From Bacteroidales bacterium (GTDB taxonomy: Bacteria > Bacteroidota > Bacteroidia > Bacteroidales > F082): a stretch of 64,000 nt of DNA. The first letter of the stretch is position 1; each line of letters begins with the position of its first letter. Positions 1 through 64,000 of the stretch are shown in pieces. A model generated the notes under the pieces. That model searched no databases and was not told where the DNA came from. It saw only the letters and a list, made by a program, of their open reading frames with translations. Position numbers and translations under genes: made by a program. The stretch is from positions 19,233 through 83,232 of the forward strand of contig WGCY01000047.1 in NCBI GenBank assembly GCA_015493525.1, written 5' to 3'.

Positions 1-1036
1 ATTTTTCCTCCAGCAGCTTTTGTAAAATTTGCGCCGGGGTGGCATTCTTCAGCCCGATCTTGCGCCGGTCAAAAATCCCGAGCCATTTCAACTTCTCCAT
101 AACTACCGGATCCGCAGCATTTTGACAATATTCCTGTAATTTTATCTCCACCGGGACATTGGGTTCGTACTGCATGAAAGAATTGATAAAATCACGGTAG
201 GTTATATTTTCGGAATCCTCCATAATGTAGGTATCATCCGTAGCCCCAAGGCTCACAAAGACATTCCAGGCTTTGGCAAACCCGGGCCGCCGGATAGTAC
301 CCCGATACATGGAAGGGATATCTTTCAGTCCGTATATCTCCCTGTATGCCAATGAGTCGCGATTTGCATAGATCTCAAAATCGCCATATTGCAGAATTTT
401 TCGGCTGATAGTCCGGTCGAAAAGCCTGAAATACGGAGTGTATTTATAGCGTCCCTGCTGAATAAACTGCGACACACCGTTTCCGGCAAGGACCACATTG
501 CGGGGATTCCAGGTGAGTTTGTAATTCCACGGGTTATTATCACTTTCGGGAGCTATCAACCCGCCGGTAAACGAGTTGAAAGAGAGAATTTCGCCCCCCG
601 TTTTCTGGATGCGATGAATGATACGCATGGCCGACATGTGGTCAATGCCCGGGTCAACACCAAGTTCCATCAAAATGGGCACTTTGGCTTTTTTGGCCAG
701 CTCATCATATCCTTTTATTTCGTCGGTAACATAAGAGGCTGTCAGCATGGGCTTACGCAAATCAATACATTTCTTGGCCACCAGATGGTGCATAAAGGCC
801 GGCAACATGGAAATAACAATATCGGCCTTGGCAATGGCCCGCCAGCTCTCCAGATCATCGGTAATATCAAACACAATGGCTTTTCCACGGGGATGGCCGT
901 TCACTTTTTTACGGGCCAGTGCTTCGTTCATATCGGCCACAGTGATGTGCCAGTCGTATTGGGGAGCATTCTCCAACAAATATTCAATCAGGCTTTGGGT
1001 GGACAAGCCGGCACCCAGAACAAGGATATTTTTCAT
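1..1036 (-). CDS. Saccharopine dehydrogenase family protein (C-terminus beyond window)
   Basis: Minus-strand reading from the CAT at 1034-1036 gives MKNILVLGAGLSTQSLIEYLLENAPQYDWHITVADMNEALARKKV..., a Rossmann GxGxxxx start, open to the window edge; not in the ORF track because it is truncated. Confidence 0.8.
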   Translation of the reverse strand, partial: MKNILVLGAGLSTQSLIEYLLENAPQYDWHITVADMNEALARKKVNGHPRGKAIVFDITDDLESWRAIAKADIVISMLPAFMHHLVAKKCIDLRKPMLTASYVTDEIKGYDELAKKAKVPILMELGVDPGIDHMSAMRIIHRIQKTGGEILSFNSFTGGLIAPESDNNPWNYKLTWNPRNVVLAGNGVSQFIQQGRYKYTPYFRLFDRTISRKILQYGDFEIYANRDSLAYREIYGLKDIPSMYRGTIRRPGFAKAWNVFVSLGATDDTYIMEDSENITYRDFINSFMQYEPNVPVEIKLQEYCQNAADPVVMEKLKWLGIFDRRKIGLKNATPAQILQKLLEEK

Positions 1037-1094
1037 AAAATTATTTTTTATAGACTATTAAAAAAGCCATCGATATGTTCGACGGCCATAAAAT

Positions 1095-2405
1095 TTAGCG
1101 GTTCAAATATTTTTCAAGATGTTTATAATCGGGGGTTAATTCTCCATGGTATAAAATCATGGCCTTTTTCAAAGGGTCAGGAACCTGCAGTTTGTCAAAA
1201 GGGACTTCAAAATCAGCTTCCAACAAACCCGGCAAAAATTTTATCAATGCATCGCTGAATGCCTGTGAAGATTCACGCGGCAACTCACTGGGAAGTATGT
1301 CCACAGCCATGACCAGAACACCTTCTCCATCAAAGCCCATCACCGGCTCACGGGTCTCCGGATGGTAAACAAAAACAGGGTCTTCAATGGCGGTGCCTTT
1401 ATGGGTAATCTCCACGGAACCATCCGGGTCGCAGGTAACATCGCCAATCACTTCGAGCCTCAGGTTTTCATTTTTCCACAGCGTTTCCAGATAATCTTTG
1501 GTAACAATACGCGGATAACGGTCGTCCCAGTACATACAATTCATCAGCACGGTAAGGTGCGGCAGGTACTGCTCAAAAACGCCCTCAAATCGTTCGGGAA
1601 AGTGATAATATTCCTGTAAATCAAAACGCTTCCCGGCTTCTTTCGGCCTTGCCAGGTGCTTTTCTTCAAAGACCACTTTATAAATTACATTAGCCGGAAG
1701 ATGGTCCTGCTTTTTTAATTTCAGCAATTCGGCAGGAGAAATTTCGATATTCGGCAACAGGCCGATAATTTCCTGCGCCCCTTTTGAAACATTTCCGTAG
1801 CCGGTGATCCCGACCACCACAGGGGCCATCCCTGCGGGCAGCCCGGCACGTGCAATCTCCTGTCCCACAGCCGAAACAGCAGCCTTTGCTTCTTCCAGCG
1901 AGTCATAATGATGCGTTTGCTTCAAGTTCAAGAAAGGCGTATTCATTCCTTTTCTCTTCAAACGCTCTCCCAATGACCACAATGAATTAATCATTCCGGC
2001 CAGGCCGGCAAAACGTCCGAAGAAAATCAACCGGCGGCCCTGTGCATCCACAATCCGTTCATAATCGATAAGGTTGATTTTATGCGCCATCATATTTCGC
2101 AGCAGCGGCATGTTATAAGACTGGCCCTTAATGGTATGGCTGAAAAAAATATACGTTTTGTGTGCATCAAAATAATCTAATGGCATCTCTTTTACCCCCA
2201 GTACCACATCCGTCTCAAGGGGTTCCTCACGCAACACGGCACCGGCCTGTCGGTATTCATCATCTTTAAAAACCCGCTTTGCGGAAGGGACAACCTGTAT
2301 CTCTATCCCCTTTTCAACCAATTGCCTCACATGTTCCGGCACAAGGGCTACCCTGCGCTCCATCAAATACTTATCTTCGTAACGAATACCAATCTTGTGT
2401 TTCAT
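1095..2405 (-). CDS. Saccharopine dehydrogenase/lysine-ketoglutarate reductase-like (AlaDH/PNT N-terminal-like) protein
   Basis: MKHKIGIRYEDKYLMERRVALVPEHVRQLVEKGIEIQVVPS... resembles AlaDH/PNT and LKR N-terminal domains; adjacent to the saccharopine dehydrogenase gene. Start moved to the internal Met at 2405. Confidence 0.75.
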   Translation of the reverse strand: MKHKIGIRYEDKYLMERRVALVPEHVRQLVEKGIEIQVVPSAKRVFKDDEYRQAGAVLREEPLETDVVLGVKEMPLDYFDAHKTYIFFSHTIKGQSYNMPLLRNMMAHKINLIDYERIVDAQGRRLIFFGRFAGLAGMINSLWSLGERLKRKGMNTPFLNLKQTHHYDSLEEAKAAVSAVGQEIARAGLPAGMAPVVVGITGYGNVSKGAQEIIGLLPNIEISPAELLKLKKQDHLPANVIYKVVFEEKHLARPKEAGKRFDLQEYYHFPERFEGVFEQYLPHLTVLMNCMYWDDRYPRIVTKDYLETLWKNENLRLEVIGDVTCDPDGSVEITHKGTAIEDPVFVYHPETREPVMGFDGEGVLVMAVDILPSELPRESSQAFSDALIKFLPGLLEADFEVPFDKLQVPDPLKKAMILYHGELTPDYKHLEKYLNR

Positions 2406-2640
2406 CTTTCTCAATTTTTTCAAAAGGCAAACTTATGAAATAATGGGTGGATATAAAAATAAGTGTTTTACTGATTTTGCAAACGATTGAAAGGGCTGAT
2501 TTTCCCATCAAGATAACCATCACCGCTTTTTGACAACTGTTAACACCCGTTTGGGCGGAAAAGAGAAAAACAGAAAGACAATTTTATGTACTTTTGTAAC
2601 TGTAAAACAGAAAAAATATTTTTAAACAAAATTTTATAAA

Positions 2641-5391
2641 ATGTCTAAAGCAAAGTATGTTTATCTTTTCGGCGACCGCAAAGCCGAAGGAAATGCAAAA
2701 ATGAAAAACCTCCTTGGCGGCAAAGGAGCCAATCTTGCTGAAATGAACCTTATCGGTGTACCGGTTCCTCCCGGTTTCACCATCACCACCGAAATTTGTA
2801 CACTATACAATGAAAAAGGCCGCGACTATGCCGTTGACCTTATTAAAGAGGATGTAACACAGGCCATTGCCCATGTGGAAAACATTATGGGAATGAAATT
2901 TGGCGACCAGGAAAACCCTTTGCTCGTCTCCGTACGTTCCGGTGCCCGCGCTTCCATGCCGGGGATGATGGACACTGTCCTCAACCTCGGAATGAATGAC
3001 AACGCCGTGGAAGGTATTGCTGCCAAATCGGGGAACCCGCGTTTTGCCTGGGATTCCTACCGTCGTTTTGTCCAGATGTATGGCGATGTGGTGCTGGGCA
3101 TGAAACCCGAGTCAAAAGAAGCGGAAGACCCCTTTGAAATAATTATCGGTGCCATGAAGAAAAAACGCGGTGTAGCCCTTGACACCGAGCTTTGTGCCGA
3201 TGACCTGAAAGAGTTGGTAGCACAATTTAAAGCTGCCGTAAAAAAACAAACAGGCAAAGATTTCCCGGACGACCCGTGGGAACAACTTTGGGGTGCCATT
3301 ATGGCCGTCTTCGACAGCTGGATGAACGAAAGGGCCATCCTCTACCGTAAACTGAATAAAATTCCCGATGAATGGGGAACCGCTGTCAGCGTACAGGCCA
3401 TGGTATTTGGAAATATGGGCAACACGTCGGCTACGGGCGTAGCTTTTACCCGCGATGCCGCCACCGGCGAAAATATTTTCACCGGCGAATACCTGATTAA
3501 CGCGCAGGGCGAAGATGTGGTGGCCGGTGTCCGTACGCCGCAGCAAATTACACTCGAAGGCTCCAAACGCTGGGCAAAACTGGCCAATGTCTCCGAAAAG
3601 GAAAGAGCAGAGAAATATCCTTCGCTTGAAGAAGCCATGCCGGAAGTTTATCAGGACCTCTTCAATACACAGGAAAACCTGGAAAAACATTACCGCGACA
3701 TGCAGGACATGGAGTTCACCATTCAGGATGGAAAACTCTGGCTGCTGCAAACACGTACCGGTAAACGTACCGGTGCTGCCATGGTGAAGATTGCCATGGA
3801 CATGCTGCACGAAAAAATCATCACCAAAGAGGAAGCCATCATGCGTGTTGAGCCAAACAAGCTGGATGAACTTTTGCATCCGGTATTTGATAAAGAGGCC
3901 GTTAGCAAAGCCAAAATAGTGGCCAAAGGATTACCTGCCTCGCCCGGTGCAGCTACCGGACAGGTCGTTTTCCATGCCGATGATGCCGAAAAATGGGCTG
4001 CCGATGGCAAAAAAGTTGTGCTGGTCCGTATCGAAACTTCCCCCGAAGACCTCAAAGGCATGAACTCTGCCGAAGGCATCCTTACCGCCCGTGGTGGAAT
4101 GACTTCGCACGCTGCCGTTGTGGCCCGCGGAATGGGCAAATGCTGCGTCTCCGGTGCCGGAAGCATCAAAATCGACTACAAAGTCAAGACACTGGAAATG
4201 GCCGGCAACAAATACAAAGAGGGTGATTTTATCTCCCTGAACGGTTCCACCGGCGAAGTGTATGATGGTATGATTAAAACCGTTGACCCGGAAATGAGCG
4301 GGTATTTTGGCAAGCTGATGGAACTTTCCGACAAAAAATCCCGTCTGGCCGTCAGGACCAATGCTGATACGCCGCTGGATGCCCGCGTAGCCCGTGAGTT
4401 TGGGGCAAAAGGTATCGGCCTTTGCCGTACCGAACACATGTTCTTCGGTGGCGACAAAATCATTGCCATGCGCGAAATGATCCTTGCCGAAGATGAACAG
4501 GGCCGCCGCAAGGCACTGGAAAAACTGTTGCCCATCCAGCGCAAGGACTTTGAAGGTATCTTCGGAGCCATGCACGGACTTCCCGTAACCGTGCGCCTGC
4601 TTGACCCGCCGTTGCACGAATTTGTGCCCCATGAGGAAAAAGGCCAAAAGGAAATGGCCAAAGTTATGGGTGTTTCCCTCGAAACCATCAAAGCCAAAGT
4701 AGAAGCATTGAGCGAAGTCAACCCCATGCTTGGACACCGTGGCTGCCGCCTGGGAAATACCTATCCGGAAATTACGGAAATGCAGAGCCGCGCCATTATT
4801 GAAGCCGCCCTTGATTTGAAAGCACGCAAAATTGATGCCCATCCGGAGATCATGATTCCGCTTACCGGCACACTGGCCGAAATGAAAATGCAGGAACAAA
4901 TTGTCCGCGCAACCATTGAAAAGGTCTTTGAAGAAAGGGGACAAAGTATTGATTACATGGTTGGTACCATGATTGAAGTACCACGTGCCGCACTCACCGC
5001 CGATGAGATTGCCAAATCAGCCGAGTTCTTCTCTTTCGGCACCAACGACCTCACACAGATGACTTTCGGTTATTCGCGTGATGATGCCGGCAAGTTCCTG
5101 CCCATTTACATTGAAAAAGGTATCCTCAAGAACGACCCGTTCCAGGTACTTGACCAGGAAGGCGTGGGACAGCTTGTTGAAATGGCAGTTAAAAAAGGCC
5201 GCAAGACCCGTAAAAAAATCAAACTCGGCATTTGTGGTGAACATGGCGGCGAACCCAGTTCCATTGAGTTCTGCCACCGTGCCGGCCTGAATTATGTCAG
5301 CTGCTCGCCTTACCGCGTGCCGATTGCCCGTTTGGCAGCTGCCCAGGCAAACATTATGAACAAGAGAAGCTGGAAGAAGAAAAACAAATAG
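2641..5391 (+). CDS. ppdK: Pyruvate, phosphate dikinase
   Basis: 916 aa; KYVYLFGDRKAEGNAKMKNLLGGKGANLAEM, GGMTSHAAVVARGMGK phosphohistidine motif and C-terminal GICGEHGGEP. Confidence 0.98.
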   Translation: MSKAKYVYLFGDRKAEGNAKMKNLLGGKGANLAEMNLIGVPVPPGFTITTEICTLYNEKGRDYAVDLIKEDVTQAIAHVENIMGMKFGDQENPLLVSVRSGARASMPGMMDTVLNLGMNDNAVEGIAAKSGNPRFAWDSYRRFVQMYGDVVLGMKPESKEAEDPFEIIIGAMKKKRGVALDTELCADDLKELVAQFKAAVKKQTGKDFPDDPWEQLWGAIMAVFDSWMNERAILYRKLNKIPDEWGTAVSVQAMVFGNMGNTSATGVAFTRDAATGENIFTGEYLINAQGEDVVAGVRTPQQITLEGSKRWAKLANVSEKERAEKYPSLEEAMPEVYQDLFNTQENLEKHYRDMQDMEFTIQDGKLWLLQTRTGKRTGAAMVKIAMDMLHEKIITKEEAIMRVEPNKLDELLHPVFDKEAVSKAKIVAKGLPASPGAATGQVVFHADDAEKWAADGKKVVLVRIETSPEDLKGMNSAEGILTARGGMTSHAAVVARGMGKCCVSGAGSIKIDYKVKTLEMAGNKYKEGDFISLNGSTGEVYDGMIKTVDPEMSGYFGKLMELSDKKSRLAVRTNADTPLDARVAREFGAKGIGLCRTEHMFFGGDKIIAMREMILAEDEQGRRKALEKLLPIQRKDFEGIFGAMHGLPVTVRLLDPPLHEFVPHEEKGQKEMAKVMGVSLETIKAKVEALSEVNPMLGHRGCRLGNTYPEITEMQSRAIIEAALDLKARKIDAHPEIMIPLTGTLAEMKMQEQIVRATIEKVFEERGQSIDYMVGTMIEVPRAALTADEIAKSAEFFSFGTNDLTQMTFGYSRDDAGKFLPIYIEKGILKNDPFQVLDQEGVGQLVEMAVKKGRKTRKKIKLGICGEHGGEPSSIEFCHRAGLNYVSCSPYRVPIARLAAAQANIMNKRSWKKKNK

Positions 5392-5412
5392 ATTCCGAAA
5401 GCGACATCCAAC

Positions 5413-5444
5413 AAGCCGGCCTGCATTTTCAGGCCGGCTTTTTT
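5413..5444 (+). terminator. Rho-independent terminator after ppdK
   Basis: AAGCCGGCCTG catttt CAGGCCGGCTTTTTT: 11-bp perfect stem followed by a T-run. Confidence 0.85.
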
Positions 5445-5490
5445 AATACCCTTCATTTTCTATCGTATCTTTGCCGGTAAACAACCATCC

Positions 5491-7026
5491 ATGGGATACA
5501 AACAACTGTCTTTAAAACTTCCACCGGATTATTCACCGGAGCAACTCCAACACAAAATTGCCAAAGTTCTGCACATCAGTGATTTTTCATTTCAAATTAC
5601 CCACAAAAGCCTGGATGCCCGGAAAAAAAGTTTTATTCACTGGGAAATCCGTGTGCTGGTAAGCACTCCCGAAATAAGTGGCGAAGAACCGCAAAAGCAG
5701 GCAGTACTGGAAATTCCTTACAAAAAAAGAAAGGAAAAAGCGGTGGTTGTGGGCAGCGGACCGGCAGGATTTTTTGCTGCTTATGTCCTGCAAAAAGCAG
5801 GTATCCAAACTACCCTCGTCGAACGTGGAACCGCAGTGGATAAAAGAAGCCGTGAGATTGAGCTTTTTGAAAAAACTGCCGTTTTTCATCCCAAAAGCAA
5901 CTATGCATTTGGCGAAGGCGGTGCCGGCACCTTTTCCGATGGCAAGCTCACCTCGCGGAGCAAACGAATTTCTCTCGAAAGACAGTTTATTTTAAAAAGT
6001 TACGTGGAAGCCGGTGCGCCTGAAGAGATTGAATACCTCGCCCACCCGCATCTCGGAACCGATAAGCTGAAACAGATGGTCAAAAACCTGCGACATTCTT
6101 TTGAAAGCTGTGGTGGTCAGATGCTCTTTGAAACACAAATGACCGGCCTTCGGGTAAAAAACGGCCGGGCAACCGCCATAGAAACGGACAAAGGGACAAT
6201 AGAAGCCGACTTTTTCATCATTGCCCAGGGACATTCTGCTTTCGAGACTTACCGCATGCTCATGAACAAAGGGGTTGGCTTTCATACCAAGAATTTTGCC
6301 CTCGGCAGCCGCATGGAGCATCCCCAGGAGCTGATAAACGAAGCGCAATGGGGCATAAAAAGGCTCAAAGGGGTCAAAGCCGCCGAGTACAGGCTCACTT
6401 CCCCCGGAGAGGGAGGCCATCCCGTTTACAGCTTCTGCATGTGCCCGGGCGGCGTGATTGTTCCCGCCACCGCCTTCGAAAACACCAACATCGTGAACGG
6501 CATGAGCCGTTACCTGCGCAATGGAAATTTTGCCAATGCTGCCTGTGTTGCCGGTCTTAACCTGAACAACCTGCTGCAACGTGAAGTTTCCGCAGAGGAG
6601 GCACTGGATTGGCTGGAAAATCTGGAACAAAATTTTTATCAATTTACCTCCGGCTACCGGGCACCCATTTGCAGCATCAAAGATTTCATCCGGCAAAAAG
6701 AGACTTCGGCAGGAAAAGAGACGAGTTATCCCATGGGAGTTGTGCAGGCACCGCTGTGGGAGCTGCTGCCGGCAGAAATATGCCGGGCCATGCGCAGGGG
6801 GCTCAAGGACTTCAGCAGAAAGATGAAAGGCTTTGAAGAAGGCAACCTGCTGGGATTGGAAAGCAAGACCTCCGCCCCTGTTCAGGTTGACCGTGAAAAA
6901 AGCGGACTTTGCTCCGGTTTCCAAAACCTTTATGTGGCCGGTGAAGGCAGTGGCTATTCCGGGGGCATCATCTCCAGTGCCGCCGATGGCATCAAAGCAG
7001 CCATGGATATTCTGAGAAATAACTAA
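5491..7026 (+). CDS. FAD-dependent oxidoreductase (uncharacterised NAD(P)/FAD dehydrogenase family)
   Basis: 511 aa; VVGSGPAGFFAAYVLQKAG FAD-binding motif, GGAGTFSDGKLTSR, C-terminal GEGSGYSGGIISSAADG. Confidence 0.9.
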   Translation: MGYKQLSLKLPPDYSPEQLQHKIAKVLHISDFSFQITHKSLDARKKSFIHWEIRVLVSTPEISGEEPQKQAVLEIPYKKRKEKAVVVGSGPAGFFAAYVLQKAGIQTTLVERGTAVDKRSREIELFEKTAVFHPKSNYAFGEGGAGTFSDGKLTSRSKRISLERQFILKSYVEAGAPEEIEYLAHPHLGTDKLKQMVKNLRHSFESCGGQMLFETQMTGLRVKNGRATAIETDKGTIEADFFIIAQGHSAFETYRMLMNKGVGFHTKNFALGSRMEHPQELINEAQWGIKRLKGVKAAEYRLTSPGEGGHPVYSFCMCPGGVIVPATAFENTNIVNGMSRYLRNGNFANAACVAGLNLNNLLQREVSAEEALDWLENLEQNFYQFTSGYRAPICSIKDFIRQKETSAGKETSYPMGVVQAPLWELLPAEICRAMRRGLKDFSRKMKGFEEGNLLGLESKTSAPVQVDREKSGLCSGFQNLYVAGEGSGYSGGIISSAADGIKAAMDILRNN

Positions 7027-7041
7027 AAGATTTATCCGTTT

Positions 7042-7075
7042 CGACCTTTCAGGTCGGATCCGACCTGAAAGGTCG
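7042..7075. repeat. Perfect 34-bp palindrome
   Basis: CGACCTTTCAGGTCGGATCCGACCTGAAAGGTCG equals its own reverse complement. Confidence 0.95.
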
Positions 7076-7100
7076 CTCATGTTCATAGCGCAAATGTCCA

Positions 7101-7124
7101 TGGTGCAAGTGTCCACTTGTACCA
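7101..7124. repeat. Palindrome with GTCC centre
   Basis: TGGTGCAAGTGTCCACTTGTACCA; one mismatch between arms; same centre type as 34596-34617. Confidence 0.75.
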
Positions 7125-7208
7125 TACTACTTAAACTGAAAATAAATTACAGAAATTGTCCCTGTTTTCTATTTAAACTCTCCCTGTTTAGAATATATTT
7201 GCAACCGT

Positions 7209-7328
7209 AATTCTTCAGGGCAGGGTGCAATTCCCGACCGGCGGTTAAAGTCCGCGACTCTCGCCTGAGGCGAGACTGACTCCGTGAAATCCGGAGGCCG
7301 ACAGTACAGTCTGGATGGAAGAAGAATT
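7209..7328 (+). promoter_or_regulatory. FMN riboswitch (RFN element) aptamer
   Basis: aattcttcagggcagggtgcaattcccgaccggcggttaaagtccgcga...tccggaggccgacagtacagtctggatggaagaagaatt matches the conserved RFN core and closes with the aattcttc/gaagaatt P1 stem. Confidence 0.96.
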
Positions 7329-7414
7329 CGCTGCATAGGTCATATTTTGCCGGTACCGGTGTGTAAGCATCCGCCCGCACGAACAAAATGGCCGGTGTTA
7401 GTTATCTCCTTTTA

Positions 7415-7440
7415 TGCCCTGATGAATTGGGGCTTTTTTT
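7415..7440 (+). terminator. Probable expression-platform terminator of the FMN riboswitch
   Basis: GCCCT gatgaatt GGGGC followed by TTTTTTT, lying between the aptamer and the receptor start codon; the stem is short (5 bp including one G.U). Confidence 0.6.
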
Positions 7441-7468
7441 ATGGTTTTATTTTAATCTGCTCAAAGGC

Positions 7469-10042
7469 ATGAAAGGAAAATTTATTTTATTGATTACCGG
7501 CATTTTAATATCGGTTACGGTTGTTGCACAAAATGTGGTAAAAGGAAAAATCATGGATGCTTCCACCCGCCAGCCAATTGAAAATGTTCACATCATTTTA
7601 GACAATGGAAAAGACGGGGTTATCACCAATAAAAAAGGAGCGTTTGGTTTTCGCTTCACGCAAACCAAAGGGTACTTTACCATAGAAAGGGTCGGCTACC
7701 AGTCCGAAAAAATCTCCTTTAAAAGAAAAGGAAAAACCACAGTACTTCCCGTCATCTTGCTGGAACCAAAAACCTATTCCCTGAACGAAATCAACATCAC
7801 GGCAGGACTTGTAACCGACAAAGAGACTCCGGTCAGCGTCTCCACCATCAGCGCAAGGATCATCAAAAGCCGTTTGGGAGATCAGCCGCTACCGTTGATA
7901 CTCAATGCTGTACCCGGTGTTTACAGCGTCCGAAATGGCGGCGGGAGCGGCGATGCCTCGCTCAGCATCCGCGGGTTTAAACAGAACAACGTGGCCCTGT
8001 TGCTCAACGGTATTCCCATAAATGGTGTGGAAAACGGATTGGTTTATTGGAGCAACTGGCTGGGACTGGCCGATGCGGCTGCCAGCATACAGGTACAGAA
8101 AGGCCCAGGCTTCTCCAATCTCGCCACCAATGCCGTGGGAGGAAGCATCAACATCATAACCCGGACTAACAACCGGTCAAAAGGCGGAAGTTTCAGCTTT
8201 CAGATAACCGATTACGGCAACCAAAAAACAACGCTGAGCCTCAACAGCGGTAAAATGAAAAACGGCTGGAACCTCTCATTCATGGGCTCTTACTACAGTG
8301 GCAAAGGCTATGTGGATGCCACATACGTGAAAGGGTTCTCTTATTTTTTCAGTGCCAACAAGCAACTTAATACCAAAAATCATTTGAACATCACCCTGCT
8401 TGGCTCTCCGCAACATCACGGCCAGCGAACACAATTACTCTCTGCAAATGAGGAACAACTTTATGGAAACAAATACAACAAAGACTGGGGCAGCCTGGAC
8501 GGCAGGATGCTCAATGCTTCGGAGAATTTCTACCACAAACCCTTTCTGAGTATCAACCACGATTTGAAGATAAACGAGAAAAACAAACTCTCCAACAGTG
8601 TATTTGTAAGCTACGGCTATGGAGGCGGAAAGTGGTCGGAAAGTTTCCATTATGCCCCTTCCGTTTTTACTTATCTGAACAGTTCAGGACAAATCGACTG
8701 GCGGAAAATTTATGACCAAAATGCCAACAATACGCAGCACTATGTCCTGGCCAATGGCGATACCGTTACCGGTTATTCCCACAACGTACTGACCGACTTT
8801 CTGGCGAGCCACATACAAGCCGGGTTTATGAGCACCTTTGAACATCGGTTCAATACGCACCTGAAATGGACTACCGGCATTTATTATAACTACCTGAACT
8901 CTTTCCTTCGGGAAAAAATCACCGACCTGATGGGCGGTCAATTTTACATTGAAGATTATGCCTGGTCGCTCAGCGGCGTGGCCGGAAGAAACCAGCTTAT
9001 GCATGTGGGCGATATAATTAAGGTAAACAACAACACCCTTATCCATCATGCATCGGCTTATGCAAAACTCACCTTTTCGGGAAAACATTTGCGTGCCTAT
9101 TTCTCTGCAAACGGCAACAACCAGTGGTACAGGCGTATCGACCGGTTTAACTACATTACCAATACCAAAAGTCCGACGGTGATCCGGGCGGGATATGATT
9201 TCCGCGGAGGCATTAGCTACTTTCCCCGGCCACAACACAACTTTTACCTGAATGCGGCTTACCTCTCGCGTGCACCTTATTTTAAATACGTTTTTGGAAA
9301 TTTCAACAATACACCGGTGAGAAACCTGGAAAACGAAAGGATAAAAACCATCGAAGCCGGTTACCGGTTTACGCATCCTGCCTTTAAAGCCACTATCGGC
9401 CTGTTTTACACACAATGGGACAACGTTTCCATGCTCAGCAACGAATACATCCAGCTGTCGGACAACAGGCAGTCGCGGGCAATGGTCCACGGCCTGAACA
9501 GTATCCACAAAGGCATTGAAGCGCAACTGGAATACCGTCTGAACAACCGTTTCAAGCTGGGTGCCACAGCCACTTTTGGCGATTACCGCTGGCAGAATGA
9601 TGTTTCAGCCACGCTGATTAACGACAACAACGTGGTAACCGATACCGTCAACGTCTATGCCCGTAACTTATATGTGGGGGGGACAGCACAGCAGCAACTG
9701 GGTGCTTTTGCGGATTTCCGGCTTTTCAGCCTGCTGAATTTTCATTTGGAATGGAGGTGGTACAACAAACTGTTTGCAGACTTTGATCCCATTAACCGGA
9801 ATAACCCCGACAACCGCCAGCAGCCCTACTCATTTCCGGCTTATCAGGTAGTCAATGCTTACGTTTCCATCCCGTTTCATATAGCTTCTTTGCCCTCACT
9901 GGTGCAACTCAATGGATACAATCTTTTGAACAAAAAATATATTGAAACGGGAAAAGACGGGCAACACCACAATACAGAAGACTTCAGGGGATTCTGGTCG
10001 TTCGGAATTAACTTTAATTTAACATTTAAGGTCTATTTCTAA
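7469..10042 (+). CDS. TonB-dependent outer-membrane receptor (CarboxypepD-like N-terminal domain), FMN-riboswitch associated
   Basis: MKGKFILLITGILISVTVVAQ signal peptide, VVKGKIMDASTRQPIENVHI domain, plug motifs LSIRGFKQNNVALLLNGIPING and AVGGSINIITR. Start moved from 7388 to the signal-peptide Met at 7469. Confidence 0.92.
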   Translation: MKGKFILLITGILISVTVVAQNVVKGKIMDASTRQPIENVHIILDNGKDGVITNKKGAFGFRFTQTKGYFTIERVGYQSEKISFKRKGKTTVLPVILLEPKTYSLNEINITAGLVTDKETPVSVSTISARIIKSRLGDQPLPLILNAVPGVYSVRNGGGSGDASLSIRGFKQNNVALLLNGIPINGVENGLVYWSNWLGLADAAASIQVQKGPGFSNLATNAVGGSINIITRTNNRSKGGSFSFQITDYGNQKTTLSLNSGKMKNGWNLSFMGSYYSGKGYVDATYVKGFSYFFSANKQLNTKNHLNITLLGSPQHHGQRTQLLSANEEQLYGNKYNKDWGSLDGRMLNASENFYHKPFLSINHDLKINEKNKLSNSVFVSYGYGGGKWSESFHYAPSVFTYLNSSGQIDWRKIYDQNANNTQHYVLANGDTVTGYSHNVLTDFLASHIQAGFMSTFEHRFNTHLKWTTGIYYNYLNSFLREKITDLMGGQFYIEDYAWSLSGVAGRNQLMHVGDIIKVNNNTLIHHASAYAKLTFSGKHLRAYFSANGNNQWYRRIDRFNYITNTKSPTVIRAGYDFRGGISYFPRPQHNFYLNAAYLSRAPYFKYVFGNFNNTPVRNLENERIKTIEAGYRFTHPAFKATIGLFYTQWDNVSMLSNEYIQLSDNRQSRAMVHGLNSIHKGIEAQLEYRLNNRFKLGATATFGDYRWQNDVSATLINDNNVVTDTVNVYARNLYVGGTAQQQLGAFADFRLFSLLNFHLEWRWYNKLFADFDPINRNNPDNRQQPYSFPAYQVVNAYVSIPFHIASLPSLVQLNGYNLLNKKYIETGKDGQHHNTEDFRGFWSFGINFNLTFKVYF

Positions 10043-10271
10043 AGTATTAGGTTTCAGGCCTTAGCAACTTTTTATTAACTTTTTTTATGATTTTTTCAAC
10101 AGCTGATTAAACTATAACTTGTTGTTTCTCTTTATCTTACGCAAAGACATGAGGCCAATAAACTATTTCAGAATGCTTATTAATAAAAAATTCATAATAA
10201 CGAGCCGAATTATTCCATATTTTCGCCGCATAATTTAAAAGAACCTAATTTTAATTAAAAATTTTTGTTTT

Positions 10272-12878
10272 ATGAAACGTACAAATTTACTGTTAACCCT
10301 GCTGGTCAGCCTCCTGTTTGCAGGAGCCGCTTTTGCCCAGGGTGTTGTACAGGGTGTCGTTATGGATGCCACCAGCCATGAGACCCTTGTGGGGGCCACT
10401 GTGGTTGTGAAAGGAACTACGGCTGGTATTACCACCAACCTCGATGGTAGTTTTACTTTGATTGCCCCTTCCGGCAACCAAAAACTGGAGATTAGTTATG
10501 TTGGGTATGAACCCAAAGAAATTAATCTCACCATTAAAAATGGGGCTACTTACAATATTGGCAAAGTCAACCTGAAAAGTAGTGCCATTGGGCTGCAGGA
10601 AGTCAATGTATTGGCTTCTGTAGCTGTTGACAGGAAAACACCTGTTGCTGTTTCCACCATCGATTCCAAAGAAATAGCCCATCAGCTGGGAACAAAGGAT
10701 TTACCTTCGGTGATGGTTTACTCACCTAACGTTTATGTTACGCCTACCGGTGGCGGATATGGTGATTCCAGAATCAACGTTCGTGGTTTTGACCAAAGAA
10801 ACGTGGCTGTTCTGATTAACGGTATCCCCGTTAACGACATGGAAAATGGTTGGGTTTATTGGTCAAACTGGGCAGGTTTGGGCGATGCTACCCGTACCAT
10901 TCAGATTCAGCGTGGTTTGGGAGCTTCCAAACTGGCCATCAACTCTGTGGGTGGTACCATTAACATCATCACGAAAACATCGGACATGAACAAAGGTGGT
11001 TCCATTTATCTTTCCACCACCGATTATGGCCTTATGAAACAGATGCTGACCCTCTCCACCGGGAAACTGAAAACAGGGACTTCCATCACTTTTGTAGGTT
11101 CACATACCGCCGGAAACGGTTACATTGATGCTACCTGGACAAAAGCCTGGTCTTACTTCCTGTCGGTTTCTCAAGACCTCAACAAAAACAACCACTTGGT
11201 TTTCACCATTATTGGTGCCCCCCAACAACACGGTCAAAGAAACGGCTATTACATGCTGTCACAAAAAAAGTTTGACAAATACGGCCCCAAATACAATGAG
11301 AACTGGGGATGGCGCGGTGGCGAACAGCTGAACGAACGCGTTAACTTCTACCACAAACCGCAAATGGCCTTGAACTGGTACTGGAAAATTAACGAAAAAG
11401 CCCATCTGGCTACTTCGGCCTACTACTCCTTTGGTAAAGGTGGCGGATCAGGTCCTTTGGGTTACAACACCCATGGACATTACTATAAATACGAACCTCC
11501 GATGACGTCCAGCGGACAGTATGACTGGGACGCTATGGCTGACTGGAATGCCAGTAATGTTGACACAGCCAATGCCCGTGCATTGGGAGCTTATTCAATA
11601 TCTCACGGTGACACTATTTTTGAAGCCCGTTCACAGCACATTATCCGTAATTCGAACAACAACCACCAATGGTATGGTTTGCTCTCCACCCTGAAACTCA
11701 ATTTCAGTGATATGCTCACATTGACGACCGGTATTGACATGCGTCATTACAAAGGAGAACATTACCGTGAGGTGAGAGACCTGCTGGGTGGTGATTACTG
11801 GTCCGATCGTGCTTTCGGTGCCAGGAAAGTAGGCGACAAAATTGCTTACTGGAACGATGGAATCGTTTCTTATACCGGACTTTTTGCCCAGTTAGAATTC
11901 ACCAAAGGTATTTTCAACGCCTTTGTTGCCGGTACATTCTCCAACACATGGGATACCCGTGTTGACTATTACAACTACACCCCCGGTGTTGGCGAACGCA
12001 GCAAAACCCTCTCCAATGCAGGGTACGACTTTAAAGCCGGTGCCAACGTAAATGTTTCCGAAAGAAGTAACTTCTTCGTTAACGGTGGACTTTATTCCCG
12101 TGTACCGTTCTTCCGTTTTATGTTCCTGAACTATAAAAACATTGTGAACGAAAACCTTAAAAACGAAAAAATTTCCGCTATTGAGGCAGGATATGCTTAT
12201 AAAGCTCCCAAGTTTACCGCTCGCGTTAACGGTTATTACACCATTTGGTCAGATATTTCGCTGCTAAGAAGTTTTAAAGCCACGAATGGTAAATATGTAA
12301 ATGCTTTCATGTCAGACCTGAAAGAGATACATAGCGGTATTGAAATTGAGGCTAACTGGAAAGCTACCCGTTGGATGAACCTGGGTGGTATGCTGAACTT
12401 TGGTAACTGGAAATATGCCGATGATGCTACTGCCATTCTTTATGATGACCAGACACATCAGGAAATTGGAAAAGGGACCATTTATACCAAAGACCTTAAA
12501 GTAGGCGACCAACCGCAAACCTCTTATGGCCTGAACGGTTCTTTCCATATTACCAGACATCTTACACTGGGTGCCCATTACCTCTACTATGCTAACCTTT
12601 ATGCACACTTTACTCCCGAATCCCGTGTAAATCCTAACGACAGGGCTCAGGCTTATAAACTGCCCAATTACGGCAAACTGAACATGCGCCTCGGTTGGAG
12701 CTTCAAAATTGCCGGTATGGATTCTTACTTTAACTGGAATGTGTACAACGTAACAAACAATGTTACTTTGGTTGAAGCCGAAGACAAATTTGACTACGCT
12801 ACGAAAGAGCACGTATTCAAAAAAGGATTCTGGGGCTGGGGCCGTAACATGAACTTCTCCCTGAAAGTTAATTTCTAA
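10272..12878 (+). CDS. TonB-dependent outer-membrane receptor, paralogue of the preceding gene
   Basis: 868 aa; signal peptide, carboxypeptidase-like domain, INVRGFDQRNVAVLINGIPVNDMENGWVYWSNW aligning closely to the 7469-10042 product. Confidence 0.93.
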   Translation: MKRTNLLLTLLVSLLFAGAAFAQGVVQGVVMDATSHETLVGATVVVKGTTAGITTNLDGSFTLIAPSGNQKLEISYVGYEPKEINLTIKNGATYNIGKVNLKSSAIGLQEVNVLASVAVDRKTPVAVSTIDSKEIAHQLGTKDLPSVMVYSPNVYVTPTGGGYGDSRINVRGFDQRNVAVLINGIPVNDMENGWVYWSNWAGLGDATRTIQIQRGLGASKLAINSVGGTINIITKTSDMNKGGSIYLSTTDYGLMKQMLTLSTGKLKTGTSITFVGSHTAGNGYIDATWTKAWSYFLSVSQDLNKNNHLVFTIIGAPQQHGQRNGYYMLSQKKFDKYGPKYNENWGWRGGEQLNERVNFYHKPQMALNWYWKINEKAHLATSAYYSFGKGGGSGPLGYNTHGHYYKYEPPMTSSGQYDWDAMADWNASNVDTANARALGAYSISHGDTIFEARSQHIIRNSNNNHQWYGLLSTLKLNFSDMLTLTTGIDMRHYKGEHYREVRDLLGGDYWSDRAFGARKVGDKIAYWNDGIVSYTGLFAQLEFTKGIFNAFVAGTFSNTWDTRVDYYNYTPGVGERSKTLSNAGYDFKAGANVNVSERSNFFVNGGLYSRVPFFRFMFLNYKNIVNENLKNEKISAIEAGYAYKAPKFTARVNGYYTIWSDISLLRSFKATNGKYVNAFMSDLKEIHSGIEIEANWKATRWMNLGGMLNFGNWKYADDATAILYDDQTHQEIGKGTIYTKDLKVGDQPQTSYGLNGSFHITRHLTLGAHYLYYANLYAHFTPESRVNPNDRAQAYKLPNYGKLNMRLGWSFKIAGMDSYFNWNVYNVTNNVTLVEAEDKFDYATKEHVFKKGFWGWGRNMNFSLKVNF

Positions 12879-12898
12879 GAATTACATTTCATTCTTAC

Positions 12899-12931
12899 AA
12901 AAAAGCCCCTTCGTTTGAAGGGGCTTTTTTT
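12899..12931 (+). terminator. Rho-independent terminator after second receptor
   Basis: AAAAAAGCCCCTTC gttt GAAGGGGCTTTTTTT. Confidence 0.9.
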
Positions 12932-12960
12932 ATATCTTTATGGAAAATTTTAAATACTGA

Positions 12961-14199
12961 ATGGTTATGCAAAAGAACTTATCTTTTTATCTGTTAATAC
13001 CGTTTCTCGCCGGGCTTTTGCTCTTCTCTTCCTGCGATAAGACCGTGAAGAAGGGTGACGATACAGACTCGGGAAAACCTTACGTCGTCATGCTTTCGCT
13101 GGATGGCTTCCGGTGGGATTATCCCGACCATGCCTACACTCCTGTGTTGGATTCGCTAAAAAAAGCAGGTGTTTTTGCCGAGATGGTTCCCTGCTTTCCC
13201 ACCAAAACCTTTCCAAACCATTACAGCATTGCCACCGGGCTCTACCCCGACCATCACGGCATTGTACTCAACAGTTTTTACGCTACGGATTTGGGCAGGC
13301 ACTACAGTATTTCCGACCGCGCTTCTGTTGGAAACGGGATATTTTATGGCGGCGAGCCCATTTGGGTAACTGCCAAAAAACAGGGAGTTCATACAGCCAC
13401 TTTATTCTGGGTAGGCTCAGAGGCAGCCATCGAAGGCATCCGTCCGGATATTTGGTATCCCTATAACCATACTTTGCCGTTTACTTCACGTATTGACAGT
13501 CTGGTACGCTGGCTCTCATTTCCAGAAACCATTCGTCCGCATCTTATCTTGTGGTATTATCCTGAACCCGATGGCTCTGGCCATCATTACGGCCCTTCCG
13601 GGAAAACCATCCAGATGGTAGAACAGCTAGACCGCTGGCTGGGAAATTTCTTCACTGCCATGCGAAAACTTCCCATCTACAGTAAATTAAACTTTATCAT
13701 TACCTCTGACCACGGTATGGGGCCGATTTCCAATAACAGGGAAGTTATTTTAGATCATTACATCGATACAGCCAATCTGACCTACCGCGATGGGGGTAAC
13801 CCGGTTTATAATTTGGGGGTCAAGCCCGGAAAGCTGGAGACAGTTTATGAAAAGCTTAAAAAAGTACAGCACATCGAGGTATGGAAACACGACAGCCTTC
13901 CTGCCCGTTTACATTACGGTACCAATATTCGCACCCATGATTTAACAGTTGTGGCAGATTCCAACTGGAGCATTTACTGGTCGTGGCACATCGGATACGG
14001 TGGCGGAACCCATGGTTACGACAACCAATGGCGCGCCATGCATGCCATCTTTTATGCAGCAGGCCCGACCTTTAAAAAAGGCTACCGGCAAAAAAGCTTT
14101 CCAAACGTGGATATCTATCCGCTCATCACAAAAATCCTGCAACTCAAACCGGCAAAAACCGATGGCGACTTAAATGAAGTAAAAGACATGTTAAAGTAA
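12961..14199 (+). CDS. Ectonucleotide pyrophosphatase/phosphodiesterase (ENPP) family lipoprotein
   Basis: LLLFSSCDK lipobox; VVMLSLDGFRWDY, FPTKTFPNHYSIATGLYPDHHGIVLN, TSDHGMG and MHAIFYAAGPTFKKG match ENPP/alkaline-phosphatase-superfamily metal and catalytic motifs. Confidence 0.88.
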   Translation: MVMQKNLSFYLLIPFLAGLLLFSSCDKTVKKGDDTDSGKPYVVMLSLDGFRWDYPDHAYTPVLDSLKKAGVFAEMVPCFPTKTFPNHYSIATGLYPDHHGIVLNSFYATDLGRHYSISDRASVGNGIFYGGEPIWVTAKKQGVHTATLFWVGSEAAIEGIRPDIWYPYNHTLPFTSRIDSLVRWLSFPETIRPHLILWYYPEPDGSGHHYGPSGKTIQMVEQLDRWLGNFFTAMRKLPIYSKLNFIITSDHGMGPISNNREVILDHYIDTANLTYRDGGNPVYNLGVKPGKLETVYEKLKKVQHIEVWKHDSLPARLHYGTNIRTHDLTVVADSNWSIYWSWHIGYGGGTHGYDNQWRAMHAIFYAAGPTFKKGYRQKSFPNVDIYPLITKILQLKPAKTDGDLNEVKDMLK

Positions 14200-14293
14200 T
14201 TCGCTTAGCATAAGGACCAGTACAGGATAAGTATTTTGTATTCTAATTTTTTTTATATTTGGCTATTATTAACCAACTAAATTTCTATGCCTT

Positions 14294-14752
14294 ATGAAGA
14301 AGTTTTCATTTACAGTTATTTTTATGTTTATTGCGCTGCTGGTTTTCCCCCAGAAGAAGTACGAGTACAAAGTGATAACCAGCGTGGAGTCTGTTGTGCC
14401 CATGGGATTGGGAAGGTCACGTATTATTGAGACCAAGCAAGAGGCCAATGCCGCTGATTTTACAACGCAACGTACCAATGGGAAGAAAAGCCATCAAAAA
14501 GAGGTGAAACGCAGCGATGCCAAAGTGAACAATTTTGCCGAAACCAAATTGCTCAACTTTTACAGTGGTGTGGGAATTAACTTTCAAAATATTGCTTCCA
14601 ATGACGCACTAATTACCGCCACCATCAACAAAGTTATTGACGAAGGCTGGGAACTTGCTTTTGTAGCGAGCGGCGTGGAAAGCGATGCGGGACGACAGGA
14701 TGGGAAAGGGATTTTCATCACCCGTTACATTTTCAGGAGGCCTGCAAAATAG
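14294..14752 (+). CDS. Hypothetical secreted protein
   Basis: 152-aa ORF with N-terminal signal-like segment MKKFSFTVIFMFIALLVFPQ; family not recognised. Confidence 0.6.
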   Translation: MKKFSFTVIFMFIALLVFPQKKYEYKVITSVESVVPMGLGRSRIIETKQEANAADFTTQRTNGKKSHQKEVKRSDAKVNNFAETKLLNFYSGVGINFQNIASNDALITATINKVIDEGWELAFVASGVESDAGRQDGKGIFITRYIFRRPAK

Positions 14753-14787
14753 GCAATCACCTGAAATTAAAAAATTGACCTTAATCT

Positions 14788-14815
14788 CCTCCGCGTTTGC
14801 AACGCGGAGGTTTTT
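14788..14815 (+). terminator. Palindrome/terminator
   Basis: CCTCCGCGTT TGC AACGCGGAGG followed by TTTTT. Confidence 0.75.
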
Positions 14816-14850
14816 ATTTATTCATAATATACTGAAAAAATGATAGATAC

Positions 14851-14871
14851 ATCCGCGTTACAAACGCGGAT
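14851..14871. repeat. Palindrome with GTTACAAAC centre
   Basis: ATCCGCGTT ACA AACGCGGAT, 9-bp perfect arms, 40 bp from the related 14788 palindrome. Confidence 0.8.
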
Positions 14872-14910
14872 AAGTTCAAGGTTCAAGTTCAAAAATACGG
14901 CCAATAAAGG

Positions 14911-17340
14911 CTATTTACCTTCTGACTTTTCTTCCAGCAAAGCAAAATCAAGCACTTCCAGCATATTGTCCACATAAACAAACTGTAACCCTTTGATATA
15001 TTTTTCAGGGATTTCGGCAATATCATTCTCATTTTCGCGGGAAAGCAGAATCGTTTTGATTTTTGCCCGTTTGGCGGCAAGTATCTTCTCCTTAATTCCA
15101 CCCACAGGCAGTACCTTTCCACGCAACGTAATCTCTCCGGTCATGGCCAGCAGGGGCTTCACTTTGCGGTGGGTAAAAGCCGATGCCAGTGCCGTCAGCA
15201 TGGTTACGCCCGCCGAGGGGCCATCTTTTGGCGTAGCCCCTTCCGGGACATGAATATGCACATTCCATTTGTCGAAAATATCCGGATTTAATCCCACATA
15301 AGCAGCATGGGCCTTGAGGTATTCATACGCCAGCGAAGCCGACTCTTTCATCACATCCCCCAGGTTTCCGGTCAGCTTCAAATGACGGCCATCGCCTTTG
15401 CTCAGGCTCACCTCCACAAACAGAATCTCACCTCCCACCCTTGTCCAGGCCAGGCCGGTTACCACACCGGTTACCTCATTGGAAACCAATTTATCGCGTG
15501 AGAAGCGCGGTTTCCCCAGAATCTCAGTCAAAATTTCAGGTGTTACTTTGGGCTCATAATCATCGTCCATAGCGATAAAACGTGCACGGTTGCGGATGAC
15601 TTTGGCAATTTGCTTCTCCAGCCAACGCACACCGGCTTCCCGTGTATATTTGTCAACCATGGCTTCGAGTGTCTTTTTGGGAAAGCTGAGCTGGCCTTTC
15701 TTAATTCCATTTTCCTCAAACTGCTTATGGATAAGGTGCTTGCGGGCTATTTCCACTTTTTCCTCCAGCAGGTATCCGCTCAACTCGATAATCTCCATCC
15801 GGTCAATCAGTGCCGGGTGTATCCCGGAAAGGCTGTTGGCCGTGGCAATAAACATCACTTTCGAGAGGTCATAATCCAGTTCGAGATAATTATCGTAAAA
15901 AGTGTTGTTTTGTTCCGGGTCCAGAATTTCGAGCAAGGCAGCCTGCGGGTCGCCGCTGAAATTGTTGCCACTCACCTTGTCAATTTCGTCCAGCATAAAA
16001 ACCGGGTTGGAAGATTGTGCTTTTTTCAGGTTTTGAAGAATACGGCCCGGCATGGCACCGATGTACGTCTTGCGGTGCCCGCGCAGTTCCGACTCATCAC
16101 GCAACCCGCCCAGCGACATGCGGATATATTTTCTTCCCAGAGCATGGGCGATGGAACGTCCCAGCGAAGTTTTTCCCACCCCGGGAGGGCCTACAAAACA
16201 CAAAATAGGTGCTTTCATGTCATTTTTCAACTTCAGCACAGCGAGATACTCAATGATGCGTTCCTTGATTTTTTCCAGGCCGTAATGGTCTTTGTCCAGC
16301 ACTTTCTGTGCCCGCTTCAAATCCAGGTTATCTTTGGTAAACGTGTTCCACGGCAGGTCCACGAGAAACTCAAGGTAGTTCATTTGAATGGAATACTCGG
16401 CAGCATTGGGGTTCATCCGCTGTAAGCGGGAGAGTTCCTCTTCAAAACCTTCGCCGACCTCTTCCGGCCAGTTTTTTTTCGCAGCCTTTTCCTGCAAATG
16501 ACGGATATCCTGGTCATGCGGCCCTCCGCCAAGCTCTTCCTGAATAGTTTTCAGCTGCTGGTTCAGCAGGTAGTCGCGTTGTTGCTTGTCCAAATCGACT
16601 TTTACCTTTGTCTGAATCTGATTTTTCAGTTCCAGCACCTGCAATTCTTTGGTAAGCTGTTCCAGTACTTTATTGGCACGCTCTTCGAGGTTGGTCATTT
16701 CCAGCAAAGTCTGTTTCTGCCTGTTATCCACATTCAGGTTGGAAGAGACAAAATTCACAAGAAAAACAGCACTTTCAATGTTGTTGATGGCGAAAGCCGC
16801 TTCGGAAGGTATCACCGGCGATTTCTCAATAATCTGCACCGACAAATCCCTGATAGAAGAGATTAGGGCATTAAACATCTCGTGTTCGGGAGGATTGATG
16901 CTCGGCTCAAAACTTCTCACACGGGCCACAAAATAAGGCTCTTCCCGCAACATCTCCTCTATCTCAAAACGGCGTTTGCCCTGGATAATCGCTGTGGTAT
17001 TTCCATCGGGCATTTGCAAAATTTTGATAATGCGCGCCACGGTTCCCACGCGGTGCAAGTCATCCTCTTTGGGGTCTTCTGTCTCTGCATCTTTCTGAGC
17101 GACAACGCCAATAGTGCGGTTACCCTGATAGGCATCCTTGATGAGTTTAATGCTTTTGTCCCGTCCGGCAGTAATCGGGAGGACAACGCCGGGAAACAAA
17201 ACCGTATTTCGTACAGGCAAAATAGGCAGTTCCTCAGGAATCTCTTCCTCGTTCATTACTTTCTCGTCCTCAGGAGACAAAAGCGGAAAAAATTCCGTGT
17301 CCCCATTCATAATTTCCTGAAGTGCAAAAATATCTTTCAT
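14911..17340 (-). CDS. lon: ATP-dependent protease La (Lon)
   Basis: 809 aa; [31 protein letters not shown] Walker A and [16 protein letters not shown] catalytic Ser motif. Confidence 0.98.
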
Positions 17341-17519
17341 AAAAAATCCTCTCGGTCAATTTGTCAGGCCGGCAAAAAACACCGCCGGCCCAAGGTATGT
17401 TTCAAAGCGATAACGCTCTGGTTCATAAATTTTAAAAAGTCTCATGCGACCTGGTTTTGTTCCTAAGGCAATGACCGTACCACAGGCAAAAACGAACGCA
17501 TTTTGTCAGGACATCCCTG

Positions 17520-18698
17520 TTACCGGCGCATATCGTATGTCATTTCATAAATACGGGCCAGTATTTTCTTTTCTTTTTCATCGAAAACCCTGTTGCGGCG
17601 GGCAAAAACGGCTTCGGCCACGTTGAAAGCTCTTTGCAGGCTATAATGCGTCAGCCCCTGTCTTCCTCCCCACGAAAAAGAGGGAATGAAATTTCGCTGG
17701 TAACCATCGCCGAAGATATTGGCATTCACGCCCACTACCGTTCCCGTATTGAACATCGTATTGATACCGGTTTTGGAATGGTCGCCCATCACCAGGCCGC
17801 AAAACTGCTCACCGGTATTTTCAAAACGTTCCGAAACATACGACCATAGCTTCACAGATTGGTAGGTATTTTTCAAATTGGAGATGTTGGTATCTGCACC
17901 GATGTTACACCACTCGCCGAGAACGGAATTGCCCAGGAAGCCATCGTGCCCTTTGTTGGAATATCCGAAAATAACGGAATTGGAAATCTCCCCTCCCACT
18001 TTGCAATGAGGCCCAATGGTCGTCCCACCGTAGATTTTTGCATCCATTTTCACCGTAGAATGTTCGCACAGGGCAAACGGCCCGCGAATTTTGGCCCCTT
18101 CCATAACTTCGGCATGCTTACCAATGTATATAGGGCCGTTGGTGGTATTCAAAAAAGCGAATTCAACATGGGCACCCTCTTCCAAAAAAATCAGGCCCGG
18201 GTCGCCCTGTACAAAGTTGGTGGAAGACAAAGGCACGGATTCCCTTCCATTGGTAAGTGCTGTAAAATCTTCGCGAAGCAGGTCGTTGTTCATGGAAAAA
18301 ATCTCCCATACGTGCCCCAACCGCCTAAAAGGGCCATCAAAAGGCACAGCTTCCAGCTCCTGGTTTTCCACATTCTCAATATTTTCTTCCGGAACGGCCA
18401 TGGCTATCATCCGGTCATCCTGCACGAGTGCCTCTCCGATGCCCAAATGCCGGATGCGGTCTGCCAGTTTTTCATTTGGCAGTACCGAAGCATCGATGAG
18501 GATGTTTTCTTTTTCCGTTTTCAGCGGAAATTTTCCCGCAAGATAATCACGGGTCATTGTGCTGGTTTTTTGTTGCAGAAAAAGCTCCCACTTTTCACGT
18601 AAAGTAGTCATTCCCAAACGGATATCGGCCACGGGGCGGGTGTAGGTAAAAGGCAGTAACTGGTCTCTTACCGAACTATCGAAAAGGACATAATTCAT
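17520..18698 (-). CDS. GlmU-like sugar nucleotidyltransferase family protein
   Basis: MNYVLFDSSVRDQLLPFTYTRPVADIRLGMTTLREKWE plus hexapeptide-repeat-like C-terminal half (IGKHAEVMEGAKIRGPFALCEHSTVKMDAKIYGGTTIG). Confidence 0.8.
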   Translation of the reverse strand: MNYVLFDSSVRDQLLPFTYTRPVADIRLGMTTLREKWELFLQQKTSTMTRDYLAGKFPLKTEKENILIDASVLPNEKLADRIRHLGIGEALVQDDRMIAMAVPEENIENVENQELEAVPFDGPFRRLGHVWEIFSMNNDLLREDFTALTNGRESVPLSSTNFVQGDPGLIFLEEGAHVEFAFLNTTNGPIYIGKHAEVMEGAKIRGPFALCEHSTVKMDAKIYGGTTIGPHCKVGGEISNSVIFGYSNKGHDGFLGNSVLGEWCNIGADTNISNLKNTYQSVKLWSYVSERFENTGEQFCGLVMGDHSKTGINTMFNTGTVVGVNANIFGDGYQRNFIPSFSWGGRQGLTHYSLQRAFNVAEAVFARRNRVFDEKEKKILARIYEMTYDMRR

Positions 18699-18784
18699 AA
18701 GGTTCCGAGGTTTTGTGGGGGCTAAGATACGGTGAAAAAAAATGCCGGCAAAAGAAAAACGGTACTATTCTTCGGCCATTTCAA

Positions 18785-18818
18785 ACCAAAAAACCCCTGT
18801 CGGTTTCGACAAGGGTTC
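18785..18818 (-). terminator. Probable terminator downstream of rpmE2
   Basis: Minus strand AACCCTTGTCG aaa CCGACAGGGGTTTTTT. Confidence 0.65.
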
Positions 18819-18839
18819 CTTTTTAAGCCTTTTGAGGAA

Positions 18840-19103
18840 TTATTTTTTCTTTTCCTGAAACTTCTGGTAACGGCTGCGGAATTTGTCCACACGGCCGGCA
18901 GTATCTACCAACTTCATCTTACCCGTGAAAAACGGATGCGATTTACTGGAAATCTCCAGCTTGACGAGAGGATATTCCTTGCCATCTTCCCATTTAATGG
19001 TGTCTTTTGTGTTTACAGTTGAGCGGGTTATAAAAGCATAATCGTTGGACATGTCTTTAAAAACAACCAGTCTGTAGTTTTTCGGATGAATATCTTTTTT
19101 CAT
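18840..19103 (-). CDS. rpmE2: 50S ribosomal protein L31 type B
   Basis: [30 protein letters not shown]...[27 protein letters not shown]; no CxxC zinc motif. Confidence 0.95.
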
Positions 19104-19250
19104 TTTTCTATGTTTTTTCTATCAATTTTGGGGCTGCAAAAATATCTTAATTCCCATTAATATCCTAATTTTTCTCAGAGATTTTTTTCAGGTTTCCCAA
19201 AAGAGGCACCAAATCAAAAAACGCCCTGCAAAACACGGAAACACAGCATA

Positions 19251-20306
19251 TTAAAGCTCCAACAAAAAGGCCATGGTATCCACGCCATCAGCATAATCCC
19301 AAAGTTCGGGCGACTGGCTTTTGCCCACAGGCACCACATTTTTCAGAAAATCGGCTTCGGAGACGACACATTGAATCCTGTCGTTGTTTACCATCAACAG
19401 GTTTCGCAAAGTACCCGAATCTGAATAATGTTCGTAGTGCAACACACTTACCGCAGAAGCAAAACGCTCGTCCTCCACCACAAGCAGGTTCCCCGTATCA
19501 AAGTGGGGACGGCCATTCACAAGAAAGATGGCTTTGTTGTATTCGTAATTATTAAAATATTTGTGGTTTTCGTTTACCTGTTTCCACGCTTCAAAACTTT
19601 TCAGCATAGGTTGAAAATCATAATCCTGCGGGACAAACAGCTTGGCCACATTGCGACATCCCAGCCCGTAATAAAGAAAGACATCGGCAGCAAGGGCTTT
19701 CAGGCTCTCCTCCGGTTCGTTTCCTGCCAAAACAGCCACGCCATTACGGTTTTTGCGGATGATGTGCGGATATTTCCCGAAATAATATTCAAAATAGCGG
19801 GAAGTATTGTTGCTGCCGGTGGCAATAATGGCATCAAAACCTTTCAGTTGCCCTTCGGTAAAGCGGATATATTTTTTAAAATCAGGCTCTATCGCCATCA
19901 GTACATCGGCCATGGCAGGCAACAACTTATTATCGTCCGAAGAGAGCCGTGCCAGCATACGATGGCCGCTCATAAGGACCGTTAAAAAGTCGTGAAAACC
20001 CACAGCCGGCACATTTCCCGCCATGACCACGCCCACCGTCTTCGGCTTTTCATTTGACAAAGAGGCCTTGTCATAAGCAGCTGTCCACCGGTATAATTTT
20101 TCTTCGTATAGGCTTTCTCCCAGGGCATTTAACGCATTGTAAACAAAATCTTTGACAAACCAGCCATTGTAACGGAAGGCTTCGCTGGCAGCCTTGCGCA
20201 ACCGTTCCGTTGCTACCGGTTTCCTGCCCGCGCCAAATGTCTCCCTCAACAACTCCCCGAGACGGGCAAAAGCTTTTATTCGGTTTTCTAGTTCCATGCT
20301 GTTCAT
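19251..20306 (-). CDS. Acyl-CoA reductase (LuxC-like family)
   Basis: VGVVMAGNVPAVGFHDFLTVLMSGHRMLARLSSDDNKLLP and IIRKNRNGVAVLAGNE, typical of this family in Bacteroidota. Confidence 0.8.
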   Translation of the reverse strand: MNSMELENRIKAFARLGELLRETFGAGRKPVATERLRKAASEAFRYNGWFVKDFVYNALNALGESLYEEKLYRWTAAYDKASLSNEKPKTVGVVMAGNVPAVGFHDFLTVLMSGHRMLARLSSDDNKLLPAMADVLMAIEPDFKKYIRFTEGQLKGFDAIIATGSNNTSRYFEYYFGKYPHIIRKNRNGVAVLAGNEPEESLKALAADVFLYYGLGCRNVAKLFVPQDYDFQPMLKSFEAWKQVNENHKYFNNYEYNKAIFLVNGRPHFDTGNLLVVEDERFASAVSVLHYEHYSDSGTLRNLLMVNNDRIQCVVSEADFLKNVVPVGKSQSPELWDYADGVDTMAFLLEL

Positions 20307-20443
20307 TTTCCGGCAAAAATAACAGGATTTTACTGATTAAGGCTTTTTGCCGGAGCAGTTTTCTCGGGTACCGGATTTTTGGCCCTGCAACCGTTCAGAT
20401 GAAAATTATCTACCTTTGGCACCACAAAAAGCAGAAAAGCATT

Positions 20444-21079
20444 ATGGAAGAGGCAAGACGTTTTCTACGAAAAGTTTTTTCGGATACAGAATTAGTACGC
20501 GTTTTATTGGAAAAAAGCCGGCACAGGACCATCCCTGCACACCAGCGTATTATTGAGGAAGGGAAATTTGTCAGGAGTGTTCCCCTGGTGATAGAGGGGC
20601 GGATTAAAGTGATGCACCCCTACGATGTGGACAAGGAGATTATGCTGTGTTACATCGATCCGGGCGAGAGTTGTGCCCTTTCCATTGGCGCAGGGGTTAC
20701 GGAACAAAAAAGTATCATTTATGCCGATACCGAAACGGAGACGAAATTTCTTTCAATGCCCATAGATGTCTTATCCGACTTGATTTTCAGCCATACCCAA
20801 ATGACCACATTTATATTGAGCCATATTCACAAGCGGTTCATGGACCTGTTTTCCTATATTGATTCCATTGTTTTTCAAAAAATGGATGAACGCCTTTTGC
20901 AACACCTGAAACGTAAAGCTGAATATCCCAAAAGTGATGTCTTACACGTTACCCATCAGCAACTGGCCAAAGAGCTTGGCACGGCACGTGAAGTGGTTTC
21001 CCGGCTATTGAAACATCTGGAACAAAGCGGAAAGATTGTTTCTCAACGCTCCAGTACCATTTTTCTGAAAGATTTGTAA
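20444..21079 (+). CDS. Crp/Fnr family transcriptional regulator
   Basis: cNMP-binding-like N-terminal half and C-terminal HTH LHVTHQQLAKELGTAREVVSRLLKHLEQSGKI. Start moved to MEEARRF at 20444. Confidence 0.88.
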   Translation: MEEARRFLRKVFSDTELVRVLLEKSRHRTIPAHQRIIEEGKFVRSVPLVIEGRIKVMHPYDVDKEIMLCYIDPGESCALSIGAGVTEQKSIIYADTETETKFLSMPIDVLSDLIFSHTQMTTFILSHIHKRFMDLFSYIDSIVFQKMDERLLQHLKRKAEYPKSDVLHVTHQQLAKELGTAREVVSRLLKHLEQSGKIVSQRSSTIFLKDL

Positions 21080-21142
21080 CATTTATCACAAGAAAATTAA
21101 AATTTCCACTATATTTTTGTCTCAACCTAAAAACAAATAGCC

Positions 21143-21334
21143 ATGAAACAAAACATTGGAAGCACAGACAAAGTTATTCGTGTAATTCTCGGCATTGTCA
21201 TCGCCGCTTTAGGTTTTTATTTCAAAAGCTGGTGGGGTCTCGTTGCACTGGTTCCTTTTCTAACTGCCCTGGCCAGTTTTTGCCCATTGTATCCCATTTT
21301 TGGGCTCAGTTCAAAAAAGGAAAAGACAGAGTAA
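21143..21334 (+). CDS. YgaP-like/DUF2892 small membrane protein
   Basis: MKQNIGSTDKVIRVILGIVIAALGFYFKSWWGLVALVPFLTALASFCPLYPIFGLSS. Confidence 0.85.
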   Translation: MKQNIGSTDKVIRVILGIVIAALGFYFKSWWGLVALVPFLTALASFCPLYPIFGLSSKKEKTE

Positions 21335-21358
21335 TCCTGCCGGAACATTTTACCCCTT

Positions 21359-21391
21359 AAAAGTCGCTGCAAAAAATGACAGCAGCTTTTT
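21359..21391 (+). terminator. Terminator-like hairpin at left edge of R-M module
   Basis: AAAAGTCGCTGC aaaaaatgaca GCAGCTTTTTTT. Confidence 0.65.
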
Positions 21392-21525
21392 TTAGACCCT
21401 GTTTCCACAAACCCATTGCAAAGTTTTTAACAAATTTTAATTTGACTTGAAATAGTTTGACTATTTTTGTTAAACTGAAACTTTTGTAAGTTTCTTCAAA
21501 ATAAAATACATAAAATCCCAAAAGA

Positions 21526-22521
21526 GTGCATGAACCATTAAGAATAATTGACCTGTTTGCAGGAATTGGAGGAATCAGGCTTGGCTTTGAAAAAATAGGT
21601 GCAAAATGTGTTTTTTCATCAGAATGGGATAAATTCGCCCAGGATATGTATGAAGAAAATTTTGGAGAACGGCCTTTTGGCGACATAAACAAGATTAGTC
21701 CGGAAGATATTCCCGATCACGATTTTCTTTTAGCGGGTTTCCCTTGTCAGCCCTTTAGTATTGCAGGAAAACAACTTGGTTTTGCAGACACGAGGGGAAC
21801 CCTGTTTTTCAATATTGAGAAAATCCTGTACGAGAAAAGGCCATACGGCTTTTTGCTTGAAAACGTGAGCAGGTTAGTAACCCACGATAAAGGCAGAACT
21901 TTTAAAGTAATTATTGACCGGTTAGAAAAGCTTGGCTATACTGTCTATTATAAGATTCTTAACACCGTAGATTATGGGCTGCCCCAATTGAGGAAAAGGA
22001 TTTATATCGTCGGATTTAAAGACAGAATCCATTTTCAATTCCCCAAACCCGATGGCCAATCGCTTACACTGTCAGATATTTTAGAGCCTGAAAAAGACAT
22101 TCCAAAAAACTATTATGTAAGTAAAGAAATAAGGGAAAAAAGGCTTTCAAAAGTAAAACCTAATGCTCCTTATCCTTCCATATGGCACGAAAACATTGGA
22201 GGAAACATTTCTGCATTACCACATTCTTGTGCATTACGTGCAGGCGGCAGCTATAATTATTTGTTGGTCAATGGGGAAAGACGGCTCACGGGGAGGGAAA
22301 TGTTGCGTCTTCAGGGTTTCCCCGATACCTTTAAAATAAATGTTGCTTATACACAGATTAGAAAATTAGCCGGAAATAGTGTTTCGGTTAAGGTTATTGA
22401 ACTCATAGCACAAGAGATTAAAAAGGCAATTGAGAACAACAAACCGGAACATAGATATAAACAGTTAGAATTAGAAATATTGCCCAATGGAACTTTCAGA
22501 AGCCAAAGCAGCATTAGATAA
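21526..22521 (+). CDS. DNA (cytosine-5-)-methyltransferase, type II R-M
   Basis: GTG start; RIIDLFAGIGGIRLGFEKIG, AGFPCQPFSIAGKQLGF, LLENVSRL, and C-terminal LQGFPDTFKIN...GNSVSVKV: full C5-MTase motif set. Confidence 0.95.
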   Translation: MHEPLRIIDLFAGIGGIRLGFEKIGAKCVFSSEWDKFAQDMYEENFGERPFGDINKISPEDIPDHDFLLAGFPCQPFSIAGKQLGFADTRGTLFFNIEKILYEKRPYGFLLENVSRLVTHDKGRTFKVIIDRLEKLGYTVYYKILNTVDYGLPQLRKRIYIVGFKDRIHFQFPKPDGQSLTLSDILEPEKDIPKNYYVSKEIREKRLSKVKPNAPYPSIWHENIGGNISALPHSCALRAGGSYNYLLVNGERRLTGREMLRLQGFPDTFKINVAYTQIRKLAGNSVSVKVIELIAQEIKKAIENNKPEHRYKQLELEILPNGTFRSQSSIR

Positions 22522-23545
22522 AATAATAAAAAAAGCCCGGGTGCATTTGTACAAGCCCATCCAAATAGCAGAAATTTTATACAGGGATCGTGTTGTTAAA
22601 GATATAGACCTCAGCGATTTGGAATCATATAGAAATAAATCAAAAAAATGGCGTGATTTGATTTGCATACCATTTCTGGGGAGAACAAGTACTTCATCAG
22701 CCAAATATCAAGATGATTTATTCAATGACAATGCCGTACCGCCTGAGGCAATTGTTTTGCTTGGTAAAGAAAACAGGAATAAAAATGGTATCGTAGAAGC
22801 ATATATCTTTGATCGGTTTAAAGAACGCTATGGACAAATGTCTACAGCCTTAAATTATTCTAGAAATTCCAATAAAGAGACTTTTAACTTACAAAAGTTT
22901 ATTAACCTTTTTTGGAGTGAACCCGGTTTGAGAAGAAGTCTCGACAAAATTTATGAGATTATCGTTTACTCACTTTTTAGTGTTTTGGTTGATGAACTTG
23001 ATCTAAGCATTGAGGTAAATTTGAATCCTGACAGAATAGATATTCTAAAGGAGTTTGAAACATTTGCAGAGAAAGTTATCTGTATTAATACAGAAAAAAC
23101 GAGTTATAAATCAAAGGCAAATATTAATAGGGTTGGGGTAACAAATGCTGCCGACAGAGGACTTGACATGTGGGCGAATTTTGGCCCTGCCATTCAGATA
23201 AAGCATTTGTCATTAAGTGAAAACCTTGCAGAAGACATCGTTTCATCCATTACCTCTGACAGAATAGTCATTGTATGTAAAGATTCAGAAGAAACTGTTA
23301 TCAAATCTTTGCTCAACCAACTTGGTTGGAGGGCAAGAATTCAAAGCATAATTGTTGAATCTGAACTAATAGAATGGTATGAACTGGCTTTAAAAGGTGA
23401 ATTTTCCAATACAATAGGAAATAAATTACTAAAGCATATAAGTGATGAAATTTTATTAGAATTCCCATCAGCAGACATTTCAGAATTCATGAAATTTTAT
23501 AAAGAAAGGGAATACGACCAATTAAATGATGACTATTGGAAATAA
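22487..23545 (+). CDS. HaeII-family type II restriction endonuclease
   Basis: Overlaps the methyltransferase by 35 bp; ELSEAKAALDKIIKKARVHLYKPIQIAEILYRDR and YRNKSKKWRDLICIPFLGRTSTSSAKYQDDLF are recalled as HaeII-family signatures; not searched. Confidence 0.75.
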   Translation: MELSEAKAALDKIIKKARVHLYKPIQIAEILYRDRVVKDIDLSDLESYRNKSKKWRDLICIPFLGRTSTSSAKYQDDLFNDNAVPPEAIVLLGKENRNKNGIVEAYIFDRFKERYGQMSTALNYSRNSNKETFNLQKFINLFWSEPGLRRSLDKIYEIIVYSLFSVLVDELDLSIEVNLNPDRIDILKEFETFAEKVICINTEKTSYKSKANINRVGVTNAADRGLDMWANFGPAIQIKHLSLSENLAEDIVSSITSDRIVIVCKDSEETVIKSLLNQLGWRARIQSIIVESELIEWYELALKGEFSNTIGNKLLKHISDEILLEFPSADISEFMKFYKEREYDQLNDDYWK

Positions 23546-23704
23546 AATCAAGAAAAGTCGCTGTTATTTTTCGCAGCATTCGTTTCTGAACCTTCCTGAA
23601 ACCCCATCTATTACAAGGTTTTCAACAATAAATATTTAACAACTATTTTGCCCAACGGTTGTTTTCATGGGGCATTCTTCTATTTTTGCATCAAATTCGG
23701 AAAA

Positions 23705-25561
23705 ATGTCTGCGGAATATAATGATGACAGCATAAGATCGCTTGACTGGAAAGAACATATCCAGCTACGGCCCGGTATGTACATTGGAAAGCTGGGAGAT
23801 GGCAGTTCGCCGGACGATGGGATTTATGTCCTGCTGAAAGAGATAATGGACAACGCCATAGATGAGTACATCATGGGGCATGGAAAAGTCATTGAAGTTA
23901 CGATAAATGAAAAGCTGGTAACGGTCAGGGATTATGGCCGCGGCATGCCATTGGGAAAAGTAAAAGCTTGTGTAAGCCAGATAAATACAGGTGCAAAATA
24001 CGATTCCAAAGTCTTTAAAAAGACCGTCGGCCTCAATGGTGTGGGATGCAAGGCCGTAAACGCATTGTCCACCATTTTCAAAACACAATCCATTCGCGAA
24101 GGAAAGACCAAAATTGTGGAATACCACCGTGGCGAGCTCATAAAAGATGAGGATGTGAAGGATTGCGACTTAAAACAGGGAACCATCATCAGCTTTGTTC
24201 CGGATGAGGAAATCTTCGGGAACATCCACTATATTTTTGAATATGTGGAGGAAATGTTATGGAACTATGTGTTTCTGAACAACGGGCTGACCATTGTCTT
24301 CAACGGACAGCGGCTACAGGCCAAAAACGGGCTGCTCGATTTGCTGGAGCACAACCTCAATGGCAACGGCCCTTTGCGTTATCCCATTATCCATATCAGC
24401 GAAGGTGATTTTGAATGTGCTTTTTCCCACAGCTCGCGTTCCTACAGCGAAGAGTATTACTCCTTTGTGAACGGACAGCATACCACACAGGGCGGGACAC
24501 ACCAAAGTGCTTTCAGGGAGGCCATTGTAAAAGCCATACGTGAATTTTACAAAAAAGATTTTGAAACCAGCGATATCCGTACTTCACTTTTTGCGGCCAT
24601 AAGCATCAAGGTCCAGGAGCCTGTTTTTGAATCACAAACCAAGACAAAGTTGGGTTCACAACACATGGAACCGGGCGGACAAACCGTCAGAAATTATATT
24701 GGCGATATTATTAAACGCAATTTAGACAACTACCTGCACATTCATTCTGAAACTGCCGAAGAGCTTTACCGAAAGATCCTGCAGTCGGAAAAAGAGCGTA
24801 AGGATATGGCCGGCATTAAAAAACTGGCACGCGAAAGTGTAAAAAAAGCCAGCCTGCACAACAAAAAGTTGCGCGACTGCCGTATCCATCTCAATACCAA
24901 CCACGAAAAAAGACTGGAGACCACCTTGTTTATCACCGAGGGCGACTCCGCCAGCGGCTCCATTACCAAATCGCGCAATGTGCAGACCCAGGCTGTTTTC
25001 AGCCTCAAAGGAAAACCGCTGAACAGCTACGGGCTGAGCAAAAAAATTGTTTACCAGAATGAAGAATTCAACCTGTTGCAAGCCGCTTTAAACATTGACG
25101 AAAGCCTGGAGAACCTGCGTTATAACAACATTGTGGTCGCCACCGATGCCGATGTGGACGGGATGCACATCCGGCTGCTGTTACTTACTTTCTTCCTGCA
25201 ATTCTATCCCGACCTGGTCAAAACAGGCCATCTGCACATCCTTCAAACACCGCTTTTTCGTGTGCGGAACAAAAAAGAAACCATTTATTGCTATTCGGAT
25301 GAAGAACGCCTAAAAGCCATTGCCAAGCTAAAGCCAAACCCCGAAATCACCCGGTTTAAAGGATTGGGAGAGATTTCGCCCGGCGAGTTTAAATACTTCA
25401 TTGGCAAAAGTATGCGCCTCGACCCTGTTATCCTGAAACGGGAATCTTCGGTAGCAGAAACGCTGGCTTTTTACATGGGAAAAAATACGCCTAAGCGGCA
25501 GCAGTTTATTATGGACAACCTGCGTTTTGAAGAAGACGTAGTCGAAGAAAAAGTAGCTTAA
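23705..25561 (+). CDS. parE: DNA topoisomerase IV subunit B
   Basis: [70 protein letters not shown]. Start moved to 23705. Confidence 0.92.
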
Positions 25562-25569
25562 GAAAGTTT

Positions 25570-26193
25570 CTACAGCCCAACCCCAAAGCCTACCCTGATA
25601 AGCGGGTTGCTATACGGAGTATATTGATCTTCCAGAAAATTGTACAGCACAGAGACTGAGAGAAAAGCCGACCCGCCAACATGTTGTATAAACCCCAAAC
25701 CGGCAAAGAGACTGTGGACGGCCCTGTTGGCATTGGCATCCGTAGAATAATAATCAGGAACACTCAAAATTTCATACTCCGTTTGGGCATAGAGTGATTT
25801 CCAGAAAATGTAGCGTAAAAAGAGGCTTCCGCCAAAAATATTGTAATTGTATTTCACATTGTTATAATCCTTGTACCATTGGTGCATGTAGGTAAGACGT
25901 GAACCAACCTGAAGTTTTGGCGTTATGCTGTATCCGATTATGGGTGTAACCTGGATGTAAGAACTGTAAGTGGAATAACCGCCACCAATACCCCCGCCAA
26001 AAAACAGGCCGCTCCCATTCTTTCTGCTTTTATTCTTCTTCTTTGCAGGCGTAACTTTTTCGACCTGCCCGACATGTTGCTGTTCTTTGACAGAATCATT
26101 CTTGGTAAGGTTCTGATACTGTGCCTGCAAAGGAGAGGCAAAAACAAAAAGGCCAACAGCCAACAAAAATAAGATGGTTCCCAGTTTCTTCAT
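25570..26193 (-). CDS. Outer-membrane beta-barrel-like hypothetical protein
   Basis: Signal peptide MKKLGTILFLLAVGLFVFASPLQAQ and alternating aromatic beta-strand pattern to a C-terminal VGFGVGL. Confidence 0.65.
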   Translation of the reverse strand: MKKLGTILFLLAVGLFVFASPLQAQYQNLTKNDSVKEQQHVGQVEKVTPAKKKNKSRKNGSGLFFGGGIGGGYSTYSSYIQVTPIIGYSITPKLQVGSRLTYMHQWYKDYNNVKYNYNIFGGSLFLRYIFWKSLYAQTEYEILSVPDYYSTDANANRAVHSLFAGLGFIQHVGGSAFLSVSVLYNFLEDQYTPYSNPLIRVGFGVGL

Positions 26194-26331
26194 AAAAATG
26201 ATTTTGTGCAATGATACAATATTTTTTATTATCGGACGTCTTATCCATTGCCGGTATCAGGACAGACGCATTATTATTGATAACAGGAAAAAATAATTTA
26301 AATCAACTAATTGTAATTCAGTGTAGTAGCT

Positions 26332-26354
26332 CTTTCAGGTTTGTAACCTGAAAG
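26332..26354. repeat. Palindrome with GTTTGTAAC centre
   Basis: CTTTCAGGTT TGT AACCTGAAAG, 10-bp perfect arms. Confidence 0.85.
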
Positions 26355-26445
26355 TTTTAACAGCTTGGGATTTGAAATCTAATGGTGGAATGTATTCCGG
26401 TAATTTATAATCTTTCATCGGATTAGAAATCCTCTTTCTCTTTGA

Positions 26446-26489
26446 CATTCGGATTGCTCCGAAGGAGTGCCATAGCACAAATCCGAATG
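26446..26489. repeat. Palindromic element with CATTCGGATT arms
   Basis: CATTCGGATT...AATCCGAATG with an internal CTCCGAAGGAG hairpin; the same outer arms recur at 62482-62523 with a different loop. Confidence 0.8.
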
Positions 26490-26625
26490 AGCTTGTTAAA
26501 CAAAAAGTGAAAGCAATTCATATTATTGTTAGAATTAATAAATTTATGATGCATTTGCCCTGAACCGCCGGTTAAATTAAACCTCAGGCAGAAAAAAGAT
26601 TCATTATCTTTGCAACAACTTATAA

Positions 26626-28134
26626 ATGAAAATTCCATTGAAGATTTTTTTTAAGAACAATCGGTTCAAAGCAGCTGTTCCTACAGTCTTTTTCTTTTTT
26701 CTGGCGGGCATGCTGTTTTTTTCTGCCTGTAAAAAAGATATCCTGAACACAAGTCCCGATTTCAAGCTGACTTTCTCCAACGATTCCATCATTTTCGATA
26801 CGGTTTTTACCTCCCTCGGGTCTGCTACCCATCGGTTGATGGTTTACAACCCCGGCACATCGAAGGTTAAAATTTCTGATATCCGTTTAGAAAAAGGAAA
26901 TGCCTCCGATTTCCGAATCAATGTGGATGGTGTTGCCACCTACGACAAGCAGGATGTGGAAATCAGGGGTGGTGACAGTATTTTTATTTTTGCCCGCGTA
27001 ACCATCGACCCCAACAATGCCGCCAATCCGTTTGTGGTGGAAGACCGTTTACTTTTCAACATCAACGGCAACCAGCAAAGTGTCAAGCTGGTGGCCTGGG
27101 GAAAAAATGCGCGTTATATCCTTGCCGACCACCACGCCCCCGGATTTCCGTCGTATATCATTGTGGCCGACAGCCTTGAGAATGTTCAATGGACCAACAA
27201 AAAGCCCATTGTCATCTATGGTTATGCCGTTATCAATTCGTACGGAAGCCTGAACATCGCCGCCGGGACAAAAATTTATTTTCATAAAAGTTCCGGATTG
27301 TGGGTCTATGCCAACGGAAAACTTACCGTTTCCGGAACACGGGAACATCCGGTTGTCTTTCAGGGAGACAGGTTGGAAACCGACTATGCCGAACTTCCCG
27401 GACAATGGGACAGGATATGGATAATGGAAGGCCCCGCCGGCAGCGACAATGTGATAAAAAATGCTGTGATAAAAAATGGCTTTATCGGCATTCAGGCTGA
27501 ATCCTTTTTTAAGAAAAACCAAAACAAACTTTCGCTGGAGAACGTTATCATCGAAAACATGAATGGCGCAGGCATCCTTAGCAGAGATTATACCATTGAC
27601 GGACAGAACCTTGTAGTGGCCAACTGCGGCGGTTATTGCCTTGCCCTGACTGGTGGCGGCAACTATCACTTCATCCAGAGTACCCTTGCCAACTACTGGC
27701 CCTATTCCATCCGTAATAACCCGGCCGTTATACTAACCAACTTCCTGAAAGACACCAACAACCAGCCGGTACCCCTCCCCATGCATTTCACACTGGGAAA
27801 CAGCATTATCTATGGATACAACGACAATGAATTTGGCACGGGAATGGTTGCCGGTGCCGATTCGTCCTACTATCTCGACCATTGTCTTGTGAAAAGCCGT
27901 TTAAAGATGGACAACACGGCCTATTTTAACCAAATTCTCAAAAACGAAGACCCGAAGTTCATGGATATTGAAAAACAGGATTATCGCATTGACACATTGT
28001 CGCCGGCCATTGGAAGGGGCGATCCGGCCATCAGCGTTTCGGCACCTTTTGACTTGCTGGGAAACCCACGCGGGCAGGTTCCTGACCTCGGGGCCTATCA
28101 ATTTGTCCCGGGACAAAGCAAGAAGTTAAAATAA
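26626..28134 (+). CDS. Lipoprotein, probable right-handed beta-helix protein
   Basis: FFSACKKD lipobox; parallel-beta-helix-like repeats (VIKNAVIKNGFIGIQAES, LENVIIENMNGAGILSR) ending GNPRGQVPDLGAYQF. Confidence 0.7.
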   Translation: MKIPLKIFFKNNRFKAAVPTVFFFFLAGMLFFSACKKDILNTSPDFKLTFSNDSIIFDTVFTSLGSATHRLMVYNPGTSKVKISDIRLEKGNASDFRINVDGVATYDKQDVEIRGGDSIFIFARVTIDPNNAANPFVVEDRLLFNINGNQQSVKLVAWGKNARYILADHHAPGFPSYIIVADSLENVQWTNKKPIVIYGYAVINSYGSLNIAAGTKIYFHKSSGLWVYANGKLTVSGTREHPVVFQGDRLETDYAELPGQWDRIWIMEGPAGSDNVIKNAVIKNGFIGIQAESFFKKNQNKLSLENVIIENMNGAGILSRDYTIDGQNLVVANCGGYCLALTGGGNYHFIQSTLANYWPYSIRNNPAVILTNFLKDTNNQPVPLPMHFTLGNSIIYGYNDNEFGTGMVAGADSSYYLDHCLVKSRLKMDNTAYFNQILKNEDPKFMDIEKQDYRIDTLSPAIGRGDPAISVSAPFDLLGNPRGQVPDLGAYQFVPGQSKKLK

Positions 28135-28177
28135 TCTTTCTATTTTCGCTGAATATTCAGCACCACAAACAGCCATT

Positions 28178-28708
28178 ATGATCATTGGAATTGGAGGAGT
28201 TAGTAATGCCGGGAAAACGACGCTGGCCACCCGGCTGAAAGAAAAGTTGCATCCTCTTCGCGTTTCTGTTTTATGCCAGGATGATTTTGCCCGTCCTACA
28301 GCTGAAATCCCCCGCATCAATGGCCATACAGACTGGGAGATTCCCGAATCCATTGACCTGGCCAGATATTACAGGCACATTCTTAAACAAGAAACAGCAT
28401 TCGATATCGTCATTGCCGAAGGGCTGTTTGCCTTTTGCGACAAGCACATCTACAGCCATTACAACAAAAAAATATTTCTGAGAATCAGCAAAGAGACTTT
28501 CTGGAAAAGAAAATCAAAAGACCTGCGCTGGGGAAAAGAACCCGACTGGTATATGGAACACATTTGGGAGAGCCATTTTAAATGCGGGATGCTGAATGAC
28601 GTGGACAGAAATACGGTCATCCTCTCCGGAGAAGAAGCCATTGATCTCGATCGGCTGATTCCCTTTTTTGAACTTGAAAAATTTTTACCCAAATCACGAA
28701 GAAATTAA
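28178..28708 (+). CDS. P-loop nucleoside kinase, uridine kinase / nicotinamide riboside kinase-like
   Basis: IIGIGGVSNAGKTTLATRL Walker A, CQDDFARP, IAEGLFAF. Confidence 0.7.
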   Translation: MIIGIGGVSNAGKTTLATRLKEKLHPLRVSVLCQDDFARPTAEIPRINGHTDWEIPESIDLARYYRHILKQETAFDIVIAEGLFAFCDKHIYSHYNKKIFLRISKETFWKRKSKDLRWGKEPDWYMEHIWESHFKCGMLNDVDRNTVILSGEEAIDLDRLIPFFELEKFLPKSRRN

Positions 28709-28721
28709 CCCAAACACAAAA

Positions 28722-29069
28722 ATGACACTTCCCGTAAAAATTCTGTTTTACCTTGAAAACGAAGAAATAGCCCTTATCGAAATCAAACGAACGGACAGGC
28801 CGGAAGAATTGGATAAAAGCAAGGTTTATTTTTGGTTACTTTTCAAAAAATCATCCGGGGAAATCGAAAAACTGGATTTTGTTTCCATGAAATACGGGCA
28901 GGAAAAGGAAGAACGTGTTTTTTCACAAGGCAGGTTAACCTTTGACAAACACTTTGGGTCATTTGAGGATTTCGCCGGGCAGCATCCATTGAGGAACATC
29001 CCGGCTACGCAGCTGTCGGGCGAATTTGAAGAAAAAATCAATCATTACTTCCAAGGGCAAAAAGGATAA
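28722..29069 (+). CDS. Hypothetical protein
   Basis: Coding ORF MTLPVKILFYLENEEIALIEIKRTDRPEEL; start moved from 28668. Confidence 0.55.
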   Translation: MTLPVKILFYLENEEIALIEIKRTDRPEELDKSKVYFWLLFKKSSGEIEKLDFVSMKYGQEKEERVFSQGRLTFDKHFGSFEDFAGQHPLRNIPATQLSGEFEEKINHYFQGQKG

Positions 29070-29075
29070 CTTTTG

Positions 29076-30008
29076 CTATTTAAATGAAGCCTGTTTCAAT
29101 ATTTGCAGGCAAGCCGCCACTTTTTCCTCTTCCGCCATCTCCCCATCAATCCAGTGTATGACAGTTCCCCGTTTCTCCATGCGCCTGAACCAGGTCATCT
29201 GTCGTTTGGAAAATTGATGGATGGCCGTATTTAGTTTCGAAAACATTTCATCATAAGTTATTTCACCTGTAACATGTTGTGTAACAAAACGATATTCCAG
29301 ACCGTAAAAGGTAAGCTGCTCCGGTTCCAGGCCACTTTGGAGCAACCGTTGTACCTCTTCTATCATCCCATTTTCAAGGCGGTTTTCCAAACGTTGGGTA
29401 ATACGCCGGCGGACTGTCTCGCGGGGAAAAGCAATGCCAAAATTCACTGAATTTATTTTGGGGAGCTTCCCGCTAAGGGGGTGTTGTTTTTCAAACGCTT
29501 TTATTTCAATGGCACGCAAGGTGCGTTTTCTGTCGCCAATATCCGTGGTATTGTGGAGTGTTCCGTAACTTTTCAGTATTTCTATCAGCTTTGTATCTGA
29601 AAAGGAATTTAGCTTTTGGCGCAAAGCACTATTTTCCGGCACCTGTTGCAACCGATACCCCCTGAGCACAGCATCAAGGTACAGGCCTGTGCCCCCGCAC
29701 AAAACAGGAAGGTTTCCCCGCTCGCCTATCTCAGCATAAGCCCGAAGAAAATCGCGCTGAAAAGCAAAGACATTATACTCCGTTCCCGGATCAGCAATAT
29801 CCACAAGATGGAAAGGGACTTTTCTCCCGTTTACCACATAATCCCCCAAATCTTTCCCCGTTCCGATATCCATTCCCCGGTAAACCTGTCGCGAATCGGC
29901 ACTGATAACCTCCCCTTTTGTCTCGGCAGCCAGCAGGGCAGCCAACCGTGTTTTCCCTGTTGCCGTGGGTCCGAGTACGGTAATCATATCTGCTTTCTCA
30001 TGCTTCAT
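29076..30008 (-). CDS. miaA: tRNA dimethylallyltransferase
   Basis: VLGPTATGKTRLAALLAAETKGEVISADSRQVYRGMDIGTGK. Confidence 0.97.
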   Translation of the reverse strand: MKHEKADMITVLGPTATGKTRLAALLAAETKGEVISADSRQVYRGMDIGTGKDLGDYVVNGRKVPFHLVDIADPGTEYNVFAFQRDFLRAYAEIGERGNLPVLCGGTGLYLDAVLRGYRLQQVPENSALRQKLNSFSDTKLIEILKSYGTLHNTTDIGDRKRTLRAIEIKAFEKQHPLSGKLPKINSVNFGIAFPRETVRRRITQRLENRLENGMIEEVQRLLQSGLEPEQLTFYGLEYRFVTQHVTGEITYDEMFSKLNTAIHQFSKRQMTWFRRMEKRGTVIHWIDGEMAEEEKVAACLQILKQASFK

Positions 30009-30220
30009 CCGGCGAAAATAATGAATCTATAAAATATTATTCCCTCACCATGCGTAATTTCTTCGCTTAACTTACTCAATATCAAATTACTTCTCATGAG
30101 TACATTATTTTTGAGATTTAAACTGCTTTTAATAGATAAAAAGGCAATGTTTTTCTACATTTGTGGTTCCTTAAGGAAGGAAAAAGGATTTACTATTTAT
30201 TAAATTGACTTGTCTATATT

Positions 30221-31711
30221 ATGAATAACGGGACAGCCGAAAGTGGGTATGATATATCCATTGGTTTCGTAAGATTTGTACTCATTGGCCTTGTCCTGTT
30301 TATCGGAAAAGGCCTCATGGCACAACAAATGCTGGGACTGGGCTTTGACAATTACAACGGGGCAGCCGGAGCCGCACTCAATCCGGCTTCCCTGACCAAC
30401 TCAAAGGTTTATCTTGATGTCAACCTGATAACCGCCGATTTCTTTTTGGAAAGCAACATGGGCTATTTCGACAAAGACAGTACCAGCCTTTGGAAATTAA
30501 TGCAAATGGCGAGAGGACATTCGGCGCAAAACCAGGATGTTGTTTTCATTCCTTATCAGGAAAAAGGAAAACAAAACCTTTCCATAACATCGAGAATTCA
30601 GGGACCAACCATCATGCTACAAGATGGCCGGCAGGCTGCATCCATCGGAATTGCCTTTCGCACTGTCAGTTCGGGTGTTAACATCCCCTATCAATTTGTC
30701 GCATCGCAAGGCAGGCTCTCCGATTCCGTTCTGCTTCACCATAGCTTTGATGACAATAATTTCAACATTTCATCTTTAAGCTGGGCAGAGATTAGTTTGA
30801 GCTATGCCTATGACCTCATAGAAAGGGAAGACATGAAACTTACTGTGGGAGGAAGTGTTAAATATCTGATGGGGGTGTCCGGAGCCTACATCGCCACAAA
30901 GAATTTTAACTTTTCCGTCCCCAACTCCAAAACACTTGATATAAAAAATTATGATGGAGAGATGGGATTTGCACTTTCTGTTGATTATGACGATTACAAC
31001 AACCCTGATTTTGATCCGGTTTTCAAAGGACATGGTATAGGACTGGATATTGGCATTTTGTATACAAAGCTAAAAACGTTCCCCAAGCCGGGAGAAAAAC
31101 GGTTGTGTGCAAAACCTTATACCGATTATGTTTACAAAATCGGGGTTTCCCTCATGGACTTCGGCAGCATCCGGTTTAATAACCACACACAAGTACATCA
31201 AATTGATAACAAAGCTGCCACATGGGAACATTTTGACACCGTGCAAAACAGGAGTATCAACAGCACCATGCGGATGATCAGCGATGTGTTCTACGGTTCG
31301 CCCACCGCTTCGCTTACCGGAACCAGCATGAACATGAGCCTGCCCACCACATTAAGCATTCAGTTTGACTATCATTTCAGAAAAAACCTATACCTTGGTG
31401 CCTATTTACAACAGCCCATCCGGTTACGGCTGAAATCAATTCGCCAGCCACCTGTATTAGGGATTATTCCGCGTTATGAATCACGTATGTTCGGTGCCAG
31501 CCTGCCCGTTGTTGTGTACAACTACGAAAAAGTAAGGCTGGGTGCATCCCTGCGCTTTTATTCCCTGACGGTAGGTACAGAAAACCTGGGGGCTTTATTC
31601 GGCACCGGCGACCTCACAGGGATGGATTTCTATTTCTCCATGCGGTTTAACTTAGACAAGGGCAGTTGCCTGAGCTACAAAAAAGGTGCTTGTTTTAATG
31701 CTAATAAATAA
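30221..31711 (+). CDS. DUF5723-like outer-membrane protein
   Basis: AGAALNPASLTNSKVYLDVNLITADFFLESNMGYF pattern and beta-barrel-like composition. Confidence 0.65.
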   Translation: MNNGTAESGYDISIGFVRFVLIGLVLFIGKGLMAQQMLGLGFDNYNGAAGAALNPASLTNSKVYLDVNLITADFFLESNMGYFDKDSTSLWKLMQMARGHSAQNQDVVFIPYQEKGKQNLSITSRIQGPTIMLQDGRQAASIGIAFRTVSSGVNIPYQFVASQGRLSDSVLLHHSFDDNNFNISSLSWAEISLSYAYDLIEREDMKLTVGGSVKYLMGVSGAYIATKNFNFSVPNSKTLDIKNYDGEMGFALSVDYDDYNNPDFDPVFKGHGIGLDIGILYTKLKTFPKPGEKRLCAKPYTDYVYKIGVSLMDFGSIRFNNHTQVHQIDNKAATWEHFDTVQNRSINSTMRMISDVFYGSPTASLTGTSMNMSLPTTLSIQFDYHFRKNLYLGAYLQQPIRLRLKSIRQPPVLGIIPRYESRMFGASLPVVVYNYEKVRLGASLRFYSLTVGTENLGALFGTGDLTGMDFYFSMRFNLDKGSCLSYKKGACFNANK

Positions 31712-31877
31712 GAAAACCGAAAAAATAACAGAACCTGTTTCTCTTCCCTTCCTATTTTTTAACTTTTATCATTTTTCAGTAACCTGTATGTTAAAAAAAA
31801 GAGTAAAATTGCACAACTTCTGACCATCGGGAAGAAATCTGTCGGGATAATTTTCCGGAAATACTAAATTCTAAATT

Positions 31878-34550
31878 ATGAAACGTATTTATATCGTATT
31901 GCTGGTAATAAGCGGGCTGTGGCTCTCAGCATGCCAAAGCAACCTGTCAAAGAATAAAACCGCCCACATCACAACAGCTAAATTTCCGCTTGCTATGCCC
32001 TACAACAAGTTGCTGTCACCGGCCGGAACACAAATTTATTTCGGCGATTCAGCATTGGAAAATCACGCGTTGGATGTGGCATTATCACCTGACAACAAAT
32101 CACTTGCCGTAGAAGGACGTTACAGCGTAGTATTTGTACGCACCCGGGATAACCAAATCATTTACCGCCTTGTCCTGCGAAAATACCTCAAAGGAAAAAA
32201 AGCCATGAACACCTACTCGGGAATTACCTGGCTACAGCAAAACGGGAAACAATATGTACTTTGGAGTACCCGTAATGATCTGATTCAGGCACAATGGGAC
32301 GGCAAAATAGCCAAAATAGTCAAGACCTATCACTTTGAACCCAAGAAGGGTGTTCGCGCCTCCATCCCCAACGAGATGGCCGTCAGGAGAGAAAAAGGAG
32401 AAATCATGGTTTACCTGGTGTTAAACGGGAACGATGAGGTGGTAAAACTTCAACTTAGTTCGGGAAAAATTCTGTGGCAACAGCCTGTAGGATTGGCACC
32501 TTATGGTATCGCCCTGGCCAACGGAAAGTTATACGTTTCTAACTGGTCAGGTGCTGTTCCGGTAGCCGGCGACAAGCAAACGGCAGGTATTCCCTGGGAA
32601 GGCGCATCGGTAGATCGTTTTGGCACAGTATCTTCAGGCACGGTAAGCGTGTTGAACCCCGCCAACGGAAAAACATTTCGTGAAATAAAAGTTGGCCTTC
32701 ATCCCAATAAGATTATTCCAGATTCGCATGGTGATTTTGTCTTTGTAGCCAACGGTAACGATGACAACGTCAGTGTTATCAGCACCAAAACAAACACCAT
32801 TACAGAAACTGTTTCCGTAAGATTAGACAAAGCCAATAATCCCTATTTTGGTGATTCTCCCAACAGCCTGGCACTTTCACCCGACGGAAGCAGATTGTAT
32901 GTGGCCAATGGCATGGACAATGCGCTGGCTGTCATTAACCTTGGACAAAAATCAGGGGGAAAGAACGCTCAACCCAACAGTAAAATAGCAGGATTTATCC
33001 CTACCGCTGCCTATCCTGGCGGTATCGCCATGAAAGGCAGCAACACCCTTTATGTGGCTAACATAGAAGGAATTGGTGCCCGGCTAACCGTAAAAAATAA
33101 AAACAACAAAGCATACCAGACCTTTATCCGCGTAGATGGGAAGAAACGTCCCACTGCCGGGGCTTTCAACTCACATCGCATGCTGGCATCGGTCTCCATC
33201 ATCCCGGTTCCTGACAGCCAAAAGCTGGCCAGCTATACCCGGCAGGTGATACACAACAACGAGCTGGTGAGGCTGGCTTTGCTTAACCTGCTTCCGCGAA
33301 AAAACAGAAAGCCGGTTCCCGTTCCCAAACGCATTGGAGAGCCTTCCGTTTTTAAACATGTCATTTACATCATCAAAGAAAACAGAACCTACGACCAGGT
33401 CCTAGGGGATGTTAAAAAGGGAAACGGCGATGCCGAACTCTGTACTTTCGGGAAAAAAGTCACCCCGAACATACACAAGTTGGTTGGCGAATACGTCTTG
33501 CTTGACAATTACAAAGCCTCCGGAAAGTGTTCCGCCGAGGGCCATGTTTGGACAGATGCTTCCATAGTAACGGATTATATCGAGAAAAATGTACGTGCCT
33601 GGTTCAGAAGTTATACCCATGTGTTGTACGATGCCATGGCCTATCCCAAAACCGGCTTTCTGTGGGATGATGCCCTGGATCATGGCAAAAGTGTACGAAT
33701 TTATGGGGAGACAGCCATCCCCCACTGGAAAAGCGGAAAAACATGGTTGGGAGTGTACAGGGACTTCCAGGCCGGGAAGCCATTCCATTTCACTAACAAG
33801 ACCACCATTGCCCGTGTTCGCGGTATTTTGTCACCTACCTACCCGGGTTACGACAGCCACAACGTACCGGATGTTGTGAGAGCCAAGGCGTTTATCAATG
33901 AGCTGAAAGCCTTTGAAAAAATGAAAGGCGATGCATTTCCCGAGCTGATTGTTATGGCGTTGCCCAACGACCACACAGGAGGAACTTCGCCGAAGCATCC
34001 TACACCCCGTGCTATGGTTGCCGATAACGATTACTCACTGGGACAGATTATCCAGGCCGTTTCGGAAAGTAAATTCTGGAAAAACACCGTTATTTTTATC
34101 ACCGAGGACGACTCACAGCACGGTTGGGATCATGTGTCGGCTTATCGCACAGTGGGCACGGTCATCAGTCCCTACACCAGGACCGGAAAAGTTATTTCCA
34201 CCGATTACAACCAAACTTCACTGATTCGTACCATTGAACAAATTCTGGGACTTCCGCCCATGAACATTATGGATGCATCGGCAAAGCCTATGTTTGATGT
34301 CTTTTCGGCAAAACCTGACTTCGCCCCATATAAAGGAGTTAAAAACAACATCCCGCTGGACGAAATGAATCCGCAACTGAGTGCTTTGAAAGGCTTGCAA
34401 AAGCAATTTGCCATAGCTTCCATGAAAATGGACAAGCTGGGAATTGATGCCGGCAATGACAATGAGCTGAACAGGATTATTTGGTCATCTGTTAAGAAAG
34501 AAGAACCATATCCTGCCCATTTTGCCGGGAAGGCAGACGACGACGATTAA
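31878..34550 (+). CDS. YncE-like beta-propeller / alkaline phosphatase-superfamily phosphoesterase lipoprotein
   Basis: LSACQS lipobox; YVTN-like propeller (FVFVANGNDDNVSVISTKTNTI, LYVANGMDNALAVINL) followed by phosphoesterase VIYIIKENRTYDQVLGD, FITEDDSQHGWDHVSAYRT. Confidence 0.85.
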   Translation: MKRIYIVLLVISGLWLSACQSNLSKNKTAHITTAKFPLAMPYNKLLSPAGTQIYFGDSALENHALDVALSPDNKSLAVEGRYSVVFVRTRDNQIIYRLVLRKYLKGKKAMNTYSGITWLQQNGKQYVLWSTRNDLIQAQWDGKIAKIVKTYHFEPKKGVRASIPNEMAVRREKGEIMVYLVLNGNDEVVKLQLSSGKILWQQPVGLAPYGIALANGKLYVSNWSGAVPVAGDKQTAGIPWEGASVDRFGTVSSGTVSVLNPANGKTFREIKVGLHPNKIIPDSHGDFVFVANGNDDNVSVISTKTNTITETVSVRLDKANNPYFGDSPNSLALSPDGSRLYVANGMDNALAVINLGQKSGGKNAQPNSKIAGFIPTAAYPGGIAMKGSNTLYVANIEGIGARLTVKNKNNKAYQTFIRVDGKKRPTAGAFNSHRMLASVSIIPVPDSQKLASYTRQVIHNNELVRLALLNLLPRKNRKPVPVPKRIGEPSVFKHVIYIIKENRTYDQVLGDVKKGNGDAELCTFGKKVTPNIHKLVGEYVLLDNYKASGKCSAEGHVWTDASIVTDYIEKNVRAWFRSYTHVLYDAMAYPKTGFLWDDALDHGKSVRIYGETAIPHWKSGKTWLGVYRDFQAGKPFHFTNKTTIARVRGILSPTYPGYDSHNVPDVVRAKAFINELKAFEKMKGDAFPELIVMALPNDHTGGTSPKHPTPRAMVADNDYSLGQIIQAVSESKFWKNTVIFITEDDSQHGWDHVSAYRTVGTVISPYTRTGKVISTDYNQTSLIRTIEQILGLPPMNIMDASAKPMFDVFSAKPDFAPYKGVKNNIPLDEMNPQLSALKGLQKQFAIASMKMDKLGIDAGNDNELNRIIWSSVKKEEPYPAHFAGKADDDD

Positions 34551-34568
34551 TCCGCAGCTGGCGCAACT

Positions 34569-34617
34569 GGCGCAAGTGTCCGCTTTACCGCAACTGGCGC
34601 AAGCGTCCGCTTGTGCC
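34569..34617. repeat. Two GCGCAAGYGTCCGCTT palindromic units
   Basis: GGCGCAAGTGTCCGCTTTACC (34569-34589) and GGCGCAAGCGTCCGCTTGTGCC (34596-34617); related to 7101-7124. Confidence 0.75.
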
Positions 34618-34638
34618 TTTTGTCTTGTACCTTGCATT

Positions 34639-35658
34639 TTATTTCTTCACCGGCTTCCAGAAATTTCGAATAATCCGTGTCAGGTCTCTGAATTCCAATA
34701 AAAATCCATCGTGGCCAAAATCGGAATGCAGCCATTGCAACTCCGCTCCCGGGATGTTTTTTAGCATAACCTGCTGATCTTCTTCCGGAAAGAGGATATC
34801 TGTGTCAATACCTACAATGAGTGTCCGGGCTTTGATGGCAGCCAGTGCTTTTTGGAGGCTGCCGCGGTTTCTGCCAACATGGTGGCTGTCGAAAGCACGC
34901 GTAAGCAGATAATACGCCCGTGCATCAAACCGGCGGGCCAGTTTCTCCCCCTGATACTGCTGGTAGGTAATGGCTTTTAAGTTCCGGTAATCGTCATCAG
35001 GTTCCAGCGGCTGGGTTTTGTTGTAGGCCACGGCATTGCGGTAGCTCAGTAATGCAATGGCGCGGGCTGCCTTCATGCCCTCTTTCCCGCCATCAGCTGT
35101 TTTCTTAAAGAAACTTTTGTCTGCCCGGATAGCCATGCGCTGCGCCTCGTTCAACCCGGATGTCCAGGGCGTTGACATAGCTCCGCCGGCAATCAGTACC
35201 AGGTTCCGGATGACTTTGGGTTCCATAATAGCCCATTCGATGGCCTGAAAGCTACCGATAGAGCCCCCCGTCAACACTTCTATTTTTTCGATGCCGAGAT
35301 GCTTTCGCAAAAGAGTATGTGCTTTTACCATGTCGCGGATGGTGATGTCCGGAAACTTGTCGTAGTAAACCGATCCATTTCCGTCTTTCGACAAAGGGCC
35401 GGTGGTTCCGTAACACGAACCCAGGACATTGGCACAGACGATGAATTGTTTTTCCGGATCAAAACATTTGCCTTTTCCCACCATGCCGCTCCACCAGTCG
35501 GCCACATCGGCATTGGCAGTAAGCGCGTGGCATATCCACACCACGTTGTCTTTGGCAGCGTTCAGCTTCCCATAGATATGAAAAGCAATGTCAATCCGGG
35601 GAAGCCGGATACCGCTTTCAAGTACAAAAGGTTTTTCTGAGATATACTTCTGTAACAT
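34639..35658 (-). CDS. metX: Homoserine O-acetyltransferase
   Basis: WICHALTANADVADWW, TGGSIGSFQAIEWAI, SDFGHDGFLLE. Confidence 0.93.
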   Translation of the reverse strand: MLQKYISEKPFVLESGIRLPRIDIAFHIYGKLNAAKDNVVWICHALTANADVADWWSGMVGKGKCFDPEKQFIVCANVLGSCYGTTGPLSKDGNGSVYYDKFPDITIRDMVKAHTLLRKHLGIEKIEVLTGGSIGSFQAIEWAIMEPKVIRNLVLIAGGAMSTPWTSGLNEAQRMAIRADKSFFKKTADGGKEGMKAARAIALLSYRNAVAYNKTQPLEPDDDYRNLKAITYQQYQGEKLARRFDARAYYLLTRAFDSHHVGRNRGSLQKALAAIKARTLIVGIDTDILFPEEDQQVMLKNIPGAELQWLHSDFGHDGFLLEFRDLTRIIRNFWKPVKK

Positions 35659-35661
35659 AAC

Positions 35662-36960
<1,299 letters not shown>

Positions 36961-38322
36961 TTAGTTATGTTTAAATATTTCCTGATGAATGACCTGTGCC
37001 GCTTTTGAAGCGAGGCCACGTCGTACGACAAAATAGACCGCAACCTCGGAAGCACCGAGGACAATCTGCTGCACGTTGATACCGGCTTTTGCCAGTGCTG
37101 TAAAAATACGGCCGGCGATACCTTCTTTTTGGTTGACACCCTGCCCCACCGCCGCTACCCAGGCAATGTTGTCGTCAATTTCCGTGTCAAAGTCGAAGTT
37201 TGGATTAAGTTTATCCACAATTTTCCCGGCTGCTTTTGCATCGGCACGCGAAAAGATAAAATTTATGGCCGTTTGCGAAGTAACCACCGACCGGATGTTG
37301 ATACGTGCCTCGTCAAAAGCACCGGTAACTTCGGCAAGAATGCCTTTTTTAATCCCCACGCCACTACCTTTCAGTTTCAACAAAGTAATATCCTCGTTGC
37401 CGGTAACGCTTTTGATGATTTCTGTACCCGTGGAGATTTCTCCGCTAATCCGTGTAGAAGCTTCACGAAGGCCGGAATTCAAATGCTTTTCCGGGTTAAA
37501 AAGCCGGATTTGTATTTTCCCGGAAACCAACGGGCGGATGGTGCGCGGATGCAGTATCCTGGCCCCGAAATAGGAAAGTTCCGCTGCTTCGAGATAACTG
37601 AGATGGGGTATCTTTTTCACCCCGGAGATTATTTTTGGATCACCACTGAGGTAACCTTCCACATCTTTCCACACATCGAGGTAAGCAGCATGGAGACAGT
37701 GGGCCAGACATGCCGCCGAGTAATCCGAACCACCGCGCCCCAACAAAACCGTTTCTCCCTGTTCGCTAACACCGTAGAATCCGGGAACCACATAAGTGCT
37801 CCCCGGGTCAAGGGATTTTTTTAGATTTTGTGTTGTCTTTTTCAGTAAAATACTTCCCTGAAAAAACCGACGGTTGGTCACCATTCCTATCTCTTCGGGC
37901 AGTGCCAGGCTACAGGCTGCGCCATGGGTATCCAGCAGTGTTTGAATAACACGGGCACTCAACCTTTCGCCAAAGCTCAGGATTTTGTTGGCAACTGCTG
38001 CTTCCTTTTTGTTCTCCGAAAGCAACAACGCTTTCAGATTTTCCAGGCAGACAGCAAGTACCTGTTCTGCACGGGCAAGCCGGTCTCTGTCTGACACAAA
38101 ACGGCGCAGTACTTCCTCATGTAACTGTTGGAGTTCGCGCAATAATTTCATGGGATTTTGCATCCCGTTTACCGTTTTCTCCAGTTTGTCCGTAACGCCA
38201 TAAAAAGCAGAAACAACGAGAATGACCGGTTCGCCGTAGCTCTTCATCAGGGCGATAACCCGCTTCAAACTTTCGATATCTTTAAGGTTCGATCCACCTA
38301 CTTTTATTACAATCTTGTGCAT
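36961..38322 (-). CDS. lysC: Aspartate kinase
   Basis: KIVIKVGGSNLKDIESLKRV, GRGGSDYSAACLAHCL, C-terminal ACT-like tandem domains; start moved from 38505 to 38322. Confidence 0.9.
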   Translation of the reverse strand: MHKIVIKVGGSNLKDIESLKRVIALMKSYGEPVILVVSAFYGVTDKLEKTVNGMQNPMKLLRELQQLHEEVLRRFVSDRDRLARAEQVLAVCLENLKALLLSENKKEAAVANKILSFGERLSARVIQTLLDTHGAACSLALPEEIGMVTNRRFFQGSILLKKTTQNLKKSLDPGSTYVVPGFYGVSEQGETVLLGRGGSDYSAACLAHCLHAAYLDVWKDVEGYLSGDPKIISGVKKIPHLSYLEAAELSYFGARILHPRTIRPLVSGKIQIRLFNPEKHLNSGLREASTRISGEISTGTEIIKSVTGNEDITLLKLKGSGVGIKKGILAEVTGAFDEARINIRSVVTSQTAINFIFSRADAKAAGKIVDKLNPNFDFDTEIDDNIAWVAAVGQGVNQKEGIAGRIFTALAKAGINVQQIVLGASEVAVYFVVRRGLASKAAQVIHQEIFKHN

Positions 38323-38551
38323 CTGTTTGGGTAATATTTTTTTAAAAATGGAATATTTTTTCTCCGGCAGACAAGATGAAGTCTGCCAATTTAAGGGACA
38401 AAGTATATAGGAAATACTTGCCCCTACTGCATTCGCATAGGCCTGCAGACAAAAACCGGGATAATAAAGTCGGGTATAAAAATGTTCAACCGATGGCTTC
38501 GGCAACAGCTGGCAAAATAGAGAAACGTTGTTTTCATTTTTTCCTGTTTAA

Positions 38552-38665
38552 ATTATAATTCCCTCCGGTTTTGTCCGAAGTGGCAGGTATTGGCACCTTT
38601 TCTGCCATAGGCAGACAGGTTGCCGGAGTTTCACTGAGCCTGATCTCTCCACTCCTCTGTATAAT
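38552..38665 (-). promoter_or_regulatory. SAM-I (S-box) riboswitch aptamer
   Basis: Minus strand ATTATACAGAGGAGTGGAGAGATCAGGCTCAGTGAAACTCCGGCAACCTG...AAAAGGTGCCAATACCTGCC...GGAGGGAATTATAAT matches the S-box core; P1 ATTATA/TATAAT closes it. Confidence 0.93.
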
Positions 38666-39040
38666 CCAAACCTCCCGTGATGGGAACATTTGAATAATGG
38701 AACAAAACTATGGAAAAATTGGTTTGTTTTACATTTTGATAAAAAAAATTTGGGGAAATCTGCTTTACCACAAAGGGGAGATTAACCACGAAGGCGCACG
38801 AAGGGGTTTCACGAAGGAACACGAAGGGGTGAAAGGGTGAAAAGGTGAAAGGGTAAAAAGGTGAGAAGGTGAAAAAGATAAAAGGTAAAAGACAAAGAGA
38901 CGAAGGGATAAAAAAAATCCAATATCCGTTTATTTCTGAGCCGCACGGGGCGGGGAATGTGGGAGGCGTGCGGTCCCGATTGGAACGGGACAAGCTGTGA
39001 GAATCTTTGCAACAAATGTTTTCCGTTTCAAAACCCAAAG

Positions 39041-39090
39041 GCTCTCACGACAATTCCCGTCCGCAATGCCTTCTCCAATTGTCTCAGAGC
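39041..39090. repeat. Hairpin unit R1-1
   Basis: GCTCT CAC GACAATT ... AATTGTC TC AGAGC; both stem segments pair perfectly. Confidence 0.8.
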
Positions 39091-39113
39091 TAAACGTTAA
39101 AAAAAATGCGAAG

Positions 39114-39164
39114 ACCCTCACGGCAATGCCCCCCGTAATGGCTAACGCCAATTGCCTCAGGGGT
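39114..39164. repeat. Hairpin unit R1-2
   Basis: ACCCT CAC GGCAAT ... ATTGCC TC AGGGGT; same architecture as R1-1 with compensating stem changes. Confidence 0.75.
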
Positions 39165-39406
39165 GAACGGTAAAAGGTTTTTGCCCAGCCGCAGGCGGGA
39201 GAAAAACAAAAATTCGTGTAATCTGTGCAATTCGTTGGCAATAAAACCTTAGTGGGACTTGGTGAATATCCTTAGTGGGACTTCGTGGTAAATCCCTTGG
39301 CGTTCCTTCGTGGTAAATCACTTGGTGCTCCTTGGTGGTTTTCCTTTTACCACAAATATTTTTATGTACCTTAGCAAAACGTTAAAACTGATTATTTTAC
39401 AGCGAC

Positions 39407-39997
39407 ATGGTTCATCATTTCTACGAAAGCCAAAAAAAAGAAACGGCCCATTTTGCCACTGCTGATAAATTCTACAAAGAGCAATTGGAAACGTTAAAAA
39501 TTGACCGGTGTGATTATAACACAGTTTCTGGCAGGAAATCTCAACAAAACGACATTGACTTGTGGCTGACACTGAAGAACCGGAGAATCTCTGTCAGTGA
39601 AAAGAAACGGGCACGCGATTTTAATGACTTGTATCTCGAAATTTATAGCAAGTTCCCCTTTGTGGAAGGATGGACAGCCCACTCTAAAGCTGATTTTCTG
39701 GCTTATTTCTTCCCGGAAAGAGTTTTCTGGGCAGCTTTCCCGCAAATTATCCGGTTTTACAGGGAACAACTTTTACCGCACATTCCCCGCGAATGGTTTG
39801 AGGGTATCCGGACTGCCTGGCCGGAGAAAAGCACACAGAAAAAACAAACCGTAAAAATTGCCGGCTGTTCCTACAACATATCGTTAATACAGGCTTTCAA
39901 CAGAAGCGATGGAAACAATTGGTATACTATGGGCATCAGTATTCCTTTTAAAATATTGAAAGACAACCACATTAAATTTCATATTTTTCAGCTTTAA
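39407..39997 (+). CDS. Hypothetical protein, possible PD-(D/E)XK nuclease-like core
   Basis: 196 aa; NDIDLWLTLKNRRISVSEKKRARDFNDLYLEIYSKFPFVEGWTAHSKADFLAYFFPERVFW has a D...ExK arrangement; flanked by the two dispersed-repeat copies. Confidence 0.5.
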   Translation: MVHHFYESQKKETAHFATADKFYKEQLETLKIDRCDYNTVSGRKSQQNDIDLWLTLKNRRISVSEKKRARDFNDLYLEIYSKFPFVEGWTAHSKADFLAYFFPERVFWAAFPQIIRFYREQLLPHIPREWFEGIRTAWPEKSTQKKQTVKIAGCSYNISLIQAFNRSDGNNWYTMGISIPFKILKDNHIKFHIFQL

Positions 39998-40084
39998 GAT
40001 GGCTTGGGATTGAACGACAGAACCTTTTCCGGTTTCCGGCTTTTTTGTCACAGGGGAACACGGTGTGCCAAGACAGAGAGGGCA

Positions 40085-40580
40085 ATTAACCACGAAGGGG
40101 CACAAAGGGGTGAAAGGGTGAGAAGGTGAGAGGGTGAGGGAGACGAAGGGACAGAGGGATAAAAAGATTCGTGTCATTGGTGTAATTCGTTGGCGAAAAA
40201 ACCTTGGTGGGACTTCGTGAATATCCTTGGTGAGGCTTTGTGGTTTTCCGTTTCCAAACCCGAAGGCTCTCACGACAATTCACACCCGCAATGCCTTCTC
40301 CAATTGTCTCAGAGCTAAACGTTAAAAAAAATCCCAAGGCCCTCACAGCAATCACCTCCCGTCACAGCCGGGACTACCATCCCCATAGTCCGCCAGGGGC
40401 GGGACGGCTCAAATCGTAGCCTGTGAATTTATTCGCAGGCGGAGGAAAAACAAAAATTCGTGTAATTGGTGTCATTCGTTGGCGAAAAAACCTTGGTGGG
40501 ACTTCGTGAAACTCCTTGGTGGGACTTCGTGGTAAATCCCTTGGCGTTCCTTTGTGGTAAATCCCTTGGTTTTATGTACC
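40085..40580. repeat. Dispersed intergenic repeat, copy 2
   Basis: Same start, minisatellite, hairpin unit and tail modules as 38781-39350. Confidence 0.8.
40266..40315. repeat. Hairpin unit R2-1
   Basis: GCTCT CAC GACAATT ... AATTGTC TC AGAGC, near-identical to R1-1. Confidence 0.8.
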
Positions 40581-40677
40581 CAAATCAGAAGTTTCAGGAG
40601 AAATAAAAGGGGCTGGCCAATACAGACTAAATTCCTTATCTTTGTTCCATCATAATAGTAACAAAAACCATACTGAC

Positions 40678-41040
40678 ATGAGTGTAGAACTAAAGGGCAG
40701 AATGATTAAAAAATTGCCTGTGGTAAACGGTGAGAGCCGCAACGGAAACAAATGGGAAAAACAGGAATTTGTGATAGAAACGGAAGAGCAATATCCTAAA
40801 AAGGTGTGTATCAGTGTGTGGGGCGACCGTGTGCGCGAGCTGGAGAAATTCCAGGAAGGCGATATGGTGGTTGCCTCGGTGAACATTGAGTCGCGCGAGT
40901 ATAATGAACGCTGGTACACCGACATACGTGCCTGGCGGCTACAGCGTGATGAAAGCGGCAGCCTGCCGCCGTTGCCCCCGGAAGCACAAAGCGACGATTC
41001 GGCCCTGATGGATGATGCCGCCGGAGACCTGCCGTTTTAA
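40678..41040 (+). CDS. DUF3127-like OB-fold/SSB-like protein
   Basis: MSVELKGRMIKKLPVVNGESRNGNKWEKQEFVIET...ending DDAAGDLPF, an SSB-like acidic tail. Confidence 0.75.
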   Translation: MSVELKGRMIKKLPVVNGESRNGNKWEKQEFVIETEEQYPKKVCISVWGDRVRELEKFQEGDMVVASVNIESREYNERWYTDIRAWRLQRDESGSLPPLPPEAQSDDSALMDDAAGDLPF

Positions 41041-41049
41041 CTTTCACAA

Positions 41050-41949
41050 ATGAGAAAAGAGAACCTGACAGCCCACCTGGCTGTATTGGGTGCCAACATC
41101 ATTTTCGGACTGAATTATGTGATTGCCAAAGGCATCATGCCCCATTGGATGGAACCGCGTGCCATCATCTTTTTTCGGGTAACGGGTGCCACTGCCATTT
41201 TCTGGCTGGCCGAAATGTTTACAACAAAGGAGAAAGTTGCGCCCAAAGACCTGAAGCGCATGGTCCTGCTGGCCATTTTTGGCGTGGCACTGAACCAGAT
41301 ACTCTTTTTTGAAGGGTTGAACCTGACCACGCCCATCAACGCTTCCATTATCATGGTGGGGACACCCATTCTCGTACTCGTGATATCTCATTTTGTTATT
41401 GGTGACAAAATTTCGGGCCGCAGGCTGTTGGGGATTGTTCTCGGGTTCAGCGGTGCTGCCTTTCTGATCTTACGCAACGGCCATCTTACGCTCAGCACAA
41501 ACACCGCTTTGGGAAACCTGCTCGTCCTTATCAATGCCGCTTCTTACGGCCTGTTTCTGGTAATGGTAAAACCCCTTATGTCGAAATACAAGCCACTTAC
41601 CGTTATGAAATGGGTTTTCACATTCGGGCTTGTCTTTGTCATTCCCGTCTCCATCGGGGAGGTCTCGCGGACAAATTTTAGTGCCATTCCGCTGAATATC
41701 TGGTTCTCCGTGCTGTACGTCGTCCTATTTACTACTGTTTTTGCCTATTTCCTGAACAACTATTCCCTGCAAAAAATCTCTCCGTCGGCCAATAGTTCCT
41801 ACATATATTTACAACCTGTCCTGGCTTCTCTTGTGGCAGTTTTTGCCGGAAAAGACAACCTGACCATGACGGAAATCTTTGCTTCGGTGCTGATTTTTAC
41901 CGGTGTTTATTTCGTGAGTAAAAGGGGAAGGGCCCAAATGGACAATTGA
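41050..41949 (+). CDS. EamA/DMT family transporter
   Basis: Ten-TM EamA pattern: GANIIFGLNYVIAKG, NASIIMVGTPILVLVISHFVIGDKIS, YSLQKISPSANSSYIYLQPVLASLVAV. Confidence 0.88.
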   Translation: MRKENLTAHLAVLGANIIFGLNYVIAKGIMPHWMEPRAIIFFRVTGATAIFWLAEMFTTKEKVAPKDLKRMVLLAIFGVALNQILFFEGLNLTTPINASIIMVGTPILVLVISHFVIGDKISGRRLLGIVLGFSGAAFLILRNGHLTLSTNTALGNLLVLINAASYGLFLVMVKPLMSKYKPLTVMKWVFTFGLVFVIPVSIGEVSRTNFSAIPLNIWFSVLYVVLFTTVFAYFLNNYSLQKISPSANSSYIYLQPVLASLVAVFAGKDNLTMTEIFASVLIFTGVYFVSKRGRAQMDN

Positions 41950-42011
41950 ACCAATATAGTCTAGGTTTTGTATCTTCGCAGAAGAAAAACATCGTTTTAA
42001 CACTATCTGAA

Positions 42012-42839
42012 ATGAAATTTAGTTTTGACCAGTTACCCCGGATAAAGCATCCCGGCAGCAACAACTTTTTTCTGCTGGCCGGCCCCTGTGTGATAGAAAA
42101 TGAAGAGATGGCCTTTCCCATAGCCGAACAGATATTAAAGATTACCGATCGGTTAAAAATACCTTTTATTTTCAAGGCTTCTTACAAAAAAGCAAACCGC
42201 TCGCGCCTGGACTCGTTTTCAGGTATCGGGGACAAAAAAGCACTAAGTATCCTAAAAGACATTTCAAAAAAGCTGGACATCCCTGTTGTTACCGACATTC
42301 ACTCGGCAGAAGAGGCACAACTGGCCGCCAATTACGTGGATGTATTGCAAATTCCGGCTTTTCTGTGCAGGCAAACCGAATTGCTGCTTGCCGCAGGCAA
42401 AACAGGAAAAGTCATCAACATCAAAAAAGGGCAGTTTGTCTCGGGGCAGGCCATGCGCTTTGCCGTGGAAAAAGTGCAGTCCACAGGCAACGAAAATATC
42501 TGGCTTACCGAGCGGGGAAACATGTTTGGCTACGGCGACCTGGTGGTGGATTACCGCAACATCCCCATCATGCAGAAGATTGGTTTTCCGGTAATTATGG
42601 ACATCACCCATTCTCTGCAACAGCCCAACCAAACCAGTGGCGTTACGGGCGGCAATCCGCAGATGATCGAAACCATCGGTCGTGCAGCTGTGGCTGCCGG
42701 CGTGGATGGCATTTTTCTGGAAACACATCCACAGCCTTCCACAGCCAAATCGGATGGTGCCAACATGCTGCCCATGGATAAATTAGAAAAATTGTTGGAA
42801 CACCTCGTGGAAATCAGGAAAGTGGTGAACAGATTTTAA
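42012..42839 (+). CDS. kdsA: 3-deoxy-8-phosphooctulonate synthase
   Basis: FFLLAGPCVIENEE, FKASYKKANRSRLDSFSG, DITHSLQQPNQTSGVTGGNPQMI; start moved to 42012. Confidence 0.95.
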   Translation: MKFSFDQLPRIKHPGSNNFFLLAGPCVIENEEMAFPIAEQILKITDRLKIPFIFKASYKKANRSRLDSFSGIGDKKALSILKDISKKLDIPVVTDIHSAEEAQLAANYVDVLQIPAFLCRQTELLLAAGKTGKVINIKKGQFVSGQAMRFAVEKVQSTGNENIWLTERGNMFGYGDLVVDYRNIPIMQKIGFPVIMDITHSLQQPNQTSGVTGGNPQMIETIGRAAVAAGVDGIFLETHPQPSTAKSDGANMLPMDKLEKLLEHLVEIRKVVNRF

Positions 42840-42907
42840 TAACCTGAATCCGACAATAAAAATCGCCCTTTCTGCCGTGCATTTGCAATGCGTATTTTTC
42901 CGGGTCT

Positions 42908-44080
42908 TTATTGTTTGTCAATTCCCATTAAAGCACCGGTTTTCGGACTAAGGCGAAGGTGCGTCTGTTCCCTCACCGGAACGGTGGTAACCTCTCCAAG
43001 TTGCGGCACTTCAAAAGTATCGGAATAAAAGGGATGGTCCCCGTTGCCTACCGAAACAACAGCTTTTACCGGAATCCGATAAAAAAGGGCATCCGGGCCG
43101 GTTGTCTTTTCCCCGGCAACCTTTGTCATGGCATTGACAATCCGGACTTTAATATTCAAAAGTTGCGTGTTCCCCTCCGCGTCGGTAAACTGTAGCAGCT
43201 TTCCCGACAAAGCATTTTTCTCAGGGTCAAAAACGAACGAACGCACAACCATCTGCCGGTATTCACGTCCGAGAAACAGCACCATATACTCATGCTCCAT
43301 TTTCTGCAATTCCTCATCCATATAGCGGATGCCTTTGCCATAATTCACTTCCTGATAACCTGTTAACAGATTAAAACGGCTGGTACGGATATTCTTTATC
43401 TGTTTGGCCGCATCCTCGGCACGCTGGTCTTCCGTAAGGTTCACCCAACCGGTTTTGTACAAAAACCGTTTTATGGTTACCGTGTCGATGGTTATTTTCC
43501 GGACAATGGTATCAACTTTTTGGGCACGCGTGTAACCGGCCTGCATGTCAAAACGCTTCCGGTAATCCGAAAAAACATACATCTCACTGGAACCACCTTT
43601 TGGGGATATCGATGTCCGGCTATCTTTCTTTTCAGGTTCCGGAGCGGGGCCAAAGCCGGTAAGCACCCCGTCACTGTTCAGCCGGAGGGCAAATTTCCGA
43701 ATCTCCTTGGAGGAACGGTCCTCGGGAAAACGAACATAAAAAACCTGTGCCGGATCAGCCACAGTTACCGGGGCCACTTTCACCGACAGCAGCCGGTAAT
43801 AAACCTTCCCGGCTTTTATATAATCAGTGGTTCCAAGATATTTGGTGGCATAAGCAGCGAAAGGGCCGGGGATTTCCTTTACCTGCTCCAAAACCAGCCT
43901 GACTTTAAAAAGGGTCTTTGGCAATGCGTAATAAATTCCTCCCGCCGGTGTGGGGACAATCTGCTTTCCGGAAGCTTTCGTTACCTGAAACTGATATTGG
44001 GCCTGTGCCCCCGCCTGCGTAAAAAACGCAAGGAGAGGTAATAACATCAAAAGCCGAAAAGTATGGATTCGTCTATTCAT
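42908..44080 (-). CDS. DUF4831-like secreted protein
   Basis: Signal peptide; QIVPTPAGGIYYALPKTLFKVRLVLEQVKEIPGPFAAYATKYLG. Confidence 0.7.
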   Translation of the reverse strand: MNRRIHTFRLLMLLPLLAFFTQAGAQAQYQFQVTKASGKQIVPTPAGGIYYALPKTLFKVRLVLEQVKEIPGPFAAYATKYLGTTDYIKAGKVYYRLLSVKVAPVTVADPAQVFYVRFPEDRSSKEIRKFALRLNSDGVLTGFGPAPEPEKKDSRTSISPKGGSSEMYVFSDYRKRFDMQAGYTRAQKVDTIVRKITIDTVTIKRFLYKTGWVNLTEDQRAEDAAKQIKNIRTSRFNLLTGYQEVNYGKGIRYMDEELQKMEHEYMVLFLGREYRQMVVRSFVFDPEKNALSGKLLQFTDAEGNTQLLNIKVRIVNAMTKVAGEKTTGPDALFYRIPVKAVVSVGNGDHPFYSDTFEVPQLGEVTTVPVREQTHLRLSPKTGALMGIDKQ

Positions 44081-44264
44081 AACTGTGTTTGTTCTTTGTC
44101 AACGGACAAATTTACAAAAAAACAACCCCGAAAAAGTATCCGGGGGTTATTTGGCCTCCTGGCCCAAAGGACACATCCGCCCTTGACATGAATGCCCGGG
44201 CGGATAGCAACCACAATTTCACGCATGTTTATCTATTTGCAAGATTACCTCCTCAGCAAATCAA

Positions 44265-46454
44265 TTACTTGATAAACAACAGCTCACGGTACTTTGGCAG
44301 CGGCCACAGGTTATCATCAACGAGCAGTTCCAGTTTGTCCACATGTCCGCGGATAACATCAAAACAGGGAAGTACCGTATCGCGATAAGCAACTGCCTTT
44401 TGTGCATAATCGGCAATAACATTGGCTTTTTTCCGCGCTTCAACCATTTCGACGACCCCTTCTTTGATACTGGATACATGTTCGGAAATTTCCTTGATGG
44501 TATTCAACTGGTTTCGCGAGAGCTGTACATACGTCTTGGAATCCAGCACCTCCTGCAGGCCTTTGGCATTTTCAATGAGCCGGTTTTGGTACTGAATGGC
44601 CGTAGGCAAAATATGGTTGACGGCCAGGTCGCCCAGTACGCGGGCTTCAATCTGGATTTTCTTAATATATTTCTCCAGTTTTATTTCATAACGGGCCAGC
44701 AACTCGGTACGGGTCATCACGTTGTGTTTTTCAAACAGGCCGATACTTTTCTTCGAAATAAAAGCCGGCAAAGCATCCGGCGTGTTACGGTTGTTGGACA
44801 GCCCTCTTTTCTCCGCTTCTTTCAACCATTCGGCACTGTATGAGTTACCCTCAAAACGAATATTTTTGGAAGCTTTGATGTATCTTTTTACCACATTAAA
44901 AATAGCGGCATCTTTGGGGAGCCCGTTTTCTATTTCATTCGATACTTCCTGTTCAAATTTATTCATTTGTTCTGCCACAATGGTATTCAGCACAAACATG
45001 GGCTTTGCCGTATTGGCAGTAGAGCCGACGGCCCGGAACTCAAATTTGTTTCCCGTAAAGGCAAAAGGGGATGTACGGTTTCGGTCGGTATTGTCCAATA
45101 AAATTTCAGGTATCTTGGGAATATTTTTAATCACATGCCGTCCGTTATGCCCGTTAATCTCTTTTAAAACAGGCATCCGTTCAATTTCATCCAATATTTC
45201 GGTAATTTGTTTTCCCAGGAAAACAGAGATAACTGCCGGGGGAGCTTCGTTGGCACCAAGGCGAAGGTCGTTTCCTTCCGATGCCACGCTGGCCCTGAGC
45301 AGTTCTTCGTAGTCATGTATGGCCATTAAAATATTGGCAAGGACCGTAACAAACCGAAAATTATCTTTTGATGTCCTCCCGGGAGAAAGCAGGTTTACAC
45401 CAGTATTGGTAGCGAGAGACCAGTTGTTGTGTTTTCCCGAACCGTTTATCCCGGCATAAGGTTTTTCATGCAAAAGCACTTTGAAATGGTGCTTGCGAGC
45501 CACTTTTTCCAACATGTGCATGAGAAGCTGGTTATGGTCAACGGCAACATTTACCTCTTCAAACATAGGGGCACACTCAAACTGGCTTGGAGCTACTTCG
45601 TTGTGCCTTGTTTTCAAAGGGATCCCCAATTTATGCACTTCTATCTCAAGGTCTTGCATAAAGGCAAGTGCGCGGTCGTTTATGGTCCCGAAATAATGGT
45701 CGGAAAGCTGCTGGTCTTTGGCCGAAGCATGCCCGAAAACGGTTTTTCCTGTCAGTACCAGGTCAGGACGGGCAGCATACAAAGCTTCATCTACCAGAAA
45801 ATATTCCTGTTCCCATCCCAGTGTGGGATAAACCTTGGTAACATTTTTATCGAAATAGCGGCAAATCTTTGAGGCAATGCTGTCAAGTGCCGCCACCGAC
45901 TTCAAAAGCGGCGTTTTGTAGTCGAGCGATTCGCCCGTGTAGGAGATAAAAATGGTAGGGATACACAACGTATTGTCCAGGATAAATGCCGGGGAAGTGG
46001 GATCCCAGGCGGTATAGCCACGGGCTTCAAAAGTAGAGCGGATACCGCCACTGGGAAAGCTGGAGGCATCCGGCTCCTGCTGAACGAGTTCATTGCCCTG
46101 AAAATGTTCCAGTGCCAAGCCGTTGGAAAGCGGATTGATAAATGCATCGTGTTTCTCGGCGGTGGAGCCTGTCAACGGGTGAAACCAGTGTGTGTAATGC
46201 GTAGCCCCTTTGCTGATAGCCCAGGCTTTCATGGCAGAAGCCACCTGGTCAACCGCCTTGCGGTCAATGCTCTCGCCCATTTCAACAGCCTCCATGACAG
46301 CACGAAAAGCTGCTTCCGTCAAATACTCGTGCATAACAGACTGGTTGAAGGTCATGGAGCCGAAATAGTCGGACACTTTGTTAGAAGGATACTTTACCTG
46401 CTCAACTTTTCGGCCAAGGGTTTTTTCCAGCGCAATAAATCTAAATGTTGCCAT
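44265..46454 (-). CDS. glnN: Glutamine synthetase type III
   Basis: 729 aa; GSTAEKHDAFINP, GWEQEYFLVDEALYAARPDLVLTG, GINGSGKHNNWSLATNTGVNLL. Confidence 0.95.
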   Translation of the reverse strand: MATFRFIALEKTLGRKVEQVKYPSNKVSDYFGSMTFNQSVMHEYLTEAAFRAVMEAVEMGESIDRKAVDQVASAMKAWAISKGATHYTHWFHPLTGSTAEKHDAFINPLSNGLALEHFQGNELVQQEPDASSFPSGGIRSTFEARGYTAWDPTSPAFILDNTLCIPTIFISYTGESLDYKTPLLKSVAALDSIASKICRYFDKNVTKVYPTLGWEQEYFLVDEALYAARPDLVLTGKTVFGHASAKDQQLSDHYFGTINDRALAFMQDLEIEVHKLGIPLKTRHNEVAPSQFECAPMFEEVNVAVDHNQLLMHMLEKVARKHHFKVLLHEKPYAGINGSGKHNNWSLATNTGVNLLSPGRTSKDNFRFVTVLANILMAIHDYEELLRASVASEGNDLRLGANEAPPAVISVFLGKQITEILDEIERMPVLKEINGHNGRHVIKNIPKIPEILLDNTDRNRTSPFAFTGNKFEFRAVGSTANTAKPMFVLNTIVAEQMNKFEQEVSNEIENGLPKDAAIFNVVKRYIKASKNIRFEGNSYSAEWLKEAEKRGLSNNRNTPDALPAFISKKSIGLFEKHNVMTRTELLARYEIKLEKYIKKIQIEARVLGDLAVNHILPTAIQYQNRLIENAKGLQEVLDSKTYVQLSRNQLNTIKEISEHVSSIKEGVVEMVEARKKANVIADYAQKAVAYRDTVLPCFDVIRGHVDKLELLVDDNLWPLPKYRELLFIK

Positions 46455-47913
46455 AATTTTTTGTTTTTAATGGTGTTTTAATGATGTACAGCCCTATAAA
46501 TGTAATCAGTCCATTAATCAACAAAATTTCAAACCCGGTTTGGTATCCCGAAAAAATAAATTCGAGAAATCTGCTCAATCCATATCCAATGACGGGAGAA
46601 AGAACGGCGACCACCGGAACCCATTTGTCTTTTACCGGGATATGTGTAAAAAGTCCGAAACCAAACAATCCCAGCAGGGGCCCGTATGTATATCCTGCAA
46701 AAGTAAACAACTGGGCTATGATAGCCTGGTTATTAATCAACTTAAACAAAATAATGACAAAGATAATGATTAACATCATGAGGAAATGCAGCTTTTCCCT
46801 TTTTTTCCTCAAAATATTCTGGTCATCGGCATAACGCTTGTCCAGTTCCAGTATATCAATCGTTAGCGTAGTGGTCAGGGCGGTGAGGGCACTGTCGGCA
46901 TTTGAGTAGGCCGCGGCGATTAAACCGATGGTAAAAACCAATCCGCCGGCCATTCCAAGGTAGTCGAAAGCAATTTTCGGTAAGAGATGATCTGTCAGCC
47001 CGGAAGTATCGAGATGCAAATGGGCAGCGTAAAAATAGAGCACAGCACCGAGAAAAAGGAAGATCAGGTTGACAGGCACCAAAACCAAACTCAATGTGGT
47101 CATGTTTTTACGGGCATCTTTCAGGTTGCGGCAACTCAGGTTTTTCTGCATCATATCCTGATCAAGCCCGGTCATGGCAATGGTAATAAACATACCGCTG
47201 ATAAATAGTTTTACGAAATTTTGAGAACTTTTAATGTTGGTGACAAGTATTTTTGAATAATCGCTGTGCCAAACTTTCGCCCACATACTACCCACATCGG
47301 TGTGCATTTGGTGTATAATAATCCCCACAATAAGCACCGCCGCCAGCAACATAAAAGTAGTTTGCAGCATATCGGTCCACACGATGGTTTTAATCCCCCC
47401 TTTTAAAGTATACAACTGGATGAGGAACATGAAGAGCACCACCGTAGCCCAAAACGGCACCCCGTAATGGTAAAAAACAAACAACTGCAACACGCTCACC
47501 ACCAGAAACATCCGGAACGAGGCACCGATAATGCGCGACAACAGGAAAAAGGAGGAGCCGGTTTTGTAAGAAGCCCTGCCAAAACGGGTTCCGAGATAGG
47601 TATAAATGGAGGTCAGGTTCAGCTTGTAATACACAGGCAGCAGCACCAGGCTCACCACCGCGTATCCCGCCACATATCCCAGCACCATGACAAAATAGGT
47701 AAAATGCGTTGTCCCCACCCAGCCGGGAACCGAGATAAAAGTAATCCCCGACAGCGAAGCGCCAATCATGCCGTAAGCCACCACAAGCCAGGGCGATCTC
47801 CGGTTACCGATAAAATAACTTTCGTTGTCGGCCTTACGGGAAGTCCTCCACGATACCACAAAGATTAAAAGCGTATAAGCCAAAAAGGCACCCAGAATCA
47901 ATGCAGGACTCAC
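46441..47913 (-). CDS. Sodium:solute symporter (SSS) family
   Basis: YGMIGASLSGITFISVPGWVG, GLDQDMMQKNLSCRN, AAAYSNADSALTALTTTL. Confidence 0.92.
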   Translation of the reverse strand: MSPALILGAFLAYTLLIFVVSWRTSRKADNESYFIGNRRSPWLVVAYGMIGASLSGITFISVPGWVGTTHFTYFVMVLGYVAGYAVVSLVLLPVYYKLNLTSIYTYLGTRFGRASYKTGSSFFLLSRIIGASFRMFLVVSVLQLFVFYHYGVPFWATVVLFMFLIQLYTLKGGIKTIVWTDMLQTTFMLLAAVLIVGIIIHQMHTDVGSMWAKVWHSDYSKILVTNIKSSQNFVKLFISGMFITIAMTGLDQDMMQKNLSCRNLKDARKNMTTLSLVLVPVNLIFLFLGAVLYFYAAHLHLDTSGLTDHLLPKIAFDYLGMAGGLVFTIGLIAAAYSNADSALTALTTTLTIDILELDKRYADDQNILRKKREKLHFLMMLIIIFVIILFKLINNQAIIAQLFTFAGYTYGPLLGLFGFGLFTHIPVKDKWVPVVAVLSPVIGYGLSRFLEFIFSGYQTGFEILLINGLITFIGLYIIKTPLKTKNYGNI

Positions 47914-48467
47914 AACGTATTATTTTTTAATAAAATAGCGAAAGAAGCAAGATCAGCAATTTTAAAATCAACCGGGTCCCCGGAAACATTCTCCTTTCCA
48001 ACCAACACGGTGAACATGCCGGCTTGTTTTCCAAAATCCATGTCACTTTTGGCATCGCCAACCATAATACTTTTCTGAAAATCTATTTCGGGAAACCGCT
48101 TCCGGGCTTCCAAAGCAAGAAAAGGAGAAGGTTTCCGGCAATTAGCAGGCTCTGGGGCCAAATCAGGACAATAAAAAACGGCATCAATCCTGCCGCCTGC
48201 CTGCGCTACTTTGGTAAGCATTTTGCGATGCACGGCTTCCAGTTGTTTTTCAGTCATGAACCCTTTTCCGATTCCCTGTTGGTTAGTCACCACGATAATT
48301 CTGCCAAAAACAGAACTAAAAAAAGCGAGGCTTTCCGGGACACCGGGCAATAATTCAAAGGCATCCGGATGTTGCACGTAACCGCCAACTATCCGTTGGT
48401 TGATGACACCATCGCGATCCAGAAACAAAGTCCAGTTTTTGTCAATATTTTTCAGGAAAGCCGTCAT
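47910..48467 (-). CDS. gmhB: D-glycero-D-manno-heptose 1,7-bisphosphate phosphatase (HAD)
   Basis: LFLDRDGVINQRIVGGYVQHPDAFELLPGV, VTNQQGIGKG, MVGDAKSDMDFGKQAG. Confidence 0.88.
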   Translation of the reverse strand: MTAFLKNIDKNWTLFLDRDGVINQRIVGGYVQHPDAFELLPGVPESLAFFSSVFGRIIVVTNQQGIGKGFMTEKQLEAVHRKMLTKVAQAGGRIDAVFYCPDLAPEPANCRKPSPFLALEARKRFPEIDFQKSIMVGDAKSDMDFGKQAGMFTVLVGKENVSGDPVDFKIADLASFAILLKNNTL

Positions 48468-48470
48468 AAA

Positions 48471-49046
48471 TTACCGGGGAAACAGGGTGGTTTCTATTTT
48501 TTCGCAAATGGCATGACCAATGAGAATGTGCATCTCCTGAATGCGGGCGGTATTCTCTGACGGAACGTGAATACAAAGTTCACAAAGTTTAGCTAGCTCA
48601 CCTCCCTTTTTTCCTGTCAAACCGATGGTTATCATCTGTTGTTTTTTGGCCTGTTCCACCGCTTTCACCACGTTGGCCGAATTGCCGGAAGTGCTCAGGG
48701 CCACCAGCACATCGCCCCGGCGACCTACTGCTTCCACCATGCGGATGTAAACTTCATCATAGCCGTAATCGTTGGCTACCGCCGTGAGGAAAGAGGAGTT
48801 CACATGCAGTGCTTCGGCGTAAAGCGGTTTACGGTCATATTGAAACCTGCCGGAAAGCTCGGCGGCCAGATGCTGGGCATCGGCAGCACTGCCACCGTTC
48901 CCACAAAACAATATCTTACCACCCTGTTCCAGTGATTCAATACAGTATTCCGCGGCACTCTTTACCAACATCATTTGTTCAGCATCATCTAAAAATGCCT
49001 CTTTTACGCTGATACTCTCTTTAATAGCCTTAATTACAATCTCCAT
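48471..49046 (-). CDS. gmhA: Sedoheptulose 7-phosphate isomerase
   Basis: ILFCGNGGSAADAQHLAAELSGRF, ALSTSGNSANVVKAVEQAK; start moved to 49046. Confidence 0.93.
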   Translation of the reverse strand: MEIVIKAIKESISVKEAFLDDAEQMMLVKSAAEYCIESLEQGGKILFCGNGGSAADAQHLAAELSGRFQYDRKPLYAEALHVNSSFLTAVANDYGYDEVYIRMVEAVGRRGDVLVALSTSGNSANVVKAVEQAKKQQMITIGLTGKKGGELAKLCELCIHVPSENTARIQEMHILIGHAICEKIETTLFPR

Positions 49047-49317
49047 AATGACAAAGTTTTGGACATGCAAGTATAGGAAAAAGATAGCAGTTGCCTGAAA
49101 ACAGCGGATATCATTTTTGATGAAATGAGGAAAACCAACAAAAAATCCGGTAAACGGCTGAAATTTCGCCACAAGGGACCTTACCACGATAGAACACGCT
49201 TTATTACCACGAAGGGATACGAAGGATTTTCACGAAGGGGCACAAGGTAAATCTTTCTCAAAAAGAGAAACCCCATATCTTTCAAGAAGATACAGGGTTG
49301 TCTGTTTTACATTGGAG

Positions 49318-49390
49318 AGCGGCAAATGGGGCTCGAACCCACGACCCTCAGCTTGGGAAGCTGATGCTCTACCAACTGAGCTACTGCCGC
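49318..49390 (-). tRNA. tRNA-Gly(CCC)
   Basis: Minus strand GCGGCAGTAGCTCAGTTGGTAGAGCATCAGCTTCCCAAGCTGAGGGTCGTGGGTTCGAGCCCCATTTGCCGCT folds to a cloverleaf; anticodon loop TTCCCAA. Confidence 0.93.
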
Positions 49391-49523
49391 AATGTGGCTG
49401 CAAAAATAAAAAGTTTTGTGGTAAAAAAACCATCTTTATTTTTTTAAATCCGCTTTTCTCATAATGCCGTATAAACACATATCGAACTTGAACGCCTTTT
49501 TGAATTACAATGGGTATAACAGC

Positions 49524-50984
49524 CTACTGTAAAAGCGCGCCTTTCCTGCTGGTATGATGGCTGATGAGCCACAGGCCGACGTAAGTAATGAATGCATTTA
49601 ACCATAATAATTCGAACCCAAACTTATATCCGTCAAACCAGGCAACCGAATAAATATTTATGATATAAGTGATTAAAGGCGATACCAAACCGATAAGCGG
49701 AACATAACGGTCTTTTATCTGTCGTTTGGTAATGATACCAAATGCAAACAGTCCGAGCAGCGGCCCGTAAGTATAACCGGCTACCTGGAAGACGGCCATT
49801 ACTACACTTTCGTTGCTGACAGCCCTGAAAAAGATAATGACCAAAAAGAGTAAAAACGAGAACCCGATATGGACCATGAACCGGGTCTTCTTTTCGTTGG
49901 GGGCATCTGCTTTAATGTTTAGAAAATCAATACAAAAAGAGGTGGTTAACGCGGTCAGGGCCGAATCGGCACTGGAATAAGCTGCCGAAAGAATACCCAA
50001 CAGAAACAAAACTCCGGCAAAGGTTCCGAAATAGTGCATGGCCAAAATCGGGAATAAATCGTCCGTTCTTTCAGGAAGCTGAATCCCCTTTTGTGAAGCA
50101 TAAAAATAAAGCAAAACACCCAGGCTTAGAAAAAGCAGGTTGGCAATGATAAAAGCAAAACTAAACCAGAACACATTCTTTTGTGCTTCTTTCCGTGTTT
50201 TACAGGTCAGGTTTTTCTGCATCATATTCTGATCCAGCCCGTTCATGGCAAGAACAATTCCCAACCCTGCAATAAACTGTTTGAAAAAGTTAGTTTTTGA
50301 TTTCCAGTCCCAGTCAAATATCCTGCTGTGTGGAGAATGATGAATAACGGACGCCATATCACTAATATTCATGTTGAGCTGGCTCAAAATCACCCAGATA
50401 GTGATGATTACCGATCCCAGAATAAAAATAGTTTGTAAAGAGTCAGTCCAGACTACCGTTTTAATACCGGCACTGTGCGTGTATAACCAAATAAAGAATA
50501 AAGTAAGCAAAACAGTCACCCAAAAGGGAACTCCCAGCGAATTAAAAATAGCCAGCTGAAGTACTCCGGCAGCCAGATAAAGTCGGAAAGAAGCACCGAT
50601 GGTCTGTGAAACCAGGAAGAAAAAGGCTCCTGTTTTATACGAACGCACGCCAAACCTTTGGTCGAGATAGGTATAGATGGAAACCAATTTTAGCCGGTAA
50701 TAAATGGGGATGAGCACCAGTGCCACCACCCAATAGCCTAAAAAATTACCAAAAAGAAACTCAAGGTAAGTCCAGGCTGAATGGCCCACTTCGCCCGGAA
50801 CAGAAATAAAAGTTACCCCCGATATGGTGGAACCAATCATGCCAAAAGCAACCAGATACCACGGAGAGCGTCTGTTTCCTGTAAAAAAAGTTTCGCTGTT
50901 TGCCCCACGCGACGTAAAATAAGATACGCCCAGGAGCATCCCAAAAAATAAAACAATGACGATGAAAACCAGTGTTGTACTCAT
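49524..50984 (-). CDS. Sodium:solute symporter (SSS) family, paralogue of 46441-47913
   Basis: FGMIGSTISGVTFISVPGEVG, GLDQNMMQKNLTCKT, SAAYSSADSALTALTTSF. Confidence 0.92.
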   Translation of the reverse strand: MSTTLVFIVIVLFFGMLLGVSYFTSRGANSETFFTGNRRSPWYLVAFGMIGSTISGVTFISVPGEVGHSAWTYLEFLFGNFLGYWVVALVLIPIYYRLKLVSIYTYLDQRFGVRSYKTGAFFFLVSQTIGASFRLYLAAGVLQLAIFNSLGVPFWVTVLLTLFFIWLYTHSAGIKTVVWTDSLQTIFILGSVIITIWVILSQLNMNISDMASVIHHSPHSRIFDWDWKSKTNFFKQFIAGLGIVLAMNGLDQNMMQKNLTCKTRKEAQKNVFWFSFAFIIANLLFLSLGVLLYFYASQKGIQLPERTDDLFPILAMHYFGTFAGVLFLLGILSAAYSSADSALTALTTSFCIDFLNIKADAPNEKKTRFMVHIGFSFLLFLVIIFFRAVSNESVVMAVFQVAGYTYGPLLGLFAFGIITKRQIKDRYVPLIGLVSPLITYIINIYSVAWFDGYKFGFELLWLNAFITYVGLWLISHHTSRKGALLQ

Positions 50985-51234
50985 ATTGATTGAAAGTTCT
51001 ATAATAATAAAGCCGTATCCTGCATTGTAAATCTTTCATGTTTTAGCAATATCTGTTTGTAAACAAAAACAATGAGAACACGGAACGCCACAAAAATAAA
51101 AAGAAAGCAGTACAAAAAATGAAAGCAATAAAAAACCAACAAGTTTTTAATTTATTGTTCATTTTTGTTGACAAAGGAATGGCTAAACGCTGTTATGGAG
51201 AGCCAGCCGATTTAAACCACCTCCTCGCCCTCCT

Positions 51235-51280
51235 CGCGCAAGTCTTCCCGCCCGGCTTTTGCGGGGGCGAGACTTGGGCG
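51235..51280. repeat. Imperfect palindrome upstream of RAYT remnant
   Basis: CGCGCAAGTCTTCCCGCCCGGCTTTTGCGGGGGCGAGACTTGGGCG: GCAAGTCT/AGACTTG arms and inner CCCGC/GCGGG. Confidence 0.65.
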
Positions 51281-51299
51281 AAGCCAGGGAGAAAATCTG

Positions 51300-51635
51300 T
51301 TGGAAAACATTATGCGGGATTTTAAAAAATTTACTTCTTCACAATTGATAAAGGCAATAAAAGAAAACCCTCACGAAAGCAGAAAAGAGTGGATGATGGA
51401 GATTTTTAAAACAGAAGGACGAAAAAATCCGAATAATAAAAATTACCAGTTCTGGCGGCAGGATAATCATCCTATTGAACTGACATCAAACAAAATAACG
51501 GATCAAAAACTGGATTATTTGCATAACAATCCGGTTAAGCAGGGATTTGTATTCAGACCGGAAGATTATCCCTGGAGTAGCATGACAAACTATATGGGAG
51601 AAAAAGGATTGATTGATGTTGATATTATTTTGTAA
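51300..51635 (+). pseudogene. C-terminal remnant of a REP-associated tyrosine transposase (RAYT, Y1_Tnp)
   Basis: MRDFKKFTSSQLIKAIKENPHESRKEWMMEIF...NYQFWRQDNHPIELTSNKITDQKLDYLHNNPVKQGFVFRPEDYPWSSMTNYMGEKGLIDV; no upstream HUH (MPNHVH-type) segment found. Confidence 0.8.
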
Positions 51636-51703
51636 CCGGGTTTCGTATATTTAGGTAGTTTTGAGGTGATCATTGGCCCAAGTCAGCCATGCGCATAGCT
51701 TAC

Positions 51704-51718
51704 GCGCAAGACTTGCGC
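51704..51718. repeat. Palindrome downstream of RAYT remnant
   Basis: GCGCAAG A CTTGCGC, perfect arms; shares GCGCAAG with the upstream element. Confidence 0.75.
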
Positions 51719-51857
51719 TAGGGGCTTTTAGGTTAGTTACGGCTTTTTAAGAAACTTTAACCTGAACCACACAGAAAAGAAATTACTTTTGATTTTACAA
51801 TTAACCGGATTACCTTTTTCAAAAATTTTGATTCTGTCCGGATAATAACAATAATAA

Positions 51858-53387
51858 ATGAAAAGCCTTTTTATCCTGCTTATCCTTTCATGCTTCAGCT
51901 TCTTATCAGGCTATTCCCAAAATCAGGAAAAAGCCGATACAACTGCTGTAAGCCACCACCTTACAAATGATGAGCTTTCGGGAATTGTCCTGGACTCCGA
52001 TTCAAAAGAGCCGCTTTTATACACCAATATTTATGTTTTGCACAAAAACAGGGGAACCGTTACCAACGAGAATGGCAGGTTCACCCTGGACATATCGGGG
52101 CTAAACGAAAACGACACCCTGCGGTTTCAGTATATCGGCTACAAAGCCGGAAACCTGACCATCGGGATGGCGGACACAATGCCGGCGGTTTATCTAAAAA
52201 AAGAAAGTTACAACCTTCTCGAAACCGTGATTTTCGGCGGCAGCACCCCTGACCCCGTAACCATTGTGAAAAACATTATCCGGTACAAAGACTCGAATTA
52301 CAGAACAGAACCAACCCTTTGGAAGGCCTTCATCCGGGAACGCAATATAACAGACGTTACCCAAATGCATTTCAATTACAAAAAAAGTTCCATTGAAAAC
52401 CTGGACAAGAAAGCCATTGCAGCGATGGAACAAAAATTACCGAAACACAATACGGCTTATACCGACTTCCTCGGCACCCTTTACTTTTCGGGCCATAGCC
52501 AAGACACCCTGAAAATTGCCCCTGTCCGCACCGTGGAACTGAAAGAAAAAAACATGGCCGACCTGAAACAAATAGAGGAGGTATTCGATAACCTGGCAGC
52601 CAACACCTCAAAAAACGAGTACTGGAAAATGAGGAGCGGCATATTTGGGGGTAAGATTGATCTTGGAGAAAACGATTCAACATTAAAAAACGACACCCTG
52701 CGCCGCCATCAATATAAACTTGAATATTACAGAAGGGCCGTCTTCAACGAAATGAAATACCCGTTGTTGAGCGATAAGAAAGATTGGGAGTTTCTGTACA
52801 AAACCGGTAAGTATAAATACACACTGGCAGGCGGCATCCGGGTAAACGGCGAGAATGTTTATATTATTGATTTTGAGCCTGACAATGACGGAATTTTTAA
52901 AGGGAGAATGTTCGTTTCGGCCTCTACTTACGCCCTTATCCGGGTCGACTATGAATATGCACCGGGAAAGGAAGGTACTGATTTCCATATGTTTGGCGTA
53001 GGTTATTCGGAAAATTATTTTTCCGGTTCCATCTACTTTGAGAAAGAAAACGGTACTTACGCTTTGAAATACTTTTCACAAAAAACCGGAATTACAGTTG
53101 ATTTCGACAGAAATATCATCCTTTTGAAGAAGAGAAAGCGGTTCCTTTTTGACAAAACGCTCAAAGAGCTGAAAATCGGTTTAAAATTCGCTGTCAACAG
53201 CGAATCATCTGTTGAAATGCTGGTGCTCAACCGGGAAAAGATACCCCAAAAGGAATTTGACAACTTCGAACAAAAAAAATATATGGACATTACTTATGTC
53301 GATCAGTTTGACGATTCCCTTTGGAAAGGCTATTCCATCATAGCACCCACCCGGCGTATGAAAGAGTATAAAAAACAGGGGCACTGA
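51858..53387 (+). CDS. CarboxypepD regulatory-like domain outer-membrane protein
   Basis: Signal peptide, LSGIVLDSDSKEPLLYTNIYVLHKNRGTVTNENGRFTLDIS, long beta-rich C-terminus. Confidence 0.75.
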   Translation: MKSLFILLILSCFSFLSGYSQNQEKADTTAVSHHLTNDELSGIVLDSDSKEPLLYTNIYVLHKNRGTVTNENGRFTLDISGLNENDTLRFQYIGYKAGNLTIGMADTMPAVYLKKESYNLLETVIFGGSTPDPVTIVKNIIRYKDSNYRTEPTLWKAFIRERNITDVTQMHFNYKKSSIENLDKKAIAAMEQKLPKHNTAYTDFLGTLYFSGHSQDTLKIAPVRTVELKEKNMADLKQIEEVFDNLAANTSKNEYWKMRSGIFGGKIDLGENDSTLKNDTLRRHQYKLEYYRRAVFNEMKYPLLSDKKDWEFLYKTGKYKYTLAGGIRVNGENVYIIDFEPDNDGIFKGRMFVSASTYALIRVDYEYAPGKEGTDFHMFGVGYSENYFSGSIYFEKENGTYALKYFSQKTGITVDFDRNIILLKKRKRFLFDKTLKELKIGLKFAVNSESSVEMLVLNREKIPQKEFDNFEQKKYMDITYVDQFDDSLWKGYSIIAPTRRMKEYKKQGH

Positions 53388-53439
53388 CATGCAAATAAAC
53401 GGAAAACGGTTTTTGGAGAAACAAGGGGCTTTCGGATTA

Positions 53440-54570
53440 TCACAAAATAAAATCAAGATAATTATCTTTGTTGATTACCTGAAAATCACCTCCATAATTC
53501 TGCAACCAGCTTCTGGGCGGTTTCACTTTGGTTTTGCCGTATTTTATTTCAAAAGCTTTTAAGTGCCCGCCCGACTCTTCCACGTAATCAATTTCGCTGC
53601 CCGAATAAGTCCGCCAGAAATAGCGGTTCGCATATTTCCTTTCGTACAATAGTTTTTTTAACCGTTCGGATAAAATAAAATTCTCCCAGAGTGCCCCGGT
53701 GTCATTTCTCAGGGCCAGGGTATGCAGGTCATCAATCACAATATTCCGGATACCGTTGTCGTAGAAATAAAATTTTGGGGATTTGCTGATTTCTTTTCGC
53801 GGGTTGCGGCTGAAAGCCGGTAAACGGAAGATGACAAACGACTGTTCCAGCAGAAAAAGGTACCGTTCCACCGTTTCACGGTTGAGCCCCAACTGTCGCC
53901 CCAACTCGTGAAGGCTCACCTGCGATCCCAACTGATAGGCCAGCAACCGCAACAAATCCCTTATTTTAAAGGGATATTTGATGTTTTCCATCTCAAAAAT
54001 ATCTTTAAACAGATAGGAAGCACTTATGTCACGGAGATATTCCTCTTTTTCGGCGTAGCCGGTCAACTTAATCACTTCGGGATATTGACCGTAAATGAGC
54101 CTTTCTTCCAGTTGGCTGCCCAATTCAAAACGATTGTGGGTCTGGGCCAGTTCGCCCATAGAAACGGGGAACAGGGTGTAAACCTTTTTGCGGCCGGCAA
54201 GCGATTCGGTAACACGGCTGGAAAGCAAAAAAGAAGAAGAACCGGTAACCAGCACCTTCAAGCCGGGAATTTCATCATGCAGGATTTTTAAATTCAGGCC
54301 AATGTCGTTGATGCGTTGCCCCTCATCAATGAACAGAATTTCGTAACCGTGCACCAGCGCTTTCAACTTAGACAGGTCGCGGCTGGAAAGAATATCGGCA
54401 TATTTTAACTGGTCGGCGTTTGCCCAAAGGGTTTTTAATCCCGTTTTTTCCAAAATAACCTTCGAAAGCGTGGTTTTGCCCGCCTGCCTGGGGCCATAGA
54501 TCAACACTACTTTCCCCGATTGCACTAAATCAGTGAGCACATCGTTAGTTATTTGCCGCGGAATGAACAT
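53440..54570 (-). CDS. AAA_14/DUF4143-like ATP-binding protein
   Basis: VVLIYGPRQAGKTTLSKVILEK Walker A, EILFIDEGQRIND, TGSSSFLLSS, C-terminal GSEIDYVEESGGHLKAFEIKYGK. Confidence 0.88.
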   Translation of the reverse strand: MFIPRQITNDVLTDLVQSGKVVLIYGPRQAGKTTLSKVILEKTGLKTLWANADQLKYADILSSRDLSKLKALVHGYEILFIDEGQRINDIGLNLKILHDEIPGLKVLVTGSSSFLLSSRVTESLAGRKKVYTLFPVSMGELAQTHNRFELGSQLEERLIYGQYPEVIKLTGYAEKEEYLRDISASYLFKDIFEMENIKYPFKIRDLLRLLAYQLGSQVSLHELGRQLGLNRETVERYLFLLEQSFVIFRLPAFSRNPRKEISKSPKFYFYDNGIRNIVIDDLHTLALRNDTGALWENFILSERLKKLLYERKYANRYFWRTYSGSEIDYVEESGGHLKAFEIKYGKTKVKPPRSWLQNYGGDFQVINKDNYLDFIL

Positions 54571-54586
54571 GGTTGTAAATTTTTTA

Positions 54587-54650
54587 CAAAACTACAAATT
54601 TTTATGGTTAACCGTAAATTTTAGCGTTAATTTTTATGGTAAACCGTAAA
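54587..54650 (-). promoter_or_regulatory. Promoter with two operator-like inverted repeats upstream of the AAA_14 gene
   Basis: Minus-strand TAGTTTTG (+ strand CAAAACTA at 54587-54594); TTTATGGTTAACCGTAAA (54601-54618) and TTTATGGTAAACCGTAAA (54633-54650), 32 bp apart. Confidence 0.6.
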
Positions 54651-54668
54651 TTTTCGTTATCACTTTTT

Positions 54669-55295
54669 TTACTTGTGCCGTTCCCGCAACACTTCCAGCA
54701 CCTCTTTAAACCGGAAGCCTTTGGCCTGCAAAAGCACCAAAAAGTGAAACACCAGGTCGGCCGATTCGTTCAGGAACAGCTCGTCATTTTGGTCTTTGGC
54801 TTCAATGACCACTTCCACGGCTTCTTCCCCCACCTTTTGGGCGATTTTGTTGATGCCTTTTTTAAACAACGAGGCCGTGTATGATTTTTCGGTAGGGTTC
54901 TGGCGCCGGTCGGCAATCACCTCCTCCAGCTCCGTCAAAAAACCACATTGCAACCGGTTGGTTTCGCCCCAGCAGGTATCGGTACCCAGGTGGCACACCG
55001 GCCCGTCGGGCAAGGCCTGCACCAGCAGGGTATCGTTGTCGCAATCGGATTTCAGGTCAACGAGGTGCAGATAATTTCCGCTGGTTTCGCCTTTGGTCCA
55101 CAAGGTTTTGCGGCTGCGACTGTAAAAGGTTACCCATTGGGTTTCCAGTGTTTTTTGCAACGCTTCCAGGTTCATATACCCCAGCATCAACACGTTTTTG
55201 GTGTGGGCATCCTGCACAATGGCGGGCACCAGGCCGTTTTGTTTTTCAAAATCCACTGTGATTGTCCTGTTTTTAAATACGAACTTCGATTCCAT
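54669..55295 (-). CDS. hisIE: Bifunctional phosphoribosyl-AMP cyclohydrolase/phosphoribosyl-ATP diphosphatase
   Basis: [40 protein letters not shown] and HisE-like [24 protein letters not shown]. Confidence 0.96.
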
Positions 55296-56028
55296 CTTCT
55301 TTGAGTTTATGTTTTAAATCCTTTATTTTTATTTCACCATAATGAAACACGCTGGCAGCCAGGGCAGCGTCCACATCCGCCTGCAAAAACACATCGGAAA
55401 AATGATGTAGGGTGCCGGCCCCGCCGGAGGCAATGACCGGAATGCGGAGGGTTTGTGCCAATATTTTGTTGGCTCCCAATTCAAACCCGTCTTTTGTTCC
55501 GTCACGGGTCATAGCGGTAAACAAAATTTCACCGGCGCCCCGCTCCTGCCCTTCCCGGGCCCAGGCAAAAAGTTCTTTATCGGTTTCCCGGCGGCCGCCG
55601 TGGGTAAACACTTTCCACTTTCCGTTTACAAAGTTGGCATCAATGGCCAGCACAATGCACTGGTTCCCGAAACGGGCTGCCAGCTCGCTAATGAGTTCCG
55701 GACGGTAAACGGCTGCCGAATTGATGGAAACCTTGTCGGCGCCAGCCCGCAGCAGCTCTTTCACATCCTCCACCCGGCTGATGCCGCCGCCCACCGTAAA
55801 GGGGATATTGATTTCGCGGGCAATTTTTTCAACCAGCGATACCAGCGTTTTCCTTTTGTCGGAAGTAGCGATAATATCCAGAAAAACCAGTTCGTCGGCA
55901 CCCTGTTCCGAATAAATCCGTCCCAGTTCCACCGGATCGCCCGCATCGCGCAGGTTAATGAAGTTGGTGCCTTTTACCGTCCTGCCGTTTTTAATGTCGA
56001 GGCAGGGAATAATGCGTTTAGCCAACAT
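55273..56028 (-). CDS. hisF: Imidazole glycerol phosphate synthase cyclase subunit
   Basis: [62 protein letters not shown]. Confidence 0.97.
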
Positions 56029-56740
56029 AATCTTTTATTTGGTCCATGGTAATTTTGTTTTCCAGCAAAGCTTTCCCCACAATGGCACCATCCAGTCGGG
56101 CCTTTTGCAGGGCGGCAAGGTCTCCTGCACTGTTCACCCCGCCGCTGGCAATCAGTTTCAGGGAGGGAAAAGTTTTTATTATTTCGCGGTAAAGCGCCAC
56201 GGCGCTGCCCTGCAGCAGGCCATCGCGGGCAATGTCGGTACAAACCACCGTTTGGATGCCTTTTTGAAGATAAAATTCTAAAAACGGAAAAAGTTCCCAA
56301 TCCGTTTCCGTTTTCCAACCGTTGATGAAGACCTTGCCCTCTTTCACATCGGCGCCAAGAATAATTTTTTCCGGTCCGAAACGTTCCAGCCAGCGGGTGA
56401 CCGTTTCCGGCTTTTTCACGGCAATGCTGCCGGCGGTTACCTGCTGCGCCCCGGCATCAAATACCTGCTCCAGTGCTTCCGTATTTTTTACGCCGCCGCC
56501 GAAGTCAATCAGCAGGCCGGTCCGGGAGGCAATTTGTTCCAATATCTTCAGGTTGACCGGCCGGCCGGCTTTGGCGCCATCCAAATCCACCAGGTGCAAA
56601 TAGCGAAAGCCCTGTTGCTCCAACTTTTCGGCCAAAGCCACCGGGTCGGCATCGTACAGTTTCTTCCGGGCATAATCGCCCTGTTCGAGCCGCACACAAC
56701 GGCCTTCGATAATGTCTATAGCGGGGATAATTCTCATCAT
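56018..56740 (-). CDS. hisA: ProFAR isomerase
   Basis: [42 protein letters not shown]. Confidence 0.96.
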
Positions 56741-56741
56741 T

Positions 56742-57329
56742 TTACTTTTGAATTTCCAAAAAATTCCTCAAAACCTGCTCGCCCGTTTTCCCGCTTTTTT
56801 CGGGGTGAAACTGGCAGGCAAAAAAATTGTCTTTGGCCAGGGCCGCCGAAAAAGGCAGGCCGTATTCGCTTTGTGCCACCGTAAAATCGTTGACCGCCAC
56901 ATAATAGCTGTGCACAAAATAGGCGTATTCCCCCGCGTGCACCCCCCGGAACAAAGGGGATTTCAGTGCAGCCAACGTGTTCCATCCCACCTGGGGCACT
57001 TTTAAGTTTTCCGGAAAGGCCACCGCTTTCGCGGGAAAAATCCCGAGGCATTCGGTATCGCCTTCCTCCGAATAACTTCCCATCAACTGCAACCCGAGGC
57101 AGATACCGAGCACCGGCTGCTTTAGCTGTGGAATTACCTCGTCCAGGCCGTACTGCCGCAGGGCTGCCATAGCCGAAGAGGCTTCGCCCACGCCGGGGAA
57201 AATCACTTTATCCGCCCAGCTTATCTCGCCGGCATCGGCCGTCAGTTTTCCGGAATAACCCAGCCGTTCGAGGGCAAATTGCACCGACCGTACATTTCCG
57301 GCTCCGTAATCGATAATGGCTATGTTCAT
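56742..57329 (-). CDS. hisH: Imidazole glycerol phosphate synthase glutaminase subunit
   Basis: IAIIDYGAGNVRSVQFALERLGY, PVLGICLGLQLM, CQFHPEKSGKTGEQVLRNF. Confidence 0.96.
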   Translation of the reverse strand: MNIAIIDYGAGNVRSVQFALERLGYSGKLTADAGEISWADKVIFPGVGEASSAMAALRQYGLDEVIPQLKQPVLGICLGLQLMGSYSEEGDTECLGIFPAKAVAFPENLKVPQVGWNTLAALKSPLFRGVHAGEYAYFVHSYYVAVNDFTVAQSEYGLPFSAALAKDNFFACQFHPEKSGKTGEQVLRNFLEIQK

Positions 57330-57347
57330 GTTTTTCTATTTTTTTCA

Positions 57348-57537
57348 CCGGATTTATATCCGGCATTTTATTCATATTAAAGCCCTTCAGGGTTTTGTAC
57401 TTGTTCAATTCCACCTTTCAGGTCAGGTTCGACCTGAAAGGTGAAGCCGTTTCAGGCGTCCGCATCCCTACCCACTTCGGGTGTCCACGCCCGAAGGATT
57501 CAAATCCTATTCTGCTTTTGGCGTGGACGCCAAAAGC
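57348..57537. repeat. Palindrome cluster in the hisB-hisH gap
   Basis: CCGGATttatATCCGG (57348-57363); CACCTTTCAGGTC aggttc GACCTGAAAGGTG (57412-57443); CTTCGGGTGTCCACGCCCGAAG (57475-57496); GCTTTTGGCGT GG ACGCCAAAAGC (57514-57537). Confidence 0.85.
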
Positions 57538-57541
57538 GGTT

Positions 57542-58651
57542 TCAAGTTAGGATACCTTTCGTACTGGGCAATACATCGCTGTCGGCATCGCGTTGCACGG
57601 CCATTTTCAGGGCGCGGGCAAAAGCTTTGAAAACCGCTTCGATTTTGTGATGCTCGTTGGTGCCGGTGGCTTTAATGTTCAGGTTACAACCGGCCGCATC
57701 CGAAAACGACTTAAAAAAATGAAAGAACATCTCCGTAGGCATCTCCCCGATTTTTTCCCTTTTGAATTCGGCCTCCCACACCAGCCAGTTGCGCCCGCCG
57801 AAATCCAGCACCACCTGTGCCAGGCTGTCATCCATCGGAACATAAAACCCGTAACGGCTGATTCCTTTTTTGTCGCCCAACGCCTCTTTGACCGCCTGTC
57901 CCACCACCAAGGCCGTATCTTCGATGGTGTGGTGCTCGTCCACGTGCAAGTCACCCGTAACCTGCAAAGCCATATCCATCCCGCCGTGGCGGCTGACCTG
58001 TTCCAGCATATGGTCGAAAAAACCAATACCGGTGTGAATGTCCGCTATTCCTTCGCCATCCAAGTTCAATGTGAGCGAGATATCGGTTTCTTTGGTTTTC
58101 CGGTTGACCGTTACCCGCCTTGCCTTCCTCTTTAAAAAACGGTAAATCTCTTTCCAGGAAGGTGTTTGCAACACTTGTGTTTTCGAGTCAAAACCCGGTT
58201 TTCCGGGGCCGGCCAGCAAAATGCCTTTGCAGCCCAGATTGGCGGCCAGTTCCATATCGGTAAGCCGGTCGCCGATGACAAACGAATTTTTCAGGTCATA
58301 ACCGCTTTCCATGTATTTTCTCAACAACCCGGTCCGGGGTTTCCGCGTGGGCGCATTTTCTTCCGGGAAACTGCGGTCGATGAGGATATCGGAAAACACA
58401 ATCCCCTCATTCTCCAGGGCTTTCAAGATTTTGTTTTGCACCGGCCAAAAATCCTTTTCGGGAAAAGCATCCGTTCCCAGCCCGTCCTGGTTACTGACCA
58501 TCACCAACTCGTAATCCAGTTCGGCAATTTGCGACAAGTAGCGAAAAACGCCGGGATAAAATTCCAGTTTTTCCAGGCTGTCCACCTGAAAATCTTCTGG
58601 CGGTTCGCGTACCAGGGTGCCATCGCGGTCGATAAAGAGTACTTTTTTCAT
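57542..58651 (-). CDS. hisB: Bifunctional histidinol-phosphatase/imidazoleglycerol-phosphate dehydratase
   Basis: N-terminal [24 protein letters not shown]-terminal [20 protein letters not shown] and [16 protein letters not shown]. Confidence 0.96.
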
Positions 58652-58670
58652 ATTTATTGTATCAATATTG

Positions 58671-58739
58671 TTTCGGGCGTCCGCGCCCGAAATGGTTATA
58701 AATCATTATTGTTCTGCTTCAGGCGTGGACGCCTGAAGC
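58671..58739. repeat. Two palindromes in the hisC-hisB junction
   Basis: TTTCGGGCGTCCGCGCCCGAAA (58671-58692) and GCTTCAGGCGT GG ACGCCTGAAGC (58716-58739); the second lies inside the hisC C-terminal codons. Confidence 0.85.
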
Positions 58740-59794
58740 GGGGGCAATTGCAATATATTTTTCAATTCAAATAAGAGTCTTTCGTTTTCTTCCGGCGTGC
58801 CCATGGTAATGCGCAGGCACGAAGTGCAGTGCAAAATACCCGAACGGTTGCGCACCACAATGCCTTCTTCCAGCAGTTTCCGGTAAACTTCCGTTGCGTT
58901 TTTCATTTCTACCAGCAGAAAATTGGCATCGGATGGAAAAACTTTTTTTATGCCGGGCAAAGTTTCCAGGGCCCGCCGCATTTTTTCTTTTTCCTGCCTG
59001 ACGAGAGCTATCCGCTCCTTTGTTTTTTCCGGGAGTGCCAGTTGCTTCAGCGCTTCCTGCTGGCTCATTAAATTGACATTGTACGGGGGCTTAATCCGGT
59101 TCAGCACCCGGATGATTTCTTTGCCGGCAAACCCTAGCCCCAGGCGCAATGCTGCCATTCCCCAGGCTTTCGAAAGCGTTTGTACCACTACCAGGTTCGG
59201 AAAAACGGAAAGCCTTTCGAGCCATCCCGGCTTTTCCGAGAAATCGGCGTAAGCCTCGTCAACCACCACCAGTGCCCGCGTGTTAAGCAGGATGGTTTCC
59301 ACCTCTTCCGTTTCCAAAGCATTACCGGTGGGATTGTTGGGCGAACAAAGCACAATCAGTTTGGTGTTGGCATCGGCCAGTGCCAACACCTTTTCCGCAT
59401 TCAGGCTGAAATCCGGCTCCAGGTCAGCTTCACGGCACTGCACATCGTTCACTTCGGCCAGCACATTGTACATCCCGTAGCCGGGACGAAGGGTTACCAC
59501 ATTGTCGAGCCGCGGCTCGCAAAAAGCGCGAAAAAGCAAATCGAGCACCTCATCGCTGCCGTTGCCGATAAAAATATTCTCCACCGGAACATCTTTCACT
59601 TTGGACACGGCTTTTTTTAGTTCCCTTTGCCAGGGGTCGGGATAGCGGTTATACCCTGTGGGAAAGGGGTTTTCGTTGGCATCCAGCCACACTTCGGCCG
59701 TATCGGAATAATCGTCGCGGGCCGAGGAGTAGGGCATCATCTGCGCCACGTTTTTACGGACAATTTTTTGAATATCAAATAACTTCATAAACAA
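58706..59794 (-). CDS. hisC: Histidinol-phosphate aminotransferase
   Basis: WLDANENPFPTGYNRYPDPWQRELK, SPNNPTGNALETEEV, TLSKAWGMAALRLGLGFA. Confidence 0.95.
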   Translation of the reverse strand: MFMKLFDIQKIVRKNVAQMMPYSSARDDYSDTAEVWLDANENPFPTGYNRYPDPWQRELKKAVSKVKDVPVENIFIGNGSDEVLDLLFRAFCEPRLDNVVTLRPGYGMYNVLAEVNDVQCREADLEPDFSLNAEKVLALADANTKLIVLCSPNNPTGNALETEEVETILLNTRALVVVDEAYADFSEKPGWLERLSVFPNLVVVQTLSKAWGMAALRLGLGFAGKEIIRVLNRIKPPYNVNLMSQQEALKQLALPEKTKERIALVRQEKEKMRRALETLPGIKKVFPSDANFLLVEMKNATEVYRKLLEEGIVVRNRSGILHCTSCLRITMGTPEENERLLFELKNILQLPPLQASTPEAEQ

Positions 59795-59797
59795 TAT

Positions 59798-60964
59798 TTA
59801 CAACTTTTTAAGCGTTTCAACAATCGTTTTTAAAGGGGCCACGGTCACATTTTCCCTCACCGGATAAGCCGATTCCACCGGTGCTGCTACCCAGGCCTGA
59901 TTTATTTCCAAATCCTGCATAGCGTGGTAAAAGCCTGCCGAAAGCTTTGGCGCAGAAGAGAGTTTGCATTCAACGGCGTACCGTTTATTGCCTTTTTCAA
60001 GGATCAAATCGATTTCACTGCCATTGGAAGTACGGAAAAATGAGGGAGAAACACCTTCAACATTCCCCAAAATATTTTCAATAACCAGCGTTTCCCAGGA
60101 AGCCCCGGCAACCGGATGGCCAAAAAGCGTGTCAAAATCGTCGATGTTCAACAGTGCGTGCAAAATTCCGGTATCCCGGATGTAAACTTTCGGTGATTTC
60201 ACCAGCCTTTTTTTCAGGTTGCCGTGAAAAGGCCTCAGGATGCGGACCATATACGTTTCGTGTAAAACATCAAGGTAATTCCGCACCATGGTATGGCTGA
60301 CTCCCAATGAATTTCCAAGTTGGGCATAGTTTGCCAGTTGCCCTTGGGCATGGGCAATCATTTGCCACAGTTTTTTCATCATGAGCGGCGGATAGTAAAT
60401 ACCTAGGTTCGGAATATCCCTTTCCAGGAATGTTGTGATAAAACTTTTCCGCCATTTATAGCTCACCTTATTGTTTTCCGCCAGATAGCTACGGGGAAAA
60501 CCACCGCGGATCCAGTATTTGTCGTTGAGGTTGTTGTTTTGCATAAACGGGATTTCCGAAACCAAAAACGGGGTCAGTTCCTGATAAACAATCCGGCCGG
60601 CCAGGCTTTCGCTGCTCTGCCGGATCAAATCGGGCGAAGCGGAACCCAAAATGAGAAACTGTCCGTTATGTCCCTGCCTGTCGATCACCCCCCTTAAAAC
60701 CGGAAACAGTTCGGGAACACGCTGAATTTCATCCAGGCAAATCAACTTTCCGGCATACTGTTTGAAAAACAGGGAAGGTTCTGCCAGTTTGGCCAGGTCA
60801 TCCGGATTTTCCAGGTCAAGGTACACACTGCCCGGATGTTTTTTAATCAACGACCGGGCCAATGTGGATTTTCCGCATTGCCGCGGGCCGAAAATGGCCA
60901 CAGCGGGAAAATGCTTTAAATCTTCTTCAATGCTTTTTGAAGCTTCTCTGTTAATGAATTTCAT
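59798..60964 (-). CDS. AAA_14/DUF4143-like ATP-binding protein inside the his gene cluster
   Basis: VAIFGPRQCGKSTLARSLIKKHPGSVYLDLENPDDLAKL, LICLDEIQRVPELFPVLRG, GSEIDLILEKGNKRYAVECKLSS. Confidence 0.9.
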   Translation of the reverse strand: MKFINREASKSIEEDLKHFPAVAIFGPRQCGKSTLARSLIKKHPGSVYLDLENPDDLAKLAEPSLFFKQYAGKLICLDEIQRVPELFPVLRGVIDRQGHNGQFLILGSASPDLIRQSSESLAGRIVYQELTPFLVSEIPFMQNNNLNDKYWIRGGFPRSYLAENNKVSYKWRKSFITTFLERDIPNLGIYYPPLMMKKLWQMIAHAQGQLANYAQLGNSLGVSHTMVRNYLDVLHETYMVRILRPFHGNLKKRLVKSPKVYIRDTGILHALLNIDDFDTLFGHPVAGASWETLVIENILGNVEGVSPSFFRTSNGSEIDLILEKGNKRYAVECKLSSAPKLSAGFYHAMQDLEINQAWVAAPVESAYPVRENVTVAPLKTIVETLKKL

Positions 60965-61002
60965 GGCTTTTGTTGTTTAATCCCGATAATATTATCTTAC
61001 GG

Positions 61003-61010
61003 CAAAGATA
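61003..61010 (-). promoter_or_regulatory. Putative -7 box of the AAA_14 gene at 59798-60964
   Basis: Minus strand TATCTTTG (TANNTTTG) about 40 bp upstream of the start codon. Confidence 0.5.
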
Positions 61011-61058
61011 CTAAAAAAGTATGTAAATTGAAATATTTAGTTTCAAATTACAACTTTT

Positions 61059-62378
61059 TTAAGGGTGTTTTGCGCTTCCGGATACCATATCTATCCCTTT
61101 CAAAGCTGCCAGCCGGAGGGTAGCGGCCTGCGCGTGCGCTTCCAGCCCTTCGGCTTTGGCCATCACTTCAATGCTTTTGCCCAGGTTGCGCATCCCTTCC
61201 GGGGAAATACGCTGAAAACTGATTTTTTTGGTGAAATCGTCCATTCCCAGGCTGCCGTAACTGCGGGCAAAACCGCCGGTGGGCAGGGTGTGGTTGGTGC
61301 CCGACACATAGTCGCCGGCACTTTCGGGCGTGTAACCGCCCAGAAAAACGGAACCGGCATTCTGCAGGTTTTTCAGGTAAAAGGCTTCCTCCCGCGAAAC
61401 AATAATCAAATGCTCGGGCGCATATTCATTGACAAAATCCATGGTTTCCGCTTTATCGGAAGAAAAGAGGAAACGGGCGTTTTGCAACGACTTCCGGGCT
61501 ATTTCCCTGCGGGGAAGTTTTTCCAGTTGTTTGTCCAGCGCATCGTTCACCGATTCCAGAAACTCCAGTGAATCGGAAATACACACCACCTGGCTGTCGG
61601 GGCCGTGTTCGGCCTGCGAAAGCAGGTCGGAAGCCACAAAAGCGGGGCTGGCGGTATCGTCGGCAATGACCAGCAATTCGGAAGGGCCTGCCGGCATATC
61701 GATGGCCACCCCTTCGGTTTGCGCTTTTCGCTTGGCGGCTGTAACATACTGGTTGCCGGGACCAAATATTTTATCCACTTTGGGAATACTTTCGGTTCCG
61801 TAGGTTAACGCAGCAATGGCCTGAATGCCGCCGGCTTTGACCACCTTGTCCACGCCGGTAATCCGGGCAGCAAAGAGTATGGCCGGTGCTATCCCGCCCC
61901 GGGTATCGGGCGGTGTGCAGAGCACAATCTGCCGGCAGCCGGCAATCTGTGCCGGAATGGCCAGCATCAATACCGTGGAAAACAACGGCGCCGTGCCGCC
62001 CGGAATGTAAATGCCCACCTTTTCCACCGGAACACTTTTTTGCCAACACCGGACCCCCTGTTCCGTTTCCACGGAAAACCCCTGCGACTGCTGTGCCTTG
62101 TGAAACGTTTCGATGTTCTTTTTGGCTTTTAAAATGGCCCGCCGCAAGTCTTCGGGCACCTGAACAGCCCCTTTTTCCCACTCTTCTTTACTTACGGTAA
62201 GCCCGGAAAGTGCCACCTTGTCGAATTGGCGGGTGAAATCCTTTACCGCCTCATCGCCCGAAACCCTGACCTTGTCAAAAACCCGGGAAACAAGGGCATC
62301 CAAATCACCGGTTCGCAACCGGGGCCGTTGGCACAATTCCGGCCATTCCGAACGGGGGATGTTTTTGTATATTTTCAT
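61059..62378 (-). CDS. hisD: Histidinol dehydrogenase
   Basis: VGIYIPGGTAPLFSTVLMLAIPAQIAGC, KIFGPGNQYVTAAKRKAQ, AEHGPDSQVVCI. Confidence 0.97.
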   Translation of the reverse strand: MKIYKNIPRSEWPELCQRPRLRTGDLDALVSRVFDKVRVSGDEAVKDFTRQFDKVALSGLTVSKEEWEKGAVQVPEDLRRAILKAKKNIETFHKAQQSQGFSVETEQGVRCWQKSVPVEKVGIYIPGGTAPLFSTVLMLAIPAQIAGCRQIVLCTPPDTRGGIAPAILFAARITGVDKVVKAGGIQAIAALTYGTESIPKVDKIFGPGNQYVTAAKRKAQTEGVAIDMPAGPSELLVIADDTASPAFVASDLLSQAEHGPDSQVVCISDSLEFLESVNDALDKQLEKLPRREIARKSLQNARFLFSSDKAETMDFVNEYAPEHLIIVSREEAFYLKNLQNAGSVFLGGYTPESAGDYVSGTNHTLPTGGFARSYGSLGMDDFTKKISFQRISPEGMRNLGKSIEVMAKAEGLEAHAQAATLRLAALKGIDMVSGSAKHP

Positions 62379-62419
62379 AAACCTGTTTTGATAAATGATT
62401 AAACTCTAATTTTATTGCT

Positions 62420-62565
62420 CCTCCGGATTTGAAATCCGGAGGTTTCTAAACCGGGGGATTTTAAATCCCCCAGTCCTGTAACATTCGGATTACCCACCTG
62501 AATCGGGCAGGCAAATCCGAATGAGTAGGGCAGTTTGCTTAACTTTCGGGTTACAAACCCGAAAG
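62420..62565. repeat. Cluster of four palindromes between hisD and hisG
   Basis: CCTCCGGATTT G AAATCCGGAGG (62420-62442); GGGGGATTT T AAATCCCCC (62453-62471); CATTCGGATT..AATCCGAATG (62482-62523); CTTTCGGGTT ACA AACCCGAAAG (62543-62565). Confidence 0.9.
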
Positions 62566-62588
62566 AGCAGTTAGGGAGACGGAAAAAC

Positions 62589-63446
62589 TTACAGCACCAC
62601 CTTTCCAATGGGAATGGTCAAAATCCCTTCTGCGCCGGCGGCTTTCAGCTTGTCGATGACTTCCCAGAAAGTATCCTCTTTGATAACCGTGTGCAGTGAG
62701 CTCCAGCCTTTTTGTTTCAACGGCATAACGGTGGGACTTTTGAGCACCGGCAACAGGCCTGAGACCTCTTCGATTTTTTCGTTGGGCACATTCATCAGGA
62801 TGTATTTGGTATTTTTAGCACCGAGCACGGCACGAATCCGAAACAAAAGTCGCTCCAGTATCTCATTGGTATCCGTGCCAATCTTTCCCGATTTAGCCAG
62901 TACAGCCTCCGATTTCAAGATTGACGCCACCTCTTTTAGTCCGTTTTTGAAAAGGGTGCTTCCCGAACTGACAATATCACAAATCCCATCGGCAAGGCCA
63001 ATATTTGGGGCTATCTCCACCGATCCGGAGATGACATGGATTTCCGCTTTGACGCCTGCCCTATCGAGATAACTTTGCAGTGTGTAGGGATAAGAGGTGG
63101 CTATTTTCTTACCGTTGAAATATTCGGCTCCGGCATACGCTACACTTTTGGGAACCGCCAAAGAGACTCTGCAACGCGAAAACCCCAGTTTTTGTACCAC
63201 TTCTGCTTTGTTGGGTTTCTCAATCAGTACATTTTCACCAATAATAGCAGCATCAACTACGCCATCCTCCAGATACTGGGGGATATCCCCGTTACGAAGA
63301 AATAAAATCTCCATCGGGAAATTTCCGGCAGGAGCCTTCAGCTGGTCTTTACCATTGTCGATAACGATACCGCAATCTTTCAGAAGTTTGATGGAGTTGT
63401 CGTGTAAACGTCCCGATTTTTGAACAGCAATTTTTAATTTACTCAT
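62589..63446 (-). CDS. hisG: ATP phosphoribosyltransferase
   Basis: MSKLKIAVQKSGRLHDNSIKLLKDCGI, ADGICDIVSSGSTLFKNGLKEV; start moved from 63500 to 63446. Confidence 0.96.
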   Translation of the reverse strand: MSKLKIAVQKSGRLHDNSIKLLKDCGIVIDNGKDQLKAPAGNFPMEILFLRNGDIPQYLEDGVVDAAIIGENVLIEKPNKAEVVQKLGFSRCRVSLAVPKSVAYAGAEYFNGKKIATSYPYTLQSYLDRAGVKAEIHVISGSVEIAPNIGLADGICDIVSSGSTLFKNGLKEVASILKSEAVLAKSGKIGTDTNEILERLLFRIRAVLGAKNTKYILMNVPNEKIEEVSGLLPVLKSPTVMPLKQKGWSSLHTVIKEDTFWEVIDKLKAAGAEGILTIPIGKVVL

Positions 63447-63483
63447 CCTTTTTAAATTTATATCTGAGTAAACCGGCAATAAT

Positions 63484-63521
63484 GGAAACAAAAAACCCAT
63501 CCGATTTACTCAGATGGGTTT
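63484..63521 (-). terminator. his attenuator (terminator hairpin)
   Basis: Minus strand AAACCCATC tgagtaaatcg GATGGGTTTTTTG, 38 bp before hisG. Confidence 0.85.
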
Positions 63522-63547
63522 GATATTTTATTTATTGAGGCACAATA

Positions 63548-63607
63548 TCATTCGTTCACCTGAGTAGGGAGATGCAAATGATGATGATGCATAAAAAGTG
63601 TGTTCAT
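63548..63607 (-). CDS. hisL: His operon leader peptide MNTLFMHHHHLHLPTQVNE
   Basis: 20-codon ORF with five His codons in a six-codon run (HHHHLH), directly upstream of the attenuator. Confidence 0.85.
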   Translation of the reverse strand: MNTLFMHHHHLHLPTQVNE

Positions 63608-63626
63608 TTCTTTCAATTTTGAACCA

Positions 63627-63634
63627 CAAAAGTA
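63627..63634 (-). promoter_or_regulatory. Putative his operon -7 box
   Basis: Minus strand TACTTTTG about 20 bp upstream of hisL, with TTG about 18 bp further upstream. Confidence 0.55.
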
Positions 63635-63728
63635 AACTATTTTTTAAATAAGCAAGAAATTCGGAAACTTTTTTAAACATATTGAAACAGCTTTCATATT
63701 TTTGCAAAAGAACATTCAAAACGTAAAT

Positions 63729-64000
63729 ATGGAAATTTCCAAAGAAAATTTAATCGATGCCATCGGACAAGTGGGGCACCCTTCCATCAATTTTTCGCTG
63801 GTAGAGCTGGGTATTTTGCAGGATCTGGATGTGGAAGACCATACCGTAACGGCCACCTTTGTCTTTCCGTTTCCGGACATTCCCATTGCTGATACACTGA
63901 TTGCCTCTGTAAACGACCCGCTTGCTGCCATGGGATACAATTTTCAATATACCATCCGCGTTATGACCGATGAAGAACGCGAAAAATTTCTTGCCCTTGA
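63729..64000 (+). CDS. DUF59/MIP18-like domain protein, probably N-terminus of an Mrp-type ATPase (truncated)
   Basis: MEISKENLIDAIGQVGHPSINFSLVELGILQDLDVEDHTVTATFVFPFPDIPIADTLIASV; open at window end. Confidence 0.7.
   Translation, partial: MEISKENLIDAIGQVGHPSINFSLVELGILQDLDVEDHTVTATFVFPFPDIPIADTLIASVNDPLAAMGYNFQYTIRVMTDEEREKFLAL

Follow-up and report, generated by a model that had tools for sequence, protein, structure and literature searches.

The locus described here is, taken as a whole, very probably the flavin-uptake unit of an uncultured, riboflavin-auxotrophic member of the Bacteroidales. It lies in a 64,000-nucleotide stretch of DNA (hereafter the window) and comprises an FMN riboswitch, the TonB-dependent receptor behind it (TBDR1), a second such receptor (TBDR2) and an ENPP-type lipoprotein (Table 1). 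This reading builds on the RNA element, the identities of the genes, their conserved architecture, the covariation of the switch, the missing riboflavin synthesis genes among those tested and the retention of RibF. The evidence argues strongly for a flavin as the substrate of TBDR1, which is a strong candidate for a hitherto undescribed, TonB-dependent importer of flavins. Roles of ENPP and TBDR2 in flavin uptake, and co-transcription downstream of TBDR1, are proposed with moderate confidence.

Table 1. Features of the locus, in window coordinates.
Feature	Position	Strand	Basis or remark
Bacteroidota-type -7 promoter element TATATTTG (TANNTTTG)	7194-7201	+	motif enrichment before aptamers
FMN riboswitch aptamer (RFN element, RF00050)	7207-7330	+	115.2 bits
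Antiterminator 5' strand: aptamer P1 5' strand plus UCAGGGCA	7208-7222	+	pairs with 7415-7429
Antiterminator 3' strand: UGCCCUGA-U-GAAUUG	7415-7429	+	overlaps terminator 5' arm
Intrinsic terminator GCCCTGATGAATTGGGGC plus T7 (expression platform)	7416-7440	+	hairpin 7416-7433
TBDR1, TonB-dependent receptor, 857 aa, candidate flavin importer	7469-10042	+	CarbopepD_reg_2, Plug and barrel
TBDR2, second TonB-dependent receptor, 868 aa	10272-12878	+	35% identical to TBDR1
Terminator hairpin between TBDR2 and ENPP, conserved	12899-12930	+	23 of 25 receptor 2-ENPP gaps
ENPP, predicted lipoprotein, type I phosphodiesterase/nucleotide pyrophosphatase, intact	12961-14199	+	complete active site

The FMN riboswitch and its expression platform

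The covariance-model match to RF00050 lies far above the gathering score of 66.2 bits (E 3.9e-26), covers all 138 model positions (1-138), and is the single FMN riboswitch of the whole 2.85-Mb assembly. The first-pass annotation had read an RFN aptamer at 7209-7328, a terminator-like hairpin at 7415-7440 and, behind them, a receptor with a signal peptide. All three readings stand, as the full-length aptamer, the hairpin with its T7 tract and TBDR1, respectively.

A terminator scan of the single window found 8, where 9.7 are expected by chance, and the promoter scan likewise did no better than chance; the terminator and promoter calls rest instead on conservation across the loci of relatives. 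Of 100 RFN loci, 86 carry the promoter motif no more than 60 nt before the aptamer, compared with 0.55 per kb on the + strand of the window, and 40 of the 53 RFN-TBDR leaders carry a hairpin plus U-run behind the aptamer.

Folding, energies and covariation couple the expression platform to the aptamer through mutually exclusive antiterminator and terminator structures. The antiterminator duplex has an energy of -20.2 kcal/mol (z -4.5 against shuffles), and the ligand-free MFE structure of the leader is the antiterminator state (-80.6), with the state combining P1 and the terminator 5.2 kcal/mol above it. The antiterminator motif was found at 84 of 101 RFN loci, where shuffles expect 7.0. Furthermore, its pairing covaries among the RFN loci of relatives (A:U 47, G:C 26, G:U 10, A:C 0; p 1e-13). 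This covariation is between the 5' strand of the aptamer and the terminator, which pair as the antiterminator, so FMN is expected to turn receptor expression off. In this bacterium, an FMN-sensing leader appears to turn on an outer-membrane import protein.

The arrangement is common to dozens of related species. RFN elements recur before TonB receptors across relatives, as the first-pass annotation had suggested looking for, and stand upstream of TBDR1 orthologues in many families of the order. The cognate riboswitch is thus directly upstream of the receptor and conserved over lineages, as in riboswitch-controlled vitamin transporters. One genome (G007) has a decayed rib operon behind its RFN element, so that pathway loss appears to be in progress there; such a case would be in keeping with the riboswitch being left over from a rib operon since lost, standing before the receptor by accident and without regulatory function. 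This is highly improbable given that the aptamer is intact and high-scoring, that 49 of 53 TBDR1 genes keep a distance of 107-171 nt behind the RFN element (the other four lie at contig edges), that covariation persists within the TBDR leaders alone (A:T 25, G:C 13, G:T 6, A:C 0; p 5e-7) and that one receptor clade is found throughout, the orthologues forming a near-single clade of 48 receptors from many families.

The receptor TBDR1

TBDR1 has the three marks of a TonB-dependent receptor, namely a signal peptide, read from sequence, a plug domain (PF07715) and a beta-barrel (PF00593), and also matches PF13715 (CarbopepD_reg_2). The mechanical start of its open reading frame, at 7388, was discarded in favour of the ATG at 7469. 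Membership of the SusC/RagA group was rejected, as TIGR04056 gave no match for TBDR1 and 77.7 bits for TBDR2 (cut-off 368.25); similarly, the NCBIfam subfamilies for haemoglobin, B12 and siderophore receptors all scored far under their cut-offs with TBDR1. The AlphaFold model (pLDDT 84.9) agrees with this architecture and is nearest in fold, within the PDB, to the PQQ receptor PqqU (9c4o; E 2.6e-36).

The sequence and fold of a TonB-dependent receptor do not reveal its substrate.

Loss of riboflavin synthesis

The genome that contains the window has no RibB, RibE or RibH and keeps RibF, and is therefore predicted to be a riboflavin auxotroph. RibE was found neither there nor in any of the 48 RFN-TBDR genomes searched. 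In the family to which the window belongs, the riboswitch drives either a rib operon or TBDR1. Lumazine synthase (RibH) is absent from 53 of 54 TBDR1 genomes, and it is present in 18 of 23 riboswitch genomes without TBDR1. In a count over 100 family genomes, 52 with RFN and TBDR1 were without RibH and one had it, and 18 with RFN and RibH were without TBDR1; within the RFN genomes, this complementarity has a p value of 4.7e-12, although Fisher p values overstate the evidence because genomes of one family are not independent observations. A conserved riboswitch-receptor pair in genomes whose riboflavin synthesis has been lost matches the prediction of flavin import.

Individual genomes add to this pattern. 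The decayed operon of G007 has a counterpart in the RibH-positive genome G607, where a truncated TBDR1 lies behind a second RFN element; were synthesis and uptake interchangeable, these two kinds of loss would be anticipated. One genome (G052) runs counter, with RFN-TBDR1 and, on a separate contig that has no RibD, RibE or RibBA, a lone RibH-like gene. Thirteen near-complete genomes of one genus (g14) are without RibH, RFN and TBDR1, and auxotrophs of the family can therefore live without TBDR1. The window genome has no ECF-type permease RibU (PF12822), and that model gave one match over its cut-off in 48 genomes.

It is improbable that TBDR1 instead takes up a different nutrient, for instance an iron complex or some other cofactor, the demand for which tracks flavin status. 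Siderophore receptors do make up the majority of structurally solved receptors in the fold search, and a link between iron and riboflavin metabolism exists in other bacteria (PMC6041382). However, the ligand of the riboswitch is FMN, TBDR1 takes the place of the rib operon as the RFN target and its presence goes with the loss of riboflavin synthesis, and flavin uptake is what such auxotrophs need.

TBDR2 and the ENPP lipoprotein

The first-pass annotation had described a closely related second receptor, without an RFN element of its own, and a lipoprotein with ENPP motifs behind a terminator at 12899-12931; it had cautioned against assuming co-regulation. The second receptor is real and has no RFN element, but with 35% identity and a separate clade it is a distant paralogue of TBDR1, for which 'closely related' was too strong. 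The terminator is present, and the lipoprotein is confirmed by its match to PF01663 (300.4 bits; cut-off 23) and its lipobox FSSC. ENPP residues D48, T83, D204, H208, D250, H251 and H351, which we take to be the nucleophile threonine and six metal ligands, are invariant in 22 orthologues, and the active-site region aligns to ENPP3 and snake venom PDE. No common export signal that would point to surface exposure is visible in the ENPP N-termini. A role of ENPP in FAD cleavage is plausible.

The caution on co-regulation holds in part: TBDR2 has no RFN element and a terminator precedes ENPP, but the gap between TBDR1 and TBDR2 is free of terminators and the ENPP-side terminator is conserved. The latter usually has no promoter motif behind it, which fits attenuated read-through.

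As to the co-occurrence of ENPP proposed at first pass, ENPP follows the RFN-receptor pair in fixed order and strand in relatives: in each of the 36 genomes in which one contig holds both, ENPP shares the strand of the RFN element and lies no more than 9 kb downstream from it. It is missing from 16 of the 41 RFN-TBDR loci that have 9 kb of downstream sequence. A PhoD phosphatase often comes next after ENPP in relatives. Two prototrophs (G016 and G045; loci L060 and L064) carry receptor, ENPP and PhoD behind an RFN-rib operon. This synteny, together with the arrangement in the prototrophs, suggests a salvage route from FAD to FMN to riboflavin.

It is possible, although we would put the chance at little more than one in three, that TBDR1 imports flavin while TBDR2-ENPP(-PhoD) is a separate unit for scavenging nucleotides or phosphate, its neighbour by chance. 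ENPP and PhoD substrates include many phosphate esters, the terminator before ENPP is conserved, and the promoter motif occurs in about half of the gaps between the two receptors (16 of 35). Furthermore, some draft genomes have TBDR2-ENPP without an RFN element, and the second receptor can be any of three types. Such independence is at odds with the finding that, on RFN-bearing contigs, ENPP occurs only downstream of the RFN element, with the placement of receptor, ENPP and PhoD behind the rib operon where RFN drives rib, and with the terminator-free gap behind TBDR1.

The fuller scheme, a salvage system of TonB-dependent flavin receptor, second receptor, ENPP as FAD pyrophosphatase and, in relatives, PhoD as FMN phosphatase, with a riboswitch that moved between synthesis and uptake upon pathway loss, has about an even chance of being correct.

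Proposed mechanism

It is proposed that, at low FMN in the cytoplasm, the leader would fold the antiterminator as it is synthesised and TBDR1 would be transcribed. At high FMN, the aptamer would close its P1 stem, the terminator would form and transcription would stop. TBDR1, energised by TonB, would carry riboflavin, FMN or FAD over the outer membrane. TBDR2 probably forms an accessory part together with the ENPP lipoprotein, which would split FAD into FMN and AMP; the PhoD phosphatase of relatives could take the phosphate off FMN. Riboflavin would enter the cytoplasm via a permease, and RibF would then make FMN and FAD. A first candidate for the permease is the Nuc_H_symport MFS protein encoded behind RFN-TBDR1 at locus L078 of a relative.

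Significance

To our knowledge, the riboswitch-controlled vitamin receptors known so far are those for B12 and thiamine, the known bacterial riboflavin transporters are inner-membrane proteins, and little is known of flavin uptake across the Gram-negative outer membrane. No published TonB receptor for flavin under an FMN riboswitch was found in the literature searched, which covered a minority of subscription journals. The locus singles out one receptor family together with its regulator and the organisms carrying it, and each of these can be tested. It also leads one to expect cross-feeding of riboflavin in communities of sediments, groundwater and digesters, in which such uncultured Bacteroidales would rely on flavins, possibly FAD, released by others. 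The exchange of synthesis genes for a receptor as the riboswitch target, with intermediate stages still to be seen, would be a clean case of uptake replacing a lost pathway.

Comparison with known systems

BtuB and other cobalamin receptors are TonB-dependent receptors for a large vitamin under a B12 riboswitch. TBDR1 differs from BtuB in ligand and riboswitch, and their similarity is weak (TIGR01779, 38 bits; cut-off 599.7). PqqU (YncD), the TonB-dependent PQQ receptor of E. coli, imports a redox cofactor and is the top fold match; it shares 14% identity with TBDR1, and its TM-score is similar to those of several siderophore receptors, so fold rank says little about ligand.

The active-site motif of the window enzyme aligns with its family members Xanthomonas NPP (PDB 2gsn) and vertebrate ENPP1/ENPP3; their substrates are general nucleotides, whereas a role in FAD cleavage is proposed here. 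The periplasmic FAD pyrophosphatase Ftp of Treponema pallidum (PMC4767422) resembles the proposed ENPP step in yielding FMN and AMP from FAD outside the cytoplasm, but belongs to the ApbE/Ftp family.

FMN-riboswitch regulons include the riboflavin transporters RibU, RibXY, PnuX, ImpX, RibN, RfnT and RibZ, and Sun et al. detected no FMN riboswitch in Bacteroidaceae (PMC3766115, PMC6593275). As in those regulons, RFN here governs riboflavin synthesis or predicted uptake genes; unlike TBDR1, their listed transporters are not outer-membrane receptors.

In Bacteroides thetaiotaomicron, for which B12 transporters are also mentioned, OMthi (BT2390) is a TonB-dependent thiamine transporter under a TPP riboswitch, and a double deletion that also removed the biosynthetic operon increased the need for the vitamin (PMC5613172). 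The ligands differ (thiamine/TPP there, FMN here), and B. thetaiotaomicron makes thiamine and has a riboswitch-controlled pnuT, whereas the window genome is without the riboflavin synthesis genes tested. In both cases, within the same phylum, a cofactor riboswitch stands before a TonB-dependent receptor for the matching vitamin, here predicted to be a flavin.

The FMN riboswitch and its targets

The first-pass annotation described a full FMN riboswitch (RFN) aptamer, and this is borne out by a complete RF00050 match (115.2 bits, 138/138 positions), the only copy in the 2.85-Mb, 96%-complete assembly. Above cut-off, the element is rare in a phylum sample (23/297 genomes); within the order 65 of 294 genomes carry it, and within the window's family 75 of 100 do. 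Among 101 RFN loci, picked for spread and not randomly, the proposed linkage to a TonB-dependent receptor recurred in 53; 32 lead to all or part of a rib operon, 12 to RibB alone and four have no assigned target, two of these ending with the contig and one (L092) starting a receptor-like protein. The −7 box motif seen in the window lies ≤60 nt 5′ of the aptamer in 86/100 RFN loci.

A perfect 34-nt palindrome separates the upstream FAD-dependent protein gene from the riboswitch promoter. Elsewhere in the window, a SAM riboswitch and the genes behind it look like an ordinary methionine operon.

Features of the window discussed in the text
Feature	Position	Strand	Remarks
Palindrome	7042-7075		34 nt
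Bacteroidota −7 box	7194-7201		TATATTTG, just 5′ of riboswitch
FMN riboswitch	7207-7330		RF00050
Antiterminator strands	7208-7222/7415-7429		predicted
TBDR1	7469-10042		CarbopepD_reg_2, plug, barrel domains (Pfam)
TBDR2	10272-12878		35% identity to TBDR1
Terminator	12899-12930		strong, conserved, in short same-strand gap before ENPP
ENPP	12961-14199		lipobox, complete active site
SAM riboswitch	38667-38550	-	RF00162, 71.3 bits
Genes behind SAM riboswitch	38505-34639	-	read as aspartokinase, Cys/Met-metabolism sulfhydrylase, homoserine acetyltransferase

Switch mechanism

In the fold predicted without ligand, the 5′ strand of aptamer helix P1 plus UCAGGGCA pairs with the terminator arm as an antiterminator (−20.2 kcal/mol; z −4.5 versus shuffles). 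Forcing the P1 and terminator state costs 5.2 kcal/mol in leader folding, which ligand binding could plausibly meet. An antiterminator-forming motif lies behind 84/101 RFN elements, against 7.0 expected. Where the variable aptamer position is A, the terminator arm carries U (47 loci); where it is G, the arm carries C (26 loci) or U (10), and the non-pairing A:C combination occurs at none. From this covariation in sequence, FMN should repress, and aptamer–terminator coupling is under selection in receptor and rib leaders alike.

Receptors and predicted riboflavin auxotrophy

The predicted TBDR1 structure (pLDDT 84.9) matches TonB-dependent transporters throughout; the PQQ receptor PqqU is its best PDB match, with siderophore receptors close behind. 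These fold matches support the receptor class, not the identity of the ligand. Of 49 receptors of nearly full length that come immediately after an RFN, all but one (L075) fall in a single, fully supported clade spanning many families of the order.

Across 100 family genomes, which are related, so that p values are indicative only, RFN and TBDR1 occur without lumazine synthase (RibH) in 52 and with it in one, while 18 carry RFN and RibH without TBDR1. In the single exception, G052, the RibH-like gene is isolated, with no RibD, RibE or RibBA on its contig. RibE was found in none of 48 RFN–TBDR genomes searched. Searches of the window genome for RibB, RibE and RibH found none, and RibF, which makes FMN/FAD, is present.

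The argument linking synthesis to uptake rests on repetition across families and on two opposite cases of decay. In G007, the rib operon behind the RFN (L046) is decaying, with recognisable but interrupted ribD, ribE, ribBA and ribH, and represents pathway loss in progress. G607 retains its rib operon, and behind an additional RFN in this genome stands a TBDR1 gene that is truncated.

Thirteen near-complete genomes of genus g14 in the family (e.g. G028, G072, G076 and G083) lack RibH, RFN, TBDR1 and an ENPP orthologue; sister species retain an RFN–rib operon.

The ENPP lipoprotein and locus transcription

ENPP orthologues occur in 65/100 family genomes, single-copy in nearly all carriers, and the active site is invariant across 22 orthologues. 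The co-occurrence that the first-pass annotation suggested testing was found: wherever the two share a contig (36/36), ENPP lies on the same strand ≤9 kb downstream of the RFN. The receptor that sits between the two, after the first, belongs to any of three types. A PhoD phosphatase follows in 13/41 well-covered RFN–TBDR loci, and also at L060 and L064, the two cases with a rib operon. ENPP and PhoD could together convert FAD to FMN and then to riboflavin, although both families act on many substrates.

Terminators occur in 1/35 TBDR1–TBDR2 gaps and 23/25 receptor 2–ENPP gaps, and only 3/25 of the latter hold a promoter motif. Because of this pattern, we read the locus as a probable single transcription unit in which read-through into the ENPP gene is attenuated; independent TBDR2 promoters are possible in some species (16/35 gaps). 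At one locus in a relative (L078, G518), the RFN is followed by a divergent TBDR1 and then by an MFS permease of the Nuc_H_symport family (PF03825), a candidate inner-membrane flavin permease.

Comparison with known systems

RFN–receptor linkage and loss of riboflavin synthesis make the locus a well-supported candidate for FMN-controlled, TonB-dependent flavin uptake in riboflavin auxotrophs. Synteny gives good support for the link of ENPP to the locus, and function gives moderate support. The literature searched, which left out most subscription journals, contained no account of a flavin receptor. Sun et al. 2013 (PMC3766115) report FMN riboswitches to be absent from Bacteroidaceae, Gutierrez-Preciado et al. 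2015 (PMC4418817) refer to neither an outer-membrane nor a TonB system, and the transporters listed by Rodionov et al. 2019 (PMC6593275) are not outer-membrane receptors. The locus would belong to the known class of riboswitch-controlled vitamin receptors, for which the B. thetaiotaomicron thiamine receptor OMthi (PMC5613172) provides an experimental precedent in the same phylum.
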